DNA from: an uncultured Pelagibacteraceae bacterium
GTDB lineage: Bacteria > Pseudomonadota > Alphaproteobacteria > Pelagibacterales > AG-422-B15
Length of the DNA: 64,000 bases
NCBI GenBank assembly: GCA_902614655.1
Contig: CACMLX010000001.1
Span: 1-64,000, forward strand
Reading direction: 5' to 3'
The translations under genes and the position numbers were made by a program. The first letter of the stretch is position 1. Each line of letters begins with the position of its first letter. A model generated the notes under the pieces. The model did not search any database. It was not told where the DNA came from and saw only the letters and a program-made list of their open reading frames with translations. Positions 1-64,000 of the stretch are shown in pieces.

Positions 1-366
1 GACTGGTATGTTCAATCTCGCGGTTTGCAATATACAAAATTTAGAAGTATTACAGCTTTATCAAAAGGTCAGACTCCAGGCCCAGAGCTATCAATAAGCA
101 AACTTGTTACAGCGTCAAAAATGCAAGATGTGTCAGCTTATGCGCTCGAACTGATGGATTCTTCAGGAATGGTACATCACGATCAAAACCCTGTATTAAA
201 GAACTTATTTCAAAATGGATATTTTTTCTCTGCGGCAATGAGAATTGCTGGTGGCACAGATGAAGTTCTTCGTAATATTATTGCAGAGCGAGTTCTTGGG
301 TTACCACAAGATGAAAGAGCGGATAAAAAAGTTCCATTTAACGAACTTCCTTCTGGCAAAAACTAA
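1..366 (+). CDS. Acyl-CoA dehydrogenase, C-terminal fragment (cut by window edge)
   Basis: Frame 1 is open from the first base to the TAA at 364-366, so this is the last 121 residues of a longer gene. The track's TTG start at 25 is an artefact of the edge. The end reads GGTDEVLRNIIAERVLGLP, the typical close of flavin-dependent acyl-CoA dehydrogenases (helical C-terminal domain that packs on FAD). The family oxidises acyl-CoA to 2-enoyl-CoA and passes electrons to ETF. Two further acyl-CoA dehydrogenases lie at 5.8-8.3 kb, so this strain has several. Substrate cannot be judged from the fragment. Confidence 0.85.
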   Translation, partial: DWYVQSRGLQYTKFRSITALSKGQTPGPELSISKLVTASKMQDVSAYALELMDSSGMVHHDQNPVLKNLFQNGYFFSAAMRIAGGTDEVLRNIIAERVLGLPQDERADKKVPFNELPSGKN

Positions 367-373
367 GCTCTAA

Positions 374-1225
374 GTGTTTACAACGATATTTAGCAATGTT
401 GCCTCTGGCGACTTGCTATTTTCTGTAATGTTATTGGTTAGTACTGGTATTTTTGCTGGATTTATTGCAGGGCTTTTTGGAATTGGAGGAGGTGTAGTTG
501 TTGTACCTGCTTTATACTATATCTATACACTAGCAGAAGTAGATGAGAGTATAAGAATGCACTTGGCTGTTGGAACTTCCCTTGCAAATATTGTTCCAAT
601 TTCAATTATATCAGCAATAAATCATCATAGAAGAGGTTCAGTCAATTTAGATTTTTTAAAATTTATTTTTTTGTCATTATTAATTGGAGTGATTTTTGGG
701 TCGATAGCAGTATCCTTTCTTGAAGGTAGCAGCCTAATACTAATTTATTCTATAATCTTATTTTTTGTTGCTCTTCAATTTTTCTTTTGGAAAGATGAAT
801 GGAGATTTGCAGATAAATTTCCAAACAATTTAAAAGGTCATGGTTATGGATCAACAATTGGTTTTTTATCTGTAATAATAGGTGTTGGTGGTGGCTCAAT
901 AAGTATACCCATCTTAAAACTTTATAACTTCGATATACACCGTGCCATTGGAACCGCTGCTGGCATTGGAACAATAATTGCTGTTCCTGGTACAATTGGC
1001 TTCATTATAGCTGGAATTCAAAATAATGTATCTCTACCACTAACTTATGGATATGTAAGTTTAGTAGGTTTAATTTTAATAACGCCCATGACAATTATAG
1101 GCGCCCCTTTAGGAGTAAGATTTGCCCATTATCTCTCCAAAGGTAAATTAAGTTTTATTTTTGGTTTATTTATTTTATTTATGTCCATTCGATTCTTTAT
1201 TGAATGGGCATCATTAACATCATAG
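374..1225 (+). CDS. TauE/SafE-family membrane exporter (DUF81)
   Basis: A 283-residue polytopic membrane protein with an inverted-repeat plan. The glycine motif GLFGIGGGVVVVPAL lies near residues 33-47 and is echoed as IIGVGGGSISIPIL near 167-180, as in TauE/SafE (sulfite/organosulfur anion exporter) proteins. About eight hydrophobic segments are visible. The start is GTG, 7 bp after the upstream stop, without a clear Shine-Dalgarno. Its last 6 bp overlap the convergent phosphohexomutase. The transported anion cannot be assigned; sulfite, sulfoacetate and other small anions are all known in the family. Confidence 0.85.
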   Translation: MFTTIFSNVASGDLLFSVMLLVSTGIFAGFIAGLFGIGGGVVVVPALYYIYTLAEVDESIRMHLAVGTSLANIVPISIISAINHHRRGSVNLDFLKFIFLSLLIGVIFGSIAVSFLEGSSLILIYSIILFFVALQFFFWKDEWRFADKFPNNLKGHGYGSTIGFLSVIIGVGGGSISIPILKLYNFDIHRAIGTAAGIGTIIAVPGTIGFIIAGIQNNVSLPLTYGYVSLVGLILITPMTIIGAPLGVRFAHYLSKGKLSFIFGLFILFMSIRFFIEWASLTS

Positions 1226-2728
1226 TTTTTGGTCGTATTCTCCAACTTTACCAGTTTCATTTAAAAGTGTGTTAATGTATTTAAAAATCATTTTAACTTC
1301 TTCATTTGAAACAAGGCTTTCGATAACTATAACTAAAGATGGCTTATTTGATGACGCTCTGATTAATCCCCATGATCCATTGGATAAGCTAAATCTAATT
1401 CCATTTACTGTATTTGTTTGAACTATTTCACAATCAGCAACTTTTGTTTTATTTTTTTGGTCTTGAATTATTTTATTTATAATTTCATCTACGACCGCAT
1501 ATTTTTCTTCATCCTTACAGAAAGGCGCCATAGTAGGAGATTGATAGGAAGTATTTAAATTTGAATACAATTCAGACATACTCTTATTTTTATGGTGATC
1601 CAAATATTCAATCATCATAGAAGCTGATCTCAAACCATCGTCAAAGCCCAGTCCCAAGGGCTTACCAATGAAAAAATGACCACTTTTTTCAAAACCGCAT
1701 AAAGCATTTATTTCTTTAACTCGCCTCTTCATATGTGAGTGACCAGTCATCCACATATCAACAGTGCAATTATTTTTCTTCAAAATCTCATTATTAAAAA
1801 ATAAACCAGTCGACTTTACATCGATAACAAATTTTGAGCTTGAATATTTCTCAGATAAATACTCTGAAAGCATTAATCCTATTTTGTCAGAAAATATTTC
1901 ATTACCTTCATTGTCCACAACCCCAAGACGATCGCCATCGCCATCAAAAGCAAATCCTACATCTGCATTATTATCTTTTACGCTTTTTGCAAGATCATTA
2001 AGCATTGTTAGATCTTCTGGATTAGGATTATAATTAGGAAATTTAAAATCTAAATTGCAATGCAATTCAATTACTTCACATCCAAGGCTTCTTAACAAAT
2101 CAGGGGCAAATGCACCTGCTGTTCCATTACCACAAGCTAAAACAATTTTTAAATTTCTTTTTACTGATTGTGTGCCCTTTAGATATTTTAGATATGCTTC
2201 ACGAATACCATTTTTAAACTCGTAACCGCCGTTATTTGACGCAATAAAATCATGACTATTTTCAGTAATAGTTTTTATTTTTTTTATATCATCAGGACCA
2301 AATGTAAGTGATTTTTCTATTCCACATTTTATCCCAGTCCAACCATTTGCATTATGGCTTGCAGTTACCATAGCAAGACTATCGGTATCTAAGTGATGTT
2401 GGGCAAAGTATACCATTGGCGATAAAGCTAAACCAACATCGATTACTTTGAGACCGCTTGTCAATAACCCTTTTGTTAGATGGTACTTTACCTCAGTGCT
2501 GTATGATCTATAATCTTGACCAATAACGATTGATGAGCCTTGACCTTTAGAATTGCTTATATATTTTCCAAGGCTGTAACCAAATATTTCTAATCCTTTT
2601 TTGCTTATTTCTTCCGGATAAAGCCAACGTGCATCGTACTCTCTAAACCCGTTTGGAGATATTTGAGCCTTGTCTAAACTTTCGTTAAAATCAAAAGAAA
2701 GAGGTTTTTGATTTTCAAAAATTTCCAT
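1220..2728 (-). CDS. Phosphomannomutase/phosphoglucomutase
   Basis: A 502-residue alpha-D-phosphohexomutase. The active-site phosphoserine loop is TASHNANGWTG at residues 122-132 (Ser124 predicted to carry the phosphate). The metal-binding loop is DGDGDR at 262-267, and a sugar-binding loop FEKSGHFF follows near 350. The usual TASHNP is TASHNA here. These enzymes interconvert hexose-6- and hexose-1-phosphates (Man or Glc) for GDP-mannose, LPS and other polysaccharide precursors. The length fits the ManB/AlgC-type family rather than GlmM (about 445 residues). It is transcribed away from the cobalamin riboswitch and shares that intergenic region. Confidence 0.9.
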   Translation of the reverse strand: MEIFENQKPLSFDFNESLDKAQISPNGFREYDARWLYPEEISKKGLEIFGYSLGKYISNSKGQGSSIVIGQDYRSYSTEVKYHLTKGLLTSGLKVIDVGLALSPMVYFAQHHLDTDSLAMVTASHNANGWTGIKCGIEKSLTFGPDDIKKIKTITENSHDFIASNNGGYEFKNGIREAYLKYLKGTQSVKRNLKIVLACGNGTAGAFAPDLLRSLGCEVIELHCNLDFKFPNYNPNPEDLTMLNDLAKSVKDNNADVGFAFDGDGDRLGVVDNEGNEIFSDKIGLMLSEYLSEKYSSSKFVIDVKSTGLFFNNEILKKNNCTVDMWMTGHSHMKRRVKEINALCGFEKSGHFFIGKPLGLGFDDGLRSASMMIEYLDHHKNKSMSELYSNLNTSYQSPTMAPFCKDEEKYAVVDEIINKIIQDQKNKTKVADCEIVQTNTVNGIRFSLSNGSWGLIRASSNKPSLVIVIESLVSNEEVKMIFKYINTLLNETGKVGEYDQKL

Positions 2729-2769
2729 TTTTTTCTTGCTTTGTAATTTCGAATATACAATAGTTTCAA

Positions 2770-2994
2770 TGTTGGTTCACGTAAAGTGAATAACAGGGAA
2801 TAAGGTTTAAAGCCTTAACTGTACCCGCAACTGTAACTCTGGAATTTAAGTACAGATACCACTGATTAATCGGGAAGGTGTGCTTAAGTAGTGATGGAGA
2901 AGTCAGGAGACCTACCAACAAAGCATAGTCATCCACAAGTGATCGGGATAATCATTTGGACATTATGTTTGCGGTGACTTCTAACTGGAGGCAA
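2770..2994 (+). promoter_or_regulatory. Cobalamin (B12) riboswitch, probably translational
   Basis: The 5' leader of the TonB receptor carries conserved cobalamin-aptamer blocks in order: a GGTTCAC start, CAGGGAA, the L5 segment TACCCGCAACTGTAA (2822-2836), CCACTG, TCGGGAAGG, then the core AGTCAGGAGACCTACC (2901-2916). Downstream, TTGCGG at 2969-2974 is exactly complementary to CCGCAA at 2825-2830, as expected for the L5-L13 kissing loop. The kissing element sits about 10 bases before the Shine-Dalgarno CTGGAGG. In addition, AGAAGTCA (2898-2905) is a perfect complement of TGACTTCT (2975-2982), a plausible alternative pairing. No hairpin plus T-run is present, so ligand most likely blocks ribosome access. 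Confidence 0.93.
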
Positions 2995-2996
2995 AG

Positions 2997-5228
2997 ATGA
3001 CTAAGATGACCAAAAGACTATTATTCTCAATAATTATATTTCTTACTTTTATTAATAATATAAGTGCTGAAACGCCGGAAATTCTCATAAACCCTAGCAG
3101 TGAAGAGTACACTCGACTTTCATCCGGCTTAGCTGGATCAAATATCACTATAATCTCAAAAGAAGAACTCAAATTATATCAAAACAAATCCTTGCCAAAA
3201 ATAATAGAAAGCTATTCAGGTATTTCTACGAGAACAACGGCATCTGGATATGACGGAGTATACACCACATTAGACATGCGGGGTTTTGGAGAAACAGCGA
3301 AATCAAATACTCTGATTCTAATTAATGGTAGACGCCTCAATGACGTTGATATGTCAACCATAAACTCTCATATACCCACAGAGAGCATTGAAAGAATTGA
3401 GATAATAAGAGGAGGATCAGCTGCGACATTGTACGGTTCAGGTGCAGTCGGAGGTGCAATTAACATCGTTACAAACAATAAGGATATAATTAATTCTCTT
3501 AAAACCTCAATTGGTTCATATGGCAATAAAAGTGCGGATATATCATTATTCACTAAAATAAACGATCAGAGTTCTGTTGGTCTTTTTGGATCTCAAACTA
3601 CAAACAGTAATTACCGAGATGCATCAGATTTTGATGAAAGTAATATTTTATTAAATATGAATCATAAAGTTGAAGATATAACTTTAAATATAGACGTGAT
3701 GTCGATGGAAAATGAAAAAGATCTCCCAGGTGGAAGAATCAAAGGGGGTGAAGTTTATAATTACCATATTTGTAACCGCTACGAAGACAGCAAGACAGCA
3801 AGAAACATAGGTGGAAGCACATTAGAAAATGGAGACTCATGTAATACGGAACGACGAGTAGATTATGCTAATACTGAAATGGACTCAATTAACGCCAGTG
3901 TTGTTGTTCCTCTAAATGATATGAATAAGATTTTTATTAACACTGGCTACAGAGATAAAACAGATAAATCTTTTTTCGGAGCCAACGCAAATACAGCGTC
4001 TACCCCAAATAACAGTGATAGATATACAGTCACAACAATCGACGGAAATACTTTTAATTCCAGATACGAGACAAAGCAAGTTAATGAAACTCACTCTAAT
4101 ATCTTAAGCATAGGATATGACTTTGCACATTCTTTTTATGACTCAACAAAACACAGAAAAGAAGATGAGGCAATGGGACAACAAATTTTTGCCAATCTAA
4201 AGGTCAGATCATTATATTTTCAAAATACTGCATATGTAAATGAAAGTGACCTTACAATTTCATTGGGGTATAGAGATGAAAAAAGTATGTTTGGAGCTCG
4301 TGATGACATCGATAAAACAGCTCCTGGTTTTGCTGACGTTGACTACGGTGAGTATGGAATTTACCCAGTCATTTATGATATGACAACTCATAACGATACA
4401 ACGAGCAATCAGGCATTCAATGTTGGTTTTGAAAAAAAATTAAATAGAGGTCTCTCTTTGTATGCAAGTTATGCCGAGTCTTTTCGAATTCCTAATATTG
4501 ATGAAAGAGTTGGCTCTTCGAACCTTAAGACAACCTTTGATCTAAAACCTCAGGAGTCTGAGGGTTACGATATTGGAGTCAGATATTTCACAGATAAACT
4601 TAATTTAGATGTTAGTTATTATTCAATCGATACAACAAATGAAATACAATATAGAAATGGTATAAATACAAATGTAGATCCGATTGAGCGTAAGGGCTTT
4701 GATATTGATTTTGGATATAGTCTTGATCAATCTAATAAGTTAAAGGGATCGTTTAGTTATACTGTTGCTGAGTTTACTTCCGGAACACTTACGCCGGGAG
4801 TAAGTACTTATGGAGAAACATTTGCACCTAATACGTGGCAAAATCTCTTAGGTGGAGTTGATACATTAAATTTAAGAGGTAAATCAGTACCACTTATTTC
4901 ACCAATACAATTTACTTTAGCTTATGAAACTGAAGTGAGAAACAATTTAACACTTGATTTAGAATTGAATTATTTAGATAAAAAATATGTTTCGAATGAT
5001 GAAGAAAATATAGAGCCGCAGATACCAGATTATTATATTGTAAATTCGTACTTTAGTTTTGATGATAAAAACTACACACTTAATTTTGGCGTAAACAATT
5101 TATTTGATGAAGCGACATACGATTATGCAGTTTCAAGTACTTTTCATAATGACGCACATTACGGATTATCCAATGTATACCCATTACCAGAACGAAATTT
5201 ATTCTTTAATTTTGGATATACTTTTTGA
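2997..5228 (+). CDS. TonB-dependent outer-membrane receptor, BtuB-like
   Basis: A 743-residue outer-membrane receptor. Residues 1-24 form a signal peptide ending NISA. The plug domain contains SIERIEIIRGGSAATLYGSG (from about 130) followed by AVGGAINIV, the hallmark of TonB-gated transporters. The C-terminus ends in aromatic FNFGYTF, typical of a barrel recognised by BAM. Start ATG 2997 has a good CTGGAGG site; a second in-frame ATG nine bases on is possible. The cobalamin riboswitch directly upstream points to cobalamin or a related corrinoid as ligand, driven by TonB-ExbBD from elsewhere. Vitamin specificity is inferred from the switch, not from the protein itself. Confidence 0.9.
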   Translation: MTKMTKRLLFSIIIFLTFINNISAETPEILINPSSEEYTRLSSGLAGSNITIISKEELKLYQNKSLPKIIESYSGISTRTTASGYDGVYTTLDMRGFGETAKSNTLILINGRRLNDVDMSTINSHIPTESIERIEIIRGGSAATLYGSGAVGGAINIVTNNKDIINSLKTSIGSYGNKSADISLFTKINDQSSVGLFGSQTTNSNYRDASDFDESNILLNMNHKVEDITLNIDVMSMENEKDLPGGRIKGGEVYNYHICNRYEDSKTARNIGGSTLENGDSCNTERRVDYANTEMDSINASVVVPLNDMNKIFINTGYRDKTDKSFFGANANTASTPNNSDRYTVTTIDGNTFNSRYETKQVNETHSNILSIGYDFAHSFYDSTKHRKEDEAMGQQIFANLKVRSLYFQNTAYVNESDLTISLGYRDEKSMFGARDDIDKTAPGFADVDYGEYGIYPVIYDMTTHNDTTSNQAFNVGFEKKLNRGLSLYASYAESFRIPNIDERVGSSNLKTTFDLKPQESEGYDIGVRYFTDKLNLDVSYYSIDTTNEIQYRNGINTNVDPIERKGFDIDFGYSLDQSNKLKGSFSYTVAEFTSGTLTPGVSTYGETFAPNTWQNLLGGVDTLNLRGKSVPLISPIQFTLAYETEVRNNLTLDLELNYLDKKYVSNDEENIEPQIPDYYIVNSYFSFDDKNYTLNFGVNNLFDEATYDYAVSSTFHNDAHYGLSNVYPLPERNLFFNFGYTF

Positions 5229-5252
5229 TATAGAGGAGATATAAATTATTAA

Positions 5253-5771
5253 ATGCAAATTAATAAAAAAATTATTTTTGGTATTTCAATAGTATTTGTA
5301 TTGGCATTAAGCAGGGTACTGCCTCATCCTCCTAATTTTACGCCAATATTAGGAATGGCTTTTTTTGCAGGTGCCGTATTTGATAAAAAAGTATTGGCAT
5401 ATTTTATTCCAATTCTAGCAATGTTGGTTAGTGATTTATATTTAGGTTTTCATGCTGGTATGCCAATAATTTATTTTGCTATTTGTGTGTGTGTATTGAT
5501 TGGTACTTTTTTTCACTCAAAGTTAAATCTAACTACTTCATTTTTAGGAATTAGCGCAGGTGTAATATCTTTTTATTTAATATCAAATTTTGCTGTTTGG
5601 TATGGATCAGGAATGTATGCTTCTGATTTGAATGGACTAATCACTTGCTACATAATGGCCCTGCCATTTTTGCAAAATACATTTTTATCAAGCATTTTCT
5701 ATGGTATGGCCGCTTGTGTATTATATTTAATGGCTGATAAACATCTAAAATTTAGCGCAAAACAGGCCTAA
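5253..5771 (+). CDS. DUF6580-family putative transport membrane protein
   Basis: A 172-residue protein with about five hydrophobic helices. The N-terminal signature SRVLPHPPNFTPILGMAFFAGA (residues about 21-42) and the following AMLVSDLYLGFH match the family called DUF6580, annotated as a putative transporter and resembling in size and plan the substrate-binding S component of ECF transporters. It starts 24 bp after the receptor stop with GAGGAGAT upstream, so it is probably on the same B12-switched transcript. The context suggests inner-membrane passage of the corrinoid brought in by the receptor, because no BtuC, BtuD or BtuF is in the window. The biochemical role is unproven. Confidence 0.75.
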   Translation: MQINKKIIFGISIVFVLALSRVLPHPPNFTPILGMAFFAGAVFDKKVLAYFIPILAMLVSDLYLGFHAGMPIIYFAICVCVLIGTFFHSKLNLTTSFLGISAGVISFYLISNFAVWYGSGMYASDLNGLITCYIMALPFLQNTFLSSIFYGMAACVLYLMADKHLKFSAKQA

Positions 5772-5834
5772 AAGAATATTGAAAAGCTTTTTTTTTAACA
5801 TTATATAATTATAAATACAATTTTAGGAGATTCT

Positions 5835-7037
5835 ATGGATACCGCGTTTTCAAATGAAGATTTAAAGTTTCAAAGTGAAATAAGGGATTTTATTAAAACA
5901 AATTACCCACAAGAACTCAGAGATTCAATCAATTCAAAAAGAAAACTAGGTAAAGAACTCTCGAGAGAAGATCTTACGGCTTGGCATAAGATTTTAGGAA
6001 AGCACAATGGTTGGTCAGCACCAAGTTGGCCTAAACAGTATGGTGGGGCAGAATTTACTCCTACACAAAAATATATTTTCGAGCAAGAATGCGCAAAAGC
6101 TGAATGTCAATATATTATGCCATTTGGAATAAATATGGTCGGCCCAGTAATTTATACATTCGGAAATGAGGAGCAAAAAGCCCAACACTTGCCTGGAATT
6201 TTGAGTGGTGAAGTTTTTTGGTGTCAGGGTTATTCAGAACCTGGCTCAGGTTCGGATCTTGCTTCATTAAAAACGAGTGCCGTGAAAGAAGGTGACCATT
6301 ATATCGTTAATGGACAAAAAACATGGACTACAATGGCACAGTATGCAGATTGGATCTTTTGTTTAGTAAGAACCAATCCTGATGCAGAAAAACCTCAACA
6401 AGGCATTTCATTCCTTTTGATTGATATGAAAACTCCCGGTGTAACAGTTAGACCTATCAGGCTTATGGATGGAACTCATGAGGTGAATGAAACTTGGTTT
6501 GATAATGTCAAAGTTCCAGTAGAAAATTTAATTGGTCAAGAAAATATGGGTTGGACGTATGCAAAATTTTTATTAGCTCATGAAAGATCAGGTATTGCCG
6601 GTGTTGCAAGATCAAAGAAAGCAATAGAAAGAATAAAACAGATTGCTAGTTCTGAAATGTCATACGGCGAACCTTTAATTCAAGACCCAGCATTTAAAGC
6701 AAAAATAGCAGCTGCAGAATTAGAGTTATCAGCACTTGAATACACAGAATTAAGAACGCTTGCAAAGGACTCTGCTGGTAAAGGTCCTGGGCCAGAGTCT
6801 TCTCTTTTGAAGATTAAGGGAACAGATATTCAGCAAGCTGTTACTGAGTTGGCTATGGAAGCTGTTGGATATTACGCAAATCCTCACCTTGGCACGACTT
6901 TGAGTAATGAATATGTCGGTCCAGATTATGCTACTAATCTATCAGGAACATACTTTAACTTTCGTAAGGCATCCATTTATGGAGGATCTAACGAAATTCA
7001 AAGAAATATCATAGCTAAAATGGTCCTAGGTCTTTAG
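5835..7037 (+). CDS. Acyl-CoA dehydrogenase, catalytic-type subunit
   Basis: A 400-residue flavoenzyme with the full three-part acyl-CoA dehydrogenase plan. The FAD/substrate loop YSEPGSGSDLASLK is at 133-146, the mid beta-domain carries QKTWTTMAQYADWIFCLVR, and the end is YGGSNEIQRNIIAKMVLGL. AGGAGAT lies 6 bp before ATG. It is followed 43 bp later by a second, divergent acyl-CoA dehydrogenase. This side-by-side pairing of an intact copy with one lacking standard FAD-loop residues is the arrangement of alpha2beta2 acyl-CoA dehydrogenases known from bacterial steroid side-chain degradation. Oxidation of acyl-CoA is secure; the substrate and heteromer are inferences. Confidence 0.88.
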   Translation: MDTAFSNEDLKFQSEIRDFIKTNYPQELRDSINSKRKLGKELSREDLTAWHKILGKHNGWSAPSWPKQYGGAEFTPTQKYIFEQECAKAECQYIMPFGINMVGPVIYTFGNEEQKAQHLPGILSGEVFWCQGYSEPGSGSDLASLKTSAVKEGDHYIVNGQKTWTTMAQYADWIFCLVRTNPDAEKPQQGISFLLIDMKTPGVTVRPIRLMDGTHEVNETWFDNVKVPVENLIGQENMGWTYAKFLLAHERSGIAGVARSKKAIERIKQIASSEMSYGEPLIQDPAFKAKIAAAELELSALEYTELRTLAKDSAGKGPGPESSLLKIKGTDIQQAVTELAMEAVGYYANPHLGTTLSNEYVGPDYATNLSGTYFNFRKASIYGGSNEIQRNIIAKMVLGL

Positions 7038-7080
7038 TACCTTTTGACATCTTTACTGTCATAACTTATAACGCTTTTTT

Positions 7081-8259
7081 ATGAATTTTGATTACACCGA
7101 GGAACAGACCTTGCTCGACAACATGGTTACTTCTTTTGTAAGAGATAATTATGATTGGGACACGCGTTGCAATATAGTTAAATCAGAAGAGGGATGGAAA
7201 GAAGAAAATTGGAAACAATTTGCGGAACTTGGTCTTCTAGGCGTTCCATTTGATGAAGCTTATGGAGGGCTTGGTGGCAAATCTGCTGATTTAATGATTG
7301 TAATGGAACAGTTTGGAAAAGGACTGGTTGTTGAACCATATTTACCAACAGTAATATTAGCTGGTGGGTTGATATCAAAACTTGGATCTGAGGAACAAAA
7401 GAATTCGATTATACCAGAAATAATCTCAGGCAATATAAGATGTGCGTTTGCATATGCAGAACCACAAAGTAGATTTGATTTAAATGATGTTAAAACGTCA
7501 GCAGTACTTAACGGAAATGACTATGTATTAAACGGTTTTAAGTCGGTGGTATTTGGAGCAGGCATGGCTTCACACTTAATAATTTCTGCTAGAACTGACT
7601 CAGAGCAAAGGTCTGAGTCTGGAATTACATTATTTATTGTTGATACAAAGTCTGAGGGACTTACACTGCAAAATTATCCAACAATTGATGAATACAGAGC
7701 CTCTGAAGTTATTATTGAGAATCTAAAAGTTTCAAAAGATAATGTTTTAGGAAAAGTTAATATGGCTTATGATGCCATTGAGGAAATTGTAGATATAAGC
7801 ACTATTGCTGCATGCTCTGAAGCAGTTGGTATCTTGCAAGTTTTAAAAGACTCTACAACTGAATATTGCAAAAATAGGAAACAATTCGGACAGTCAATTG
7901 CTAAAAATCAGGTTATACAACACCGTCTTGTGGATATGATGATTGAGTATGAACAGGCAAAGTCAATTCTTTACATGGCAGTCACAGCAGATTTGACTAA
8001 TTCAGATGAACGAAGAAGAACAGTGTCAGCTGCTAAAGCACGTATAGGTAAAGCAATAAAATTTGTAGGCGAAAGCGCTATTCAATTGCATGGCGGAATG
8101 GGCGTTGTTGATGAATATATGGTAAGCCACTATTTTAAAAGAGCGACAATGATTGGAGTACTATTTGGAAATACTGACTATCATATGAAAAGATATATGA
8201 CACTTACCCAATCTGGCATTCCATCATCTGACGAAGTAATTTCAGTTAGTGTTACTTAA
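7081..8259 (+). CDS. Acyl-CoA dehydrogenase-like protein, probable partner subunit
   Basis: A 392-residue acyl-CoA dehydrogenase fold. The usual TEP-x-G/A-SD loop has become YAEPQSRFDL (near 121), so several FAD/substrate contacts are not standard. The C-terminal helices are well kept: QLHGGMGVVDEYMVSHYFKR near 338-357, followed by GNTDYHMKRY. There is no clear Shine-Dalgarno before the ATG, but the gene lies only 43 bp after the preceding dehydrogenase in the same orientation. The probable role is the second subunit of a mixed complex with that enzyme. It could instead be an independent enzyme for an unusual acyl-CoA. Confidence 0.82.
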   Translation: MNFDYTEEQTLLDNMVTSFVRDNYDWDTRCNIVKSEEGWKEENWKQFAELGLLGVPFDEAYGGLGGKSADLMIVMEQFGKGLVVEPYLPTVILAGGLISKLGSEEQKNSIIPEIISGNIRCAFAYAEPQSRFDLNDVKTSAVLNGNDYVLNGFKSVVFGAGMASHLIISARTDSEQRSESGITLFIVDTKSEGLTLQNYPTIDEYRASEVIIENLKVSKDNVLGKVNMAYDAIEEIVDISTIAACSEAVGILQVLKDSTTEYCKNRKQFGQSIAKNQVIQHRLVDMMIEYEQAKSILYMAVTADLTNSDERRRTVSAAKARIGKAIKFVGESAIQLHGGMGVVDEYMVSHYFKRATMIGVLFGNTDYHMKRYMTLTQSGIPSSDEVISVSVT

Positions 8260-8266
8260 ATAAAAT

Positions 8267-9169
8267 TTATTCAGCGAGTTTTTTAAATATGTGAGCTGTA
8301 TGTTCTGCTCCTGTTTTGAGCGCCTTACCATCATCCATATTCGATGCTTCAGCCCACTTTTCAGCTAACATATCCGCGTTAAGTTCATCGCCTTTGAGAG
8401 CGACACCTTGTGAATGAACTATTTCTGCAGAAGCAAATACACCAGCACCGGCTGATATCATCGCACCATTCGGTGCGTCTTCTGATGCCATAAACATAAC
8501 TGCAGGTGAAACAGTTTCAGGTTTTAAACTATCGAAAACTGCATCTGGCATTCCTAAATTTTCTGTCATTCGTGTTGCCGCAACAGGAATTAGAGAATTT
8601 ACTTTAATATTATATTTCATACCTTCAATTTTAAGAGTATTCATTAGTCCAACAACTCCCATTTTAGCTGCACCGTAATTTGATTGTCCAAAATTTCCAA
8701 ATACACCAGAAGATGAAGATGTCATGATAATTCTTCCATAATTTTGTTCTGTCATAATTGGCCAAACCGCTTTTGTACAATAAACAGAACCCATCATATG
8801 AACGTTTACTACAAATTCGAAATCATCAAGTGTTACTTTTGCAAACGACTTGTCTCTTAGAACACCTGCATTATTTACTAAAATATCAACACGACCAAAG
8901 GCAGCCATTGTATCATCAACTAATTTTTTCACGCCTGCTTTGTCAGTTACACTTGATCCGTTAGAAATTGCCTCACCACCCATGGCTTTTATTTCATCAA
9001 CTACATTATCAGCAGCTTCACTTGATCCACCAGTACCATCAACAGAACCACCTAAGTCATTTACTACAACTTTAGCTCCTCTTTTTGCAAATTCTAATGC
9101 GTGACATCTTCCAAGACCACCACCTGCGCCTGTGACTATTGCAACTTTATCGTTAAAACTAATTGTCAT
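8267..9169 (-). CDS. SDR-family 3-hydroxyacyl-CoA dehydrogenase, HSD17B4-like
   Basis: A 300-residue short-chain dehydrogenase. The nucleotide-binding TGAGGGLGRCHALEFAKRG is at 14-32, followed by VVVNDLGGSVDGTGGSS, a stretch characteristic of the dehydrogenase domain of multifunctional enzyme type 2 (HSD17B4). NNAG is near 98, and the catalytic YGAAK carries Tyr and Lys. In this family it oxidises (3R)-hydroxyacyl-CoA with NAD+. It is convergent with the acyl-CoA dehydrogenase pair (7 bp gap) and overlaps the next minus-strand gene by 4 bp. Its neighbours suggest a beta-oxidation-type route, but no thiolase is in the window. Confidence 0.88.
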   Translation of the reverse strand: MTISFNDKVAIVTGAGGGLGRCHALEFAKRGAKVVVNDLGGSVDGTGGSSEAADNVVDEIKAMGGEAISNGSSVTDKAGVKKLVDDTMAAFGRVDILVNNAGVLRDKSFAKVTLDDFEFVVNVHMMGSVYCTKAVWPIMTEQNYGRIIMTSSSSGVFGNFGQSNYGAAKMGVVGLMNTLKIEGMKYNIKVNSLIPVAATRMTENLGMPDAVFDSLKPETVSPAVMFMASEDAPNGAMISAGAGVFASAEIVHSQGVALKGDELNADMLAEKWAEASNMDDGKALKTGAEHTAHIFKKLAE

Positions 9170-9843
9170 GTATAACTCCTATCGATTAATTCCGTTAATT
9201 GAGAAAAATTGTTTATAACTAAATCAGCATCATTGTAAATATTTTTATTATCAGTATATCCATAACCCACCAAAACAACCGGCATATTTGCATTGTGACC
9301 TGCAATTAAATCTGTTGCACTATCTCCAATCATTATTGACTCATTTTCACTTACACTTAATTTTTTACATATTTCAATCAATGGAAATGGGTCAGGCTTA
9401 CTTTTTGCAAACGTATCTCCACCAACGAGATAGTCAAAGTAATGCAAGACTCCAAGTTTTTCCAATAACATATTGCTGAGTTTTTCCATTTTATTTGTAC
9501 AAACTGCCAACTTTAATTTTTTAGATTTTATATGCTTTAATACCATTTCAACATTTTCAAATAATACACTATCGTCATCAATATTATGCGTATAGTGAAG
9601 CAGAAATATTTTTAACATCTCATTAATTTTATTATCATCATGAGGAATATTTTTAGTTACTACGGTTCTTCGAATTAATTCACGAGCCCCATAACCAACT
9701 AAATTCCTTATCTCCTCCAATGTGACTAGTGGTTCATTCAGCTCTGATAGCATATAATTCAGCGAATTTTTAAAATCTGGAGCTGTATCAACTAGAGTTC
9801 CATCCAGATCAAATATGAAGAGCTTCTTATTTTTTAAATTCAT
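9166..9843 (-). CDS. gph: Phosphoglycolate phosphatase-type HAD hydrolase
   Basis: HAD-superfamily phosphatase. Motif I is FDLDGTLVDT, with the two catalytic Asp in the first residues of the fold; motif III lysine is in FAKSKPDPFP; motif IV is MIGDSATDLIAG. The small helical cap lies between motifs I and II, as in Gph, which removes phosphate from 2-phosphoglycolate. The track begins at 9882 (238 residues), but I prefer the Met at 9843 (225 residues): it puts FDLDGTLVDT at the usual distance from the N-terminus and frees space for promoters between this gene and divergent glmU. Other HAD substrates remain possible. Confidence 0.8.
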   Translation of the reverse strand: MNLKNKKLFIFDLDGTLVDTAPDFKNSLNYMLSELNEPLVTLEEIRNLVGYGARELIRRTVVTKNIPHDDNKINEMLKIFLLHYTHNIDDDSVLFENVEMVLKHIKSKKLKLAVCTNKMEKLSNMLLEKLGVLHYFDYLVGGDTFAKSKPDPFPLIEICKKLSVSENESIMIGDSATDLIAGHNANMPVVLVGYGYTDNKNIYNDADLVINNFSQLTELIDRSYT

Positions 9844-9918
9844 TTTTTTAGTAAATCTCTGAAATAAAATTTTACGATACAAATAATGGCATATTGGTTA
9901 TTTTCTAAAAAAAATTCA

Positions 9919-11220
9919 ATGAAAAATTTAGAAATCATAATACTTGCCGCTGGTAAAGGCACAAGAATGAAATCAAGTAAACCCAAAATACTTCATGAAT
10001 TGGGTGGAAAGCAAATAATTGATTACGTGATTGATGCGTCAATTAGATTGAGGCCAAAAAAAATTCATCTTGTAGTCAATAACCAAATTAAAAAAAATTT
10101 TAAAAACTATAAAAATTTAAATATTGTCATACAAAATAAACAGAATGGCACAGGTGATGCAATGAAGTCTGCAATAAAAAGTCTTGGAAAAGATTCAGTT
10201 GCTCTAGTTCTATACGGTGACGTCCCTCTTATAAAACATAAAACTATTCTTAATGTTTCAAAAATCAAGACTAATAAAGTTAACCTATTATGTTTCAATA
10301 AAGAAGAAAGAAATAACTACGGTAAAGTTATATTAGGTACTGATGGTTTGATCAGTCAGGTGATTGAGCAAAAAGAGCTTAAGAAAAACGAAAATTACTA
10401 CTTATGTAATTCAGGAATCTTTGCAATCGAGACAAAACTATTAAGTTCTTTGCTACCTAAATTAAATAATAATAATAAGAAGAAAGAATTTTATTTAACT
10501 GATATATTTAATTTGGCATTTAAAAAAGGTGTAAAAGTTAATCCGATAGAAACAGCTGAGACAGAAGTTATGGGTGTAAATGACAAAAATGATTTATCGA
10601 TGGTTGAAAAAGAAATCCAAAATGAATTGAGACTCAAGCACCTTACTGCAGGGGTGACCATGAGAGATCCTGATACTGTATATTTATCGAAAGATACTAA
10701 AATTGGAAAAGATGTCACAATTCATCCATTTGTCATCATCGGCAAAAACGTTGTTATTGGTAATAATACTGAAATTCATGCATTCAGTCATATAGAAGAT
10801 TGTAAGATCGGAAACGAAGTCAGTATTGGACCTTATGCCAGAATAAGACCAGGCACAAAAATAAATGATAATGCTAAAGTCGGTAATTTTGTAGAGATCA
10901 AAAATTCAAAAATAGATAAGGGGTCAAAAGTTAATCACTTGTCATATATAGGTGACGCAGAAATAGGTAGAAGAGTTAACGTGGGAGCTGGAACTATTAC
11001 TTGCAATTACGATGGTGCCTCAAAATTTAAAACAGTTATCAAAGATAAAGCATTTATAGGCTCAAACTCATCTTTAGTGGCCCCGTTAATTGTAGGTAAG
11101 AATGCATATATTGGTTCTGGTTCAACTATAACTAAACATGTAATTGAGAACAGTCTTGCGGTTGAAAGATCGTCTCAAAAGACCGTAAAAAATTGGTCAA
11201 ATAAAAAAGGGAAAAGGTAA
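9919..11220 (+). CDS. glmU: Bifunctional GlcNAc-1-P uridyltransferase / GlcN-1-P acetyltransferase GlmU
   Basis: Makes UDP-GlcNAc for peptidoglycan and LPS from glucosamine-1-phosphate, acetyl-CoA and UTP. The N-terminal pyrophosphorylase loop is LAAGKGTRMKSSKPK, with GDVPLI later. The C-terminal half is a left-handed beta-helix of hexapeptide repeats (IGKDVTIHPFVIIGKNVVIG), then VEIKNS, HLSYIGDAEIG and CNYDG. The track start at 9886 adds 11 residues; the Met at 9919 gives the usual short N-terminus MKNLEIIILAAGKG and is preferred. It overlaps glmS by one base (TAATG), so the two hexosamine genes are co-translated. Confidence 0.95.
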   Translation: MKNLEIIILAAGKGTRMKSSKPKILHELGGKQIIDYVIDASIRLRPKKIHLVVNNQIKKNFKNYKNLNIVIQNKQNGTGDAMKSAIKSLGKDSVALVLYGDVPLIKHKTILNVSKIKTNKVNLLCFNKEERNNYGKVILGTDGLISQVIEQKELKKNENYYLCNSGIFAIETKLLSSLLPKLNNNNKKKEFYLTDIFNLAFKKGVKVNPIETAETEVMGVNDKNDLSMVEKEIQNELRLKHLTAGVTMRDPDTVYLSKDTKIGKDVTIHPFVIIGKNVVIGNNTEIHAFSHIEDCKIGNEVSIGPYARIRPGTKINDNAKVGNFVEIKNSKIDKGSKVNHLSYIGDAEIGRRVNVGAGTITCNYDGASKFKTVIKDKAFIGSNSSLVAPLIVGKNAYIGSGSTITKHVIENSLAVERSSQKTVKNWSNKKGKR

Positions 11221-13043
11221 TGTGCGGTATCATTGGTATAACTTCTAAAGAGAATGTGTCTTCGAACATTATAAATGCATTAAGGAAATTAGAATATCGT
11301 GGTTATGACTCTGCTGGTATTGCAATAAATACTGCCAAGAAGATCAATCAAAGAAAAGTAAAAGGCAAGCTTGATAATTTGATTTACGCTCTTCAGAAAG
11401 ATCAATTTGATGGCAATACGGGAATAGGTCACACTCGTTGGGCTACTCATGGGGAACCATCTGATAAAAATGCACACCCCCATTCATCAACCTCGGTATC
11501 GCTTGTACATAATGGAATAATTGAAAATGCTGCAGAATTGAAAAAATTAAAGGAATTAAAAGATTATAATTTTGAGTCAGATACTGACTCTGAGGTAATT
11601 ACTGCGTTATTAACGTTTTATCTAAATGAGGGTCTGAGCCATCTTGAGAGTGTTCAAAAGACAATTTCTTCTCTAGAGGGATCATACGCACTAGCAATTA
11701 TTTTTAGTGATAGTGAAGATACTATTTATGGCGCTAAGAATGGAAGTCCGCTTGTTGCAGGAACAAATGGAGTTGGCAATTCAATAGGATCTGACTCGAT
11801 TGCACTAAGCTCAGTTGCCAATAAAGTGTGTTACTTGGAAGACGGGGATATAACAGTATTAAACAAAGAAAGTATAGAAATTTATAACCTGGAGGGCGAA
11901 AGAGCGAATAGAGAATTTGTAGAAATAGGAATAAACGAGTCAGAAGTTTCAAAAGGTCCTTATAAACATTTTATGGAGAAAGAAATACATGAACACCCTC
12001 ATGCAGTAGGTGAAACATTTCGACAATTTATAGATTACGATAAGTGCACAATCGCAATTTCAAATATTAATTTAAATTTTGATAAAATTTCAAAGATTTA
12101 TCTGATTGCCTGTGGAACTGCATATTATTCATGTTTGGTGGGCAAGTATTATTTTGAACAATATGCAAGGACACCTGTTGAATGTGATATGGCATCAGAG
12201 TTTCGTTATCGTGATCCAGTAATTGATCCAAATGCATTGTGTATATTTGTTTCTCAATCTGGTGAGACCGCTGATACTAAAGCTGCTTTGGATTATTGTA
12301 GAAAGCAAAAAATTCAGACATTGAGTATTGTAAATGTTAAAAATAGTTCAATAGCAAGAGATAGCGATCATTGTATTTATACTAAAGCAGGAGCAGAAAT
12401 AGGGGTCGCTTCAACAAAGGCATTTACTGCTCAACTATCAGCACTTTTATCTCTCTCAATTCATTTAGCATCAGTAAAAAAATTCATTTCAATTGAGGAA
12501 AATAAAAAATTATGCAAGGAGGTTATGCAAGCCCCTCAATTGCTTGAACAATCAATAGAGAGATCTTATGCACTAAAAGATACAGCAAAAGCAATAATAA
12601 ATGCTAAGGGTGTAATGTATCTTGGCCGCGGTACCGCGTTTCCATTGGCATTGGAAGGAGCATTAAAGTTTAAAGAAATATCATATATCCATGCAGAGGG
12701 ATATCCTGCAGGTGAAATGAAACACGGTCCACTTGCTTTAATAGAAAAAGATTTGCCCGTTGTATGCATTGTCCCACCAGGTCTGTTATTTCATAAAACA
12801 ATTTCAAACATACAAGAAGTTATTGCTCGTGGAGGTAAAATATTAATGATAACAGACGATGAAACATTGGAGTCAAATTCTGAAAATATTTGGGAAGTTT
12901 TTCGTTTACCAAAATGCCCCAAATCAATTGAAGCAATCGTTTATTCAGTTCCCATTCATATGCTTGCCTACTACACGGCAGTTGAGCTTGGTAATGATGT
13001 CGATCAGCCAAGAAATCTTGCTAAGTCCGTTACGGTAGAATAA
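11220..13043 (+). CDS. glmS: Glutamine-fructose-6-phosphate aminotransferase GlmS
   Basis: A 607-residue, full-length enzyme making glucosamine-6-phosphate from fructose-6-phosphate and glutamine. It begins MCGIIGI, where Cys2 becomes the N-terminal nucleophile of the glutaminase domain. GHTRWATHGEPSDKNAHPH is the glutamine-binding region. Two SIS domains follow (CGTAYYSCLVGKYY and SQSGETADT; then LGRGTAFPLALEGALKFKE). The end DVDQPRNLAKSVTVE is the canonical tail. Its start overlaps the glmU stop. No glmS ribozyme is seen upstream, as expected outside Firmicutes-type bacteria. Together glmU-glmS cover the committed steps to UDP-GlcNAc except GlmM, which is not in this window. Confidence 0.97.
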   Translation: MCGIIGITSKENVSSNIINALRKLEYRGYDSAGIAINTAKKINQRKVKGKLDNLIYALQKDQFDGNTGIGHTRWATHGEPSDKNAHPHSSTSVSLVHNGIIENAAELKKLKELKDYNFESDTDSEVITALLTFYLNEGLSHLESVQKTISSLEGSYALAIIFSDSEDTIYGAKNGSPLVAGTNGVGNSIGSDSIALSSVANKVCYLEDGDITVLNKESIEIYNLEGERANREFVEIGINESEVSKGPYKHFMEKEIHEHPHAVGETFRQFIDYDKCTIAISNINLNFDKISKIYLIACGTAYYSCLVGKYYFEQYARTPVECDMASEFRYRDPVIDPNALCIFVSQSGETADTKAALDYCRKQKIQTLSIVNVKNSSIARDSDHCIYTKAGAEIGVASTKAFTAQLSALLSLSIHLASVKKFISIEENKKLCKEVMQAPQLLEQSIERSYALKDTAKAIINAKGVMYLGRGTAFPLALEGALKFKEISYIHAEGYPAGEMKHGPLALIEKDLPVVCIVPPGLLFHKTISNIQEVIARGGKILMITDDETLESNSENIWEVFRLPKCPKSIEAIVYSVPIHMLAYYTAVELGNDVDQPRNLAKSVTVE

Positions 13044-13047
13044 TTTA

Positions 13048-13074
13048 TTGACACAAAAACTGACAACATACAAT
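13048..13074 (+). promoter_or_regulatory. Candidate sigma70-type promoter of the exported hydrolase
   Basis: A perfect TTGACA (13048-13053) is followed after 15 bases by TACAAT (13069-13074), 5/6 to the -10 consensus. The spacer is shorter than the ideal 17. A start site about 7 bases on would lie almost at the ATG (13085), implying a nearly leaderless transcript. No Shine-Dalgarno is visible, which fits. This is a motif call only. Confidence 0.4.
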
Positions 13075-13084
13075 CTTTATTAAA

Positions 13085-14155
13085 ATGTTGGAAAAGATAA
13101 GCATCCTTATTTTTTTATTGTTTTTTAATGCGATAAGTTTCATTCATGCATATGAAGTTTCACCTGGTGTTTTGAGAACGCCTGACACTCAATTTGAAAA
13201 TCTTGAGGATTATCCGTTTGATCCAAATTATATTGAAATTGACGGTTTAAGAATTCACTACCTCGACGAAGGACCTAAAGATGGTGATCCAATTTTCCTT
13301 CTTCATGGCTTGCCAACTTGGAGTTATCTATTTCGAACAATGATACCGGTATTAGCTGACGCAGGTCACAGAGTTATTGTTCCAGATTTAGTAGGATTTG
13401 GAAAGTCAGATAAATTTATTTCTAAATATGATTACAGTTATGAGTTTCATATCAACACCATGAAGGCTTTGGTGGGACAACTTGATTTAAGAGAAGCAAC
13501 ATTCTTTGGACAAGATTGGGGAGGCATGATTGGACTTAGGGTTGTAGCTGAAATGCCCGATCGTTTTGCAAGAGTTGTTGTTTCAAATACAGGAATGGCT
13601 GCTAGAGATGGAATAACTGCATGGGTATTTGAGAATTTTGTAAAATTTATGGTCTGGTGGAATGGAGCGGTCACTTTTGAGGAACTTAGAACAGCTGCTG
13701 ATAAAGCGTTAATGTTGGAAGAGCCATCACCGTTTGAAGGTATGAGAATGTTTTCAAAATGGATTGCACACTCGTATTACTCGGATGATATGGATATATC
13801 AGGGATTATTTCTACTTTCGGGAGCTTAGAGTTATCTGATGAGCAAATCAAAGCTTATGAAGCTCCGTATCCTTCAGGTCAATATAAAGCAGGAGCTCAC
13901 GTCATGGCTTATTTTTTACCGACACAATTAATCCAAAATGAGAAATACTGGAAAGATGTTTATGAAAAATGGGATAAACCTTTTCTTGTGGCGTTTGGAG
14001 GTAATGAACGAATAACAATATCTATGAAGGAAGATTTTTTGACTAGGATACCAAACCCTACCGTCGTTACTTTGGAAGGAGTTGGACATTTCTGCCAAGA
14101 AGAGGCCGGTCCTGAACTAGCAAACTTAATAAATGATTTTATTCTAAAAAACTAG
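13085..14155 (+). CDS. Exported haloalkane-dehalogenase-like alpha/beta hydrolase
   Basis: A 356-residue protein with a signal peptide (about 1-22, ending FIHA). The mature part follows the haloalkane dehalogenase subfamily I plan: LRTPDTQFENLEDYPF, then HGLPTWSYLFR, the nucleophile elbow FGQDWGGMIG (Asp nucleophile plus halide-binding Trp), a cap domain with APYPSGQYKAG, and the base in GVGHFCQEEAG. Two differences stand out. HGEPTWS of classic enzymes is HGLPTWS, and the expected acid Asp after strand 7 appears as Glu in FGGNERIT. Members release halide from alkyl halides; with these changes and a periplasmic location, an ester or other substrate is possible. Confidence 0.78.
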   Translation: MLEKISILIFLLFFNAISFIHAYEVSPGVLRTPDTQFENLEDYPFDPNYIEIDGLRIHYLDEGPKDGDPIFLLHGLPTWSYLFRTMIPVLADAGHRVIVPDLVGFGKSDKFISKYDYSYEFHINTMKALVGQLDLREATFFGQDWGGMIGLRVVAEMPDRFARVVVSNTGMAARDGITAWVFENFVKFMVWWNGAVTFEELRTAADKALMLEEPSPFEGMRMFSKWIAHSYYSDDMDISGIISTFGSLELSDEQIKAYEAPYPSGQYKAGAHVMAYFLPTQLIQNEKYWKDVYEKWDKPFLVAFGGNERITISMKEDFLTRIPNPTVVTLEGVGHFCQEEAGPELANLINDFILKN

Positions 14156-14209
14156 AAAATATAAAATTTATACCTATTATAAATTATACTTTTATTTAAG
14201 ATTAAAAAT

Positions 14210-14890
14210 ATGACAGTAACTTTAAGATCAGATGGAGATGTTTCAATCATTCAAATGGATGATGGCAAAGTAAATGTATTCTCTCCTGATATGATAAAAA
14301 ATTTTAGTAAGATATTAGAACAAGTTCCATCTGATAAAGGGTCTGTTTTAATAGCAGGTCGAGAAGGAATGTTTTCTGCTGGGTTTGATTTAAAAGTTAT
14401 GATGTCTAGTCCAGAAAATGCTGCCGACATGGTTAAAAGTGGTTTTAACTTGTTATTAAAAATTTTTACTTTTCCAAGACCGATTGTTGCGGCTTGCAGC
14501 GGACACGCAATCGCGCTTGGTGCTTTTTTACTTTGTAGCTGTGATCATCGAATAGGAATTAAAGGTGACTTTAAAATTGGAGCCAACGAATTACGAAATA
14601 ATATGATTATTCCAACACCAATACTTGAACTTGCAAAATTTAAATTGACAAAACCGCACAAGCAGAGAGCGCTATTAAATGCTGAAATGTATTCAATAGA
14701 AGATGCTATTGCTCCAGGTTATTTAGATGAAGTAACTGAACATGAAAAGTTAATGGAGCTTGCATTGGCTAAAGCAAAAGATTTAGCAACACTCGCTCAT
14801 CCACAATATCAGCAAACCAAAAAACTCGACCAGGAAGATGTAGCAGCAAAAATAAGTGCTGGGATAGATACCTTAGGAGCAATAAACTAA
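14210..14890 (+). CDS. Enoyl-CoA hydratase/isomerase (crotonase) family protein
   Basis: A 226-residue crotonase-fold protein, shorter than typical enoyl-CoA hydratase (about 260). The first oxyanion-hole region is FSAGFDLKVM (near 62-71). The second is ACSGHAIALGAFLLCSCDHR (near 95-114). The usual hydratase glutamates are not obvious at the GxG site, and the C-terminal helices are shortened, so it may be an isomerase- or hydrolase-type member. It is a single gene with AT-rich spacers on both sides. The acyl-CoA-binding family call is firm; the reaction is not. Confidence 0.82.
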   Translation: MTVTLRSDGDVSIIQMDDGKVNVFSPDMIKNFSKILEQVPSDKGSVLIAGREGMFSAGFDLKVMMSSPENAADMVKSGFNLLLKIFTFPRPIVAACSGHAIALGAFLLCSCDHRIGIKGDFKIGANELRNNMIIPTPILELAKFKLTKPHKQRALLNAEMYSIEDAIAPGYLDEVTEHEKLMELALAKAKDLATLAHPQYQQTKKLDQEDVAAKISAGIDTLGAIN

Positions 14891-14936
14891 GTAAAATCAA
14901 TGTATTTTACTGAAACTCTAGTATTTTACTTTATTT
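14890..14936 (+). promoter_or_regulatory. Inverted repeats in the leader of the DAHP synthase gene
   Basis: AGTAAAAT (14890-14897) can pair perfectly with ATTTTACT at 14904-14911, or with a second copy at 14923-14930 that is followed by TTATTT. Two mutually exclusive hairpins from one left arm could form an attenuator or terminator. Alternatively, the palindrome may be an operator; it loosely recalls a TyrR-type box but with a longer centre. Role unproven. Confidence 0.3.
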
Positions 14937-14973
14937 AGTACTATAAAGCCCGCAAAACGATTATTTAAAAAAT

Positions 14974-16353
14974 ATGAAGAAATGGTCTGTTAACAGTTGG
15001 AGAAATTACGAGGCTAAGCATTTGCCAGAGTATCCAGATGTGAAGAAATTAGAAAAAACCGAGGATCAGTTAAGATCTTATCCGCCACTTGTTTTTGCAG
15101 GTGAAGCAAGAGATTTAAAAAGAAATCTTGCCAAAGTTTCAGAGGGTAAAGCATTTTTATTGCAAGGTGGTGATTGTGCGGAAAGTTTTGATGATTTCAA
15201 TGCAGATTATATAAGAGATACATTTAAAGTATTATTGCAAATGTCAGTCACATTAACTGCTGCAGGTAATTGCCCTGTCGTAAAAGTTGGAAGAATGGCA
15301 GGTCAATTTGCAAAACCACGAAGTGCGCCTAAAGAAGAAATAAATGGTATTGAGTTAGATAGCTATAAGGGTGACATTATAAATGATATGGACTTTACTG
15401 AAGATGCGAGAGTTCCCGACCCTGATCGTATGATCAGAGCCTACACACAATCAGCTGCTACGCTTAATTTATTAAGAGCTTTTGCTAAAGGTGGATTTTC
15501 AGATTTGAATAAAGTTCATCAATGGAATATGGGATTTGTAGATGAAAGTTCTCAAGGAAAGAAATTTAGAGAACTAGCGAATAAAATCTCGGATACACTA
15601 TCTTTTATGGAAGCTATTGGAATTTCTTCAAGAAACACAAAACGTTTAAGAAGTGTTGACTTCTTTACAAGTCACGAGGCTTTATTGCTTCCTTATGAAG
15701 AATGTCTGACGCGACTTGATAGTACATCAGGTGAAGTTTATGACACATCAGCTCACATGGTTTGGATTGGTGATCGAACCAGACAGCCTGATGGAGCACA
15801 TGTAGAATTTTGCAGAGGGATTAAAAATCCAATTGGAATTAAATGTGGACCATCTTTAGATCCTGAGGAGTTAAAAAAGCTTCTTGATATTCTCAACCCT
15901 GAGAATGAGGCTGGAAAAATAACATTAATTTGTCGATTTGGTTCTGAGACTATAAATGAAAAGTTACCAAAGCTTATACAGCCGTTTTTAAATTCAGATC
16001 ACAATTTAGTTTGGTCTTGTGATCCAATGCACGGCAATACCATGAAAGCTAATTCAGGTTTTAAAACAAGACCATTTGAAAGTGTTCTTAAAGAAGTTGA
16101 GACATTTTTTGATATTCATCATCAAATGGGAACATACCCAGGTGGAGTTCATTTAGAAATGACAGGTCAAAATGTAACTGAATGTATTGGTGGTGCTCAA
16201 GCCATTAAGGATGAAGATCTTTCAGCACGATATCATACCCACTGTGACCCAAGGCTGAATGCAAATCAAGCACTTGAACTTGCATTTTTAATATCTGATA
16301 AGCTCAGAGAGTCCCAAGAACCACATAATTCAAAGATTACGATTGCTAAGTAA
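14974..16353 (+). CDS. Class II 3-deoxy-7-phosphoheptulonate (DAHP) synthase
   Basis: A 459-residue plant/mycobacterial-type (class II) DAHP synthase, the first step of the shikimate pathway from PEP and erythrose-4-phosphate. Signatures: [22 protein letters not shown] at the start, [14 protein letters not shown] (metal-binding Cys in GGDCAE), [29 protein letters not shown], and the closing metal ligands in MTGQNVTEC and [10 protein letters not shown]. It is unrelated to the short AroFGH class I enzymes. A leader with competing inverted repeats precedes it. nadE follows after 35 bp and may be co-transcribed. Confidence 0.95.
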
Positions 16354-16388
16354 TTGCGACTAAATTATTTAGTTGTAAGATCAGTAAA

Positions 16389-18038
16389 ATGACAGAAAAA
16401 ACCTCCATATTAATTGTTCAGTCCAACCCAGAAGTGGGAAATATTGATAAGAATAAACAAATTGTGATTGATCATATTGAAAGCAATAAATCTGATCTCA
16501 TAATTTTCTCTGAATTGATGCTTACAGGTTACCCTCCAGAAGATTTGGTTTTAAAACCAGCTTTTATGGAAAAAGTTAACAATGCAATTTCAGATATTTT
16601 GAATTGTTCTCAAAATAGTAATTCAACAATAATCATAGGCACTCCTTTTTTGGAAGAGAGCAAACTGTTCAACACAGCTCTAGTAATTAAAAAGGGTAAG
16701 ATCTTACATAAACATCATAAAATGGCTTTGCCAAACTATGGAGTATTTGATGAAAAAAGAATTTTCTCAAATGGAGAGAAAGTCAGCATTATCGAATTCA
16801 ATGGAATTAAATTAGGTCTATTTATTTGTGAGGACATATGGGTGAACGATACAATTGTTGAGATTGATAAAAATAAAATTGACTTGGCGGTATCATTAAA
16901 CGCGTCCCCATTTGATATAAATAAAATTGAGGAAAGAGAAAAAAAGGCACTCAGTTTTGCAAACTCTATTGACGCTCCTTTAATTTATGTAAATCAAGTT
17001 GGAGGTCAAGATGAGATTGTTTTTGACGGATCTTCCTTCTTATGTGATCAAAAAAAGGTAATTTCTAAATTTAAATACTGCGTTGAAGAAAGCAGGGAAT
17101 ATAAATTCAACCTCAATACTAAGACTTTTGATATTGAAGAAGAGGTACCTCTCAGTAGTGATAAGCACGATGTTGTCTATTCCAATCTTATGCTTGGGCT
17201 AAGAGACTATGTTGAAAAAAATAAATTTCCAGGAGTTGTCATTGGCATTTCAGGAGGTATAGATAGTGCATTTAGCGCAGTTGTCGCAACCGATGCATTA
17301 GGACCTGAAAGAGTAAAAGGTATTTTAATGCCATCTCAGTTTACAAGCGAGGAAAGTAATGAGGATGCAAATCTGTTAGGAAAAAAATTAGGTATCGAGT
17401 TAATAAGTGTTTCTATAAAAGATATTGTGAACTCATACGATAGCACTCTTTCAAATTTATTCGCGGGTAAAGAAAAAGATATTACTGAAGAAAATATTCA
17501 ATCAAGAACCAGAGGTGCAATATTGATGGCCTATTCAAACAAGTTTGGCCATATGTTAGTTACTAATGGCAATAAATCAGAAGTCTCAGTTGGATATTCA
17601 ACTTTATACGGAGATATGTGTGGGGGGTTTTCAGTAGTTAAGGATATTTATAAATCTGATTTATATAAACTTTCCGAATGGAGAAACGAAAATCTTCCAT
17701 CATTTTCAGCAATTAAAGCAAAGGATGTTATTCCTAAAAATATTATAACAAAAGAGCCCACTGCTGAACTTAAAGAGGATCAGAAAGATAGTGATTCCCT
17801 TCCGCCCTATGATGTCTTGGATAAAATTTTGTACTTACTTGTTGAAAAAGAAAGTTCAATTAACGAGATCATTTCGAAAGGTTATGAGCCAAGCTTGGTT
17901 ACAAAAGTTCAGAATTTGCTCTATAATTCTGAATATAAAAGACGACAAGCAGCTCCGGGTGTAAAAATTTCAGAGAGAAATTTTGGATATGACAGACGAT
18001 ACCCAATAACAAATGCATTCAGAGATGAGGAAAAATAG
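16389..18038 (+). CDS. nadE: Glutamine-dependent NAD+ synthetase
   Basis: A 549-residue two-domain enzyme amidating nicotinate adenine dinucleotide to NAD+. The N-terminal nitrilase-type glutaminase shows its triad: Glu in FSELMLTGYPPEDL, Lys in HHKMALPNYGVF, Cys in GLFICEDIW. The C-terminal ATP-pyrophosphatase domain has the P-loop GISGGIDSAFSAVVA (near 284-298), then TNGNKSEVSVGYSTLYGDMCGG. The fused glutaminase means it uses glutamine rather than free ammonia. Its TAG is followed at once by gltX (0 bp), so translation is probably coupled. Confidence 0.96.
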   Translation: MTEKTSILIVQSNPEVGNIDKNKQIVIDHIESNKSDLIIFSELMLTGYPPEDLVLKPAFMEKVNNAISDILNCSQNSNSTIIIGTPFLEESKLFNTALVIKKGKILHKHHKMALPNYGVFDEKRIFSNGEKVSIIEFNGIKLGLFICEDIWVNDTIVEIDKNKIDLAVSLNASPFDINKIEEREKKALSFANSIDAPLIYVNQVGGQDEIVFDGSSFLCDQKKVISKFKYCVEESREYKFNLNTKTFDIEEEVPLSSDKHDVVYSNLMLGLRDYVEKNKFPGVVIGISGGIDSAFSAVVATDALGPERVKGILMPSQFTSEESNEDANLLGKKLGIELISVSIKDIVNSYDSTLSNLFAGKEKDITEENIQSRTRGAILMAYSNKFGHMLVTNGNKSEVSVGYSTLYGDMCGGFSVVKDIYKSDLYKLSEWRNENLPSFSAIKAKDVIPKNIITKEPTAELKEDQKDSDSLPPYDVLDKILYLLVEKESSINEIISKGYEPSLVTKVQNLLYNSEYKRRQAAPGVKISERNFGYDRRYPITNAFRDEEK

Positions 18039-19367
18039 ATGACAACGATAACAAGATTTGCGCCTAGTCCAACAGGATTATTGCACTTGGGTAATATCAG
18101 AACAGCCCTAATAAATTGGTTGTATTCAAAAAATAGTGGTGGAAAATTTATTCTTCGAATTGATGATACCGATCGAGAGAGGTCAAAAGATGAATACATT
18201 TCTCAAATAAAATATGATTTGGAGTGGCTGGGAATAGACTACGACGAGACTTTTAATCAGTCTTCTAGATTTGAAAGATATAAAGAGCAATTCGAAAAAT
18301 TAAAATCTGATGGCAGGATATATGCTTGCTATGAAACCCCTGAAGAACTTGAGAGAAAAAGAAAGCTTCAGATGGCTGCCGGTGGAAAGCAAGTGTATGA
18401 CCGTTCTGCATTAAAATTAACGGAGCAACAAATTAAAGATTATGAGAATGATGGAAGAAAACCCCATTGGCGATTTCTTCTTCAAACAGAACGCATGAAA
18501 TGGAATGATTTATTAAAAGGTGAAATTGATATTGATTTAACAAGCTTATCAGATCCTGTTTTATTTCGAGAAGATGGTGTTCCACTTTATACATTCACTT
18601 CAGCTGTAGATGATGTTGATTACAACATTACTAATGTAATTAGAGGAGATGATCACACTAGTAATACCGCTGTACAAATTGAAATCATAAATGCATTGGA
18701 TGAAAATAAAATTTCATTTGCACATCATGCCCTTTTAAAGGCATCTACAGGAGACAAACTATCAAAAAGAGACAATGTAATATCAATCGATAGTTTCAGA
18801 AAAGATAATATTGAGCCTATCTCGATTCTCAGCTTACTAGCAACGATTGGAACTTCAAATTCAATTGAACTAAAGAGTGGAATAGATCAAATCATTGAAG
18901 AGTTTAAACTTGAGACAATTTCAACATCACCAGGACGCGTCGAAATTGATGTCCTAAAGGCGCTTAACAAAAAACAAGTCCAAAAATTTGATTATGAGGA
19001 AATTCAATCAAGACTTTCTGAGATTGATGAAAATGTTGATAAAAAGTTTTGGGATACCATAAAAGGTAATTTGGAAACTGTTGAAGAAATATCTTCTTGG
19101 GCTGATATTGTATTTAACAGTAAGCCTGCTGAGTCTGATGATAAAGATTATATAAAATTAGCATTAGAGTTAATGCCAGAGGAACCGTGGGATGATGATA
19201 CTTGGACTACTTGGACGAATGCCATAAAAGAAAAAACAGGACGCAAGGGCAAAGAATTGTTTCTTCCATTGCGAGTAGCATTCACAGGACTGACACATGG
19301 TCCGGAAATGAAGCTTCTCATACAACTAATTGGTAGAGACAAAATTGTTGAGAGGATTCAGACTTAA
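18039..19367 (+). CDS. gltX: Glutamyl-tRNA synthetase
   Basis: A 442-residue class I aminoacyl-tRNA synthetase. The HIGH-type motif is FAPSPTGLLHLGNIRTALIN near the N-terminus. The KMSKS-type motif is KLSKRD (near 246-251). The Glu-binding FILRIDDTDRERS follows the first. It is shorter than the E. coli enzyme (471) and lacks an evident Zn-binding cysteine cluster, like many alphaproteobacterial copies. Alphaproteobacteria often have two GltX paralogues, one mischarging tRNA-Gln for the GatCAB route; this window shows only one. It is packed with zero spacing between nadE and cysS. Confidence 0.95.
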   Translation: MTTITRFAPSPTGLLHLGNIRTALINWLYSKNSGGKFILRIDDTDRERSKDEYISQIKYDLEWLGIDYDETFNQSSRFERYKEQFEKLKSDGRIYACYETPEELERKRKLQMAAGGKQVYDRSALKLTEQQIKDYENDGRKPHWRFLLQTERMKWNDLLKGEIDIDLTSLSDPVLFREDGVPLYTFTSAVDDVDYNITNVIRGDDHTSNTAVQIEIINALDENKISFAHHALLKASTGDKLSKRDNVISIDSFRKDNIEPISILSLLATIGTSNSIELKSGIDQIIEEFKLETISTSPGRVEIDVLKALNKKQVQKFDYEEIQSRLSEIDENVDKKFWDTIKGNLETVEEISSWADIVFNSKPAESDDKDYIKLALELMPEEPWDDDTWTTWTNAIKEKTGRKGKELFLPLRVAFTGLTHGPEMKLLIQLIGRDKIVERIQT

Positions 19368-20732
19368 ATGGACTTGATGCTTTACGATACATTTACCAAT
19401 TCAAAAAAGAAGTTTGAACCAATTGATCCAAATAATGTACGAATGTACGTATGTGGGCCAACCGTATACGATTATGCGCATGTAGGCAATGCTCGACCAG
19501 TTATAGTGTTTGATATTTTATTTCGATTACTCCAAAAAATTTATGGCAGCAAAAATGTAACTTATGTAAGAAATATCACTGACGTTGATGATAAAATTAT
19601 ACACGCAGCAAATGATCAAAATGAAGACATTGGAATACTTACAGAAAAGACAATTAATTATTTTCATGACGATGCAAAATATATTGGTGCTTTAAAACCT
19701 ACATTTGAGCCAAGAGCAACCGAACATATACCTGAGATGATCGAGTTAATTGAAAAACTCATATCAAAAGAGTTTGCATATGTAGCGGATGGTAATGTTC
19801 TTTTTTCTTCAAATAAATTTAAAGAATATGGAAAACTCTCTGGTAAGAATTTAGATGAAATGGTTGCTGGTTCACGTGTGGGTGTAGAAAGTTATAAAAA
19901 AGAAGAGTCTGATTTTGTATTATGGAAACCTTCAAAAGAAGATGAGCCCAGTTGGAAAAGTCCATGGGGAGATGGGAGACCTGGCTGGCACATTGAATGC
20001 TCTGCAATGAGTGAAAAACTTTTAGGGGAAAATTTTGATATTCATGGAGGAGGCCAAGATTTAATATTTCCACATCATGAGAATGAAATTGCTCAAAGTG
20101 AGTGTGCAAATAATAACAAATTTGCAAATTATTGGGTTCACAATGGCTTTGTTACTGTTGAGGGTAATAAAATGTCAAAGTCTGATGGTAATTTTGTAAC
20201 TGTAAATGAGTTAAAAGACAGTTTCCAAGGGGAAGTTATTAGGCTTACCATGATATCAACTCACTACAGACAACCTCTCAATTGGACCAAGGATAACCTC
20301 AATGAAAGTAAAAAAACATTAGATAAATGGTACACATTCTTGAGCAATTTTAATGGTGATGAATTAAAAGATGCAAATAATGATAATGGAATTATGGAAA
20401 CATTATTGGATGATATGAATACACCTAAAGCTATTACCGTGCTTCATCAAAAATTTAAAGACTGCCAATCAGGGGATAAAGGCTTAGTAAGCAATTTTTT
20501 ATATTCAGCAAATATACTTGGACTTTTAAATGAAAAACCATCTGAATGGCTTTCCTGGAAAAAGGAAAATTTAAATATTAATACCGCTCAAGTTGAGTTG
20601 CTTATTGCTCAAAGAAATGAGGCACGATCAAATAAGAACTTTGATGATGCTGATAGGATCCGAAATGAATTAGACAAAATGGGAGTCATACTTGAAGACC
20701 AAGGTGGCGAAACAACTTGGAAAGTTAAGTAA
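19368..20732 (+). CDS. cysS: Cysteinyl-tRNA synthetase
   Basis: A 454-residue monomeric class I synthetase. MYVCGPTVYDYAHVGNARP holds the zinc-ligand Cys and the HIGH-type HVGN. Further zinc ligands are in WHIECSAM and HHENEIAQSE. The KMSKS loop is KMSKSDGNF. The C-terminal ARSNKNFDDADRIRNELDKMGVILED is the usual DALR-adjacent tail. The start abuts the gltX stop and the cimA GTG follows the TAA directly, giving three genes with no spacers. Confidence 0.97.
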   Translation: MDLMLYDTFTNSKKKFEPIDPNNVRMYVCGPTVYDYAHVGNARPVIVFDILFRLLQKIYGSKNVTYVRNITDVDDKIIHAANDQNEDIGILTEKTINYFHDDAKYIGALKPTFEPRATEHIPEMIELIEKLISKEFAYVADGNVLFSSNKFKEYGKLSGKNLDEMVAGSRVGVESYKKEESDFVLWKPSKEDEPSWKSPWGDGRPGWHIECSAMSEKLLGENFDIHGGGQDLIFPHHENEIAQSECANNNKFANYWVHNGFVTVEGNKMSKSDGNFVTVNELKDSFQGEVIRLTMISTHYRQPLNWTKDNLNESKKTLDKWYTFLSNFNGDELKDANNDNGIMETLLDDMNTPKAITVLHQKFKDCQSGDKGLVSNFLYSANILGLLNEKPSEWLSWKKENLNINTAQVELLIAQRNEARSNKNFDDADRIRNELDKMGVILEDQGGETTWKVK

Positions 20733-22325
20733 GTGAAAGAAAAATTATACATATTTGATACGACTCTTAGAGACGGAGCTCAAACTTACGGTGTTGATTT
20801 TAATGTTGATGAAAAAAAACTTCTCGCAAAAAAATTAGATGAGCTTGGTGTTGACTATATTGAGGGTGGATGGCCAGGTGCAAACTCAACTGATACTAAG
20901 TTTTTTAATGAAGATTTAAAATTTAAAAACTCAATGTTTACTGCGTTTGGCATGACTAAAAAATCTGGTCGCAGCGCAGAAAATGATCCTGGTTTGGCTG
21001 CAATGATAAATATTAATGCGCCTTCAGCGTGTGTAGTTGGAAAATCATGGGATTTCCATGTTGATCTTGCACTGGGAATTACTAATGAGGAAAATTTAGA
21101 AAATATTGGAGAGTCAGTAAAATTTTTAGCAAAAACGAAAAAAGAAGTGCATTTCGATGCTGAACATTTTTTTGATGGTTACAAATCTAATCCAAATTAT
21201 GCAATTGAATGTCTTAAAGCTGCAAAGTCAAATGGGGCACGTTGGCTTGTTCTTTGTGACACGAATGGTGGAACCCTTCCGCATGAAGTTGAAAATATCG
21301 TATCAAAAGTTTCTAAAGAAATTTCAGGAGATCATCTTGGAATTCATGCACATAATGACACAGGTAATGCAGTCGCCAATACTCTTGCTGCTGTAAGAGC
21401 AGGTGCAAGACAGGTTCAGGGTACGATAAATGGTTTAGGTGAAAGATGTGGAAATGCTAATCTAATTTCACTATTGCCAACATTTGCTTTTAAAAATGAA
21501 TTTGAAAACAAATTTGACTTATCTATTAATAGAGAACGACTTAATCTTTTAACCGAGCTTTCAAGGCTTCTTGATGAAATCCTAAACAGAATCCCAAATC
21601 GTACAGCGCCTTATGTTGGCTCTTCTGCTTTTGCGCATAAGGGTGGATTACATGTTTCTGCGGTTAACAAAGATCCAAAGACTTACGAACACATCAATCC
21701 TGAACTTGTAGGCAATCTAAGGCAAATTATCATTTCTGAACAATCAGGAAAATCTAATATTTTATCAAAATTAAAATCAGCAGGAATAGAAGTCGATGAA
21801 GACGATAAGACAATTCAAAAAATCTTAGATAGAGTAAAAGAAAGAGAATTTAATGGTTATTCTTACGATGGCGCTGATGCTTCTTTTGAAATTCTTGTTA
21901 ATAAAGTACTTAGCAAAATGCCAGAATATTTTGAAGTAATCAGTTTTAATGTGAATGTACAGAATTCAGGTGGAGAGGGGCAGACCATGTCAGAAGCTTC
22001 TGTGAAATTAAAAATTGATAATAATGAAATTATTGGTACCGGTAAAGGAGTTGGTCCAGTCAATGCATTGGATAATGCTCTTCGAAATAATTTTAAGTCA
22101 AGCCGTTATGCTGAGTACATAAACGATTTATCATTAATTGATTATAAGGTTCGAATTCTCAATACGGGTACCGATGCAATAACTCGAGTTTCAATTGAAA
22201 GTTCTGATGCAAATAAGAAAAGTTGGTACACGATCGGCGTTTCAGAAAATATTATTGAAGCATCTTTTAGAGCGCTTATTGATAGTGTTGAATTTAAATT
22301 AATGAAAGAAAAAGTAAAAGTTTAA
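20733..22325 (+). CDS. cimA: (R)-citramalate synthase CimA
   Basis: A 530-residue member of the isopropylmalate/citramalate synthase family. The TIM barrel begins FDTTLRDGAQTYGVDFNVDEK. HAHNDTGNAVANTLAAVRAG gives the metal-binding His pair, with GTINGLGERCGNANL after it. A C-terminal LeuA-type allosteric domain (about 390-520) follows. CimA condenses pyruvate and acetyl-CoA to citramalate, a threonine-independent route to 2-oxobutyrate for isoleucine, and the C-terminal domain is the usual isoleucine sensor. The start is GTG directly after the cysS stop. The family also includes proteins annotated as 2-isopropylmalate synthase-like, but the GAQTYGV signature fits CimA. Confidence 0.9.
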   Translation: MKEKLYIFDTTLRDGAQTYGVDFNVDEKKLLAKKLDELGVDYIEGGWPGANSTDTKFFNEDLKFKNSMFTAFGMTKKSGRSAENDPGLAAMININAPSACVVGKSWDFHVDLALGITNEENLENIGESVKFLAKTKKEVHFDAEHFFDGYKSNPNYAIECLKAAKSNGARWLVLCDTNGGTLPHEVENIVSKVSKEISGDHLGIHAHNDTGNAVANTLAAVRAGARQVQGTINGLGERCGNANLISLLPTFAFKNEFENKFDLSINRERLNLLTELSRLLDEILNRIPNRTAPYVGSSAFAHKGGLHVSAVNKDPKTYEHINPELVGNLRQIIISEQSGKSNILSKLKSAGIEVDEDDKTIQKILDRVKEREFNGYSYDGADASFEILVNKVLSKMPEYFEVISFNVNVQNSGGEGQTMSEASVKLKIDNNEIIGTGKGVGPVNALDNALRNNFKSSRYAEYINDLSLIDYKVRILNTGTDAITRVSIESSDANKKSWYTIGVSENIIEASFRALIDSVEFKLMKEKVKV

Positions 22326-22331
22326 ATTCAA

Positions 22332-23069
22332 ATGAATTTTGATAAAATTTCAATTATTCTTGTTGATACACAATTACCTGAAAACGTCGGTCTTGTTGCT
22401 CGCTCTATGTACAATTTTGGTTTCAATAATTTAAAACTAGTATCACCTGAACTAGAATGGCCATCAGAAAAAGCACTTGCTGTAGCTGTAGACGCTAAGA
22501 GCATAGTTGAAAACATCAAAGTATATAGCTCCCTTCGAGAGGCGTTGAGTGATACCAATTATTCAATTGGCTACACAGCACGTCTAAGAGATATGAGCAA
22601 ACAATTTAGCGACAATTCTAAAATTATCGGTGAAATAAAAGAACAGAAAATTAATGATAGTATCGGTGTTGTTTTTGGCGGCGAAGCTTCTGGACTTACA
22701 AATGATCATTTGTCACTTATAACAAAATGTGTGACTATTGATACGCATAAAAATTTTTCATCTCTTAATTTATCTCATGCAGTCAATGTATTTTGTTATT
22801 CATTATTTTCTAAAGTATTTAAAACGGATCAGTTAGTTGATAAGAATTCTGAGCCTCATGGAAGTCAGAATGATCTGATGTATTTTTTTGATCATTTAGA
22901 AGAAGAGCTTGAATCTAGAGGTTTTTTTCAACCTGAAGAAAAAATGCCAAAAATGAAGCAAAACCTAAGAAATATCTTTCATCGTGCTGATCTCAGTGAA
23001 CGTGAGATAGCAACACTTAGAGGGGTTGTAACAGTGCTTACAGAATATAGAAAAACTGAGGAAATTTAG
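22332..23069 (+). CDS. trmJ: TrmJ-like tRNA/rRNA 2'-O-methyltransferase (SPOUT)
   Basis: A 245-residue SPOUT methyltransferase of the TrmH/TrmJ group. Motif 1 is [20 protein letters not shown] (residues 9-28). Motif 2 is [14 protein letters not shown]. Motif 3 is [17 protein letters not shown], forming the knotted SAM site. The C-terminal helical extension ([20 protein letters not shown]) is typical of TrmJ, which methylates the ribose of position 32 in tRNAs. It begins 6 bp after cimA. A second SPOUT enzyme (rlmB) lies at 41.7 kb and is clearly different. Confidence 0.85.
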
Positions 23070-23122
23070 CTTTCAGGTTTGACATTGGCGAGGAAACCAG
23101 TATAAACCACGGATCATCAAAT

Positions 23123-23740
23123 ATGACAAAAAGAGTTGCACAAAAACATAAAATAGATAGACGTCTGAGTGTTAACCTATGGGGCAGACCAAAAAGCCCA
23201 TTCAACCTAAGAAAATACAGACCCGGTCAGCATGGACAAAAGCATACGGGTAAATTGTCTGATTATGGTGTTCAGTTAAATGCTAAACAAAAGCTGAAAG
23301 GTTATTATGGAAACCTCAACGAAAGACAATTCCGTAATTGTTATAAAGAAGCTATTAGACAAAAAGGTGACTCAGGTGAAAACCTAATTGCTATTTTAGA
23401 ACGCAGACTTGATACTATTGTTTATCGATCAAAGTTTGTGCCAACTGTTTTTGCAGCTAGACAATTTATTAATCATGGACATGTCAAAGTTAATGGAAAA
23501 AGAGTTAATATTGCAAGCTGTCTTCTTAAAGAAGGTGATGTTGTTGAAGTCAAAGATAAATCTAAAGAGATGGCATTAGTAGTTGAATCAATGAAAAGTC
23601 AGGAAAGAGATATTCCAGGATACATCACAGTTGATGAAAAAAAATGTTCTTCAACTTTTGTAAGGACACCTCAGTTTGCTGAGGTTCCATATGCAACTCA
23701 AATGGATCCGAAACTAGTAATCGAGTATTACTCTCGATAA
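23123..23740 (+). CDS. rpsD: 30S ribosomal protein S4
   Basis: A 205-residue primary 16S rRNA-binding protein that nucleates 30S assembly. The N-terminus is [21 protein letters not shown], and the S4 RNA-binding domain has [20 protein letters not shown] and the following [18 protein letters not shown] (about 95-130). As in other Alphaproteobacteria it stands outside the alpha operon. A 53-bp gap from trmJ may hold its own promoter. Confidence 0.97.
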
Positions 23741-23747
23741 AATTAAA

Positions 23748-24854
23748 ATGAGTGCATCGCACTGGTTTTCCAAATCTTATACTGAAGCTAAGAAAAGATT
23801 TCATGAATCTGTTAATCAACTAGAGTCACTGGGTCATCTAGTTCAACGAGACAGCTTATCATTAGATTTAGTAGGTCCTGATGGAGAGGATCTCACAATA
23901 GATATTGCAATTCTTGGATCTTTAACAAGTAATAAATTATTGTTATATACCTCTGGTATACACGGCGTTGAAGGTTTTGCCGGTTCAGCTATACAACTTT
24001 CAGTCATTGATATGTTGAAAAATCAAAAGCTAATTGAGGATTATTGCATAATCTTCGTACATATCATTAATCCTTTTGGTATGGCTTGGCACCGAAGAGT
24101 TAATGAAAACAATGTCGATATGAATAGAAATTTTATTAACACGCATAGCGGTGAGCCCGATGGCTACAAAAAAATAGATAAATTTTTGAATCCAAACACA
24201 ATACCAAAAAAATTTGAATTATCCTTTTATATAGATGGAATAAAATTAATTTTGAAATATGGTTTCACTAATTTCAAGCAATGGTTTGCTCAAGGTCAGT
24301 ACACAAGGCCATCCAGCCTGCAGTATGGAGGTGATAAACTCCAAAAAGGTCCTAAATTATTAATTGATTGGTTGAGAAATAACTTAAAAGAAACTCAAAT
24401 GATATTTGGTATCGATTTGCACACTGGGCTTGGTAAATCTGGTTACGATACTATTTTAATTTCAGACCAAATTGGTGAAGCTGATTATGAATTGCTGCAA
24501 AATTTATATGGAAGTCATATAGCACCGTTGGATCCAAATAAGGGGGTTGGCTATCATGTAACAGGCGACATTCACTCTGGAATTTCAGCTGAATTTCCAT
24601 CTATTAAGTGGCTTACAATTACACAAGAATTTGGAACTTATGGACCTGTAACAGTTTTTAAAAATTTAAGAGCTGAAAATAGATGGACACAAAATAATAA
24701 ACTCAATGATCCGCTGGATATTATGAAACATTGGAGTAGAAATAATTTATTACGTACGTTTAATCCAGACAGTAGGAAATGGCATGAAAGTTTAATTGTG
24801 CGAGGAAAGATTGTATTTAATAGAGCAGTCGAATATCTTATTTCAATAGACTAA
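23748..24854 (+). CDS. DUF2817 family M14-like carboxypeptidase/deacylase
   Basis: A 368-residue DUF2817 protein related to zinc carboxypeptidases of the M14 clan. Likely metal ligands are His and Glu in SGIHGVEGFAGS (near 66-77) and a third His in FGIDLHTGLG. A catalytic Glu is expected in TITQEFGTYGP. RRVNENNVDMNRNF is a further family signature (substrate-binding Arg). No signal peptide, so it is presumably cytoplasmic. It starts 8 bp after rpsD and overlaps convergent grxD by 4 bp. Natural substrate of this family is not established to my knowledge. Confidence 0.82.
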   Translation: MSASHWFSKSYTEAKKRFHESVNQLESLGHLVQRDSLSLDLVGPDGEDLTIDIAILGSLTSNKLLLYTSGIHGVEGFAGSAIQLSVIDMLKNQKLIEDYCIIFVHIINPFGMAWHRRVNENNVDMNRNFINTHSGEPDGYKKIDKFLNPNTIPKKFELSFYIDGIKLILKYGFTNFKQWFAQGQYTRPSSLQYGGDKLQKGPKLLIDWLRNNLKETQMIFGIDLHTGLGKSGYDTILISDQIGEADYELLQNLYGSHIAPLDPNKGVGYHVTGDIHSGISAEFPSIKWLTITQEFGTYGPVTVFKNLRAENRWTQNNKLNDPLDIMKHWSRNNLLRTFNPDSRKWHESLIVRGKIVFNRAVEYLISID

Positions 24855-25180
24855 TCGTGCGTAATACCTTTTGTATCAAAAACTGATGCTAATTCTCCAC
24901 TTTTATGCATGTCTAAAATAATATCGCATCCTCCTATAAACTCGCCCTTAATATAAAGTTGTGGAATTGTAGGCCAGTTAGTGAAATCTTTAATACCTTG
25001 TCTTAGTTCGTCACTTTCCAAAATATTTACATCTTTATAATTTACGTTCATAAAAGAAAGAGTATTTACAACAGCATTCGAAAAGCCGCATTGAGGCTGG
25101 TCCTTTGTTCCTTTCATGAAGAGAACTACATCGTTTTGATCAACAATGTTTTTTATTTCATCATGCACATTATTAGTCAT
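24851..25180 (-). CDS. grxD: Monothiol glutaredoxin (Grx4/GrxD type)
   Basis: A 109-residue CGFS-type glutaredoxin: LFMKGTKDQPQCGFSNAVVN carries the active-site CGFS, followed by WPTIPQLYIKGEFIGGCDI with the cis-Pro and glutathione-binding GGCD. These proteins bridge a [2Fe-2S] cluster with glutathione and pass it on or act with BolA in iron regulation. In many Alphaproteobacteria the order is purL-bolA-grxD; here no bolA lies in the 57-bp gap to purL. It is the last gene of the minus-strand purine cluster. Confidence 0.95.
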   Translation of the reverse strand: MTNNVHDEIKNIVDQNDVVLFMKGTKDQPQCGFSNAVVNTLSFMNVNYKDVNILESDELRQGIKDFTNWPTIPQLYIKGEFIGGCDIILDMHKSGELASVFDTKGITHD

Positions 25181-25237
25181 GAATGAAGAATTAACTGCTT
25201 TTTATAATTATTCAATAATAATTTTGAGCCCTTTTGG

Positions 25238-27436
25238 TCAAAATTCATTGAACCATTTTGTATGGTGGTCAATTAAGCTTGATAATTCAACCTCTCCAAT
25301 TGAATTGATTGAGATAGATGTTCCTCCAATTTCTCCAATTCTTTCTATTTTGACAGCACTCTTGCCTGCATCAACTTCTAGTTGTTCAAGCTTATTTTGT
25401 GAGACCTCAACTAGGTACCTAGCTTGATCCTCTCCATAAAAGTAACCGTGAAGAAAGTCTTTTGTTATATCAATTTTTATGCCTTTCTCACCTGAGACGC
25501 ACATTTCAGCAATTGCAATAAGAACACCACCTTCACCAACATCATGAACAGATTTTAGTAATTTCTTAGCGACGCAATCTAGAATGAATTTTCCATTTTT
25601 TAATTCATCATCCAAATTAATTGACGGGGTACCGCCGTCTTCTCTATTTTGTATGATTGAGAGATAATGACTATTGCCTAAATGATTGTTACTTTCCCCA
25701 ATGAGGCATAAAACATTACCCTCATTTTTAAGATCTATTGTCATTGTATTAGATAAATCTCTAATTAGTCCAACTCCACCAATAGCGGGAGTAGGATAAA
25801 TCCCTTCACCGTTAGTTTCATTATAGAGTGATACATTTCCTGAAATGACAGGATAATTAAGCTTACTGCAAGCATCCCCCATGCCACGAATGCATTCTAC
25901 AAATTGTCCCATGATTTCTGGCTTTTCAGGATTTCCAAAATTCATACAATCTGTAATTGCAATTGGTTCAGCTCCGGATGCAACAATATTACGCCAAGTT
26001 TCAACAACCGCATGCTTTCCTCCTTCATAGGGATTATGTCTGCAGTATGTGGGTGAACAGTCTGTACTGATCGCTATTCCTTTGTTGGTTCCATGCACTC
26101 TGACAACTGCTGCATCAGAACCAGGTCGTACAACTGTATCTGCCATAACCATGTGATCGTATTGTTCCCATATCCATTTTCTGCTGCATAAATTTGGATG
26201 GCTTATCATTTTTAATAAATCGCTTAAGATATCTTTATCTTCAAAATCCTTACTTTCGAAACTGATTAGGGGAGAAGGGTCATTGATAATATAATCTCGC
26301 TGATACTCTGGCGCATCCTCTACCAAAATATTAATTGGTATACTTGCCTGCTCTTCACCATCCATATGCAATATTAATTTTTTTGTATCTGTAACTTCAC
26401 CAATTACTTCAAATTCAAGATCCCATTTTTTAAAAATGCATCGAGCAAGTTCCTCTTTTTTGGGCTGAATAACCATTAGCATTCTTTCCTGACTTTCTGA
26501 AAGCATCAGCTCGTAGGCAGTCATGTTAGCCGCTCGCATAGGAACCTTAGATAAATTTATATCAATTCCTACATTTCCTTTGGATGCCATCTCAATTGAT
26601 GATGAAGTTAAACCTGCAGCTCCCATATCTTGAATTGCTATAATTGCATCCTCTTTCATGAGTTCCAGACAAGCCTCAAGTAATAGTTTTTCAGTAAAAG
26701 GATCGCCTACTTGAACAGTGGGTTTTTTTTCTTCAGAGTCATCAGCAAATTCAGCTGATGCCATTGTTGCACCATGAATACCATCTCTACCTGTTTTTGA
26801 ACCAACATACACTACTGAATTTCCTATTCCTGCAGCCGCGGAATAGAAAATTTTATCTTTTTTTGCGATACCAACTGTCATAGCATTAACCAATATATTG
26901 CCGTTGTACGATGGATGAAAATTTACTTCACCTCCAACAGTTGGAATTCCAATACAATTTCCGTAACCACCAATACCACCAACAACACCTGAGACTAAAT
27001 GCTTTGTTTTTGGATGATTGGGATCTCCAAATCTAAGCGCATTCATATTTGCTACAGGTCTTGCGCCCATAGTAAATACATCTCTTAAAATACCCCCTAC
27101 ACCAGTTGCAGCTCCTTGGTAAGGCTCTAAAAATGAAGGATGATTATGACTTTCCATTTTGAAAACCGCAACATCTCCATCATCGATATCAATAACACCT
27201 GCGTTTTCACCTGGCCCTTGAATGACTCTTTCCCCTGATATTGGTAATTTTTTTAGCCAATATTTAGACGATTTATAGGAGCAATGCTCATTCCACATTG
27301 CACTAAATATTCCAAGTTCAGTAAGATTGGGTTCACGCCCAAGACCCTCAACAATTTTTTCAAACTCATCAAGCTTAAGACCGTGACTTTCTACAAGTGA
27401 TTTTTCTGTATCAAAATGCCAATTGGATGAAGTCAT
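25238..27436 (-). CDS. purL: Phosphoribosylformylglycinamidine synthase, PurL subunit
   Basis: A 732-residue small-type PurL, the ATP-dependent amidation subunit of FGAM synthase (FGAR to FGAM, step 4 of purine synthesis). It works with PurQ (glutaminase) and PurS, both encoded just upstream in the same operon. Visible signatures: [20 protein letters not shown] at the N-terminus, the metal-site region [39 protein letters not shown], and the second-half [16 protein letters not shown]. The ATG overlaps the purQ stop by 1 bp. Confidence 0.97.
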
Positions 27437-28107
27437 TAACTTAAGAGACTTTCAAAAATATTTCTTCCATCATCACACCCATGAATGCTTTCAGCTGCTC
27501 TTTCGGGGTGGGGCATCATACCTAGTACATTTTTGCTTTTGTTGAACACTCCAGCAATATTATTTATTGAACCATTTGGATTTGAATGGGCATTGATATC
27601 TCCGTTTTCGTCACAGTATTGGAAGGCAATTTGATCGTTGTCTTCTATTTCTTTTATTTGATTACTGTTAGCAAAGTAATTTCCCTCGTTGTGAGCTATT
27701 GGCATTTTCGAAATTGTGGATTTATTAGTAAATATGGTTTTTGTATTTGTTGGTTTAATTATTATGTCGCGACATATAAAACTTAAACTACTATTTCTTA
27801 TTAGCGCTCCTTGAAGAAGACCACTTTCAATTAAAATTTGAAATCCATTACAAATTCCCATTACTGGCACACCTTTATTTGCATTTTCAATCACACTTTT
27901 CATGATAGGTGATGTTGATGCCATCGCGCCACATCGTAAATAATCACCATAAGAAAATCCACCTGGAACAACAATCAAATCTGATTGATTTATTGCCGAG
28001 TCTTTATGCCAAACCATTTCAGGCGAAGAGCCAATAATATTTTGAATTGCAACAGCTACATCTCTGTCGCAGTTCGAACCTGGGAAAATTATTACATGTG
28101 TCTTCAT
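27436..28107 (-). CDS. purQ: FGAM synthase glutaminase subunit PurQ
   Basis: A 223-residue class I glutamine amidotransferase delivering ammonia to PurL. The triad is visible: Cys in [11 protein letters not shown] (near 86), His and Glu in [10 protein letters not shown] near the C-terminus. [16 protein letters not shown] and [18 protein letters not shown] are family signatures. It is packed between purS and purL with almost no spacing. Confidence 0.97.
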
Positions 28108-28350
28108 TTAATTTTCAATTTCTACTGAGTAGTCTTCAATAACTAAGTTAGCTAATAGTTTCTCACACATATCTTTACACTGTTTTTCAGCTTCCTCTTT
28201 ACTGTTACTGTTGATTTCGAGTTCTATGAATTTTCCCTGTCTGACGTCATTAATGTTGTCGAATCCTAGTGATTTTAGGGAATTTGCAATAACTGAGCCT
28301 TGAGGATCAAGTACATCTTTTTTTAATGTGATATGAATTTTGGCTAGCAT
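28108..28350 (-). CDS. purS: FGAM synthase small subunit PurS
   Basis: An 80-residue PurS that bridges PurL and PurQ. MLAKIHITLKKDVLDPQGSV and SLKSLGFDNINDVRQGKFIEL are the family signatures. Its stop is directly followed by purQ. Separate purS and purQ agree with the short PurL in this window. Confidence 0.96.
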   Translation of the reverse strand: MLAKIHITLKKDVLDPQGSVIANSLKSLGFDNINDVRQGKFIELEINSNSKEEAEKQCKDMCEKLLANLVIEDYSVEIEN

Positions 28351-28356
28351 CAGACT

Positions 28357-29076
28357 TTAATGCACGATTCCTAATCTTGAGGCAACCTCCTCATATGCAC
28401 TTAATAAACTGCCGAGGTTTCTTCTGAAAACATCCTTATCAAGTTTCTTATTAGTTTTTTTATCCCATAATCGACAAGAATCAGGACTTATTTCATCAGC
28501 TAAAACAATTTTTTTGGGGTTTGATGAGAGTCTGCCGAATTCAATTTTAAAATCTACAAGAATGATATTCTTTTTGAGAAAAAGATTTCTTAGGTGCTTA
28601 TTAATTTGAAGAGACATTTTATCTATTTTTTTTAGCTCAGAGTTTGTTGCCCAGCCAAAAGTGATAAGGTGATCTCTTGAAATCATTGGATCATCCAAAC
28701 TGTCTTCTTTGTAATAATATTCTAGTAAAGGTTTTTTAAGTTTTAATCCTTCTTTAATCCCTAATTTTTTAGCAATTGAACCAGCAGTGATGTTTCTAAC
28801 AACAAATTCAATCGGAATAATTTCACATTTTTTTATAAGTTGCTCACGGTCATTAAGTTTTTCTTCAAAATGTGTTGGGATGCGTTTTGACTTGAGGTAC
28901 TGCATTATGTGTGCAGAAATATGATTGTTTAGTACGCCTTTGCCTTTAAAAATTTTATGTTTCTTTTTATTATAGGCTGTAGCATCGTCTTTGAAAATTT
29001 GAATGAGTGTATTTTTTCTAGGCCCTTTAATAATTTTTTTAGCCTTACCTTCATATAAAGTTTTAGATGATCTCAT
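28357..29076 (-). CDS. purC: SAICAR synthetase PurC
   Basis: A 239-residue phosphoribosylaminoimidazole-succinocarboxamide synthase, joining CAIR and aspartate with ATP. It shows LYEGKAKKIIKG at the N-terminus, EFVVRNITAGSIAKKLGI for nucleotide binding, and LVDFKIEFGRL and LADEISPDSCRLWDKKT for metal and substrate. It is the first gene of the purC-S-Q-L-grxD run; a promoter must lie in the 72-bp gap shared with the divergent DUF1476 gene. Confidence 0.97.
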   Translation of the reverse strand: MRSSKTLYEGKAKKIIKGPRKNTLIQIFKDDATAYNKKKHKIFKGKGVLNNHISAHIMQYLKSKRIPTHFEEKLNDREQLIKKCEIIPIEFVVRNITAGSIAKKLGIKEGLKLKKPLLEYYYKEDSLDDPMISRDHLITFGWATNSELKKIDKMSLQINKHLRNLFLKKNIILVDFKIEFGRLSSNPKKIVLADEISPDSCRLWDKKTNKKLDKDVFRRNLGSLLSAYEEVASRLGIVH

Positions 29077-29148
29077 TGCAGGTAATAAAAATATTTGTTA
29101 AGATATGAACCTAAATTAAATTAAATTTATTCAAAAGTACAAAAAATC

Positions 29149-29478
29149 ATGAAAAAACTTGATGAGAGAAAAAAAGGTTTCGAGGGTAAGTTTGCTCGTG
29201 ACCAGGAACTAGAGTTTAAAATATTAGCTCGTAGAAATAAGTATTTAGGTGTGTGGGCAGCTGAAAAATTAGGCATATCAGGCCCGGCTGTTGAAGAGTA
29301 TTTTGCAGAGGTTGTAAAATCAGATCTTGAAGAAGACGGGGATATGGATGTGTTCAGAAAGGTCAGAAAAGATTTTGATGATAAAGGTATTACGATTTCA
29401 GACGATGAACTGAGACAAAGTATGGATCAATTTTTACTTCAAGCAAAAGAAGAGATTATTGGAAAAGACAATATATAA
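29149..29478 (+). CDS. DUF1476 protein (F1-ATPase zeta-type inhibitor)
   Basis: A 109-residue protein of the alphaproteobacterial DUF1476 family, whose Paracoccus member (zeta subunit) binds F1-ATPase and inhibits ATP hydrolysis. The family start is clear: LDERKKGFEGKFARDQELEF, then ARRNKYLGVWAAEKLGISG and VRKDFDDKGITISDDELR. In Paracoccus the N-terminal segment is the inhibitory part. Its place beside purC is a conserved alphaproteobacterial arrangement. No strong Shine-Dalgarno is seen. It is followed 9 bp later by the lysine-rich membrane ORF, so the two may be co-expressed. Confidence 0.92.
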   Translation: MKKLDERKKGFEGKFARDQELEFKILARRNKYLGVWAAEKLGISGPAVEEYFAEVVKSDLEEDGDMDVFRKVRKDFDDKGITISDDELRQSMDQFLLQAKEEIIGKDNI

Positions 29479-29487
29479 GGGTTTGTA

Positions 29488-29727
29488 ATGAAGTATCAAT
29501 TTGCCCAGAAAAAGAAAAAATCCGTAAAAAAGAAAGTAACCAAAAAAAAGAAGCAAGTTACTAAAAAAAGGATTGTAAAGAAATCAACGAAGAAAAAATC
29601 AACTAATAAAAAGAAAGCATCTTTAGTGGATATGATTGATGGTTCTAATTATGTCGTATTTTACTATGCAGGAGCTTATGCCCTTATTTTTGGTTTATTT
29701 GCAGTTGCAATTTACTATTCAAATTAA
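29488..29727 (+). CDS. Lysine-rich, C-terminally membrane-anchored small protein
   Basis: 79 residues, function not recognised. Residues about 8-44 are almost only Lys with Val, Ser and Thr (KKKSVKKKVTKKKKQVTKKR), resembling histone-H1/AlgP-like tails. A short linker VDMIDGSNY follows, and then one hydrophobic helix VVFYYAGAYALIFGLFAVAIYY to the end. The basic part is expected on the cytoplasmic side. Such a layout could tether nucleic acid or an acidic partner to the membrane. It sits 9 bp after the DUF1476 gene and converges with purB (1-bp gap). Codon use is A-rich because of AAA/AAG runs, so slippage errors in the assembly should be excluded. Confidence 0.7.
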   Translation: MKYQFAQKKKKSVKKKVTKKKKQVTKKRIVKKSTKKKSTNKKKASLVDMIDGSNYVVFYYAGAYALIFGLFAVAIYYSN

Positions 29728-29728
29728 A

Positions 29729-31021
29729 TTAATTAAAAACTTTTTTGAAAATATAGTCAGTTCTTCGAGCGGCGTGTTTCAAATCTAATATTTTTGATAT
29801 TTCTTTTTTGCTTAGGTATTTTTTTAATTCTTCATCTTTGTTGAGTATTACCTCAAAATCTGTATTCGTTTTCCAAACTTCCATGGCATTACGTTGAACA
29901 ATTTTGTACGCATCTTCTCGCGATAAACCTTTTTGTGTCATTGCGAGCATTAAACCCTCAGACATTGGCAATTTTTTTAATCTATCTAAATTATTTTTCA
30001 TATTTTTTGGATATACAACAAGATTTGATATCACATTATTCATTCGTGAGAGTGCAAAGTCGATTATAATATTTGCATCTGGTGCCATTATTCTCTCTAC
30101 ACTTGAATGAGATATATCTCTTTCATGCCAAAGAGTGATATTTTCTAAAGCAGGTACCGTGTAACCTCTTACGAGTCTTGCCAGTCCAGTTAAATTTTCA
30201 GTCAGAACCGGGTTTCTTTTATGAGGCATTGCTGATGACCCTTTTTGTCCTTTTGAAAAAAATTCTTCAACTTCTAGAACTTCAGTTCTTTGTAAATGTC
30301 TTATCTCGGTAGCTAAACGTTCAATTGAACTTGCAATTACCGCAAGAGTATTAAAATATACTGCGTGACGATCTCTTGGAATTACTTGAGTTGAAATCGT
30401 CTCCGCTTTCATGCCTAACCTTTTTGCGACGTGCTGTTCAACACGTGGATCAATATTTGCATAATTGCCAACTGCACCTGAAATCGCACATATATTTATT
30501 TCTTCGATTGCTTTTAAAAAACGCTTATGGTTCCTTTGGAATTCTGCATAAAAAGATGCCATTTTAACTCCAAAGGTTGTGGGTTCGGCATGAATCCCAT
30601 GACTTCTTCCAATGCAAGGTGTGTTTTTATGTTTTATTGCAATCTTTTTTAATGATTTTAGTAAATTTAATATTTCCTTCTTAATAATGACTGAGGACTG
30701 TTTTAGTTGAACATTAAAAGCCGTATCTAAAATATCTGAAGAAGTTAGACCTTGGTGAAGAAATCTTGCAGGTGGACCAGCGTATTCAGAAATTGTTGTT
30801 AAAAAAGCAATTACATCGTGTTTCACTTTTTTTTCAATTTGATCAATTCTCTTTTCATTAATCTTTGCTTTTGATCTAATTTTTTTACTTGTTCCCTTTG
30901 GAACAGTTCCCAATTTCTCCATGGCTTCGCAAGCAAAGAGCTCAATATCAAGCCATATTTTAAATTTAGAATTAGAGCTCCAAACGTCAGTCATCTCGGC
31001 TCTAGAATAACGAGGGATCAT
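29729..31021 (-). CDS. purB: Adenylosuccinate lyase
   Basis: A 430-residue fumarase/aspartase-superfamily enzyme acting twice in purine synthesis (SAICAR to AICAR, adenylosuccinate to AMP). The signature loop with the catalytic Ser is GQKGSSAMPHKRNPVL. GRSHGIHAEPTTFGVKM carries a catalytic His, and LTSSDILDTAF a substrate-binding motif. The N-terminus MIPRYSRAEMTDVW is canonical. It is separated from purC by the two small plus-strand genes. Confidence 0.97.
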   Translation of the reverse strand: MIPRYSRAEMTDVWSSNSKFKIWLDIELFACEAMEKLGTVPKGTSKKIRSKAKINEKRIDQIEKKVKHDVIAFLTTISEYAGPPARFLHQGLTSSDILDTAFNVQLKQSSVIIKKEILNLLKSLKKIAIKHKNTPCIGRSHGIHAEPTTFGVKMASFYAEFQRNHKRFLKAIEEINICAISGAVGNYANIDPRVEQHVAKRLGMKAETISTQVIPRDRHAVYFNTLAVIASSIERLATEIRHLQRTEVLEVEEFFSKGQKGSSAMPHKRNPVLTENLTGLARLVRGYTVPALENITLWHERDISHSSVERIMAPDANIIIDFALSRMNNVISNLVVYPKNMKNNLDRLKKLPMSEGLMLAMTQKGLSREDAYKIVQRNAMEVWKTNTDFEVILNKDEELKKYLSKKEISKILDLKHAARRTDYIFKKVFN

Positions 31022-31045
31022 ATAAATATGTTTTTAATCTTTAAT

Positions 31046-31816
31046 TTACGGTTTATCAAGCCCAGCAGGCGATTTTGTAAAAATTTCTACACCATCGTTG
31101 GTAATGCCAATACTATGCTCAAATTGTGCCGACAAACTTTTATCTTTTGTAACAGCCGTCCAACCATCGCCTAACATTCTGATATCGTATTTTCCAAAAT
31201 TTATCATCGGCTCCACTGTAAAAAACATTCCTGTTTCAATTTTATCACCTTTACCTTTATCCCCGTAGTGAAGAATATTTGGAAACTCATGGAAAACTTT
31301 TCCTAGCCCATGACCACAAAAATCACGAACAACACTGTAGTTTTGTTTTTCTGCATATGTTTGAATGGCATTGCCAATATCACCTAATGTAGCATCAGGT
31401 TGAGCAGCATTGATGCCTTCATGCATTGCATGAAAAGTGCAATCAATTAATTTTTGTGCTTTGGCATTAATTTTTCCAACAGGAAACATGCGGCTTGTAT
31501 CGCCATGCCAGCCATCAACAATCACTGTTACATCAATATTAACAATATCTCCATTTTCTAAAATTCTTGATGACGGAATCCCATGACATATTACGTGATT
31601 AATTGAAGTACAAACTGACTTAGGATATCCCTTATAAAATAAAGGGGCAATAAGGCCTCCATGACGAACTATATAGTCAAATGCAATATTATCTAACTCT
31701 TCAGTGGAAACACCAGGCTTTACTTTTTCAACAAGAAGATCCAATGTAGTTGCTGCAAGATTACCTGCTTTTCGCATCCCTTCAAAATCATCAGAGCTAT
31801 GAATTGTGTTATTCAA
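31046..31816 (-). CDS. map: Type I methionine aminopeptidase
   Basis: A 256-residue enzyme removing the initiator methionine. The five dinuclear metal ligands are placed as in the family: Asp in VNIDVTVIVDGWHGDTSR (both Asp), His in FCGHGLGKVFHEFP, Glu in FTVEPMINFG and Glu in AQFEHSIGIT. CTSINHVICHGIPS is the substrate-pocket signature. Type I, no N-terminal extension. Its ATG overlaps the sfsA stop by 4 bp, so the pair is co-transcribed. Confidence 0.97.
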   Translation of the reverse strand: MNNTIHSSDDFEGMRKAGNLAATTLDLLVEKVKPGVSTEELDNIAFDYIVRHGGLIAPLFYKGYPKSVCTSINHVICHGIPSSRILENGDIVNIDVTVIVDGWHGDTSRMFPVGKINAKAQKLIDCTFHAMHEGINAAQPDATLGDIGNAIQTYAEKQNYSVVRDFCGHGLGKVFHEFPNILHYGDKGKGDKIETGMFFTVEPMINFGKYDIRMLGDGWTAVTKDKSLSAQFEHSIGITNDGVEIFTKSPAGLDKP

Positions 31817-32514
31817 TTTAATATCTTTATTTTTTTATTAACACTTATACCATTTCTACCAAAAGAACAGTCATAACATAAAGGCTCAACACCCATTTTT
31901 TTAACCTTCTTAAAAGTATCTGCATATTTAGTATCAATATCTGCAGCGATCTTAAATTTACTGCAATCATTTCGTTGGACTAAGAAAAGCATAACCGCTC
32001 TAATAGATCTGGTTGGAAGAGCAGAAAGCTCAATTAAATGTTTTAGTCCTCTTTCAGTGACCGCATCAGGAAATTCTGCGGTTGATTTTTCTCTAGATAA
32101 AGTAACATTTTTAACTTCTACATATATTTCTTCATTTTTTTTTTGAACTAAGAAGTCAATTCTAGAATTGTGTCCGTACTTAACTTCTCTTTTGAATGAT
32201 ACAATTTTTCCTAGCTCTGAAATTTTGCCATTGCTTATTGCTTCTTCAACAATTCGATTAGCTCGATGTGTATTTACTCCAACCATTGCTCCGTTTGATT
32301 GAATTGCTTCTAAAGTAAACTTTAGTTTTCGGTTAGGATCATCGGCTTCTGTTAAATAGACTAAATTATCTTTTTCAAGCAGTCCCATCATAGAGCCTGT
32401 ATTAGGACAATGTGCTGTGATAATTTTTTTACTATCAAGTTGAACATCTACAAAAAATCTCTTATATCTCTTTATGAATTTACCAGTGAGGAAATTTTTC
32501 GAATTGTTTGGCAT
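31813..32514 (-). CDS. sfsA: SfsA-family DNA-binding/nuclease-like protein
   Basis: A 233-residue SfsA homologue (named for sugar fermentation stimulation in E. coli). GKFIKRYKRFFVDVQL is the N-terminal OB-like part, followed by AHCPNTGSMMGLL, the central SRIDFLVQ and EVYVEVKNVTL-like core (here EIYVEVKNVTL, PD-(D/E)xK-type), then FPDAVTERGLKHL. E. coli SfsA binds DNA; the true function is unsettled. It pairs with map, as in many Alphaproteobacteria, and diverges from the CinA-like gene with only 6 bp between start codons. Confidence 0.92.
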   Translation of the reverse strand: MPNNSKNFLTGKFIKRYKRFFVDVQLDSKKIITAHCPNTGSMMGLLEKDNLVYLTEADDPNRKLKFTLEAIQSNGAMVGVNTHRANRIVEEAISNGKISELGKIVSFKREVKYGHNSRIDFLVQKKNEEIYVEVKNVTLSREKSTAEFPDAVTERGLKHLIELSALPTRSIRAVMLFLVQRNDCSKFKIAADIDTKYADTFKKVKKMGVEPLCYDCSFGRNGISVNKKIKILN

Positions 32515-32520
32515 AATATT

Positions 32521-33243
32521 ATGAAAGCATCATTAATAATTATAGGTAATGAAATTTTATCAGGTCGTACACAAGATAAGAATCTATCATATCTTGCAAA
32601 TTGGTTGAACGAAATAGGTATTCAATTAACAGAAGTCAGGGTAATTCGTGACGAAGAGGATGTAATTGTTGAGACAGTTAACAATTTAAGAAAAACATAT
32701 GACTATGTGTTCACCACTGGTGGTATTGGACCAACTCACGACGACATCACATCAGAGTCAATCGCTAGAGCATTTTCTGTTGATTTGGAAATAAATCAGG
32801 GAGCACTCTCAATATTAAAAGAGTATTATAAAGATGGGGAGCTCACAGAAGCTCGTATGAAGATGACAAAAATGCCTGTTGGCTCAGAGCTCATTGAAAA
32901 TCCAGTCAGTAGAGCGCCAGGATTTAAAATGGGCAATGTATTTGTTTTGGCAGGTATACCAGGAATTATGCAAGGCATGTTGGAAGGAGCTCGTCAATTC
33001 CTTAAGAAAGGGGATGTTGTAAAATCTAAATCAGTCGACATTTTTACCCCCGAAAGTAATGTGGCCGAGATATTGACTAACCTTCAGGCAAAATATAGCT
33101 CTGTTGAAATAGGCAGTTATCCATTTAGCAAGGAGAATAGATTTGGAACATCAATTGTTATGCGATCAACGAGCGATGATCAGCTTTCAAAATGTGATAC
33201 AGAATTGAAGGAATTAGTTAAAAATTATGATACAAAATATTAA
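32521..33243 (+). CDS. CinA-type molybdopterin-binding-domain protein
   Basis: 240 residues from the ATG at 32521; the track's start at 32410 would run backwards through sfsA and is not used. The N-terminus MKASLIIIGNEILSGRTQDK is the CinA/MoaB-like MPT-binding domain signature. FTTGGIGPTHDDITSESIARAF is the core loop. The C-terminal nicotinamide-deamidase part of full CinA (about 420 residues) is missing, as is usual for many alphaproteobacterial short forms. Related proteins act as ADP-ribose or NMN-linked pyrophosphatases. The role here is uncertain. Confidence 0.87.
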   Translation: MKASLIIIGNEILSGRTQDKNLSYLANWLNEIGIQLTEVRVIRDEEDVIVETVNNLRKTYDYVFTTGGIGPTHDDITSESIARAFSVDLEINQGALSILKEYYKDGELTEARMKMTKMPVGSELIENPVSRAPGFKMGNVFVLAGIPGIMQGMLEGARQFLKKGDVVKSKSVDIFTPESNVAEILTNLQAKYSSVEIGSYPFSKENRFGTSIVMRSTSDDQLSKCDTELKELVKNYDTKY

Positions 33244-33364
33244 TAATTTTTATCCACAAATCTCTAAGTAATTGATTTAATTGATTTTTATTATTTTTAT
33301 ATTTACTTAAGTAGGATTCTCAATAATAATTGCCTAATTTTATAAAATTAAGGGGAAAATAAAC

Positions 33365-34057
33365 ATGAAAGTATTAATGCTAAATCCCGGAGATCAAGTA
33401 GCCATTTCGTTTTGGTTGATCTCTATGGCCATGGTTGCCGCTACTGCTTTCTTCTTTCTTGAAAGAGATCGTGTAGCTGCCAAATGGAAAACGTCCCTCA
33501 CAGTTGCTGGTTTGGTTACTGGTGTGGCGGCGTGGCACTATTTCTACATGAGAGATGTATGGGTAGCTACAGGTGATTCACCAACAGTCCTTCGTTATAT
33601 TGACTGGTTGATTACTGTGCCTCTACAAATCGTAGAATTCTATGTAATTCTTGCAGCGATGACTGCTGTTGCTTCAAGCCTTTTCTGGAGACTACTAATT
33701 GCATCAATTATTATGCTTGTCTTCGGTTATCTCGGTGAAACCGGAGCGATGAATGTAACTCTAGCCTTTGTTATTGGTATGGCTGGATGGTTATATATCA
33801 TCTATGAGGTTTTTGCAGGTGAAGCGAGCAAGGCAAGTGCTGGTAGTGGAAACGCTGCCGGTCAGACTGCATTTAACGCATTGAGATTAATTGTTACAGT
33901 CGGATGGGCAATTTATCCAATTGGTTATGCTGTTGGTTATTTCGGTGGCGGCGTAGACGCTGGTGCATTGAACTTAATCTATAACCTTGCAGACTTTGTT
34001 AATAAAATTGCATTTGGTATGGCTATTTATGTAGCTGCAGTATCAGACAGCAACTAA
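33365..34057 (+). CDS. Proteorhodopsin, light-driven proton pump (Gln-tuned, blue type)
   Basis: A 230-residue, seven-helix microbial rhodopsin. The third-helix signature RYIDWLITVPLQIVEF gives proton acceptor Asp80, Thr84 and proton donor Glu91 (the DTE set of proton-pumping proteorhodopsins: D97, T101, E108 in usual numbering). Gln88 is at the spectral-tuning site 105, which predicts blue absorption. AWHYFYMRDVW holds the His75 counterpart (His58). The retinal Schiff-base lysine is Lys214 in ADFVNKIAFG. AAGGGGA precedes the ATG by 6 bp. A strong terminator follows, so it is a single-gene transcript. No retinal-synthesis genes (crtEBIY, blh) are in the window. It should pump protons outward, adding to ATP synthesis. 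Confidence 0.97.
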   Translation: MKVLMLNPGDQVAISFWLISMAMVAATAFFFLERDRVAAKWKTSLTVAGLVTGVAAWHYFYMRDVWVATGDSPTVLRYIDWLITVPLQIVEFYVILAAMTAVASSLFWRLLIASIIMLVFGYLGETGAMNVTLAFVIGMAGWLYIIYEVFAGEASKASAGSGNAAGQTAFNALRLIVTVGWAIYPIGYAVGYFGGGVDAGALNLIYNLADFVNKIAFGMAIYVAAVSDSN

Positions 34058-34080
34058 TTAACTGCAAAGTGAATAATAAA

Positions 34081-34109
34081 GAAGGGGCCCTCGGGCCCCT
34101 TTTTTTTTA
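34081..34109 (+). terminator. Intrinsic terminator after proteorhodopsin
   Basis: GGGGCCC (34084-34090) and GGGCCCC (34093-34099) form a very GC-rich hairpin with a tiny loop, followed by nine to ten T. This is by far the strongest hairpin-plus-T-run I see in the window. It starts 27 bp after the rhodopsin stop. Confidence 0.93.
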
Positions 34110-34164
34110 GCCATTGTTAAAGTTCTGGAACTTAATCACACATAGAGTTATAAATTATCGTATT

Positions 34165-34252
34165 GGCCTCATGGCGGAATTGGTAGACGCAAAGGACTTA
34201 AAATCCTTTGGGATTTATTCCCGTCCCGGTTCGAGTCCGGGTGAGGCCACCA
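34165..34252 (+). tRNA. tRNA-Leu (anticodon TAA)
   Basis: 88 nt with encoded CCA. The acceptor stem GGCCTCA pairs with TGAGGCC, the discriminator is A, and the D-loop is AATTGGTAGACGC. The anticodon arm AAGGA-CTTAAAA-TCCTT gives anticodon TAA. A long variable arm (GGGATTTATTCCC) identifies class II leucine tRNA. The T-arm is CCGGTTCGAGTCCGG. Confidence 0.97.
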
Positions 34253-34313
34253 AAAAACCACATATTTTTTATTCGTGTTAAAAGCGTTTATTTTTGATAT
34301 GATTTAATTCACT

Positions 34314-35198
34314 ATGAATCTTAGGGCTTATATTTATTCAATCTTTAGTATCTTTTTGCTAATTGGTATTTCAAATGCCTCTAGTTTAGAAAACAGAGTT
34401 ACCTCATATTTTAATGGTCTAGCTAATAGCTTGGGTACAAGTGTCTCTTCATTATTAGGAGAAAATGGTAGAGTGAAGTATCTTGATTTAAATTTGGGTG
34501 TACAAGAGCATTTTAAGCCAACAATCTCACTTACTAATGTGAACATGATTTCTGAGTATGGTAATAGTGCAATATTTAATCAAAACTCTCTAAACCTTCA
34601 TAACAATGACCAAACAATCAATGTAGGCATTGGTCACAGAACTCTGTTAAATGACGACAAAGTTATATTTGGATTAAATTTATTTTTTGATTATGCATTT
34701 GATGACTCGCACCAGAGAAATGGAGCGGGCTTGGAAGTTATAAGTAGTGTATTCGATTTGAGATCTAATATCTATGACGCCACTTCTGGTATTGAAACAG
34801 TTTTGACAGGTAAAGATGAAGAGGCAATGGATGGATGGGATATGCGTCTTGATTATCATTTACCAATTAAAGCAAATGCAAGACTATTTGCAGGATTATT
34901 TGAATTTGAAAATGAAGCCGGTTCTTATGAATTAGAAGGAGAGAAGTACGGTCTTAATGTAATAGGAAACAACCTCGATTTAGAAATTGGATATATTGAC
35001 GACAATAAAACAGGGGATGGTTCATTTGCAAACTTAAGCTATGTTATTCCTCTTGGTAATAGTGGTACTTTTTCGAATGATACATCTAATTATTTTGAAT
35101 ATGTCTCAGTTGCTGAAAGATTATATGAGCCAGTAAAAAGGGAAAATAAAATAAAAGTTGTAACAACAACATTAAATGTAAAAGCGAGTGGATTTTAA
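34314..35198 (+). CDS. Stand-alone inverse-autotransporter-type beta-barrel (intimin/invasin beta domain)
   Basis: 294 residues. Signal peptide about 1-22 (ending SNASS). The stretch QTINVGIGHRTLLNDDKVIFG, then LNLFFDYAFDDSHQRNGAGLE, matches the beta-domain of intimin/invasin-type inverse autotransporters (DUF3442), where a barrel is followed by an exported C-terminal passenger. The barrel closes near AERLYEPVKRENKIKV, where such domains normally end. Only about 15 residues follow, so there is no passenger, no Ig-like repeats and no LysM domain. The next gene, 3 bp on, encodes a secreted protein and could be its partner. Function unknown; family assignment is by motif recognition only. Confidence 0.72.
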   Translation: MNLRAYIYSIFSIFLLIGISNASSLENRVTSYFNGLANSLGTSVSSLLGENGRVKYLDLNLGVQEHFKPTISLTNVNMISEYGNSAIFNQNSLNLHNNDQTINVGIGHRTLLNDDKVIFGLNLFFDYAFDDSHQRNGAGLEVISSVFDLRSNIYDATSGIETVLTGKDEEAMDGWDMRLDYHLPIKANARLFAGLFEFENEAGSYELEGEKYGLNVIGNNLDLEIGYIDDNKTGDGSFANLSYVIPLGNSGTFSNDTSNYFEYVSVAERLYEPVKRENKIKVVTTTLNVKASGF

Positions 35199-35201
35199 AT
35201 T

Positions 35202-36062
35202 ATGGCAAGGTTATTTATAAAACATTTATATTTAATTTTAGTAATGAGCCTCTCAGCCACATATTTTTCAAATGCTGATAGCCACGTTGATAGTTGCACA
35301 ATCACAGGGGGTATATATGACAAGACTGAAGTGATTGACGATAATTATTGTGCAAGTGCACCAGCTGCATATGAAATTATTGCATATGAATTGTATTTAT
35401 GCACTAGTGAACCAGCTGCTCCTACTACAACAGCAGTGATGGACTTATCGAATTGTTACAAAAATTGGGAACTAAGTTCAGGGGCTACTCTTTCAGTTCA
35501 ACAGAACGCTACTGTAGATGTTCCAGGCACAATGACTCGACCTCCAAATGGTACTTACACACATGGAGTTATGTTGATAGATAACTCATTTGGAATAACT
35601 GCATCTCTACAATTTAACGAAGCGGTCACAGATCAGGACGGCAATTCTGGTGTTTATTGTGGAACAAAAAGTGGATCTGGAACATATGGCACAGGAGCAG
35701 TCCCATCGGGTACTTCTGAGTGTGGAGCCTCAGAAATAACTGCAGGAAAATTTACTGAACTGTTAACTAGTTTTGATAGTGAGTCTTTTGAAGGAACCGC
35801 AGAAGGAGAAAACCTAAATGGAACCTCAGCAAGTATTAAGGGCTATTTAATAGATACGAATTCTTATTTAGCAGAAAATGATGCGGATGTTGATAAACTT
35901 ATTGGTGCAGCCACCTTTGCATCGCCAGTAAATTTTACAGAGTCTACAACTACGATTACAATGTCGTTCAATGTAGGGGAAGGTATGTCAATGTATAACA
36001 ATGGTGCAGATAGAATTGTTTTTGGCAGTGGTCCTTTTCAGGCAGTTATATCTACAGATTAA
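35202..36062 (+). CDS. Secreted Cys-containing, Ser/Thr/Gly-rich protein of unknown function
   Basis: 286 residues, not recognised. Signal peptide about 1-26 (VMSLSATYFSNA). The mature part is low in charge at first, with six cysteines in pairs: DSCTI and NYCAS, LCTSEP and NCYK, VYCGT and ECGA, suggesting three disulfides outside the cytoplasm. YEIIAYELYLCTSEP and a Gly/Ser-rich middle (KSGSGTYGTGAVPSGTSEC) precede a beta-rich end. It begins 3 bp after the barrel gene, so it is co-translated, and overlaps convergent nadK by 4 bp. It could be a surface protein exported with, or capping, the barrel. No enzymatic motif is visible. Confidence 0.72.
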   Translation: MARLFIKHLYLILVMSLSATYFSNADSHVDSCTITGGIYDKTEVIDDNYCASAPAAYEIIAYELYLCTSEPAAPTTTAVMDLSNCYKNWELSSGATLSVQQNATVDVPGTMTRPPNGTYTHGVMLIDNSFGITASLQFNEAVTDQDGNSGVYCGTKSGSGTYGTGAVPSGTSECGASEITAGKFTELLTSFDSESFEGTAEGENLNGTSASIKGYLIDTNSYLAENDADVDKLIGAATFASPVNFTESTTTITMSFNVGEGMSMYNNGADRIVFGSGPFQAVISTD

Positions 36063-36826
36063 AACTTAAATTGTTCATTTAGTATTCGTTCATCAAAAGA
36101 ATGGTCCTCATCAAATAGGAGCTCTACAACTTGATCTTTACTTTGATGTACTTCAACCATACTGATATCTCTAAACTCTGTACTATCCGCGACAACACTT
36201 ACAGGTCTTTTTTTATTTTCAATAATCTCAAATTTAACATTTGACTCATTATTCAATATCGCACCTTTCCATCTTCTTGGTCTGAAAGCACTTATAGGAG
36301 TTAATGCAAGAACATCAGCATTTATTGGAAGTATTGGACCATGAGCAGATAGGTTATAAGCAGTACTACCAGATGGTGTTGAAATTAATACACCATCACA
36401 AATTAGTTCGTCTAATCTTACTTTGCCATCAACTGAAATTTTTATCTTTGACGCTTGATGTGTTTCTCTAAGTAATGATACTTCGTTAATAGCAATCGCC
36501 TCATGAATTGAGCCATCCACACTCGTAGCTTTCATTATTAACGGAGATATTTTAATTGATTGAGATTGGTTAATTCTGTTTATCAAATCGTTTTCATTTG
36601 AAGAGTTCATCAAAAATCCAACGCTACCATAATTTAAACCAAATATTGGCAAGTGCTTATCCATGTGGGATTTTATAGCTTCAAGCATAAATCCATCACC
36701 GCCCAGGACTACTATTACATCAGCATTATCTAAGTCAGCATTACCATACTTATCTTCTAAGATCTTTTTTTGAGAACTTGCCTCATCACTGCTGGAAGCC
36801 AAAAAAACTGGTTTATTCAAATTCAT
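36059..36826 (-). CDS. nadK: NAD kinase
   Basis: A 255-residue ATP-NAD kinase producing NADP. The GGDG motif is in VVLGGDGFMLEAI (near 41-45), and NYGSVGFLMN follows. The second signature SGSTAYNLSAHGPILP carries the catalytic and NAD-binding loop, and TPISAFRPRRW the third. Alphaproteobacterial length is normal (about 255). Together with nadE at 16-18 kb it covers the last two steps to NADP. Confidence 0.94.
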   Translation of the reverse strand: MNLNKPVFLASSSDEASSQKKILEDKYGNADLDNADVIVVLGGDGFMLEAIKSHMDKHLPIFGLNYGSVGFLMNSSNENDLINRINQSQSIKISPLIMKATSVDGSIHEAIAINEVSLLRETHQASKIKISVDGKVRLDELICDGVLISTPSGSTAYNLSAHGPILPINADVLALTPISAFRPRRWKGAILNNESNVKFEIIENKKRPVSVVADSTEFRDISMVEVHQSKDQVVELLFDEDHSFDERILNEQFKF

Positions 36827-36906
36827 TGTTTTTTACCTACAAAAAAGTATTCCTTTATCCTAAAATCCCCTCTAATTGAACATAATTAATTAATTATTCT
36901 TATCTT

Positions 36907-38400
36907 ATGTCTTTAGATGGGTATTTACTCTCAATAGATCAAGGCACAACCAGTTCACGGGCCTTAATTTCGGATATTCAAGGAAATATTATTAGTCAAA
37001 AAAACTTCGAATTTAAACAGTATTTCCCAAATGATGGCTGGGTTGAGCATGATCCAATAGAAATTTTAAAAACAACACAAGACGCTATTAACTATGTAAT
37101 TAAAGAAACAAACATTAGCCCAAAAGATATTAATATTGCAGGTATAACAAATCAAAGAGAGACGGTTGTTGCATGGAACAAAATAACAGGAAAGCCAGTC
37201 TACAATGCTATTGTGTGGCAGGACAGGCGAACAGAAAACTTTTGTGAGACATTAAGAGAAAATAATTTAACAAAACTAATTCAATTAAAGACTGGTCTCA
37301 TAATAGATCCTTACTTTTCAGCAACAAAAATTAAATGGATTCTTGAAAATATTGAAGAAGCAAAAAAAACAATTCATGAAAATCATTTGTTAGTTGGAAC
37401 TATTGACTCCTGGCTCATTTGGAATTTTACAAAAGGTGAATGCCATTATACTGATGTTACAAATGCATCAAGAACAATGCTTTATAATATAAATGAAGAT
37501 TGTTGGGATGATGAATTATTAAATATTTTTAATATTAACAAATATATTTTGCCTGATGTTAAAAATTGCGTTGATGATTTTGGAGAAATAGATAGCAGTT
37601 TTTTTGGTGAAAAAATTCCAATAGGTGGCGTAGCTGGCGATCAACAGGCAGCAACTATTGGACAGGCCTGTTTCAAAGAAGGAATGGTTAAATCAACTTA
37701 TGGTACAGGTTGCTTTTTATTAATGAATACTGGAAATAAATTTATAGAGTCAGAATCTAAATTGTTGTCTACCAAAGCTTATAATATATTCGATAAAAAA
37801 GATTTTGCTTTAGAGGGCAGTATCTTCAATGCGGGCACTGTTGTTCAATGGATGCGTGATGAAATGAATTTTATTAACGATGCAAGCAAGATCGAAGAGC
37901 TTGCAAATAACAGCAAGAACACAATACAATTCATCCCTGCTTTTACTGGTTTGGGTGCTCCATATTGGAACTCTGATGTAAGGGGTCAAATTACAGGAAT
38001 TACTCGAGATACCTCTAAGGCTGATATTGCCATGGCAGCACTAAAATCAATATGTTATCAAACAAGAGACCTTCTAGAGTGCCTTCTTAACGATACAAAA
38101 CTAAAGAGAAGTGATTTTACTATTCGAGTTGATGGAGGCATGTCTAAAAATAATCTTATGATGCAATTGTTATCGGATATCACTCAAGTGAGAATTGAAA
38201 GGCCTTTGAGTCAAGAATCAACAGCTATGGGCGCAGCTTACTTAGCCGGAATGAAATCCGGTGTTTACAAAGATGTTGCAGAGGTCGAGAAATTATGGAA
38301 GACTGACCGCAATTTTGAACCCTCTATTACATTGGATGAAGCAGATCAACAATATAATAGATGGTTAAAAACGGTAAGAGGACTGATTAATAATGGTTGA
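36907..38400 (+). CDS. glpK: Glycerol kinase
   Basis: A 497-residue FGGY carbohydrate kinase. SIDQGTTSSRALISD (phosphate loop), GWVEHDPIEIL, NQRETVVAWNKITGKPVYNAIVWQDRRT (typical glycerol-kinase segments), and AGDQQAATIGQACF and DGGMSKNNLMMQLLSDI (ATP site) are all present. It phosphorylates glycerol to glycerol-3-phosphate for lipid or carbon use. glpF and glpD are not nearby. The stop overlaps the next gene's start by 8 bp, so the class II aldolase and formate dehydrogenase may belong to the same transcript. Confidence 0.96.
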   Translation: MSLDGYLLSIDQGTTSSRALISDIQGNIISQKNFEFKQYFPNDGWVEHDPIEILKTTQDAINYVIKETNISPKDINIAGITNQRETVVAWNKITGKPVYNAIVWQDRRTENFCETLRENNLTKLIQLKTGLIIDPYFSATKIKWILENIEEAKKTIHENHLLVGTIDSWLIWNFTKGECHYTDVTNASRTMLYNINEDCWDDELLNIFNINKYILPDVKNCVDDFGEIDSSFFGEKIPIGGVAGDQQAATIGQACFKEGMVKSTYGTGCFLLMNTGNKFIESESKLLSTKAYNIFDKKDFALEGSIFNAGTVVQWMRDEMNFINDASKIEELANNSKNTIQFIPAFTGLGAPYWNSDVRGQITGITRDTSKADIAMAALKSICYQTRDLLECLLNDTKLKRSDFTIRVDGGMSKNNLMMQLLSDITQVRIERPLSQESTAMGAAYLAGMKSGVYKDVAEVEKLWKTDRNFEPSITLDEADQQYNRWLKTVRGLINNG

Positions 38401-39139
38401 TGTAAAAAATAGTGTTTCAAAAGAAGAATGGGAAACAAGACAAGACTTGGCTGCATTCTATAGAACAATTCCTTATTTTGGTTGGGACGATTTAATTTTC
38501 ACACATATCTCTGCTAAAGTACCTGGGGCTGATGATGAATTCCTAATTAACCCTTATGGTTTTTTATTTGATGAAATAACTGCTTCAAATTTGGTGAAAG
38601 TTAACTTAAAGGGAAAAATACTTAGCGACACAAATAATTTTATAAATCCTGCAGGTTTTACCATTCATAGTGCAATACATGAGTCAAGAGAGGATGCACA
38701 TTGTATTGTACATCTTCACTCAAATGACGGCGTGGCAGTAGCCTCACTAAAAGATGGTTTATTACCTTTATCTCAAACTGGAATGTTAGTTAGAAGTCAA
38801 ATAGCATACCACGACTATGAAGGCGTTGCCCTTTTTGAAGAAGAAAAAGAAAGATTGGTAAAGGATCTTGGTGAAGCGCGTCTAATGATACTTAGGAATC
38901 ATGGAACATTGGCTTTAGGTAAAAATGTTGCAGAAGCATTTACCAATATATATTTCTTAGAGAAAGCGTGCTCTTATCAAGTGAGAGCTCTTTCTGGAAA
39001 TCTTGAATTGAACTACCCCTCAGAGGAATCAATTGAAACAACAAGACAGCAAGGTGAGGGAAGAGAAATGGCTGCAGCTTTGCTATGGCCTGCAGTTAAA
39101 AGAAAGATGGAGCGACTAGACTCATCTTTTCTTAATTAA
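38393..39139 (+). CDS. Class II aldolase/adducin-family protein
   Basis: A 248-residue class II aldolase/adducin domain. Zinc ligands are two His in CIVHLHSNDGVAVA and a third in RNHGTLALG (near 168). TIHSAIHESREDAHC is the preceding helix. This group (adducin-like, with WDDLIFTHISAKVPG start) lacks a firm substrate; relatives cleave or epimerise small sugar phosphates such as fuculose-1-phosphate. The start lies within the last codons of glpK, implying translational coupling. Confidence 0.88.
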   Translation: MVDVKNSVSKEEWETRQDLAAFYRTIPYFGWDDLIFTHISAKVPGADDEFLINPYGFLFDEITASNLVKVNLKGKILSDTNNFINPAGFTIHSAIHESREDAHCIVHLHSNDGVAVASLKDGLLPLSQTGMLVRSQIAYHDYEGVALFEEEKERLVKDLGEARLMILRNHGTLALGKNVAEAFTNIYFLEKACSYQVRALSGNLELNYPSEESIETTRQQGEGREMAAALLWPAVKRKMERLDSSFLN

Positions 39140-39162
39140 TCAAAATAAGTAAGGAGTTTAAG

Positions 39163-40362
39163 ATGAAAGTATTGTGTATTTTATACGATGATCCAAAAGG
39201 TGGAATGCCGTCAAGTTATCCTGTGGGAACTTTGCCAAAAATTGAAAAGTATCCGGATGGACAGACATTACCAACGCCAAAAGGTATCGATTTTAATCCA
39301 GGAGAATTGCTTGGATGTGTTTCTGGTGAACTAGGCCTGAGAAAATTTCTTGAAGATGCAGGTCATACATTAGTGGTTACTAATGATAAAGATGCTCCTG
39401 GATGTGTAGCAGAAAAAGAACTTGTTGATGCTGATGTAGTAATTTCTCAACCTTTCTTTCCATTTTATTTAACAAAAGAACGTATTGCTATGGCTAAAAA
39501 TTTAAAAATGGCAATAACTGCTGGTATCGGTTCAGATCATGTTGATTTACAGGCTGCTATGGATAATAAAATTGATGTTATGGAAGTTACTTTCTGTAAT
39601 TCAAGGTCCGTGGCTGAACATATTGTAATGATGATTTTATCTTTGGTGAGAGATTATCATAACCAATATAGAATTATTAATGAGGGCGGATGGAATATTG
39701 CAGATGCAGTACAAAGATCATACGACCTTGAGGGTATGCACGTAGGCACAGTTGCAGCCGGAAGAATAGGCTTAGATGCGTTAAGAAAACTAAAACATTT
39801 TGACGTTCACATGCATTATTTTGACAGACACAGATTACCAGAGTCAGTAGAAAAAGAATTGAATTTGACTTTTCATGATTCTGTTGAGTCAATGGTTGCA
39901 GTGTGTGACGTTGTAACAATTAATTGTCCACTTCACCCTGAAACTGAAAATCTCTTTGACGACGAGATGATCGGAAAAATGAAAAAGGGAGCATATATTG
40001 TAAATACTGCACGTGGTAAAATTTGTAATCGAGATGCAATTGCCCGCGCATTAAAGTCAGGTCAATTAAGTGGTTATGCTGGCGATGTATGGTTTCCACA
40101 ACCCGCTCCAAATGATCATGTATGGAGAACAATGCCGAATCATGGAATGACTCCGCACACCTCAGGAACTTCGCTATCAGCACAAGCAAGATATGCAGCT
40201 GGTGTAAGGGAAATTCTTGAATGCTTCTTTGCTGGAGAGGTTCAAAGAACAGAATATACAATTGTTAAAGACGGCGCACTTGCTGGAACAGGTGCTCACT
40301 CTTATAGCGAAGGTTCTGCTACAAGTGGTTCAGAAGAAGCAGCAAAATACGAGAGAAAATAG
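39163..40362 (+). CDS. fdh: NAD-dependent formate dehydrogenase
   Basis: A 399-residue metal-free D-2-hydroxyacid-dehydrogenase-family enzyme matching methylotroph FDH from end to end: QTLPTPKGIDFNPGELLG, AGIGSDHVDLQAAMDN, CNSRSVAEHIVMMILSLVRD (catalytic Asn), GTVAAGRIGLDALRKL (NAD-binding), YFDRHRLPESVEKELNLT, VNTARGKICNRDAI (catalytic Arg), GYAGDVWFPQPAPNDHVWRT, then TPHTSG (catalytic His). The long C-terminal tail GAHSYSEGSATSGSEEAAKY is FDH-specific. It oxidises formate to CO2 and NADH. AAGGAG lies upstream. Formate here could come from C1 or demethylation routes encoded elsewhere. Confidence 0.97.
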   Translation: MKVLCILYDDPKGGMPSSYPVGTLPKIEKYPDGQTLPTPKGIDFNPGELLGCVSGELGLRKFLEDAGHTLVVTNDKDAPGCVAEKELVDADVVISQPFFPFYLTKERIAMAKNLKMAITAGIGSDHVDLQAAMDNKIDVMEVTFCNSRSVAEHIVMMILSLVRDYHNQYRIINEGGWNIADAVQRSYDLEGMHVGTVAAGRIGLDALRKLKHFDVHMHYFDRHRLPESVEKELNLTFHDSVESMVAVCDVVTINCPLHPETENLFDDEMIGKMKKGAYIVNTARGKICNRDAIARALKSGQLSGYAGDVWFPQPAPNDHVWRTMPNHGMTPHTSGTSLSAQARYAAGVREILECFFAGEVQRTEYTIVKDGALAGTGAHSYSEGSATSGSEEAAKYERK

Positions 40363-40378
40363 TCTAAATTTTATATTG

Positions 40379-40398
40379 GGACGGAGTAAAATCCGTCC
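40379..40398 (+). terminator. Hairpin between formate dehydrogenase and hydroxylase genes
   Basis: GGACGGA-GTAAAA-TCCGTCC is a perfect 7-bp stem with a 6-nt loop, 17 bp after the fdh stop and 8 bp before the next ATG. The following TATATAAT is not a true T-run, so it may be an inefficient terminator, an mRNA-stabilising 3' structure, or a translational control element for the next gene. Confidence 0.45.
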
Positions 40399-40406
40399 TA
40401 TATAAT

Positions 40407-41033
40407 ATGTTTATGTTAAGTGTATTTAAAAACTATTTTTCTCACTCCACCATCTATGGCTTCTTCATAATGGCAATTGTTGGAGTGTACTATATTGTTT
40501 CAAACGGATTGTTGTCTGAATATTTATTTTGGTTTTTTATACCAATTATTCTAGCCCCCTTTTATGAATGGTATGTTCATAAGTATCAACTGCATAGAGA
40601 GCTTACAAAAAAAGAAGGTTGGTATAGAAGATATCAAATTGTATTACATCACGGACATCATAAAGATCCTGATAATATCAAACTTCAATTTGCGCCTTGG
40701 AGATACCTAATCTATACATATGGGCAAGTATATTTGCTCTATTCACTTATACTTTGGAGCTTTCCGGCAGCAATGGTGCCTTTTACAGGGCATCTAGTTT
40801 ATCACTTATGGTACGAATGGATTCATTTGGCTCATCATTCTAAAGAGTATAAACCAGTTTCAGTTATTGGAAAAAAATTAAGAGATGCTCATATGAGTCA
40901 TCATTTTCATAATGAGAATTACAACTGGGGTATTACAAATATGATCGGTGATTATTTCTTTGGTACTTTAAAAGATAACAAAACTATAAAAAAAAGTACT
41001 ACTGCGAAGTCGATAGCGGGTTATACAGATTAA
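40407..41033 (+). CDS. Membrane fatty-acid hydroxylase/sterol-desaturase superfamily protein
   Basis: 208 residues with about four hydrophobic segments and the di-iron histidine clusters of the fatty acid hydroxylase superfamily: HKYQLH (near 55), HHGHHKD (near 76-82), HLAHHS (near 145) and HMSHHFHNENYNWG (near 161). All eight-plus His expected for the two irons are present. Members hydroxylate or desaturate lipids or carotenoids. Substrate not assignable; hopanoid, ceramide-like or fatty acyl substrates are possible. ATG at 40413 is an equally possible start. A hairpin precedes it. Confidence 0.85.
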   Translation: MFMLSVFKNYFSHSTIYGFFIMAIVGVYYIVSNGLLSEYLFWFFIPIILAPFYEWYVHKYQLHRELTKKEGWYRRYQIVLHHGHHKDPDNIKLQFAPWRYLIYTYGQVYLLYSLILWSFPAAMVPFTGHLVYHLWYEWIHLAHHSKEYKPVSVIGKKLRDAHMSHHFHNENYNWGITNMIGDYFFGTLKDNKTIKKSTTAKSIAGYTD

Positions 41034-41067
41034 ATTATTAGCGCCCATACATAAAGTTGGCGCTCAA

Positions 41068-41093
41068 ACCAATTGATTATAAATCAATTGGTC
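41068..41093 (+). repeat. Perfect hairpin that nearly copies the tRNA-Thr anticodon arm
   Basis: ACCAATTGATT-ATA-AATCAATTGGT (41068-41092) is an 11-bp perfect inverted repeat. The 26 bases 41068-41093 match 41466-41491, inside the tRNA-Thr gene, at 23 positions (ACCxATTGATTAxAAATCAATTGxTC). A second small stem, AGCGCC/GGCGCT (41040-41064), lies just before it. It may be a terminator-like or RNA element, a tRNA fragment, or an attachment-type repeat. Confidence 0.6.
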
Positions 41094-41131
41094 GATATAA
41101 TATCTAGTTATTAAAAAATATGGAGTAATAA

Positions 41132-41404
41132 ATGTTTGTATCTTTTACCGATTGGGAATTCGACGGAAATATTGAAAATGCTGTTGAAAATATGAAGGGT
41201 TTTTGGCCTGAGATGAAAAAGCATGGAGCAACTAATATGCGCGCAACAGTCACGGGCGAAAAAACACTTAGAACGATGACTATTTGGACTAGCGAAGAAC
41301 AAATGAAAGCTAATATCGATGAAATTAGAGCAGCGGCTGCTAAAGCTGTAGGCATGACCACAACAAATGGAATGATGGGTACTATCGCAGTCGAGCTTGA
41401 ATGA
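41132..41404 (+). CDS. Small dimeric alpha/beta-barrel-like protein (ABM-type fold)
   Basis: 90 residues, function not known. The layout beta (MFVSFTDWEF), helix (IENAVENMKGFWPEMKKHG), beta-beta (TNMRATVTGEKTLRTMTIWT), helix (EEQMKANIDEIRAAAAKAVG), then a final beta (GMMGTIAVELE) is that of ferredoxin-like dimeric barrels such as antibiotic-biosynthesis monooxygenases and EthD-like proteins. No cofactor or metal motif is apparent. ATGGAGTAATAA gives a GGAG site 7 bp upstream. It lies between the two copies of the tRNA-Thr arm-like repeat. Confidence 0.68.
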   Translation: MFVSFTDWEFDGNIENAVENMKGFWPEMKKHGATNMRATVTGEKTLRTMTIWTSEEQMKANIDEIRAAAAKAVGMTTTNGMMGTIAVELE

Positions 41405-41436
41405 TTAATTAATGAGAAGCAGTTTTTATAATTAAG

Positions 41437-41512
41437 TGGTGCCCCCACACGGACTTGAACCGCGAACCTATTGATTACAAATCAATTGCTCTACCAATTG
41501 AGCTATAGGGGC
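41437..41512 (-). tRNA. tRNA-Thr (anticodon TGT)
   Basis: 76 nt on the minus strand, CCA encoded. The acceptor stem GCCCCTA pairs with TGGGGGC (one G-T), the discriminator is A. D-arm GCTCAATTGGTAGAGC. Anticodon arm TTGAT-TTTGTAA-ATCAA, anticodon TGT (threonine). T-arm ends TTCAAGTC. Flanked by the small barrel gene and a tiny membrane ORF. Confidence 0.96.
41466..41491 (+). repeat. Second copy of the anticodon-arm-like direct repeat (within tRNA-Thr)
   Basis: The stretch ACCTATTGATTACAAATCAA (41466-41485) continued by TTGCTC is 23/26 identical, in the same orientation, to 41068-41093, at an offset of 398 bp. This copy is simply the anticodon stem-loop and adjoining bases of tRNA-Thr. Confidence 0.6.
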
Positions 41513-41574
41513 AACTATTAAAACTTTTAAATTTTTAAGTTTTAATTGTCTATAATTATTTGTAAAATGCGAGT

Positions 41575-41673
41575 ATGAAAAAATTCTTAGATTTTATTGG
41601 TGGCCAAATTGCTCTAGCTTATTTAGTTGTATTCTTTATTTTAGTTATCTCAATGATAGCTTTAGCTTTTTAA
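41575..41673 (+). CDS. Tiny hydrophobic ORF, possible 32-residue membrane protein
   Basis: Absent from the track because of its length. It reads MKKFLDFIGGQIALAYLVVF then FILVISMIALAF: a short basic start, one amphipathic turn and a single transmembrane helix. It fills the gap between tRNA-Thr and the convergent rlmB gene and overlaps its end by 12 bp. No strong ribosome site (GCGAG only). The composition looks like a genuine single-pass miniprotein, but comparison in related genomes would be needed to be sure. Confidence 0.42.
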   Translation: MKKFLDFIGGQIALAYLVVFFILVISMIALAF

Positions 41674-42435
41674 GTTTATACTTGAAACATAGAACATAAT
41701 TATAGCTGCTGTATTTGATACATTTAAGCTCTCAAGGTTATCACTCATATTAATCTTAAGACCTTCGTCACAGAGCGAGTCAGTGATTTTCCTCATACCC
41801 TTACTCTCTGATCCTAAAATAAAAACGATTTTTTCTGGAAATGTTGTTTCCGTTATTGATCTTTCAGCTTTCATATCTAGGCCATAAATCCAATAACCAC
41901 TATCTTTTAATATTTTGATACAAGAGCTTATATTTTGGATTTTTATAAATGGCACTTTATCTAGGGCACTAGACGCAGTTTTCGCTAGAAATGAATTCTC
42001 GGTTACTGAATTGGTATTTGTTAATATTATGCCATCAATATTAAACGCGAGAGCGGATCTAAAAATTGCACCAACATTTTGTGGATCATCTAGTTGGTCC
42101 AATAATAAAATAATAGACCTCTCCTCATTTAAGTTATTAATAAAATCTGAAAGTTTGGGTGTTTGTAATTTTTCAACTCTCAAACAAATACCCTGATGAT
42201 TTGAGATACCCTTTAAGAGCAAGTCAATTTCGTCTCTAGTTTTTTTAACTGATATGACATTTATATTTTCTAGTTTTATTTCATTTTTGAGTTTTTTTTC
42301 AGCTTCTGAGGTGAAATAAACTTCATATTTAACTCTATTCTCATTCATTAAAGCTCCAACCACAGCATGATGGCCGTATATCCAGTAATCAGAATTTTGC
42401 CTTTTTTTTGGGAGTTTTTTTGATCTCTTGCTCAT
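41662..42435 (-). CDS. rlmB: 23S rRNA (Gm2251) 2'-O-methyltransferase RlmB-type SPOUT enzyme
   Basis: 257 residues. N-terminal substrate-binding region WIYGHHAVVGALMNENRVKYEVYF. SPOUT motifs: LLLDQLDDPQNVGAIFRSALAF (motif 1), FILGSESKGMRKITDSL (motif 2) and NMSDNLESLNVSNTAAIIMF (motif 3, knot). RlmB methylates G2251 of 23S rRNA in the P-loop; TrmH-like tRNA action is an alternative, but the extra N-terminal domain favours RlmB. Confidence 0.9.
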   Translation of the reverse strand: MSKRSKKLPKKRQNSDYWIYGHHAVVGALMNENRVKYEVYFTSEAEKKLKNEIKLENINVISVKKTRDEIDLLLKGISNHQGICLRVEKLQTPKLSDFINNLNEERSIILLLDQLDDPQNVGAIFRSALAFNIDGIILTNTNSVTENSFLAKTASSALDKVPFIKIQNISSCIKILKDSGYWIYGLDMKAERSITETTFPEKIVFILGSESKGMRKITDSLCDEGLKINMSDNLESLNVSNTAAIIMFYVSSINLKS

Positions 42436-42490
42436 TACGTTAATAATTTAACATTAATAATATATTTAGGTTCAAAAATATTAATATTTA

Positions 42491-42519
42491 TTGATTTAGG
42501 GTCTTTTTTTCCATATAAG
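42491..42519 (+). promoter_or_regulatory. Candidate promoter of the tRNA-Tyr/tRNA-Gly/tuf transcript
   Basis: TTGATT (42491-42496), a 17-base spacer and TATAAG (42514-42519). The predicted start would be about 60 bp before tRNA-Tyr. The 150-bp gap between rlmB and the tRNA is otherwise AT-rich, with an IR GAGAT/ATCTC just before the tRNA. Motif call only. Confidence 0.45.
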
Positions 42520-42585
42520 TCACCCCTTAAGGTTCTATAGACTAAGTCTAGGGAAACTTATCTTGAGATGTTGAAAACTATCTCG

Positions 42586-42670
42586 GGAGGGGTGCCCGAG
42601 TGGTTAAAGGGGACGGGCTGTAAACCCGTTAGCTATGCTTACGTTGGTTCGAATCCAACCCCCTCCACCA
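42586..42670 (+). tRNA. tRNA-Tyr (anticodon GTA)
   Basis: 85 nt with CCA. Acceptor GGAGGGG pairs with CCCCTCC; anticodon arm ACGGG-CTGTAAA-CCCGT gives GTA. The long variable arm (TAGCTATGCTTACG region) makes it class II. T-arm TTGGTTCGAATCCAA. First of the tRNA-Tyr, tRNA-Gly, tuf series. Confidence 0.97.
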
Positions 42671-42704
42671 CGTTAAGGTACCTTAGGGTAGCTTGAAGGA
42701 ATAA

Positions 42705-42778
42705 GCGGGTGTAGCTTAGTGGTAAAGCTCCAGCCTTCCAAGCTGATTACGAGGGTTCGATTCCCTTCACCCGCTCCA
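42705..42778 (+). tRNA. tRNA-Gly (anticodon TCC)
   Basis: 74 nt with CCA. Acceptor GCGGGTG pairs with CACCCGC, discriminator T as in bacterial tRNA-Gly. Anticodon loop CTTCCAA, anticodon TCC. The outermost anticodon-stem pair is C27-A43 instead of a Watson-Crick pair. Located 36 bp before tuf. Confidence 0.96.
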
Positions 42779-42813
42779 AAACAACGAAGACTAAAAACTG
42801 AGAGGAACAAAAA

Positions 42814-44004
42814 ATGGCTAAAGAAAAATTCGATCGAAGTAAACCACACTGTAACGTTGGAACTATCGGTCACGTGGATCATGGTAAAACAACTTTGACC
42901 GCGGCAATTACTAAAGTATTATCAGAATCAGGTGGAGCAGAATTTACCGCATATGATGCAATCGATAAGGCGCCGGAAGAAAAAGAACGTGGAATTACAA
43001 TCTCAACAGCTCACGTTGAATACACAACAGATGCAAGACATTATGCACACGTTGACTGTCCAGGACACGCTGACTATGTAAAAAATATGATTACAGGTGC
43101 TGCACAAATGGATGGAGCAATATTAGTTGTAAACGCTGCTGATGGACCAATGCCGCAAACTAGAGAACATATACTTCTTGCGCGTCAGGTTGGAGTTCCT
43201 GCAATTGTTGTTTACTTAAATAAAGTTGATCAAGTTGATGATGCAGAATTATTAGAGCTTGTTGAAGTTGAGATCAGAGACATTCTTAATGAATATGAGT
43301 TTCCAGGAGATACTACTCCAATAGTTAAAGGTTCAGCATTAGCAGCAGTTGAGAGTAGAGACGATGAAATTGGAAAAAATTCAATTGTGGAACTTATGAA
43401 AGCTGTAGATGACCACATACCTCAACCAGAACGAGATAAGGATAAGCCATTCCTTATGCCAATTGAGGATGTATTTTCAATATCTGGACGCGGTACTGTT
43501 TGCACAGGAAGAGTTGAAAGCGGTATAGTTAAAGTAGGTGAAGAGCTTGAAATTGTTGGGATTAAAGAAACCCAAAAAACAACTTGTACTGGAGTAGAGA
43601 TGTTCCGAAAACTTCTAGATACGGGTGAAGCAGGTGATAATATTGGTGCACTTTTAAGAGGCATCGAGAGAGACCAAGTTGAAAGAGGTCAAGTACTTGC
43701 ACACGTTGGCTCTATCACACCACATACTAAATTTAAATGTGAAGCTTATGTTTTGAAGAAAGAAGAGGGTGGAAGACATACTCCTTTCTTTACAAATTAT
43801 CGTCCGCAGTTTTATTTTAGAACTACTGACGTTACGGGAGTATGTAAGCTTCCTGATGGAACCGAGATGGTTATGCCTGGCGACAACATTGCAATGGAAA
43901 TAGAGCTTATAGCTCCAATTGCCATGGATAAAGGTGTACGTTTTGCAATAAGAGAAGGTGGACGTACAGTTGGATCGGGTGTTGTAACAGAAATTATCTC
44001 ATAA
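42814..44004 (+). CDS. tuf: Elongation factor Tu
   Basis: A 396-residue translational GTPase delivering aminoacyl-tRNA. G1 is [15 protein letters not shown]2 [13 protein letters not shown]3 [14 protein letters not shown]4 NKVDQ, G5 GSALAA. Domains 2 and 3 are complete, ending [27 protein letters not shown] lies upstream. It is flanked by tRNA-Gly and tRNA-Trp. The second copy usual between fusA and rpsJ is absent here, so this may be the only tuf. Confidence 0.99.
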
Positions 44005-44008
44005 CTGG

Positions 44009-44084
44009 AGGAGTGTAGCTCAACTGGTAGAGCACCGGTCTCCAAAACCGGGGGTTGGGGGTTCGAGTCCCTTCGCTCCTGCCA
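44009..44084 (+). tRNA. tRNA-Trp (anticodon CCA)
   Basis: 76 nt with 3' GCCA. Acceptor AGGAGTG pairs with CGCTCCT (one G-T), discriminator G. Anticodon arm CCGGT-CTCCAAA-ACCGG gives CCA. T-loop TTCGAGT. It starts 4 bp after the tuf stop; the tuf-trnW-secE-nusG order is widespread in Alphaproteobacteria. Confidence 0.97.
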
Positions 44085-44099
44085 ATAAAGGTAAATTTT

Positions 44100-44288
44100 A
44101 TGAAGCCATTTAAGTTTATACAAGAAGTCAGAAGAGAAGGAAGTAAAGTCACATGGCCTACTTCTAGAGAAACACTAACTGGCTCTGTTATGGTTGTACT
44201 GATTACTGCTTTTGCAGCAGTTTTTTTTCTAATAATCGATCAGATATTTAGTTTTGGTTTAGATAAACTTATCGGAGTTGCTGTTTAG
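44100..44288 (+). CDS. secE: Preprotein translocase subunit SecE
   Basis: 62 residues from ATG 44100; the track start (44055) lies inside tRNA-Trp and is rejected. The short form with one transmembrane helix: MKPFKFIQEVRREGSKVTWP (amphipathic clamp helix, with the conserved W-P) then VMVVLITAFAAVFFLIIDQI. It holds together the SecYEG channel. Followed 3 bp later by nusG. Confidence 0.95.
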   Translation: MKPFKFIQEVRREGSKVTWPTSRETLTGSVMVVLITAFAAVFFLIIDQIFSFGLDKLIGVAV

Positions 44289-44291
44289 AAA

Positions 44292-44825
44292 ATGTCTCAT
44301 AAATGGTACATAGTACATGCATACTCTGGTTTTGAAAAAAAGGTTGCAGCAGCGATTTTTGAAAAAGCAAAAACAAAAAATATTGAGTCTGCCTTCAGCG
44401 AAATCATTGTTCCAACTGAAGAGGTTGTTGAAGTAAAAAAAGGAAAAAAGAGAAATGCTGAGAGAAAATTTTTCCCTGGATACGTATTAACTAAAATGGA
44501 AATGACTGATGAAACTTATCACATGGTAAAGTCTTTACCTAAAGTAAGCGGCTTTCTTGGTCACACCCAAGGAAAACCATCAGCAGTTTCTGAGAGCGAG
44601 ATAAATAAGATTTTACAAGATATTGAAGAAGGTGTAACTAGTCCTAAACCATCAATTACATTTGAAGTTGGAGAGCAAGTAAGAGTAAGCGATGGACCTT
44701 TCGCCTCTTTTAATGGCTTAATTGAAGAAATAGACGAAGAAAGGGCAAGAGTAAAAGTATCTGTGTCTATATTTGGCAGATCGACACCTGTAGAATTGGA
44801 GTATACACAAGTAGAGAAAGCATAA
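44292..44825 (+). CDS. nusG: Transcription termination/antitermination factor NusG
   Basis: 177 residues. NGN domain: [20 protein letters not shown], then [15 protein letters not shown] (RNA polymerase clamp contact). KOW domain: [20 protein letters not shown] (from about 124). It couples RNA polymerase to ribosomes or Rho. Stop and rplK start overlap (TAATG). Confidence 0.97.
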
Positions 44826-45253
44826 TGGCAAAAGAGATAGAAGGCACATTAAAATTACAAGTACCTGCAGGACAGGCAAACCCTTCACCACCAGTCGGAC
44901 CTGCACTTGGACAAAGAGGAATTAATATCATGGACTTTTGTAAAATGTTTAATGACAAAAGTAAAAGTGAGCAACCAGGCGTTATGCTGCCTGTTGTAGT
45001 CACTTATTTTACTGACAAGAGTTTCACAATGGACATAAAACTTCCACCTGCATCTTTTTTTATTAAAGAGGCTTTAAAAATAAAAAAAGGATCTAAGGAA
45101 CCTGGAAGGGATATAATTAAAACTATTTCTATTAAACAATGTGAGGAAATAGCTGAGAAGAAATTAAAAGATTTGAACGCTAATACTGTAGATCAGGGAG
45201 TTAAGATAATCGTAGGATCCGCAAAGTCCATGGGTATTGAGGTAACACAATAA
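44825..45253 (+). CDS. rplK: 50S ribosomal protein L11
   Basis: 142 residues, standard length. [20 protein letters not shown] is the N-terminal hinge with the proline-rich signature (thiostrepton region), and [20 protein letters not shown] the end of the RNA-binding domain. It forms the GTPase-associated centre with L10 and L12. One-base overlaps with nusG and rplA. Confidence 0.98.
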
Positions 45254-45936
45254 TGGGCAAAAGATCAAAACATATTATGGCTGAAAATGATTTTTCAAAA
45301 AGTTACTCTCTTGAAGATGCAGTAGATATCGCCATCAAAACAGCAACAACTAAGTTTAATGAAACTATTGATATTTGTATGAATTTAAATATTGATCCTA
45401 AAAATGGTGAGCAAAATGTTCGAGGCAAGCTTAAGCTACCAAAAAGTTTAGGAAAAGATATAAAAGTTTGTGTATTCGCATCAGATGATAAGCAACAAGA
45501 AGCTAAAGATGCTGGTGCTGATATTGTAGGATCAGATGAACTCGTAGAAAAAGTAGAAAATGGGTTTGTTGATTTTGATAGATGTATATCTACCCCTGAC
45601 ATGATGTCCAAAGTTGGTAAATTGGGAAAAGTTCTCGGACCTCGTAATCTAATGCCTAATCCAAAATTAGGTAGTGTAACAAATGATTTAAAACAAGCAG
45701 TCGAGGATGCTAAAGCTGGTGAACTGGAATTTAAAAATAGTGATACGTTAGTTCAGGCAGGGATTGCAAAATCTGATTTTCAAAAAAGTGATGTAGTAAA
45801 TAATATAAAATTCTTTTATGAAACTATTTCAAAAGAAAGACCTTCAGGAATTAAAGGGAATTTTGTAAAAAAAGTTTCCATAAGCCCCACAATGGGACCA
45901 GGAATAAACATTAATTTAGAGTCCTTTGGAGCATAA
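45253..45936 (+). CDS. rplA: 50S ribosomal protein L1
   Basis: 227 residues. NVRGKLKLPKSLGKDIKVCVFA and DMMSKVGKLGKVLGPRNLMP (with PNPKLGSVT) are L1 signatures; it forms the mobile L1 stalk and often binds its own mRNA. Starts at the rplK stop (TAATG). Confidence 0.98.
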   Translation: MGKRSKHIMAENDFSKSYSLEDAVDIAIKTATTKFNETIDICMNLNIDPKNGEQNVRGKLKLPKSLGKDIKVCVFASDDKQQEAKDAGADIVGSDELVEKVENGFVDFDRCISTPDMMSKVGKLGKVLGPRNLMPNPKLGSVTNDLKQAVEDAKAGELEFKNSDTLVQAGIAKSDFQKSDVVNNIKFFYETISKERPSGIKGNFVKKVSISPTMGPGININLESFGA

Positions 45937-45939
45937 ATT

Positions 45940-46446
45940 ATGAAAAGAGAACAAAAAGAAATATTTATTAGTAATTTGAAAAATATTTTAAGTGAGAATA
46001 GTCTTGTATTGGTTTTTCATTATAGAGGAATGTCAATGACTGATATGACTGATTTAAGAGTTCAGTCTTTCAATTCAGGCTGTAATATAAAAGTTACCAA
46101 AAACAGACTAACAAAATTAGCCCTTGAGGGTACTGATAAATCTGAGCTATCCAACCTTTTCGACGGGCCAACCGCTATAGCCTACTCAAATGACCCCGTG
46201 CAATTGACCAAGCTGTTAACAAATTTCGCTAAAAATAACAGTAATTTAGTTATTCTTGGTGGCATAATGGACAATGAAATTTTAACTGTTGAAAAAATCG
46301 AAATTTTATCTAAATTGCCATCTCTCGAGGAAATAAGGGCACAATTAATAGGTTTGATAAGTACACCTGCGCAGAAAATTGCTTCAGTTTTAACTGCACC
46401 ATCAGGTGGTTTAGCAAGAATATTGAAAGCATATAGTACAAAGTAA
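45940..46446 (+). CDS. rplJ: 50S ribosomal protein L10
   Basis: 168 residues. VFHYRGMSMTDMTDLRVQ and NRLTKLALEG are the rRNA-binding part; the C-terminal helix binding L7/L12 dimers follows. Only 3 bp separate it from rplA, so there is no room for the long L10 leader seen in E. coli. Confidence 0.95.
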   Translation: MKREQKEIFISNLKNILSENSLVLVFHYRGMSMTDMTDLRVQSFNSGCNIKVTKNRLTKLALEGTDKSELSNLFDGPTAIAYSNDPVQLTKLLTNFAKNNSNLVILGGIMDNEILTVEKIEILSKLPSLEEIRAQLIGLISTPAQKIASVLTAPSGGLARILKAYSTK

Positions 46447-46469
46447 ATTAATTAAGAAAGGGAATAAAC

Positions 46470-46850
46470 ATGGCTGACCTCCAACAAATAGTTGATCAAC
46501 TATCCGACTTAACAGTTATAGAAGCTGCTGAGTTATCAAAAATGCTTGAAGATAAATGGGGCGTATCTGCTGCTGCACCCGTAGCTGTAGCCGCTGCAGG
46601 AGCTGCACCTTCAGGTGATGCCGCTGCTACAGAAGAAAAAGATGAGTTTACTATTGTATTAGCTGCTGCAGGCGATAAAAAAATTAACGTTATTAAAGAA
46701 GTAAGAACAATCACTGGACTAGGTTTAAAGGAAGCGAAAGATCTTGTTGAGGGTGCACCTAAGGAATTAAAAACTGGCGTCTCTAAAGATGAAGCTAACA
46801 GCTTTAAAGAGAAGTTAGAAGCTGCTGGTGCAACTGTAGAACTTAAATAA
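46470..46850 (+). CDS. rplL: 50S ribosomal protein L7/L12
   Basis: 126 residues. N-terminal dimerisation helices ([20 protein letters not shown]), an Ala-rich hinge ([20 protein letters not shown]) and the factor-binding domain with [26 protein letters not shown] lies before the ATG. It recruits translational GTPases. Confidence 0.98.
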
Positions 46851-46871
46851 TTTTATTAAATATTTTTCAAT

Positions 46872-46896
46872 CAATAGTTTGTTCCGCATACTATTG
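46872..46896 (+). promoter_or_regulatory. Hairpin in the rplL-rpoB spacer
   Basis: CAATAGT (46872-46878) and ACTATTG (46890-46896) form a 7-bp stem with an 11-nt loop, without a clean T-run. E. coli has an attenuator and an RNase III site in this spacer; this could play the same part in setting the ribosomal protein to polymerase ratio. Confidence 0.4.
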
Positions 46897-46918
46897 TTTA
46901 CAGGGCGAATATATATTA

Positions 46919-49900
46919 ATGGCTAATACACTTTCATTTACTGAACGAAAAAGAGTTCGTAAAAACTTTGGTAAGTTAAAAGAAGTATCCAAATTCCCTA
47001 ATCTTATTGAAATACAAAAAAAATCTTATGAAGATTTTTTACTTCAAGAAGGAAATCCATCTGAAAGGCCAGATAAGGGTCTTCAGAAAGTTTTCAAAAG
47101 TGTGTTTCCTTTAGAAGATTTTTCTGGATCAGCAAGAATTGAGTACATAGAGTATGATTTTCAATCTCCTAAATTTGATGTAGATGAATGCCGTCAAAGA
47201 GATAAAACCTATGCCGCACCGTTAAATGTAAAATTGAGACTCATTGTATTTGATATTGATGAAGAAACAGAGTCGAGAACTGTAAAAGACATAAAGGAGC
47301 AAGAGATTTATTTATGTGATCTGCCTCTAATGACTCAAAAGGGAACATTTATTACAAATGGAACTGAGAGAGTTGTAGTTAGTCAGATGCATAGAAGCCC
47401 TGGTGTATTTTTTGATCATGATAACGGAAAGACACATTCAAGTGGAAAATTATTATTTGGAGCGAGAGTAATCCCTTATAGAGGCTCATGGCTTGATATT
47501 GAGTTTGATCACAAAGATATTATTCACTGTAGAATTGATAGAAAAAAGAAAATACCGATTACAACATTTTTAATGGCAATGGGCATAAAACGTGATGAGA
47601 TATTATCTTTATTTTACAATACAGAAACTTACTCTTTAAATACAAAGGATGGAAAATGGAAAGTAGGCTTTAACCCTAAAAATATTAAGACAGGAAAGCT
47701 GCAGAAAAGTTTAGTAAATGCAGCTGATGGTAAAGTAGCTGTTAAACAAGGAACAAAAATAAATCCTGCTTTAGCAAAGAAACTCTTTAATGACGGTCTT
47801 AAAAACTTGTTGCTAGAAGATGATGAGCTTATTGGTAAGTTTATTGCTGATGATATTATAAATGAAAAAACAGGTGAAATTTACTTTGAGTCATCTGATG
47901 AGATTGTGCCCGAAACAATTGAAAAAATTAAGGAACTTAAAATTTCAAAAATACCTGTATTAGAAATCGATGGTATTAACATAGGTTCATTTATACGCGA
48001 TACCTTAAGAGTTGATAAAAACTTAAGTCCTGAGGAAGCAGTAGTTGAAATATATAAAGTACTGAGACCTGGCGAACCACCTAACCTTGAAACTGCATTT
48101 GAAGTATTTAATTCGCTTTTTTTCAAATCAGAAAAATATGACCTCTCTGATGTTGGTAGGGTTAAAATGAATTATAGGCTAAACTTGGAATGTTCTGATA
48201 CGGTTACAGTACTCAGAAGTGAGGATGTTATCGAAGTTATAAAAACTGTTATGGATTTAAGAACTGGAAAAGGTGAAGTAGATGATATTGATCATTTAGG
48301 TAACAGAAGAGTTAGATCCGTTGGTGAATTAGTTGAAAACCAATTTAGAATGGGACTTATCCGAATGGAGAGATCAATCAAAGAAAGAATGAATTCTCTT
48401 GAAGTCGACGCTGCTACTCCTCAAGATATTATTAATGCTAAGCCACTGGTGGCATCTCTCAAAGAGTTTTTTGGAACTTCACAATTATCTCAATTTATGG
48501 ATCAAACTAACCCTTTAGCTGAAATTACTCATAAAAGAAGATTATCAGCTCTAGGTCCAGGAGGCCTAAGTAGAGAGAGAGCTGGTTTTGAAGTTAGAGA
48601 TGTACATCCAACTCATTATGGTAGGATTTGTCCGATTGAAACCCCTGAGGGCCCAAATATTGGTTTGATTAATAGCTTGGCATCTCATGCACGAGTAAAT
48701 CAATACGGTTTTATTGAAAGCCCATACAGAAAAGTTATAAAAGGAAAGGTTAGCAATGAAGTCGAATATCTGCCAGCAATGGAGGAAGCAGACTATACCA
48801 TTGCCCAGGCCAACAGTGAACTTGATGATAGAGGTAGTTTTGTAACTAAATTGGTTTCTTGCCGTAGAAATGGGGATTTTGTTATGACTGTCCCTGAGGA
48901 AATTGACTATATGGATGTTTCACCAAAGCAAGTAGTTTCTTGTGCGGCCTCCCTAATACCATTTCTTGAAAATGATGATGCAAACAGAGCCCTTATGGGA
49001 TCAAACATGATGAGACAGGCAGTTCCTCTAATACAAGCTGAGTCTCCATTAGTAGGAACAGGAGTAGAAAAAGTAGTTGCTGTAGACTCTGGTGTAACAA
49101 TTGTAGCTAATAGAGACGGTATTGTAGACAAGATCGATGGAAAAAGAATTGTTGTTAGAGTAACAGAAAAAATTAAAACTACGGAGTCTGGTGTTGACAT
49201 TTACACACTACAAAAATTTCAAAGATCAAATCAAAGTACATGTATTAACCAGAGACCTCTGGTAAAAGTTGGCGATAAGGTGTCAAAGGGCGATATTATT
49301 GCAGACGGACCTTCAACGCATTTCGGAGAACTTGGTTTAGGACGAAATGTGGTTGTAGCCTTCATGCCATGGAGAGGGTATAACTTTGAAGACTCTATTT
49401 TAATTTCAGAAAAAATTGTTCAAGAAGATAAATTTACTTCTATCCATATTGAGGAATTTGAAGTTATGTCAAGAGATACCAAATTAGGGTCAGAGGAAAT
49501 TACTAGAGATATTCCAAATGCTGGTGACGAGGTCTTACGCAATCTTGATGAAGCAGGGATTGTTTATGTTGGAGCTGATGTTAACCCTGGCGATATTCTC
49601 GTTGGAAAAGTTACACCAAAGGGCGAAAGCCCTGTAACTCCCGAAGAAAAACTATTAAGAGCAATATTTGGAGAAAAAGCTACTGATGTTAAAGATACTT
49701 CTTTAAGACTTCCGCCTGGTTCAAGCGGGATAGTGGTAGATGTTAAAGTATTTAATAGATATGGGATAGAAAAAGATGATCGAGCTTTATCTATTGAAAG
49801 AGATGAAATTGAAAAACTTGCCAAAGATAGAGAAGCCGAGCTGGGTATTCTGAACAGAAATATAAAAGAGAGACTTGTCTCACTAATTAGCGGAAAGTCT

Positions 49901-51022
49901 ATTAATGAGACTCCTGATGATATCGAAAGGCAAAATAACTATGATAAGGCTACCTTGTTAGATGTAAAATTGGATTCTCTTTGGAAAATGACGTTACAAA
50001 GCTCAAGTGATCAGAATGAAATAGATAATCTCAAAAAGCAGTATGATATTGCTCGATCTGCAATTCAAACACGCTTTGACAATAAAGTAGATAAAGTTCA
50101 AAGAGGTGACGAACTTTTACCTGGTGTAATGAAAATGGTTAAAGTATTTGTTGCTGTTAAAAGAAAATTACAACCTGGCGATAAAATGGCTGGAAGGCAT
50201 GGCAACAAAGGAGTAATAAGCAAAATTGCTCCAGTTGAGGATATGCCATATCTTGAGGATGGAAGAACGGTTGATATTGTATTAAATCCTCTCGGAGTTC
50301 CTAGCCGAATGAATGTAGGCCAAATATTAGAAACGCATTTAGGCTGGGCTTGTGCTGGTATAGGAGAAATAATAAACAAATCCCTCTCGCAGTATAAAGT
50401 ATCGAATGATCATTCATTAATTGGACAATCCCTTGAAAAAGTTTACGGCAAGGATCAATATAAAAATGAGATTTCATCATTAAGTAAAGAAGAACAAAAA
50501 GAATTAGCGATGAATATTTCTAGTGGAGTTCCTATTAAAACACCCGTTTTTGACGGAGCGTCTGAAGCTGAAATATCAGAAATGCTGGGTGAGGCAGGAT
50601 TTGATAAAAGTGGTCAAACTCAATTGTGGGATGGTTTAACAGGTGAGAAGTTTGAGAGAAAAGTGACCGTAGGTTATATATACATGCTTAAGTTGCACCA
50701 TTTAGTTGATGATAAAATTCATGCTCGATCCATTGGACCGTATAGTCTAGTAACACAACAGCCTCTTGGAGGTAAGGCCCAATTTGGTGGGCAGAGATTT
50801 GGTGAAATGGAAGTTTGGGCACTTGAGGCATACGGAGCAGCTTACACTCTTCAAGAAATTTTAACGGTAAAATCTGATGATGTTGCAGGTAGAACTAAAG
50901 TTTACGAAACGATTATCAGGGGTGAAGATGTGTTCCAATCTGGAACACCTGAATCGTTTAATGTGTTGATTAAAGAAATCAGGTCACTAGGACTTAATAT
51001 TGAACTTTCAAATTTGAATTAG
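46919..51022 (+). CDS. rpoB: RNA polymerase subunit beta
   Basis: 1367 residues, usual alphaproteobacterial length. [21 protein letters not shown]-type fork region (here [20 protein letters not shown]), the rifampicin region [20 protein letters not shown] then [13 protein letters not shown], with [20 protein letters not shown] nearby ([14 protein letters not shown]), and late [15 protein letters not shown] and [20 protein letters not shown]. The rifampicin-pocket residues S-Q-F-M-D-Q, H and [10 protein letters not shown] look wild-type. Nine bases to rpoC. Confidence 0.99.
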
Positions 51023-51030
51023 GAAAAGCT

Positions 51031-54000
51031 ATGAGTCAATCGTTAATGAATATTTTCAATCCAGCCGCATCAAGAGATGATTTCAATCAAGTAAAAATTT
51101 CAATTGCAAGCCCAGAGAGAATACTCTCATGGTCTTATGGTGAAATAAAAAAGCCCGAAACAATAAATTACAGAACTTTTAAACCTGAAAGGGACGGCCT
51201 CTTCTGTGCAAGAATTTTTGGACCAATAAAAGATTATGAATGTCTCTGTGGAAAGTACAAAAGAATGAAATTTAAGGGCATCATTTGTGAGAAGTGTGGT
51301 GTCGAGGTAACAAAAAAAGATGTAAGAAGAGAGAGAATGGGCCATATTCAATTAGCCGCTCCAGTTGCTCATATATGGTTCTTAAAATCGCTACCAAGCC
51401 GTATAGCTCTCATGATGGATATGAAACTTAAAGATCTTGAGAAGGTTCTTTATTTTGAGAAATTTATGGTCACTGAACCAGGATTAACCCCCTTAATTCA
51501 AAATCAGCTTCTTGATGAAGATGAATTAGAGAATGCCAAAGAAGAACATGGAGAAGATTCCTTTTCTGCTGGTATAGGAGCAGAAGCAGTTAGAAAAGTT
51601 CTTGAAAGAATTGAACTTGAACCTGAGCTTGAGGCTTTACGCACAAAACTTGCTGATACAAAAGCTGTAGCTCTATCAGAGAAGCTCGTAAAAAGAATTA
51701 AAATTTTTGAAGCCTTTATATCATCTGGAAACAGACCTGAGTGGATGATTTTAACTTCTGTACCTGTTATCCCGCCTGAATTAAGACCCCTAGTTCCTCT
51801 TGATGGAGGTAGATTTGCATCAAGTGATTTAAACGACCTATATAGAAGAGTTATAAATAGAAATAATAGATTATCTAGATTAATTGAATTAAGAGCACCA
51901 GATATAATTATTAGAAATGAAAAAAGAATGCTCCAAGAATCTGTTGACGCGTTGTTTGACAATGGAAGAAGAGGAAGAGTAATTACTGGAACAAACAAAA
52001 GACCTCTAAAATCGCTTGCAGAAATGCTTAAAGGTAAACAGGGTCGATTTAGGCAGAATTTGTTAGGAAAAAGGGTAGATTATTCTGGAAGGTCTGTAAT
52101 CGTCGTTGGTCCTGAACTAAAATTGCATCAATGCGGTCTGCCAAAAAAAATGGCTATAGAGCTATTTAAACCATTTATATACGCAAGATTAGAGTCATTA
52201 GGTTTAGCTACTACTCTTAAGCAAGCCAAGAAAATGGTTGAAAAAGAACGTCCAGAAGTTTGGGATGTATTAGACCGTGTGATTAGGGAGCATCCAGTAA
52301 TACTAAACAGAGCACCGACATTGCATAGACTTGGCGTACAGGCTTTTGAGCCAGTTTTAATTGAAGGTAAGGCAATTCAGCTTCATCCTTTGGTCTGCAC
52401 TGCATTCAATGCTGACTTCGATGGTGATCAGATGGCAGTTCACGTTCCTCTTAGCTTAGAAGCTCAACTTGAGGCTAGAGTTCTTATGATGTCAACAAAC
52501 AACATACTTAATCCTGCAAATGGCAAACCAGTAATTGTTCCAAGTCAGGATATTGTTTTAGGCATATATTATCTATCGCAAGAAAAAGAAAATGAGCCAG
52601 GCCAAGGAGCTGTGTTTAAAGATATTTATGAAGTACAACAAGCCCTTGAAAATAATGCAACAACTGTCCATGCACAAGTTGAAGCAAGGATCAATTTTAT
52701 TGACAAGGAAGGCAACAAAAAACAAAAAAGAATTAAGACAACGCCTGGAAGAATGTTGCTTTGGAATCTAGTCCCGCAACATAAAGACCTTGATCCTAAA
52801 TTAGTAAATAGGCTTTTGGGTAAAAAAGAAATATCAGGTCTCATTGACACGGTATATAGATACTGTGGTCAAAAAGATACAGTAATATTTGCTGATCAAT
52901 TAATGGCTTTGGGTTTTCATTATGCATACAAGGCGGGTATTTCTTTTGGAAAAGACGATATGATAATTCCAGAGACAAAAGAGAAACTTGTTTCTGAAAC
53001 AGCCGGTCAAATTGAAAAATATGAAAAGCAGTACAATGATGGATTGATCACCAACAGGGAGAAGTATAACAAAGTAATCGATGCATGGGCCAAGTGTACC
53101 GATCGTGTTGCTCAGGAAATGATGAATGAGATATCTTCTAAGAAATTTGATGACGAAACCAAGAGGGAAATGCCAATTAATTCAATTTATATGATGGCAA
53201 ACTCAGGAGCTCGTGGTTCAGCCGCACAAATGAAGCAATTATCTGGTATGAGAGGTCTTATGGCTAAGCCATCAGGCGACATAATTGAAACGCCCATTAT
53301 ATCAAATTTTAAGGAGGGATTGAATGTATTAGAATACTTCAATTCAACTCATGGTGCGAGAAAAGGACTAGCTGATACAGCCTTAAAAACTGCAAACTCT
53401 GGTTATTTAACAAGGCGACTTTGTGATGTTGCTCAAGACTGCACTATCTCAGAACCTGACTGTGGTACAGATAATGGAGTATGGATTTCAGATGTTGTTG
53501 AGGGTGGAGAGGTAATAATTTCTATAGCAGATAGAGTATTAGGAAGATACTTGCAAAATGACGTTAATCATCCGATTTCAGGCGAAAACATTGCGAAAAA
53601 AGATGATTATGTGGATGAGATTGTTGCAGAGAAAATCGAAACTGCAGGTATTCAAAGCGTTTATATCCGATCTCCACTAACATGTGATAGTAAACGAGGT
53701 ATATGTGTCAAGTGTTATGGCCGTGATTTAGCAAGAGGTTTCCTTGTTAATGAGGGAGAAGCGGTTGGAATGATAGCCGCACAATCAATAGGTGAGCCTG
53801 GTACTCAACTTACTATGAGAACTTTCCATATTGGAGGAGCCGCTCAGATTAATGATCAATCTTTCATTGAGATTAATACCGATGGAATATTTAAAATTCT
53901 AAATAAAAATACTGTTGAAGACAGTAATAATGATTTGATTGTGATGGGTCGAAATTGTCAACTTGCAATACAAGATGAGAACGGTAGAGAGCTTGCAAAT

Positions 54001-55218
54001 TATAAGGTTCCTTATGGTACAAAAATATTAGTAGAAGAAGACTCTAAAGTGAATAGTGGTACAAAAATTTGTGAATGGGATCCATTTACAAATCCAGTTA
54101 TATCAGAGAAATCAGGAACTGCTAACTATGTGGATATGGAAGAAGGAATTTCTCTTATTGAGGAAACAGAGGAAAAAACTGGATTAACCTACACTAAGGT
54201 TAAGGACTGGAAGTCTGATCCAAAAGGAAATGAGTTAAAACCAAGAATAACATTAAGAGATAAAAAAGGTGATGTTATACTTCTTGCAAACGGCAATGAA
54301 GCTAGATACTTTTTGCCACCTGACTCAATTCTTTCTGTCGCAGATGGCGCAGAAGTTCATGCAGGTGACGTACTTGCAAGGACTCCAAAGGCGGCTTCAA
54401 AAACAAAAGATATTACTGGAGGTTTACCGAGAGTTGCAGAGTTATTTGAAGCAAGAAAACCAAAAGATCATGCAATAATTTCTGAGACCTCTGGAGTTAT
54501 TTCTTTTGGTAAAGATATAAGAGGAAAACAAAAAGTCATTATTACGCCTGAAAAGGATGGTGATCCTGTAGAAGTATTAATTCCAAAAGGAAAGCATATT
54601 GCATATCAAGAAGGTGAAACTATTCAGAAGGGAGACTACTTACTAGATGGCAATCCAGATCCGCATGATATTTTAGAGATTTTAGGAATTGAAGCTTTAG
54701 CTGATTATTTGATAAATGAAGTTCAAGAAGTTTACAGGTTACAAGGCGTTTTAATTAACGATAAGCACATTGAAGTACTATGCAGGCAGATGTTGCAGAA
54801 AGTACATATTACTGAAATTGGGGATAGTTCATTTATTAAAGGTGAAGAAATAGATAGGTTTGAATTCTTGACTACAAACGAACAGCTAGAGAATGAAGGT
54901 AAGAAACCTGCTATAGCTAAACCTGTATTGCTAGGCATTACAAAAGCATCTCTACAAACAAGATCTTTCATTTCAGCCGCATCTTTCCAAGAAACAACAA
55001 GAATTCTTACTGATGCTTCAATAAAAGGAAAAATGGATCGGCTTGAGGGTCTCAAAGAAAACGTAATTGTTGGAAGATTAATTCCAGCAGGAACAGGTCG
55101 GACCTTCAATCAAATTGAGAATAAGGCAAAATTGCTCGATAAAGAGGCAAAAGTTGAGATTGAGGCAATTCAGGCAAAAAAAGAGCAAGAATCAGCTGAA
55201 ATACAGGAGAATTCCTGA
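51031..55218 (+). CDS. rpoC: RNA polymerase subunit beta-prime
   Basis: 1395 residues. The N-terminal zinc ribbon is [20 protein letters not shown]. The catalytic magnesium loop is [16 protein letters not shown]. The bridge-helix/trigger-loop area reads [19 protein letters not shown]-like ([20 protein letters not shown]). The second zinc site is [13 protein letters not shown]. Ends in a Glu/Gln-rich tail. Followed by a 140-bp gap with a promoter for the str operon. Confidence 0.99.
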
Positions 55219-55227
55219 TAAATTTTG

Positions 55228-55255
55228 TTGACCTGCATAAACTATTAAGTATTAT
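55228..55255 (+). promoter_or_regulatory. Predicted promoter of the rpsL-rpsG-fusA operon
   Basis: TTGACC (55228-55233, 5/6) and TATTAT (55250-55255, 5/6) with a 16-base spacer, 9 bp after the rpoC stop. The predicted start would give a leader of about 95 nt before rpsL. Confidence 0.6.
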
Positions 55256-55270
55256 TCGGCATTCTTAAAT

Positions 55271-55310
55271 AGTAGGCGGTAGAGAAATCTAAACGCTACT
55301 TTTTATTAAT
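55271..55310 (+). terminator. Hairpin plus T-run in the rpoC-rpsL gap
   Basis: AGTAGGCG (55271-55278) pairs with CGCTACT (55294-55300) with a single bulged G, followed by TTTTTATT and further T. It may end the rpoBC transcript; since it lies downstream of the predicted rpsL promoter, it could also act as an attenuator for the str operon. Confidence 0.45.
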
Positions 55311-55358
55311 TTTTTTAAAAATAGCTAACCTTTAAGTTGTAAAAACTGGAGATATTTT

Positions 55359-55730
55359 ATGCCGACTATAAGTCAGCTGATTAGAAAACCTAGAACCAAA
55401 GTTCAAAAAAGAAATAAGGTTCCAGCATTAAAAGCAAACCCTCAAAAGCGAGGTGTTTGCACTAGAGTTTATACAACTACGCCTAAAAAACCTAACTCTG
55501 CATTACGAAAAGTTGCGAGAGTTAGACTTACAAATGGATTTGAAGTTACTAGTTATATTGGTGGTGAGGGTCATAATTTGCAGGAACACTCAGTAATATT
55601 AATTAGAGGCGGACGTGTAAAAGATTTGCCAGGAGTTCGTTATCACACGGTAAGAGGAGTTTTAGATACCCAAGGTGTTGGTGAGAGAAAACAACGTCGT
55701 TCATTATATGGAACGAAGAAACCTAAGTAG
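55359..55730 (+). CDS. rpsL: 30S ribosomal protein S12
   Basis: 123 residues. [20 protein letters not shown] and [17 protein letters not shown] contain the decoding-centre loops. The lysines that change in streptomycin resistance (Lys43 and Lys88 counterparts) are wild-type here. CTGGAGAT precedes the ATG. rpsG starts directly after the stop. Confidence 0.98.
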
Positions 55731-56201
<471 letters not shown>

Positions 56202-56202
56202 T

Positions 56203-58275
56203 ATGACAAGAGAATACGCACTGCAGAAATATAGAAACATAGGAATTATGGCTCACATTGATGCAGGGAAAACTACTACTACAGAAAGAATTCTTTATTA
56301 CACCGGTAAAAGTCACAAAATCGGAGAAGTTCATGATGGCGCAGCTACTATGGACTGGATGGAACAAGAGCAAGAAAGAGGAATTACAATTACTTCAGCA
56401 GCAACTACATGTTTTTGGAATGATCATAGAATTAATATAATTGATACTCCGGGCCACGTTGACTTTACTATTGAAGTTGAGAGATCACTTAGAGTTCTTG
56501 ACGGTGCTGTCGCAGTATTTGATGGTGTTGCTGGTGTTGAACCCCAGACAGAAACTGTATGGAGACAGGCGAATAGATACAAGGTTCCAAGAATGTGCTT
56601 TGTTAACAAAATGGATCGTACCGGAGCTGATTTCTATAAATGTCTTGATATGATTAAAGACAGACTTCAAGCAAATGCTTTAGTTTTACAAATTCCCTAT
56701 GGAAGTGAATCTGATCTTAAGGGTGTTATTGATCTTGTAAAAAATAAAGCAATTGTTTGGGCAAATGAAGACCTTGGAGCTAAATATGAGTACGCAGAGA
56801 TTCCAGAAGAATTAAAAGAGACTGCTGAAAAGTATCGATCTGAAATGGTTGAGATGGCAGTTGAGCAGGATGAAGAGGTTTTAGAAAAATATTTAGATGG
56901 TGAAGAGCCTGATGAAGAAACGCTCAACCGTTGTATAAGAAAAGGCACTATCAATTTTGAGTTTGTTCCAATTTTAACAGGTAGTGCATTTAAAAATAAA
57001 GGTGTACAACCACTTTTAGACGCCATTGTAAACTTTATGCCGGATCCTAGTGAGGTACAACAGGCTACTGGCAACATACCCGGCAAAGAAGAAGAAATAA
57101 GAAAAGCATCAGATGATGAGCCTTTTTCTGCATTAGCATTTAAAGTTGCTAACGATCCTTTTGTAGGTTCTCTCACGTTTACAAGAATTTATTCAGGAAA
57201 GTTAGAAGCTGGTTCAACAATCATGAACTCCGTTAAAGGTGATAAGGAAAGAATTGGAAGAATGTTACTCATGCATGCAAATAATAGAGAAGATATTAAA
57301 ACTGCGTACGCTGGTGATATTGTAGCGATAGCAGGATTGAAAGATACCATAACTGGTGAAACTTTATGCGACTCTCAAAAGCCAATCATCTTGGAGTCAA
57401 TGGATTTTCCAGATCCAGTGATTGAAATTGCAGTTGAACCAAAAACAAAAGCTGACCAAGAAAAAATGGGTGAAGCGCTTGCTCGACTTGCTAAAGAAGA
57501 CCCTTCATTTAGAGTAACCTCTGATGATGAGTCTGGACAAACCGTTATCAAAGGAATGGGTGAACTTCATTTAGATATTATTGTTGACCGAATGAAACGT
57601 GAATTCAAGGTTGAAGCTAATGTAGGAGCTCCACAGGTTGCATACCGAGAAACAATATCAAAAGAAGTTGAAGTTACATATACACATAAAAAACAAAGTG
57701 GAGGAGCCGGTCAGTTCGCTGAAGTAAAGATCATTGTTGAAGGATGTGAACCGGGTACAGGAAGATTATTTGAAGACAAGATTAAGGGAGGTAATATACC
57801 TAAAGAGTATATTCCAGGAGTTGAAAAGGGAATTGAAGGTGTTGCTGATACTGGTGTCATAGCCGGATTTCCCATAATTGATTATAAAGTAACACTAATC
57901 GATGGAAAATATCACGATGTAGACTCTAGTAGTTTAGCTTTTGAGATAGCTGGAAGGATGGCATTTAAAGACGCTTGTCAAAAGGCAGGCCCAAAACTTC
58001 TTGAGCCTGTTATGAGAGTTGAGGTGGTTACGCCTGAAGAGTTTATGGGGGATGTTATAGGCGATTTAAGTAGTCGAAGGGGTCAGGTTAGTGGAAGTGA
58101 AGCTAGAGGCAATACAACAGCAATTAGTTCAATGGTACCTCTTGCCAATATGTTTGGCTATGTTAACACATTACGGTCTATGACTCAGGGAAGAGCTCAG
58201 TATTCAATGTTTTTTGATCATTATGAGCAAGTACCTCAAAACGTTCAAGATGAGGTAAAAGCAAAGTTTGCATAA
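56203..58275 (+). CDS. fusA: Elongation factor G
   Basis: 690 residues from ATG 56203 (1 bp after the rpsG stop). The track's 722-residue version starts inside rpsG in another frame and is not used. G1 [18 protein letters not shown]2 [15 protein letters not shown]3 [17 protein letters not shown]4 NKMDRTGAD. Domain IV contains the [15 protein letters not shown] segment. It translocates tRNA-mRNA on the ribosome. rpsJ follows after 9 bp without tuf in between. Confidence 0.98.
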
Positions 58276-58284
58276 GGAATAAAA

Positions 58285-58593
58285 ATGGAAAATCAAAATA
58301 TCAAAATTAGATTGAAAGCCTTTGACCATGGTGTACTTGATAAATCGTCAGTAGAAATTGTTGATACAGCTAAAAGAACTGGGGCAATGGTTAAAGGTCC
58401 AATACCATTACCCACTAATAATGAGAAGTTTACAGTTCTTCGATCTCCCCATGTTAACAAAAAAAGTAGAGAGCAATTCGAGATCAGGACACATAAAAGA
58501 TTAATAGAGATAGTTGACCCAACGCCACAAACAGTCGATGCACTAATGAAATTAGATTTAGCTTCAGGAGTTGATGTAGAAATCAAATTATAA
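58285..58593 (+). CDS. rpsJ: 30S ribosomal protein S10
   Basis: 102 residues. [20 protein letters not shown] and the [20 protein letters not shown] loop, then [12 protein letters not shown], are S10 signatures. Also known as NusE, it couples to NusG. AGGAAT precedes the ATG. First gene of the S10 group. Confidence 0.98.
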
Positions 58594-58596
58594 GTT

Positions 58597-59286
58597 ATGA
58601 GATCAGGTATTATAGCAAAAAAGATTGGAATGAGTAATTTGTACACACAAAGTGGAACAAATATTCCTGTTACTGTACTTCATGTTGAAAATTGTAAAAT
58701 TATTGACCGCGTTACATCGGAAAATGAACACTCTGATAAGGTACTGGTTGGCGCCTGTAAGTTAAAAAAAACCAAAAAGTCCCAGAAAGGCTTCTTTGAT
58801 AAGAAAAAAACAGACGCTTATAAATATCTTAGAGAATTTGAAATAAGTAAAGATCAAGAAATTAAAAGTGGAGATGAATTGAAAGCAAGTCATTTTAAGG
58901 AAGGTCAATTTATTGACGTATCTGGTTACACGAAAGGCAAAGGGTTTGCTGGAGTAATGAAACGTCATAATTTCTCAGGTTTGAGAGCCTCTCATGGTGT
59001 TTCAGTTTCACATCGAAGCCATGGATCTACTGGCCAGTGCCAAGACCCTGGTAAAGTTTTCAAAGGAAAAAAGATGGCTGGACAATACGGAGATGTTCAC
59101 AAAACTCTTCAAAGCTTACAGGTTGTAAAAGTTGATGAACAAAAAAATCTAATCTGTGTAAAAGGAGCTACGCCTGGCTCGAGGGGAACTTGGTTAGTTG
59201 TTGAGGACTCGATAAAAAAAGATGGCATCAAAGAAATCGAAGCCACATCCGCAAAATCAGAAAAAGAAGGTAAGAAGGAAAAATAA
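58597..59286 (+). CDS. rplC: 50S ribosomal protein L3
   Basis: 229 residues. [20 protein letters not shown] start, then [21 protein letters not shown] and the central-loop region [21 protein letters not shown] Lys/Glu-rich C-terminal extension ([14 protein letters not shown]) follows the usual end. 3 bp after rpsJ. Confidence 0.97.
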
Positions 59287-59290
59287 GTAT

Positions 59291-59911
59291 ATGCAAATTG
59301 ACATGCATAAAATAGATGGAAAAAAGGGTGGGTCTGTCAATTTGAAAGATCAACTATTCAATAGTAAGTCCGATTTAAGTGTTGTTGGCTCTTTAGTCAG
59401 ATGGAGTGAATCTAACCAGAAACCTCTAAGAGCTAGGACTAAAAACAGATCTGAAGTAAAAGGAACAACACAAAAGCTAGGAAGACAAAAGGGAAGCGGA
59501 GGAGCTAGACACGGTTCCAAAAAGGCAAACATATTTAGAAGTGGAGGAATGGCTCATAACTTAAGAGGAGTTCGTTCATTAAAAAAGATGCCAAAACGCA
59601 CTAGGCAGGAGGCTTTGAAACACATTCTTGCTGATAAACTCAAGAATAACAATTTGATAATTGTTGAAGAACTCAAAATTGCAGAGCCAAAGACAAAAAT
59701 ATTAGTTAAAAGCCTCTCAGATTTAAATGCTCACTCTGCGCTCATATTAGAAGGCGAAAAACCTGATAATAATTTTGTATTAGCTTCAAGAAACTTAAAA
59801 AATATAAAGTACTCAAGCATAAATAATTTTAATGCACTCGACTTACTTGGATTTGAAAAATTAATTATGAGTAAGAATGCTTTAGAAATACTTGAGAACA
59901 GGATTAATTAA
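59291..59911 (+). CDS. rplD: 50S ribosomal protein L4
   Basis: 206 residues from ATG 59291. The track's start at 59222 overlaps rplC in another frame and adds an implausible basic leader, so it is rejected. KNRSEVKGTTQKLGRQKGSG and the following GARHGSKKANIFRSGGMAHN form the exit-tunnel loop. 4 bp after rplC. Confidence 0.95.
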   Translation: MQIDMHKIDGKKGGSVNLKDQLFNSKSDLSVVGSLVRWSESNQKPLRARTKNRSEVKGTTQKLGRQKGSGGARHGSKKANIFRSGGMAHNLRGVRSLKKMPKRTRQEALKHILADKLKNNNLIIVEELKIAEPKTKILVKSLSDLNAHSALILEGEKPDNNFVLASRNLKNIKYSSINNFNALDLLGFEKLIMSKNALEILENRIN

Positions 59912-59912
59912 G

Positions 59913-60206
59913 ATGGTTACAATTAAAGATTTTAAAACAATAATCAAACCTATTATTACAGAGAAGTCCTCAATGGGTTCAGAGTATAATCAAGTTACAT
60001 TCCAGGTTCAGAAAACAAGTTCTAAGAAAGAAATTAAATTAGCAATTGAAAATATTTTTAAAGTTAAAGTAAAAAAAGTAAATACTTCAATCGTCAAGGG
60101 CAAGCTTAAGTCATTCAGGGGTTCTCTTGGTAAAAGGTCGGATTACAAGAAGGCATTCGTTACCCTCGAAGATGGTCAAACAATTGATATTAATGCGGGA
60201 GTATAA
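59913..60206 (+). CDS. rplW: 50S ribosomal protein L23
   Basis: 97 residues from ATG 59913, 1 bp after the rplD stop; the track's longer start (59892) is inside rplD. IIKPIITEKSSMGSEYNQVTF and KEIKLAIENIFKVKVKKVNT are L23 signatures. It forms the exit-site dock for SRP and trigger factor. Confidence 0.95.
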   Translation: MVTIKDFKTIIKPIITEKSSMGSEYNQVTFQVQKTSSKKEIKLAIENIFKVKVKKVNTSIVKGKLKSFRGSLGKRSDYKKAFVTLEDGQTIDINAGV

Positions 60207-60210
60207 ATAA

Positions 60211-61056
60211 ATGGCACTTAAAAAATTCAGACCCAACACGCCCGGAACTAGAGGACTTACTCTAGTTGATAAAAAAGGATTATGGAATGGTAAACCAGTA
60301 AAATCACTTACTACTGGCATCTCTAAAAAAGGTGGACGTAATAATACAGGCAGGATCACTATGAGAAGAAAAGGTGGAGGGCATAAATCAAAATATAGAA
60401 TAATTGATTTCAAAAGAAATAAAGTAGATGTGAGCGCGACTGTGGAAAGAATAGAATACGATCCAAATAGATCCTCATATATAGCATTGATTAAATATGA
60501 TGACGGCATTCAAAGCTATATATTGTCTCCAAAAGATATAAAGGTTGGAGATAAAGTTGTTTCTGGATCAAAAAAAGAAATCAGAAACGGAAATTGTATG
60601 CCCATGTCTGATATACCTGTAGGTATTGATATACATAATATCGAATTAAAACCAGGAAGCGGTGCACAATTAGCAAGGTCTGCAGGCACATCAACCCAAA
60701 TAGTTGGAAAATCTAATGGTTATGTCGCTATTAAGTTACCCTCAGGAGAACAAAGAAAAATTAGAGAAGAATGTCGTGCTACGATAGGTATTTTGTCAAA
60801 TATTGATAAAAAAAACCAAAAGCTTGGCAAGGCTGGGAGAAACAGGTGGCTTGGTATAAGACCATCTGTGAGAGGAGTTGCGATGAATCCTATCGATCAT
60901 CCACACGGTGGTGGTGAAGGTAAAACGTCTGGTGGAAGAGACCCTGTAACTCCATGGGGTAAACCGACAAAGGGAAAGAAGACAAGAAATAATAAAAGAA
61001 CTGATAAATTTATTATTAAAAGAAAAACGGATAAGAAAGCAAGAATAGAGGTATAA
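60211..61056 (+). CDS. rplB: 50S ribosomal protein L2
   Basis: 281 residues. [20 protein letters not shown] start region; late part has [20 protein letters not shown], including the conserved His in HPHGGG near the peptidyl-transferase centre. The end is Lys/Arg-rich. rpsS begins in the next base. Confidence 0.98.
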
Positions 61057-61329
61057 ATGACAAGATCTGTTTGGAAGGGACCATTTGTTGATAGCCATTT
61101 ATTAAAAAAAGTAAAAGCGGCATCTGATTCTGGTGGCAATAGCGTCATTAAGACTTGGTCTAGAAGATCAACTATACTGCCTGAATTTGTGGGTGTAAAT
61201 TTTGCGGTTCACAATGGCAAAAGATTTATACCTGTAAACGTAACTGAAGACATGGTTGGTCATAAACTTGGAGAGTTTTCTCCTACAAGAACTTTTAATG
61301 GCCACACAGGCGATAAGAAAACGAAATAA
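61057..61329 (+). CDS. rpsS: 30S ribosomal protein S19
   Basis: 90 residues. [20 protein letters not shown] and the signature [24 protein letters not shown]-type core ([20 protein letters not shown]) with SPTRTFNGH. It contacts S13 on the 30S head. Confidence 0.98.
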
Positions 61330-61331
61330 AT

Positions 61332-61721
61332 ATGAGACAACTTGTAAGAAAAGATAACGAAGCATATGCAATTCAAAGGAACATGAGAGTGAGTCCTTCA
61401 AAAGCTAATGCAGTTCTTGAAATGATTAGAGGCAAAAAGGCATCTGAAGCGCTTAACTTACTAAAGTTTTCATCCAGAGGAATTGCTAAAAATATTTCTA
61501 AAGTTTTAAATAGTGCAATTGCTAATGCTGAAAACAATCACCAGTTGGATATTGATATATTAAAAGTTACTGAAGCATATTGTGGTAAAGGTATGGTAAT
61601 GAAAAGGTGGAGAGCAAGAGCAAAGGGAAGACCGGGTAGAATTAATAAATTTCTGACTAACGTCACAATAAAAGTTTCTGAAGATCAAGTTAAGGAAGTA
61701 AAGAAAGAGAAGGCAAAATAG
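61332..61721 (+). CDS. rplV: 50S ribosomal protein L22
   Basis: 129 residues. [20 protein letters not shown] start of the fold; the extended tunnel hairpin near [20 protein letters not shown] carries the macrolide-related loop. A Lys/Glu-rich tail of about 15 residues extends the usual end. 2 bp after rpsS. Confidence 0.97.
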
Positions 61722-61724
61722 TAT

Positions 61725-62396
61725 ATGGGTCAAAAAGTCAATCCAATTGGACTTAGATTAATTCTTAATAAGAAGTGGCAATCTAGATGGTATGCTGGAA
61801 AGAAAGAATTTGGATCGTTCTTACAGGAAGATTTAAAGATCAGAGCTTATCTTGAGAAAAAACTTAAAAATTGTGCTGTAGCAAAAATTCAGATTGAAAG
61901 GCCAGCAAAGAAAGCACAGATTACAATATATTCAGCGCGTCCAGGTCTTATTATTGGAAAAAAAGGTAGTGATATTGAGAAATTGAAGAAAAAAATTTCT
62001 GAATTCACTTCTGATGAAGTTTCTATAAATCTTGTGGAAATTAGAAAACCAGAAGTAGAAGCACAATTAATTGCTGATGGCATAGCTGAACAATTAGAAA
62101 GACGCGTTTCATTCCGAAGAGCGATGAAACGTTCAGTTCAGTCAGCAATGCGATTAGGAGCAGACGGAATTAGAGTAAATTGTGGAGGTAGACTTGGGGG
62201 AACTGAAATAGCAAGAACTGAGTGGTATAGGGAAGGTAGAGTGCCTTTGCATACTTTCAGAGCAAATGTAGATTACGCTGTCGCAACAGCACAAACTACA
62301 TATGGTTCATGCGGAATAAAAGTTTGGATCTATAAGGGTGATATAGATGATAATGCGCCTCATGAATTAGATAACAACCCAAATAAATTAGGATAG
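61725..62396 (+). CDS. rpsC: 30S ribosomal protein S3
   Basis: 223 residues. [20 protein letters not shown] start; KH domain with the GxxG-type [21 protein letters not shown]-terminal [20 protein letters not shown]. Lines the mRNA entry. 3 bp after rplV. Confidence 0.98.
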
Positions 62397-62398
62397 AT

Positions 62399-62812
62399 AT
62401 GTTACAGCCAAAGAAAACAAAATATAGAAAAGCACATAAGGGTAGAATTAAGGGTATTGCAACGTCAGCGACAACTCTTAATTATGGGACATATGGTTTA
62501 AAAGCTTTAGAAGCTGAAAGAGTCACAGCTCGTCAAATTGAGGCTGCCCGTGTTGCAATGACAAGATTCATGAAAAGAGCTGGAAGAGTGTGGGTGAGAA
62601 TATTTCCTGATGTTCCAGTTTCAAAAAAACCAACAGAAGTAAGAATGGGTAAAGGCAAAGGATCACCAGAATATTGGGCGTGTAGAGTTAAACCAGGAAA
62701 AATTTTATTTGAAGTTGATGGCGTTTCACAAGCAATTGCAACAGAAGCGTTTGGACGTGCTTCATCAAAGCTTCCTATTAAAACCAAGGTAGTTGAACAG
62801 TTAATTAAGTAG
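62399..62812 (+). CDS. rplP: 50S ribosomal protein L16
   Basis: 137 residues. [20 protein letters not shown] start; signature [20 protein letters not shown] and [19 protein letters not shown]. It positions the A-site tRNA. 2 bp after rpsC. Confidence 0.98.
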
Positions 62813-62819
62813 AGACTTT

Positions 62820-63011
62820 ATGAAAGCAGAAGAAATAAGAAAAAAAACAACAGATCAACTCAAGACTGAGCTACAAAATTTGTACAAGGAGTCATTCAAC
62901 TTGAGATTTCAAAAGTCCTCGGGTCAGCTAGAGAATACATCTCGAATCTTTAAGGTGAGGAAGCTGATTGCAAGAATAAAAACAATAATGAAGGAAAAAA
63001 CGGTTAACTAA
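62820..63011 (+). CDS. rpmC: 50S ribosomal protein L29
   Basis: 63 residues, two helices. [20 protein letters not shown] and the conserved [20 protein letters not shown], then a basic end. Located near the exit tunnel beside L23. 7 bp after rplP. Confidence 0.96.
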
Positions 63012-63012
63012 T

Positions 63013-63240
63013 ATGCCAAAAAAAATATTACAAGGAACTGTTATTAGCGACAAACAAGATAAAACAATAACAGTTTTAGTTGAAAGAAAGTTTAAACACC
63101 CTGTATTAAAAAAAGTAATTAGAAGATCAAAAAAATACAGCGCACATGATCCTGATAACCAATTTAATACTGGTGATAAGGTAAGAATTATGGAGTCGAA
63201 ACCAATTTCTAAATTAAAAAGATGGGTTGCAATTATTTAA
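63013..63240 (+). CDS. rpsQ: 30S ribosomal protein S17
   Basis: 75 residues, OB-fold. [20 protein letters not shown] and [20 protein letters not shown] are S17 signatures. It begins 1 bp after rpmC; rplN follows directly. Confidence 0.96.
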
Positions 63241-63609
63241 ATGATACAAGTTGAGTCACGATTAAACGTAGCAGATAACTCAGGAGCTAAGGAGGTATTG
63301 TGTGTTAAAGTACTTGGTGGATCAAAACGTCGTTTTGCATCTGTAGGAGATATAATTGTAGTAACCGTTAAAGATGCAATACCTAAAGGGAAGGTAAAGA
63401 AAGGAACTGTTCACAAAGCTGTAATAGTAAGAACGAGAAAAGAGTTGAAAAGGATCGATGGAAGTACAATTAAGTTTGATACAAACGCCGCTGTGTTAAT
63501 TAACAATCAGGGTGAACCCGTGGGTACAAGAATCTTTGGCCCTGTCTGTAGAGAGCTACGTTCAAAAAAACAAATGAAAATTATTTCACTGGCACCGGAG
63601 GTCTTATAA
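63241..63609 (+). CDS. rplN: 50S ribosomal protein L14
   Basis: 122 residues. [20 protein letters not shown] start, [20 protein letters not shown] and the end [20 protein letters not shown] are L14 signatures. It contributes to inter-subunit bridges. Its stop overlaps the rplX start by 1 bp. Confidence 0.98.
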
Positions 63610-63920
63610 TGAGCATGAGATTAAAAAAGGGTGATCAAGTTGCTGTTAATACAGGCAAAGATAAGGGAAAAATCGGTGAAGTAATGAAAATATTAGGTAT
63701 GAAAGCAATTGTTAAAGGTGTGAACATCTCAAAGAAGCATCAAAAACAAGATCAGAAAAACGAAGGCGGAGTTTTAAATAAGGAGATGCCAATTATGCTC
63801 TCTAATTTAATGCCAATTGATAAAAAAACCAATAAGGGCGTTAGAGTTGGTTATAAATACCTGAAAGACAATAAAAAAGTGAGAATTAATGCTAAAACGG
63901 GAGATCAAATTGATGGATAA
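63609..63920 (+). CDS. rplX: 50S ribosomal protein L24
   Basis: 103 residues. KOW motif region KKGDQVAVNTGKDKGKIGEV near the start, then GVNISKKHQKQDQKNEGGVL. It initiates 50S assembly. The last codons overlap the rplE start (ATG 63913) by 8 bp. Confidence 0.97.
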   Translation: MSMRLKKGDQVAVNTGKDKGKIGEVMKILGMKAIVKGVNISKKHQKQDQKNEGGVLNKEMPIMLSNLMPIDKKTNKGVRVGYKYLKDNKKVRINAKTGDQIDG

Positions 63921-64000
63921 TTATACTCCACGTTTAAAAGAAATGTATGTAAATACTATAGTACCAAAGTTAAGGAATGATCTTTCAATAAAGAATGATC
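63913..64000 (+). CDS. rplE: 50S ribosomal protein L5, N-terminal fragment (cut by window edge)
   Basis: Only the first 29 codons are in the window, too short for the track: MDNYTPRLKEMYVNTIVPKL then RNDLSIKND. This fits the L5 start (YYKDEVVKKL-type) and the S10/spc order rplN-rplX-rplE. It overlaps rplX by 8 bp. Confidence 0.85.
   Translation, partial: MDNYTPRLKEMYVNTIVPKLRNDLSIKND

Follow-up and report, generated by a model that had tools for sequence, protein, structure and literature searches.

A cobalamin riboswitch-controlled operon of a Pelagibacteraceae bacterium pairs a TonB-dependent receptor with a DUF6580 protein, a proposed stand-alone corrinoid importer

The window, a stretch of 64,000 nucleotides of an uncultured Pelagibacteraceae bacterium, opens contig C1 of assembly G000, which has a size of 1.08 Mb and a completeness of 83%. 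Covariance and profile searches revealed a compact operon comprising a cobalamin riboswitch, a gene encoding a TonB-dependent receptor and a gene encoding a DUF6580 protein, all on the plus strand (Table 1). These searches bore out the original prediction, which had named the same three elements, with the DUF6580 start codon 24 bp after the receptor stop codon. The riboswitch was detected by cmscan with a score of 110.9 bits (gathering score 31.5, E = 6.2e-27) and matched the complete RF00174 model, positions 1–189. It is the only cobalamin riboswitch of the assembly, and the DUF6580 gene is likewise present there in a single copy. The pairing of the putative expression platform was found in both the MFE and centroid folds and suggests translational control of the receptor; the z-score of the whole sequence was only −1.62, so that its stability is not unusual. 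No terminator-like site was found on the plus strand between positions 2600 and 5900, in agreement with the earlier assumption that the DUF6580 gene lies on the receptor transcript. The product of this gene was assigned to Pfam family PF20221 with E = 1.1e-42 (146.4 bits, cut-off 27).

Table 1. Features of the riboswitch–receptor–DUF6580 operon (positions in the window)
Feature	Position	Strand	Basis or details
Cobalamin riboswitch aptamer (RF00174)	2756–2933	+	Covariance model
Putative expression platform	2927–3003	+	TAGTCATC (2927–2934) pairable with GATGACTA (2996–3003) over the receptor start codon
Outer-membrane receptor of the TonB-dependent type (743 aa), presumably for corrinoids	2997–5228	+	Plug and beta-barrel domains
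Ribosome-binding site GAGGAG, for the DUF6580 gene	5233–5238	+	Sequence inspection
DUF6580 (PF20221) gene, 172 aa, proposed inner-membrane corrinoid transporter	5253–5771	+	Pfam, model
Family signature, codons 21–31 (R21..P24-H25-P26-P27-N28-F29-T30-P31)	5313–5345	+	Alignments A1, A2

The Plug and beta-barrel domains of the receptor were identified by profile search with E-values of 1e-19 and 1.7e-30, respectively. The score of the receptor with the B12-receptor equivalog TIGR01779 (70.8 bits) was below the cut-off of 599.7, that with the BtuB model NF007926 (88.3) was below the cut-off of 836, and heme-receptor models outscored TIGR01779. The clearly BtuB-like receptors of two other loci described below (L122 and L131) were also under the BtuB equivalog cut-off. 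The BtuB label of the window receptor is thus owed to the riboswitch and not to the receptor sequence.

Within the order Pelagibacterales, DUF6580 was present in 58 of 147 genomes. Each of the 26 complete loci examined from the family of the window has a riboswitch, a receptor-sized gene and the DUF6580 gene in this order, separated by −1 to 71 bp; a 27th locus, truncated by the end of its own contig, was left out of this count. In three single-cell genomes labelled Pelagibacteraceae, SAR11 (L081–L083), the DUF6580 proteins were 94–96% identical to that of the window. The receptors of loci L057, L060 and L068 were only about 27–29% identical to the window receptor over the aligned part, which indicates that the slot is kept though the receptor changes. 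This conservation across loci rules out a chance origin of the layout. The riboswitch was also missing in genomes of the same family without DUF6580 (G006, G031, G057, G061, G085 and G089), among which the 98% complete G006 contains B12 enzymes and neither the switch nor DUF6580. The exception was G087, in which a switch was found without DUF6580 on a contig that stops about 1.1 kb past the switch.

A second Pelagibacterales family has a riboswitch of another class, AdoCbl-II (RF01689), which precedes the DUF6580 gene by about 2 kb, in the same orientation and ahead of a receptor. Matches above the cut-off were obtained in 8 of the 12 DUF6580-positive genomes of this family versus 0 of the 82 DUF6580-negative ones (Fisher p = 4e-9). 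The occurrence of the same gene pair under two riboswitch classes argues against a frozen accident of descent. In addition, a gene for a radical-SAM B12-binding protein directly follows the DUF6580 gene in locus L048.

At least 561 DUF6580 relatives, spread over many phyla, were found in a scan of a genome collection, and the 80 best were read. An Rfam scan of 55 loci, nearly all outside the order, showed a B12 riboswitch in 15 (14 RF00174 and one AdoCbl-II). The count of RF00174 expected from its density in 26 of the corresponding genomes was about 0.16, and this value is an overestimate rather than an underestimate, because the 26 genomes were chosen partly for a riboswitch at the locus. The predicted link between DUF6580 and B12 switches in relatives is therefore present both within the order and far outside it. 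It holds at many loci but not at every one: no B12 riboswitch was found in the stretch read for 40 of the 55 diverse loci, including most of the scanned Bacteroidota loci, and in L108 and L126 the riboswitch belongs to another gene. Many loci of Bacteroidota and Ignavibacteria had unrelated housekeeping neighbours, e.g., MutL and GyrA. RF00174 was not found in three DUF6580 genomes of Flavobacteriaceae, Kapaibacterium and Ignavibacteria (G170–G172), which makes more than one substrate possible across the DUF6580 family; the switch-less loci may contain either an unregulated gene or proteins for other substrates. The system is not confined to the streamlined marine bacteria proposed originally, DUF6580 being found in many phyla.

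The neighbours of DUF6580 in distant phyla included a number of B12-related proteins, namely PduO-type adenosyltransferase family proteins (L098, L122, L128, L135 and L136), the AdoCbl-dependent NrdJ family (L098, L128 and L142), BtuB-like receptors with TIGR01779 as the best match (L104, L122, L131, L132, L144 and L153) and BtuF-like binding proteins (L132, L144 and L154). In two Gammaproteobacteria (L122 and L135), the gene order was riboswitch, BtuB, PduO adenosyltransferase, sugar kinase and DUF6580. A riboswitch, BtuB and a PP-loop protein were followed by a BtuF-like protein and DUF6580 in the Ignavibacteriae locus L144, and by DUF6580 and a BtuF-like protein in L132 (Verrucomicrobia). 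The deltaproteobacterial locus L131 contained a riboswitch, a TonB receptor gene, another riboswitch, BtuB and DUF6580. In Levybacteria of the Candidate Phyla Radiation (L098), an AdoCbl-dependent ribonucleotide reductase gene was followed by an AdoCbl-II riboswitch, DUF6580 and an adenosyltransferase gene, and in Roizmanbacteria (L128) a ribonucleotide reductase gene was followed by an adenosyltransferase-family gene and DUF6580. The protein encoded between BtuB and DUF6580 in L104 (Ignavibacteria) matched the S-layer beta-propeller 1L0Q and DUF5074, and not BtuG itself.

According to the original prediction, no gene for BtuCDF, an ECF ATPase or another B12 protein lies near the operon. This was extended to the 83%-complete assembly, in which neither EcfT nor a BtuC-type permease was found; the single FecCD-type match (27.5 bits, L039) was rejected as BtuC and reads as ZnuB beside a ZnuC-like ATPase. 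None of the 28 genomes searched in the order had EcfT, among them that of the window and the 100%-complete G002 of the same genus, and neither did any of 26 DUF6580 genomes outside the order; the control search was positive in 10 of 14 well-known genomes. FecCD was looked for in 20 genomes other than G002. Among the diverse DUF6580 genomes, 24 of 26 had a weak FecCD-type match or none, a rate that is not unbiased given the partial selection by riboswitch, and a full FecCD permease was present alongside DUF6580 in two (Fibrella and Larkinella). A weak FecCD match in genome G162 was also rejected as BtuC, since its sequence and neighbours point to a zinc/manganese (ZnuB-type) permease. In the genome of L144, the sole FecCD match was below the cut-off and reads as a Zn/Mn permease, and DUF6580 occupies the place where BtuCD would be expected.

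The window genome encodes NrdJ (568 bits) and methylmalonyl-CoA mutase with an adjoining MeaB-like GTPase, and so it needs B12. In the second family of the order, B12-binding proteins were above the cut-off in five of seven DUF6580-positive genomes, with a sixth (G001) just under it, versus 0 of 13 DUF6580-negative genomes, three of which had weak matches below the cut-off (p = 2e-4, with G001 counted, i.e., 6/7).

Modeling of the window DUF6580 protein using AlphaFold 2 with 69 sequences (window and loci) led to a model with a pLDDT of 93.9 and a pTM of 0.89. Six transmembrane helices were predicted (residues 5–22, 32–42, 46–64, 70–86, 93–119 and 137–165), with both termini in the cytoplasm. 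This predicted topology follows the positive-inside rule, the frequency of K/R per residue being 0.21–0.30 in predicted inside segments vs 0.00–0.02 in outside loops. A Foldseek search against the PDB gave ECF S-components as the four best matches (PanT, a FolT-type protein, the S chain of a pantothenate transporter and the S-component of an ECF transporter) with probabilities of 0.82–0.98, the next listed match having 0.30. These matches are remote (E ≥ 0.13, TM 0.40–0.56), and the B12-related structures 6FFV (BtuM) and 6FNP were not among the 50 listed. The likeness to an ECF S-component, which had been proposed from the size and helix plan of the protein, agrees with the six predicted helices and gains some support from these fold matches. 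The sequence comparison points the same way: two ECF S-component families, PF12822 (E = 1.1e-4) and PF07155 (E = 0.002), belonged to the top secondary Pfam hits of single DUF6580 members, under the curated cut-offs. The sole match of the DUF6580 profile among PDB sequences at E ≤ 10 was chain A of 6FNP (182 aa, assigned as CbrT by its size and description), a non-significant one (E = 0.83) with about 140 residues aligned. The window protein alone had no match among PDB sequences, and no NCBIfam family covering DUF6580 was found.

Residues R21, P24, H25, D61, G65, F107, N112, F113, G128 and F139 were invariant in the 69 sequences, which come from many phyla. The signature at codons 21–31 lies where TM1 ends and passes into loop L1, a region predicted to face the periplasm. 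Conserved positions made up 25 of 90 in the predicted outer half of the protein vs 4 of 66 in the inner half; the boundaries were placed manually, guided by the helix prediction. In S-components, the substrate sits on the periplasmic face. Predicted loop 3 (residues 65–69), with G65 and F/H in a mostly conserved GFH, lacks a conserved Cys; at position 132, the Cys of the window protein is shared by 54 of the 69 sequences. The invariant His25 of loop 1 could be an axial cobalt ligand.

All these characteristics allow us to assume, with good confidence, that the riboswitch, receptor and DUF6580 genes form a B12 salvage operon in which corrinoid passage through the inner membrane falls to DUF6580, unaided by BtuCD or an ECF module. 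The original interpretation of DUF6580 as the inner-membrane step is supported in this sense by the genomic evidence, with transport itself as a proposal; of the observations named in advance as refuting it, none turned up in the relatives, in the 83%-complete assembly or in the terminator search. DUF6580 is best read as a corrinoid importer that resembles an S-component but acts alone; in function it would be analogous to BtuM, without belonging to the BtuM family. At a low B12 level in the cell, the riboswitch would permit synthesis of the receptor and, via the shared transcript, probably that of DUF6580. The receptor, using TonB energy, would bring the corrinoid through the outer membrane into the periplasm, where the periplasmic face of DUF6580 with its conserved loops L1, L3 and L5 would bind it. 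DUF6580 would then move the corrinoid inward alone, as is thought for BtuM, and net uptake would be powered by intracellular use. In other phyla, an adjoining adenosyltransferase may trap the cofactor, and the recurrence of adenosyltransferase neighbours is consistent with this idea. In the window genome, the cofactor would be destined for the NrdJ-type ribonucleotide reductase and methylmalonyl-CoA mutase. We also put forward a wider reading, only tentatively and with some doubt: DUF6580 would be a further, phylogenetically very broad family of module-free corrinoid importers of the S-component type in which the loop-1 His holds cobalt in place of the Cys of BtuM, which has displaced BtuCD in many Gram-negative bacteria and which serves Candidate Phyla Radiation bacteria with an AdoCbl-dependent ribonucleotide reductase.

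Genome context indicates the pathway and not the reaction, and DUF6580 might belong to the B12 pathway as a ligand-altering membrane enzyme or chaperone, or as a transporter of cobalt or of the lower-ligand base, with B12 itself imported by an unrecognised protein. BtuM alters its own substrate by decyanation (PMC6072759), and the invariant His, Asp and Asn of DUF6580 could be catalytic. Such a role is nevertheless unlikely in view of the most common partner of DUF6580, a switch-controlled outer-membrane receptor, and of the fact that DUF6580 is the sole inner-membrane protein of the operon. In addition, DUF6580 comes after a BtuF-like protein in L144, where BtuCD is missing, and both its S-component-like fold and its periplasmic conservation speak for an importer.

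The predicted fold and the weak similarity to known S-component families would also suit DUF6580 as a genuine ECF S-component working with a borrowed ATPase module whose T component escaped recognition; CbrT, a B12 S-component, does depend on a module (PMC5997447). The searches for CbiQ/EcfT (0/28 in the order, 0/26 elsewhere, control 10/14) make this highly improbable. Slightly less credible still is the transport of an unrelated solute, with the B12 genes as neighbours by coincidence or because the locus spread as a unit. The many loci outside Pelagibacterales that have no B12 signal would fit it, but it is opposed by the two riboswitch classes, the divergent receptors in one slot, the varied B12 partners in distant phyla and a number of B12 riboswitches far above expectation.

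Many B12-requiring Gram-negative bacteria contain BtuB and no BtuCDF, and the inner-membrane step is unidentified in most prokaryotes (PMC6072759). If the proposal of a stand-alone importer is true, DUF6580 fills part of this gap, explains the acquisition of B12 for DNA synthesis in some ocean bacteria of the SAR11 type and in Candidate Phyla Radiation cells, and makes B12 dependence predictable from genomes. The window protein is a member of PF20221, a family whose function was previously unknown, and DUF6580 was not mentioned in the literature searched, a scope outside which most subscription papers and all preprints fell.

A comparison with known systems indicated that the proposed role of DUF6580 shares with BtuCDF the passage of B12 through the inner membrane behind BtuB and the control by a cobalamin riboswitch. 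However, BtuCDF is an ABC transporter with a FecCD-type permease, whereas none was found in the window genome and one small protein is encoded instead. CbrT (ECF-CbrT, 6FNP) is a B12-linked S-component, the type that DUF6580 is predicted to resemble, with the non-significant profile match given above, but it requires an ECF module (PMC5997447), and the DUF6580 genomes searched had no EcfT. For BtuM of Thiobacillus denitrificans (6FFV), a mechanism has been suggested in which the corrinoid enters by facilitated diffusion and an adenosyltransferase traps it (PMC6072759). No sequence match between BtuM and DUF6580 was obtained in the PDB sequence search, in which 6FFV is assumed to be included. 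The cobalt-binding residue of BtuM, the essential Cys80 of loop 3 (PMC6072759), is absent from DUF6580, which has the invariant His in loop 1 and the mostly conserved GFH in loop 3. DUF6580 also occurs in more phyla than BtuM, Candidate Phyla Radiation bacteria included. BtuM is, as predicted for DUF6580, a small (about 20 kDa) six-helix protein of the S-component type that has no ECF module, a host trait shared by the DUF6580 genomes searched, and it is found in Gram-negative hosts without BtuCD, with btuB and an adenosyltransferase gene co-located (PMC6072759).

The SAR11-type genome G109 contains two copies of DUF6580, of which only that of locus L042 is accompanied by a riboswitch and a receptor; the copy of locus L041 is divergent to a gene encoding a B12-binding protein. 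In the 98%-complete genome G006, from the same family as the window genome, B12-dependent enzymes were present, and the riboswitch and DUF6580 were both absent, which may reflect either an assembly gap or a different importer.

DUF6580 may be the B12 import route of the Candidate Phyla Radiation bacteria represented by loci L098, L128, L142 and L093 (Levybacteria, Roizmanbacteria and Berkelbacteria). An AdoCbl-dependent-type ribonucleotide reductase, an adenosyltransferase and/or B12 riboswitches were found near DUF6580 in these loci. In L093, the cobalamin riboswitch begins at the DUF6580 gene's end, and downstream of this riboswitch lies a gene for a 379-aa protein with no match in Pfam or NCBIfam. 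A Diphthami_syn_2-family PP-loop protein was a repeated DUF6580 neighbour in L112, L132, L144 and L154, which are B12 loci under riboswitch control.

Features of the DUF6580 loci (positions within each locus)
Feature	Locus	Position	Context
DUF6580 copy	L041	5083-5595	genome G109
DUF6580 copy	L042	6658-7170	genome G109
Cobalamin riboswitch	L093	6089-6253	Roizmanbacteria contig
Secreted beta-propeller-like protein (DUF5074)	L104	4045-5361	between BtuB and DUF6580
Secreted beta-propeller-like protein (DUF5074)	L107	4049-5404	between BtuB and DUF6580

The beta-propeller-like protein of the Ignavibacteria (L104 and L107) resembles 1L0Q and could bind B12 at the cell surface in the manner of BtuG.
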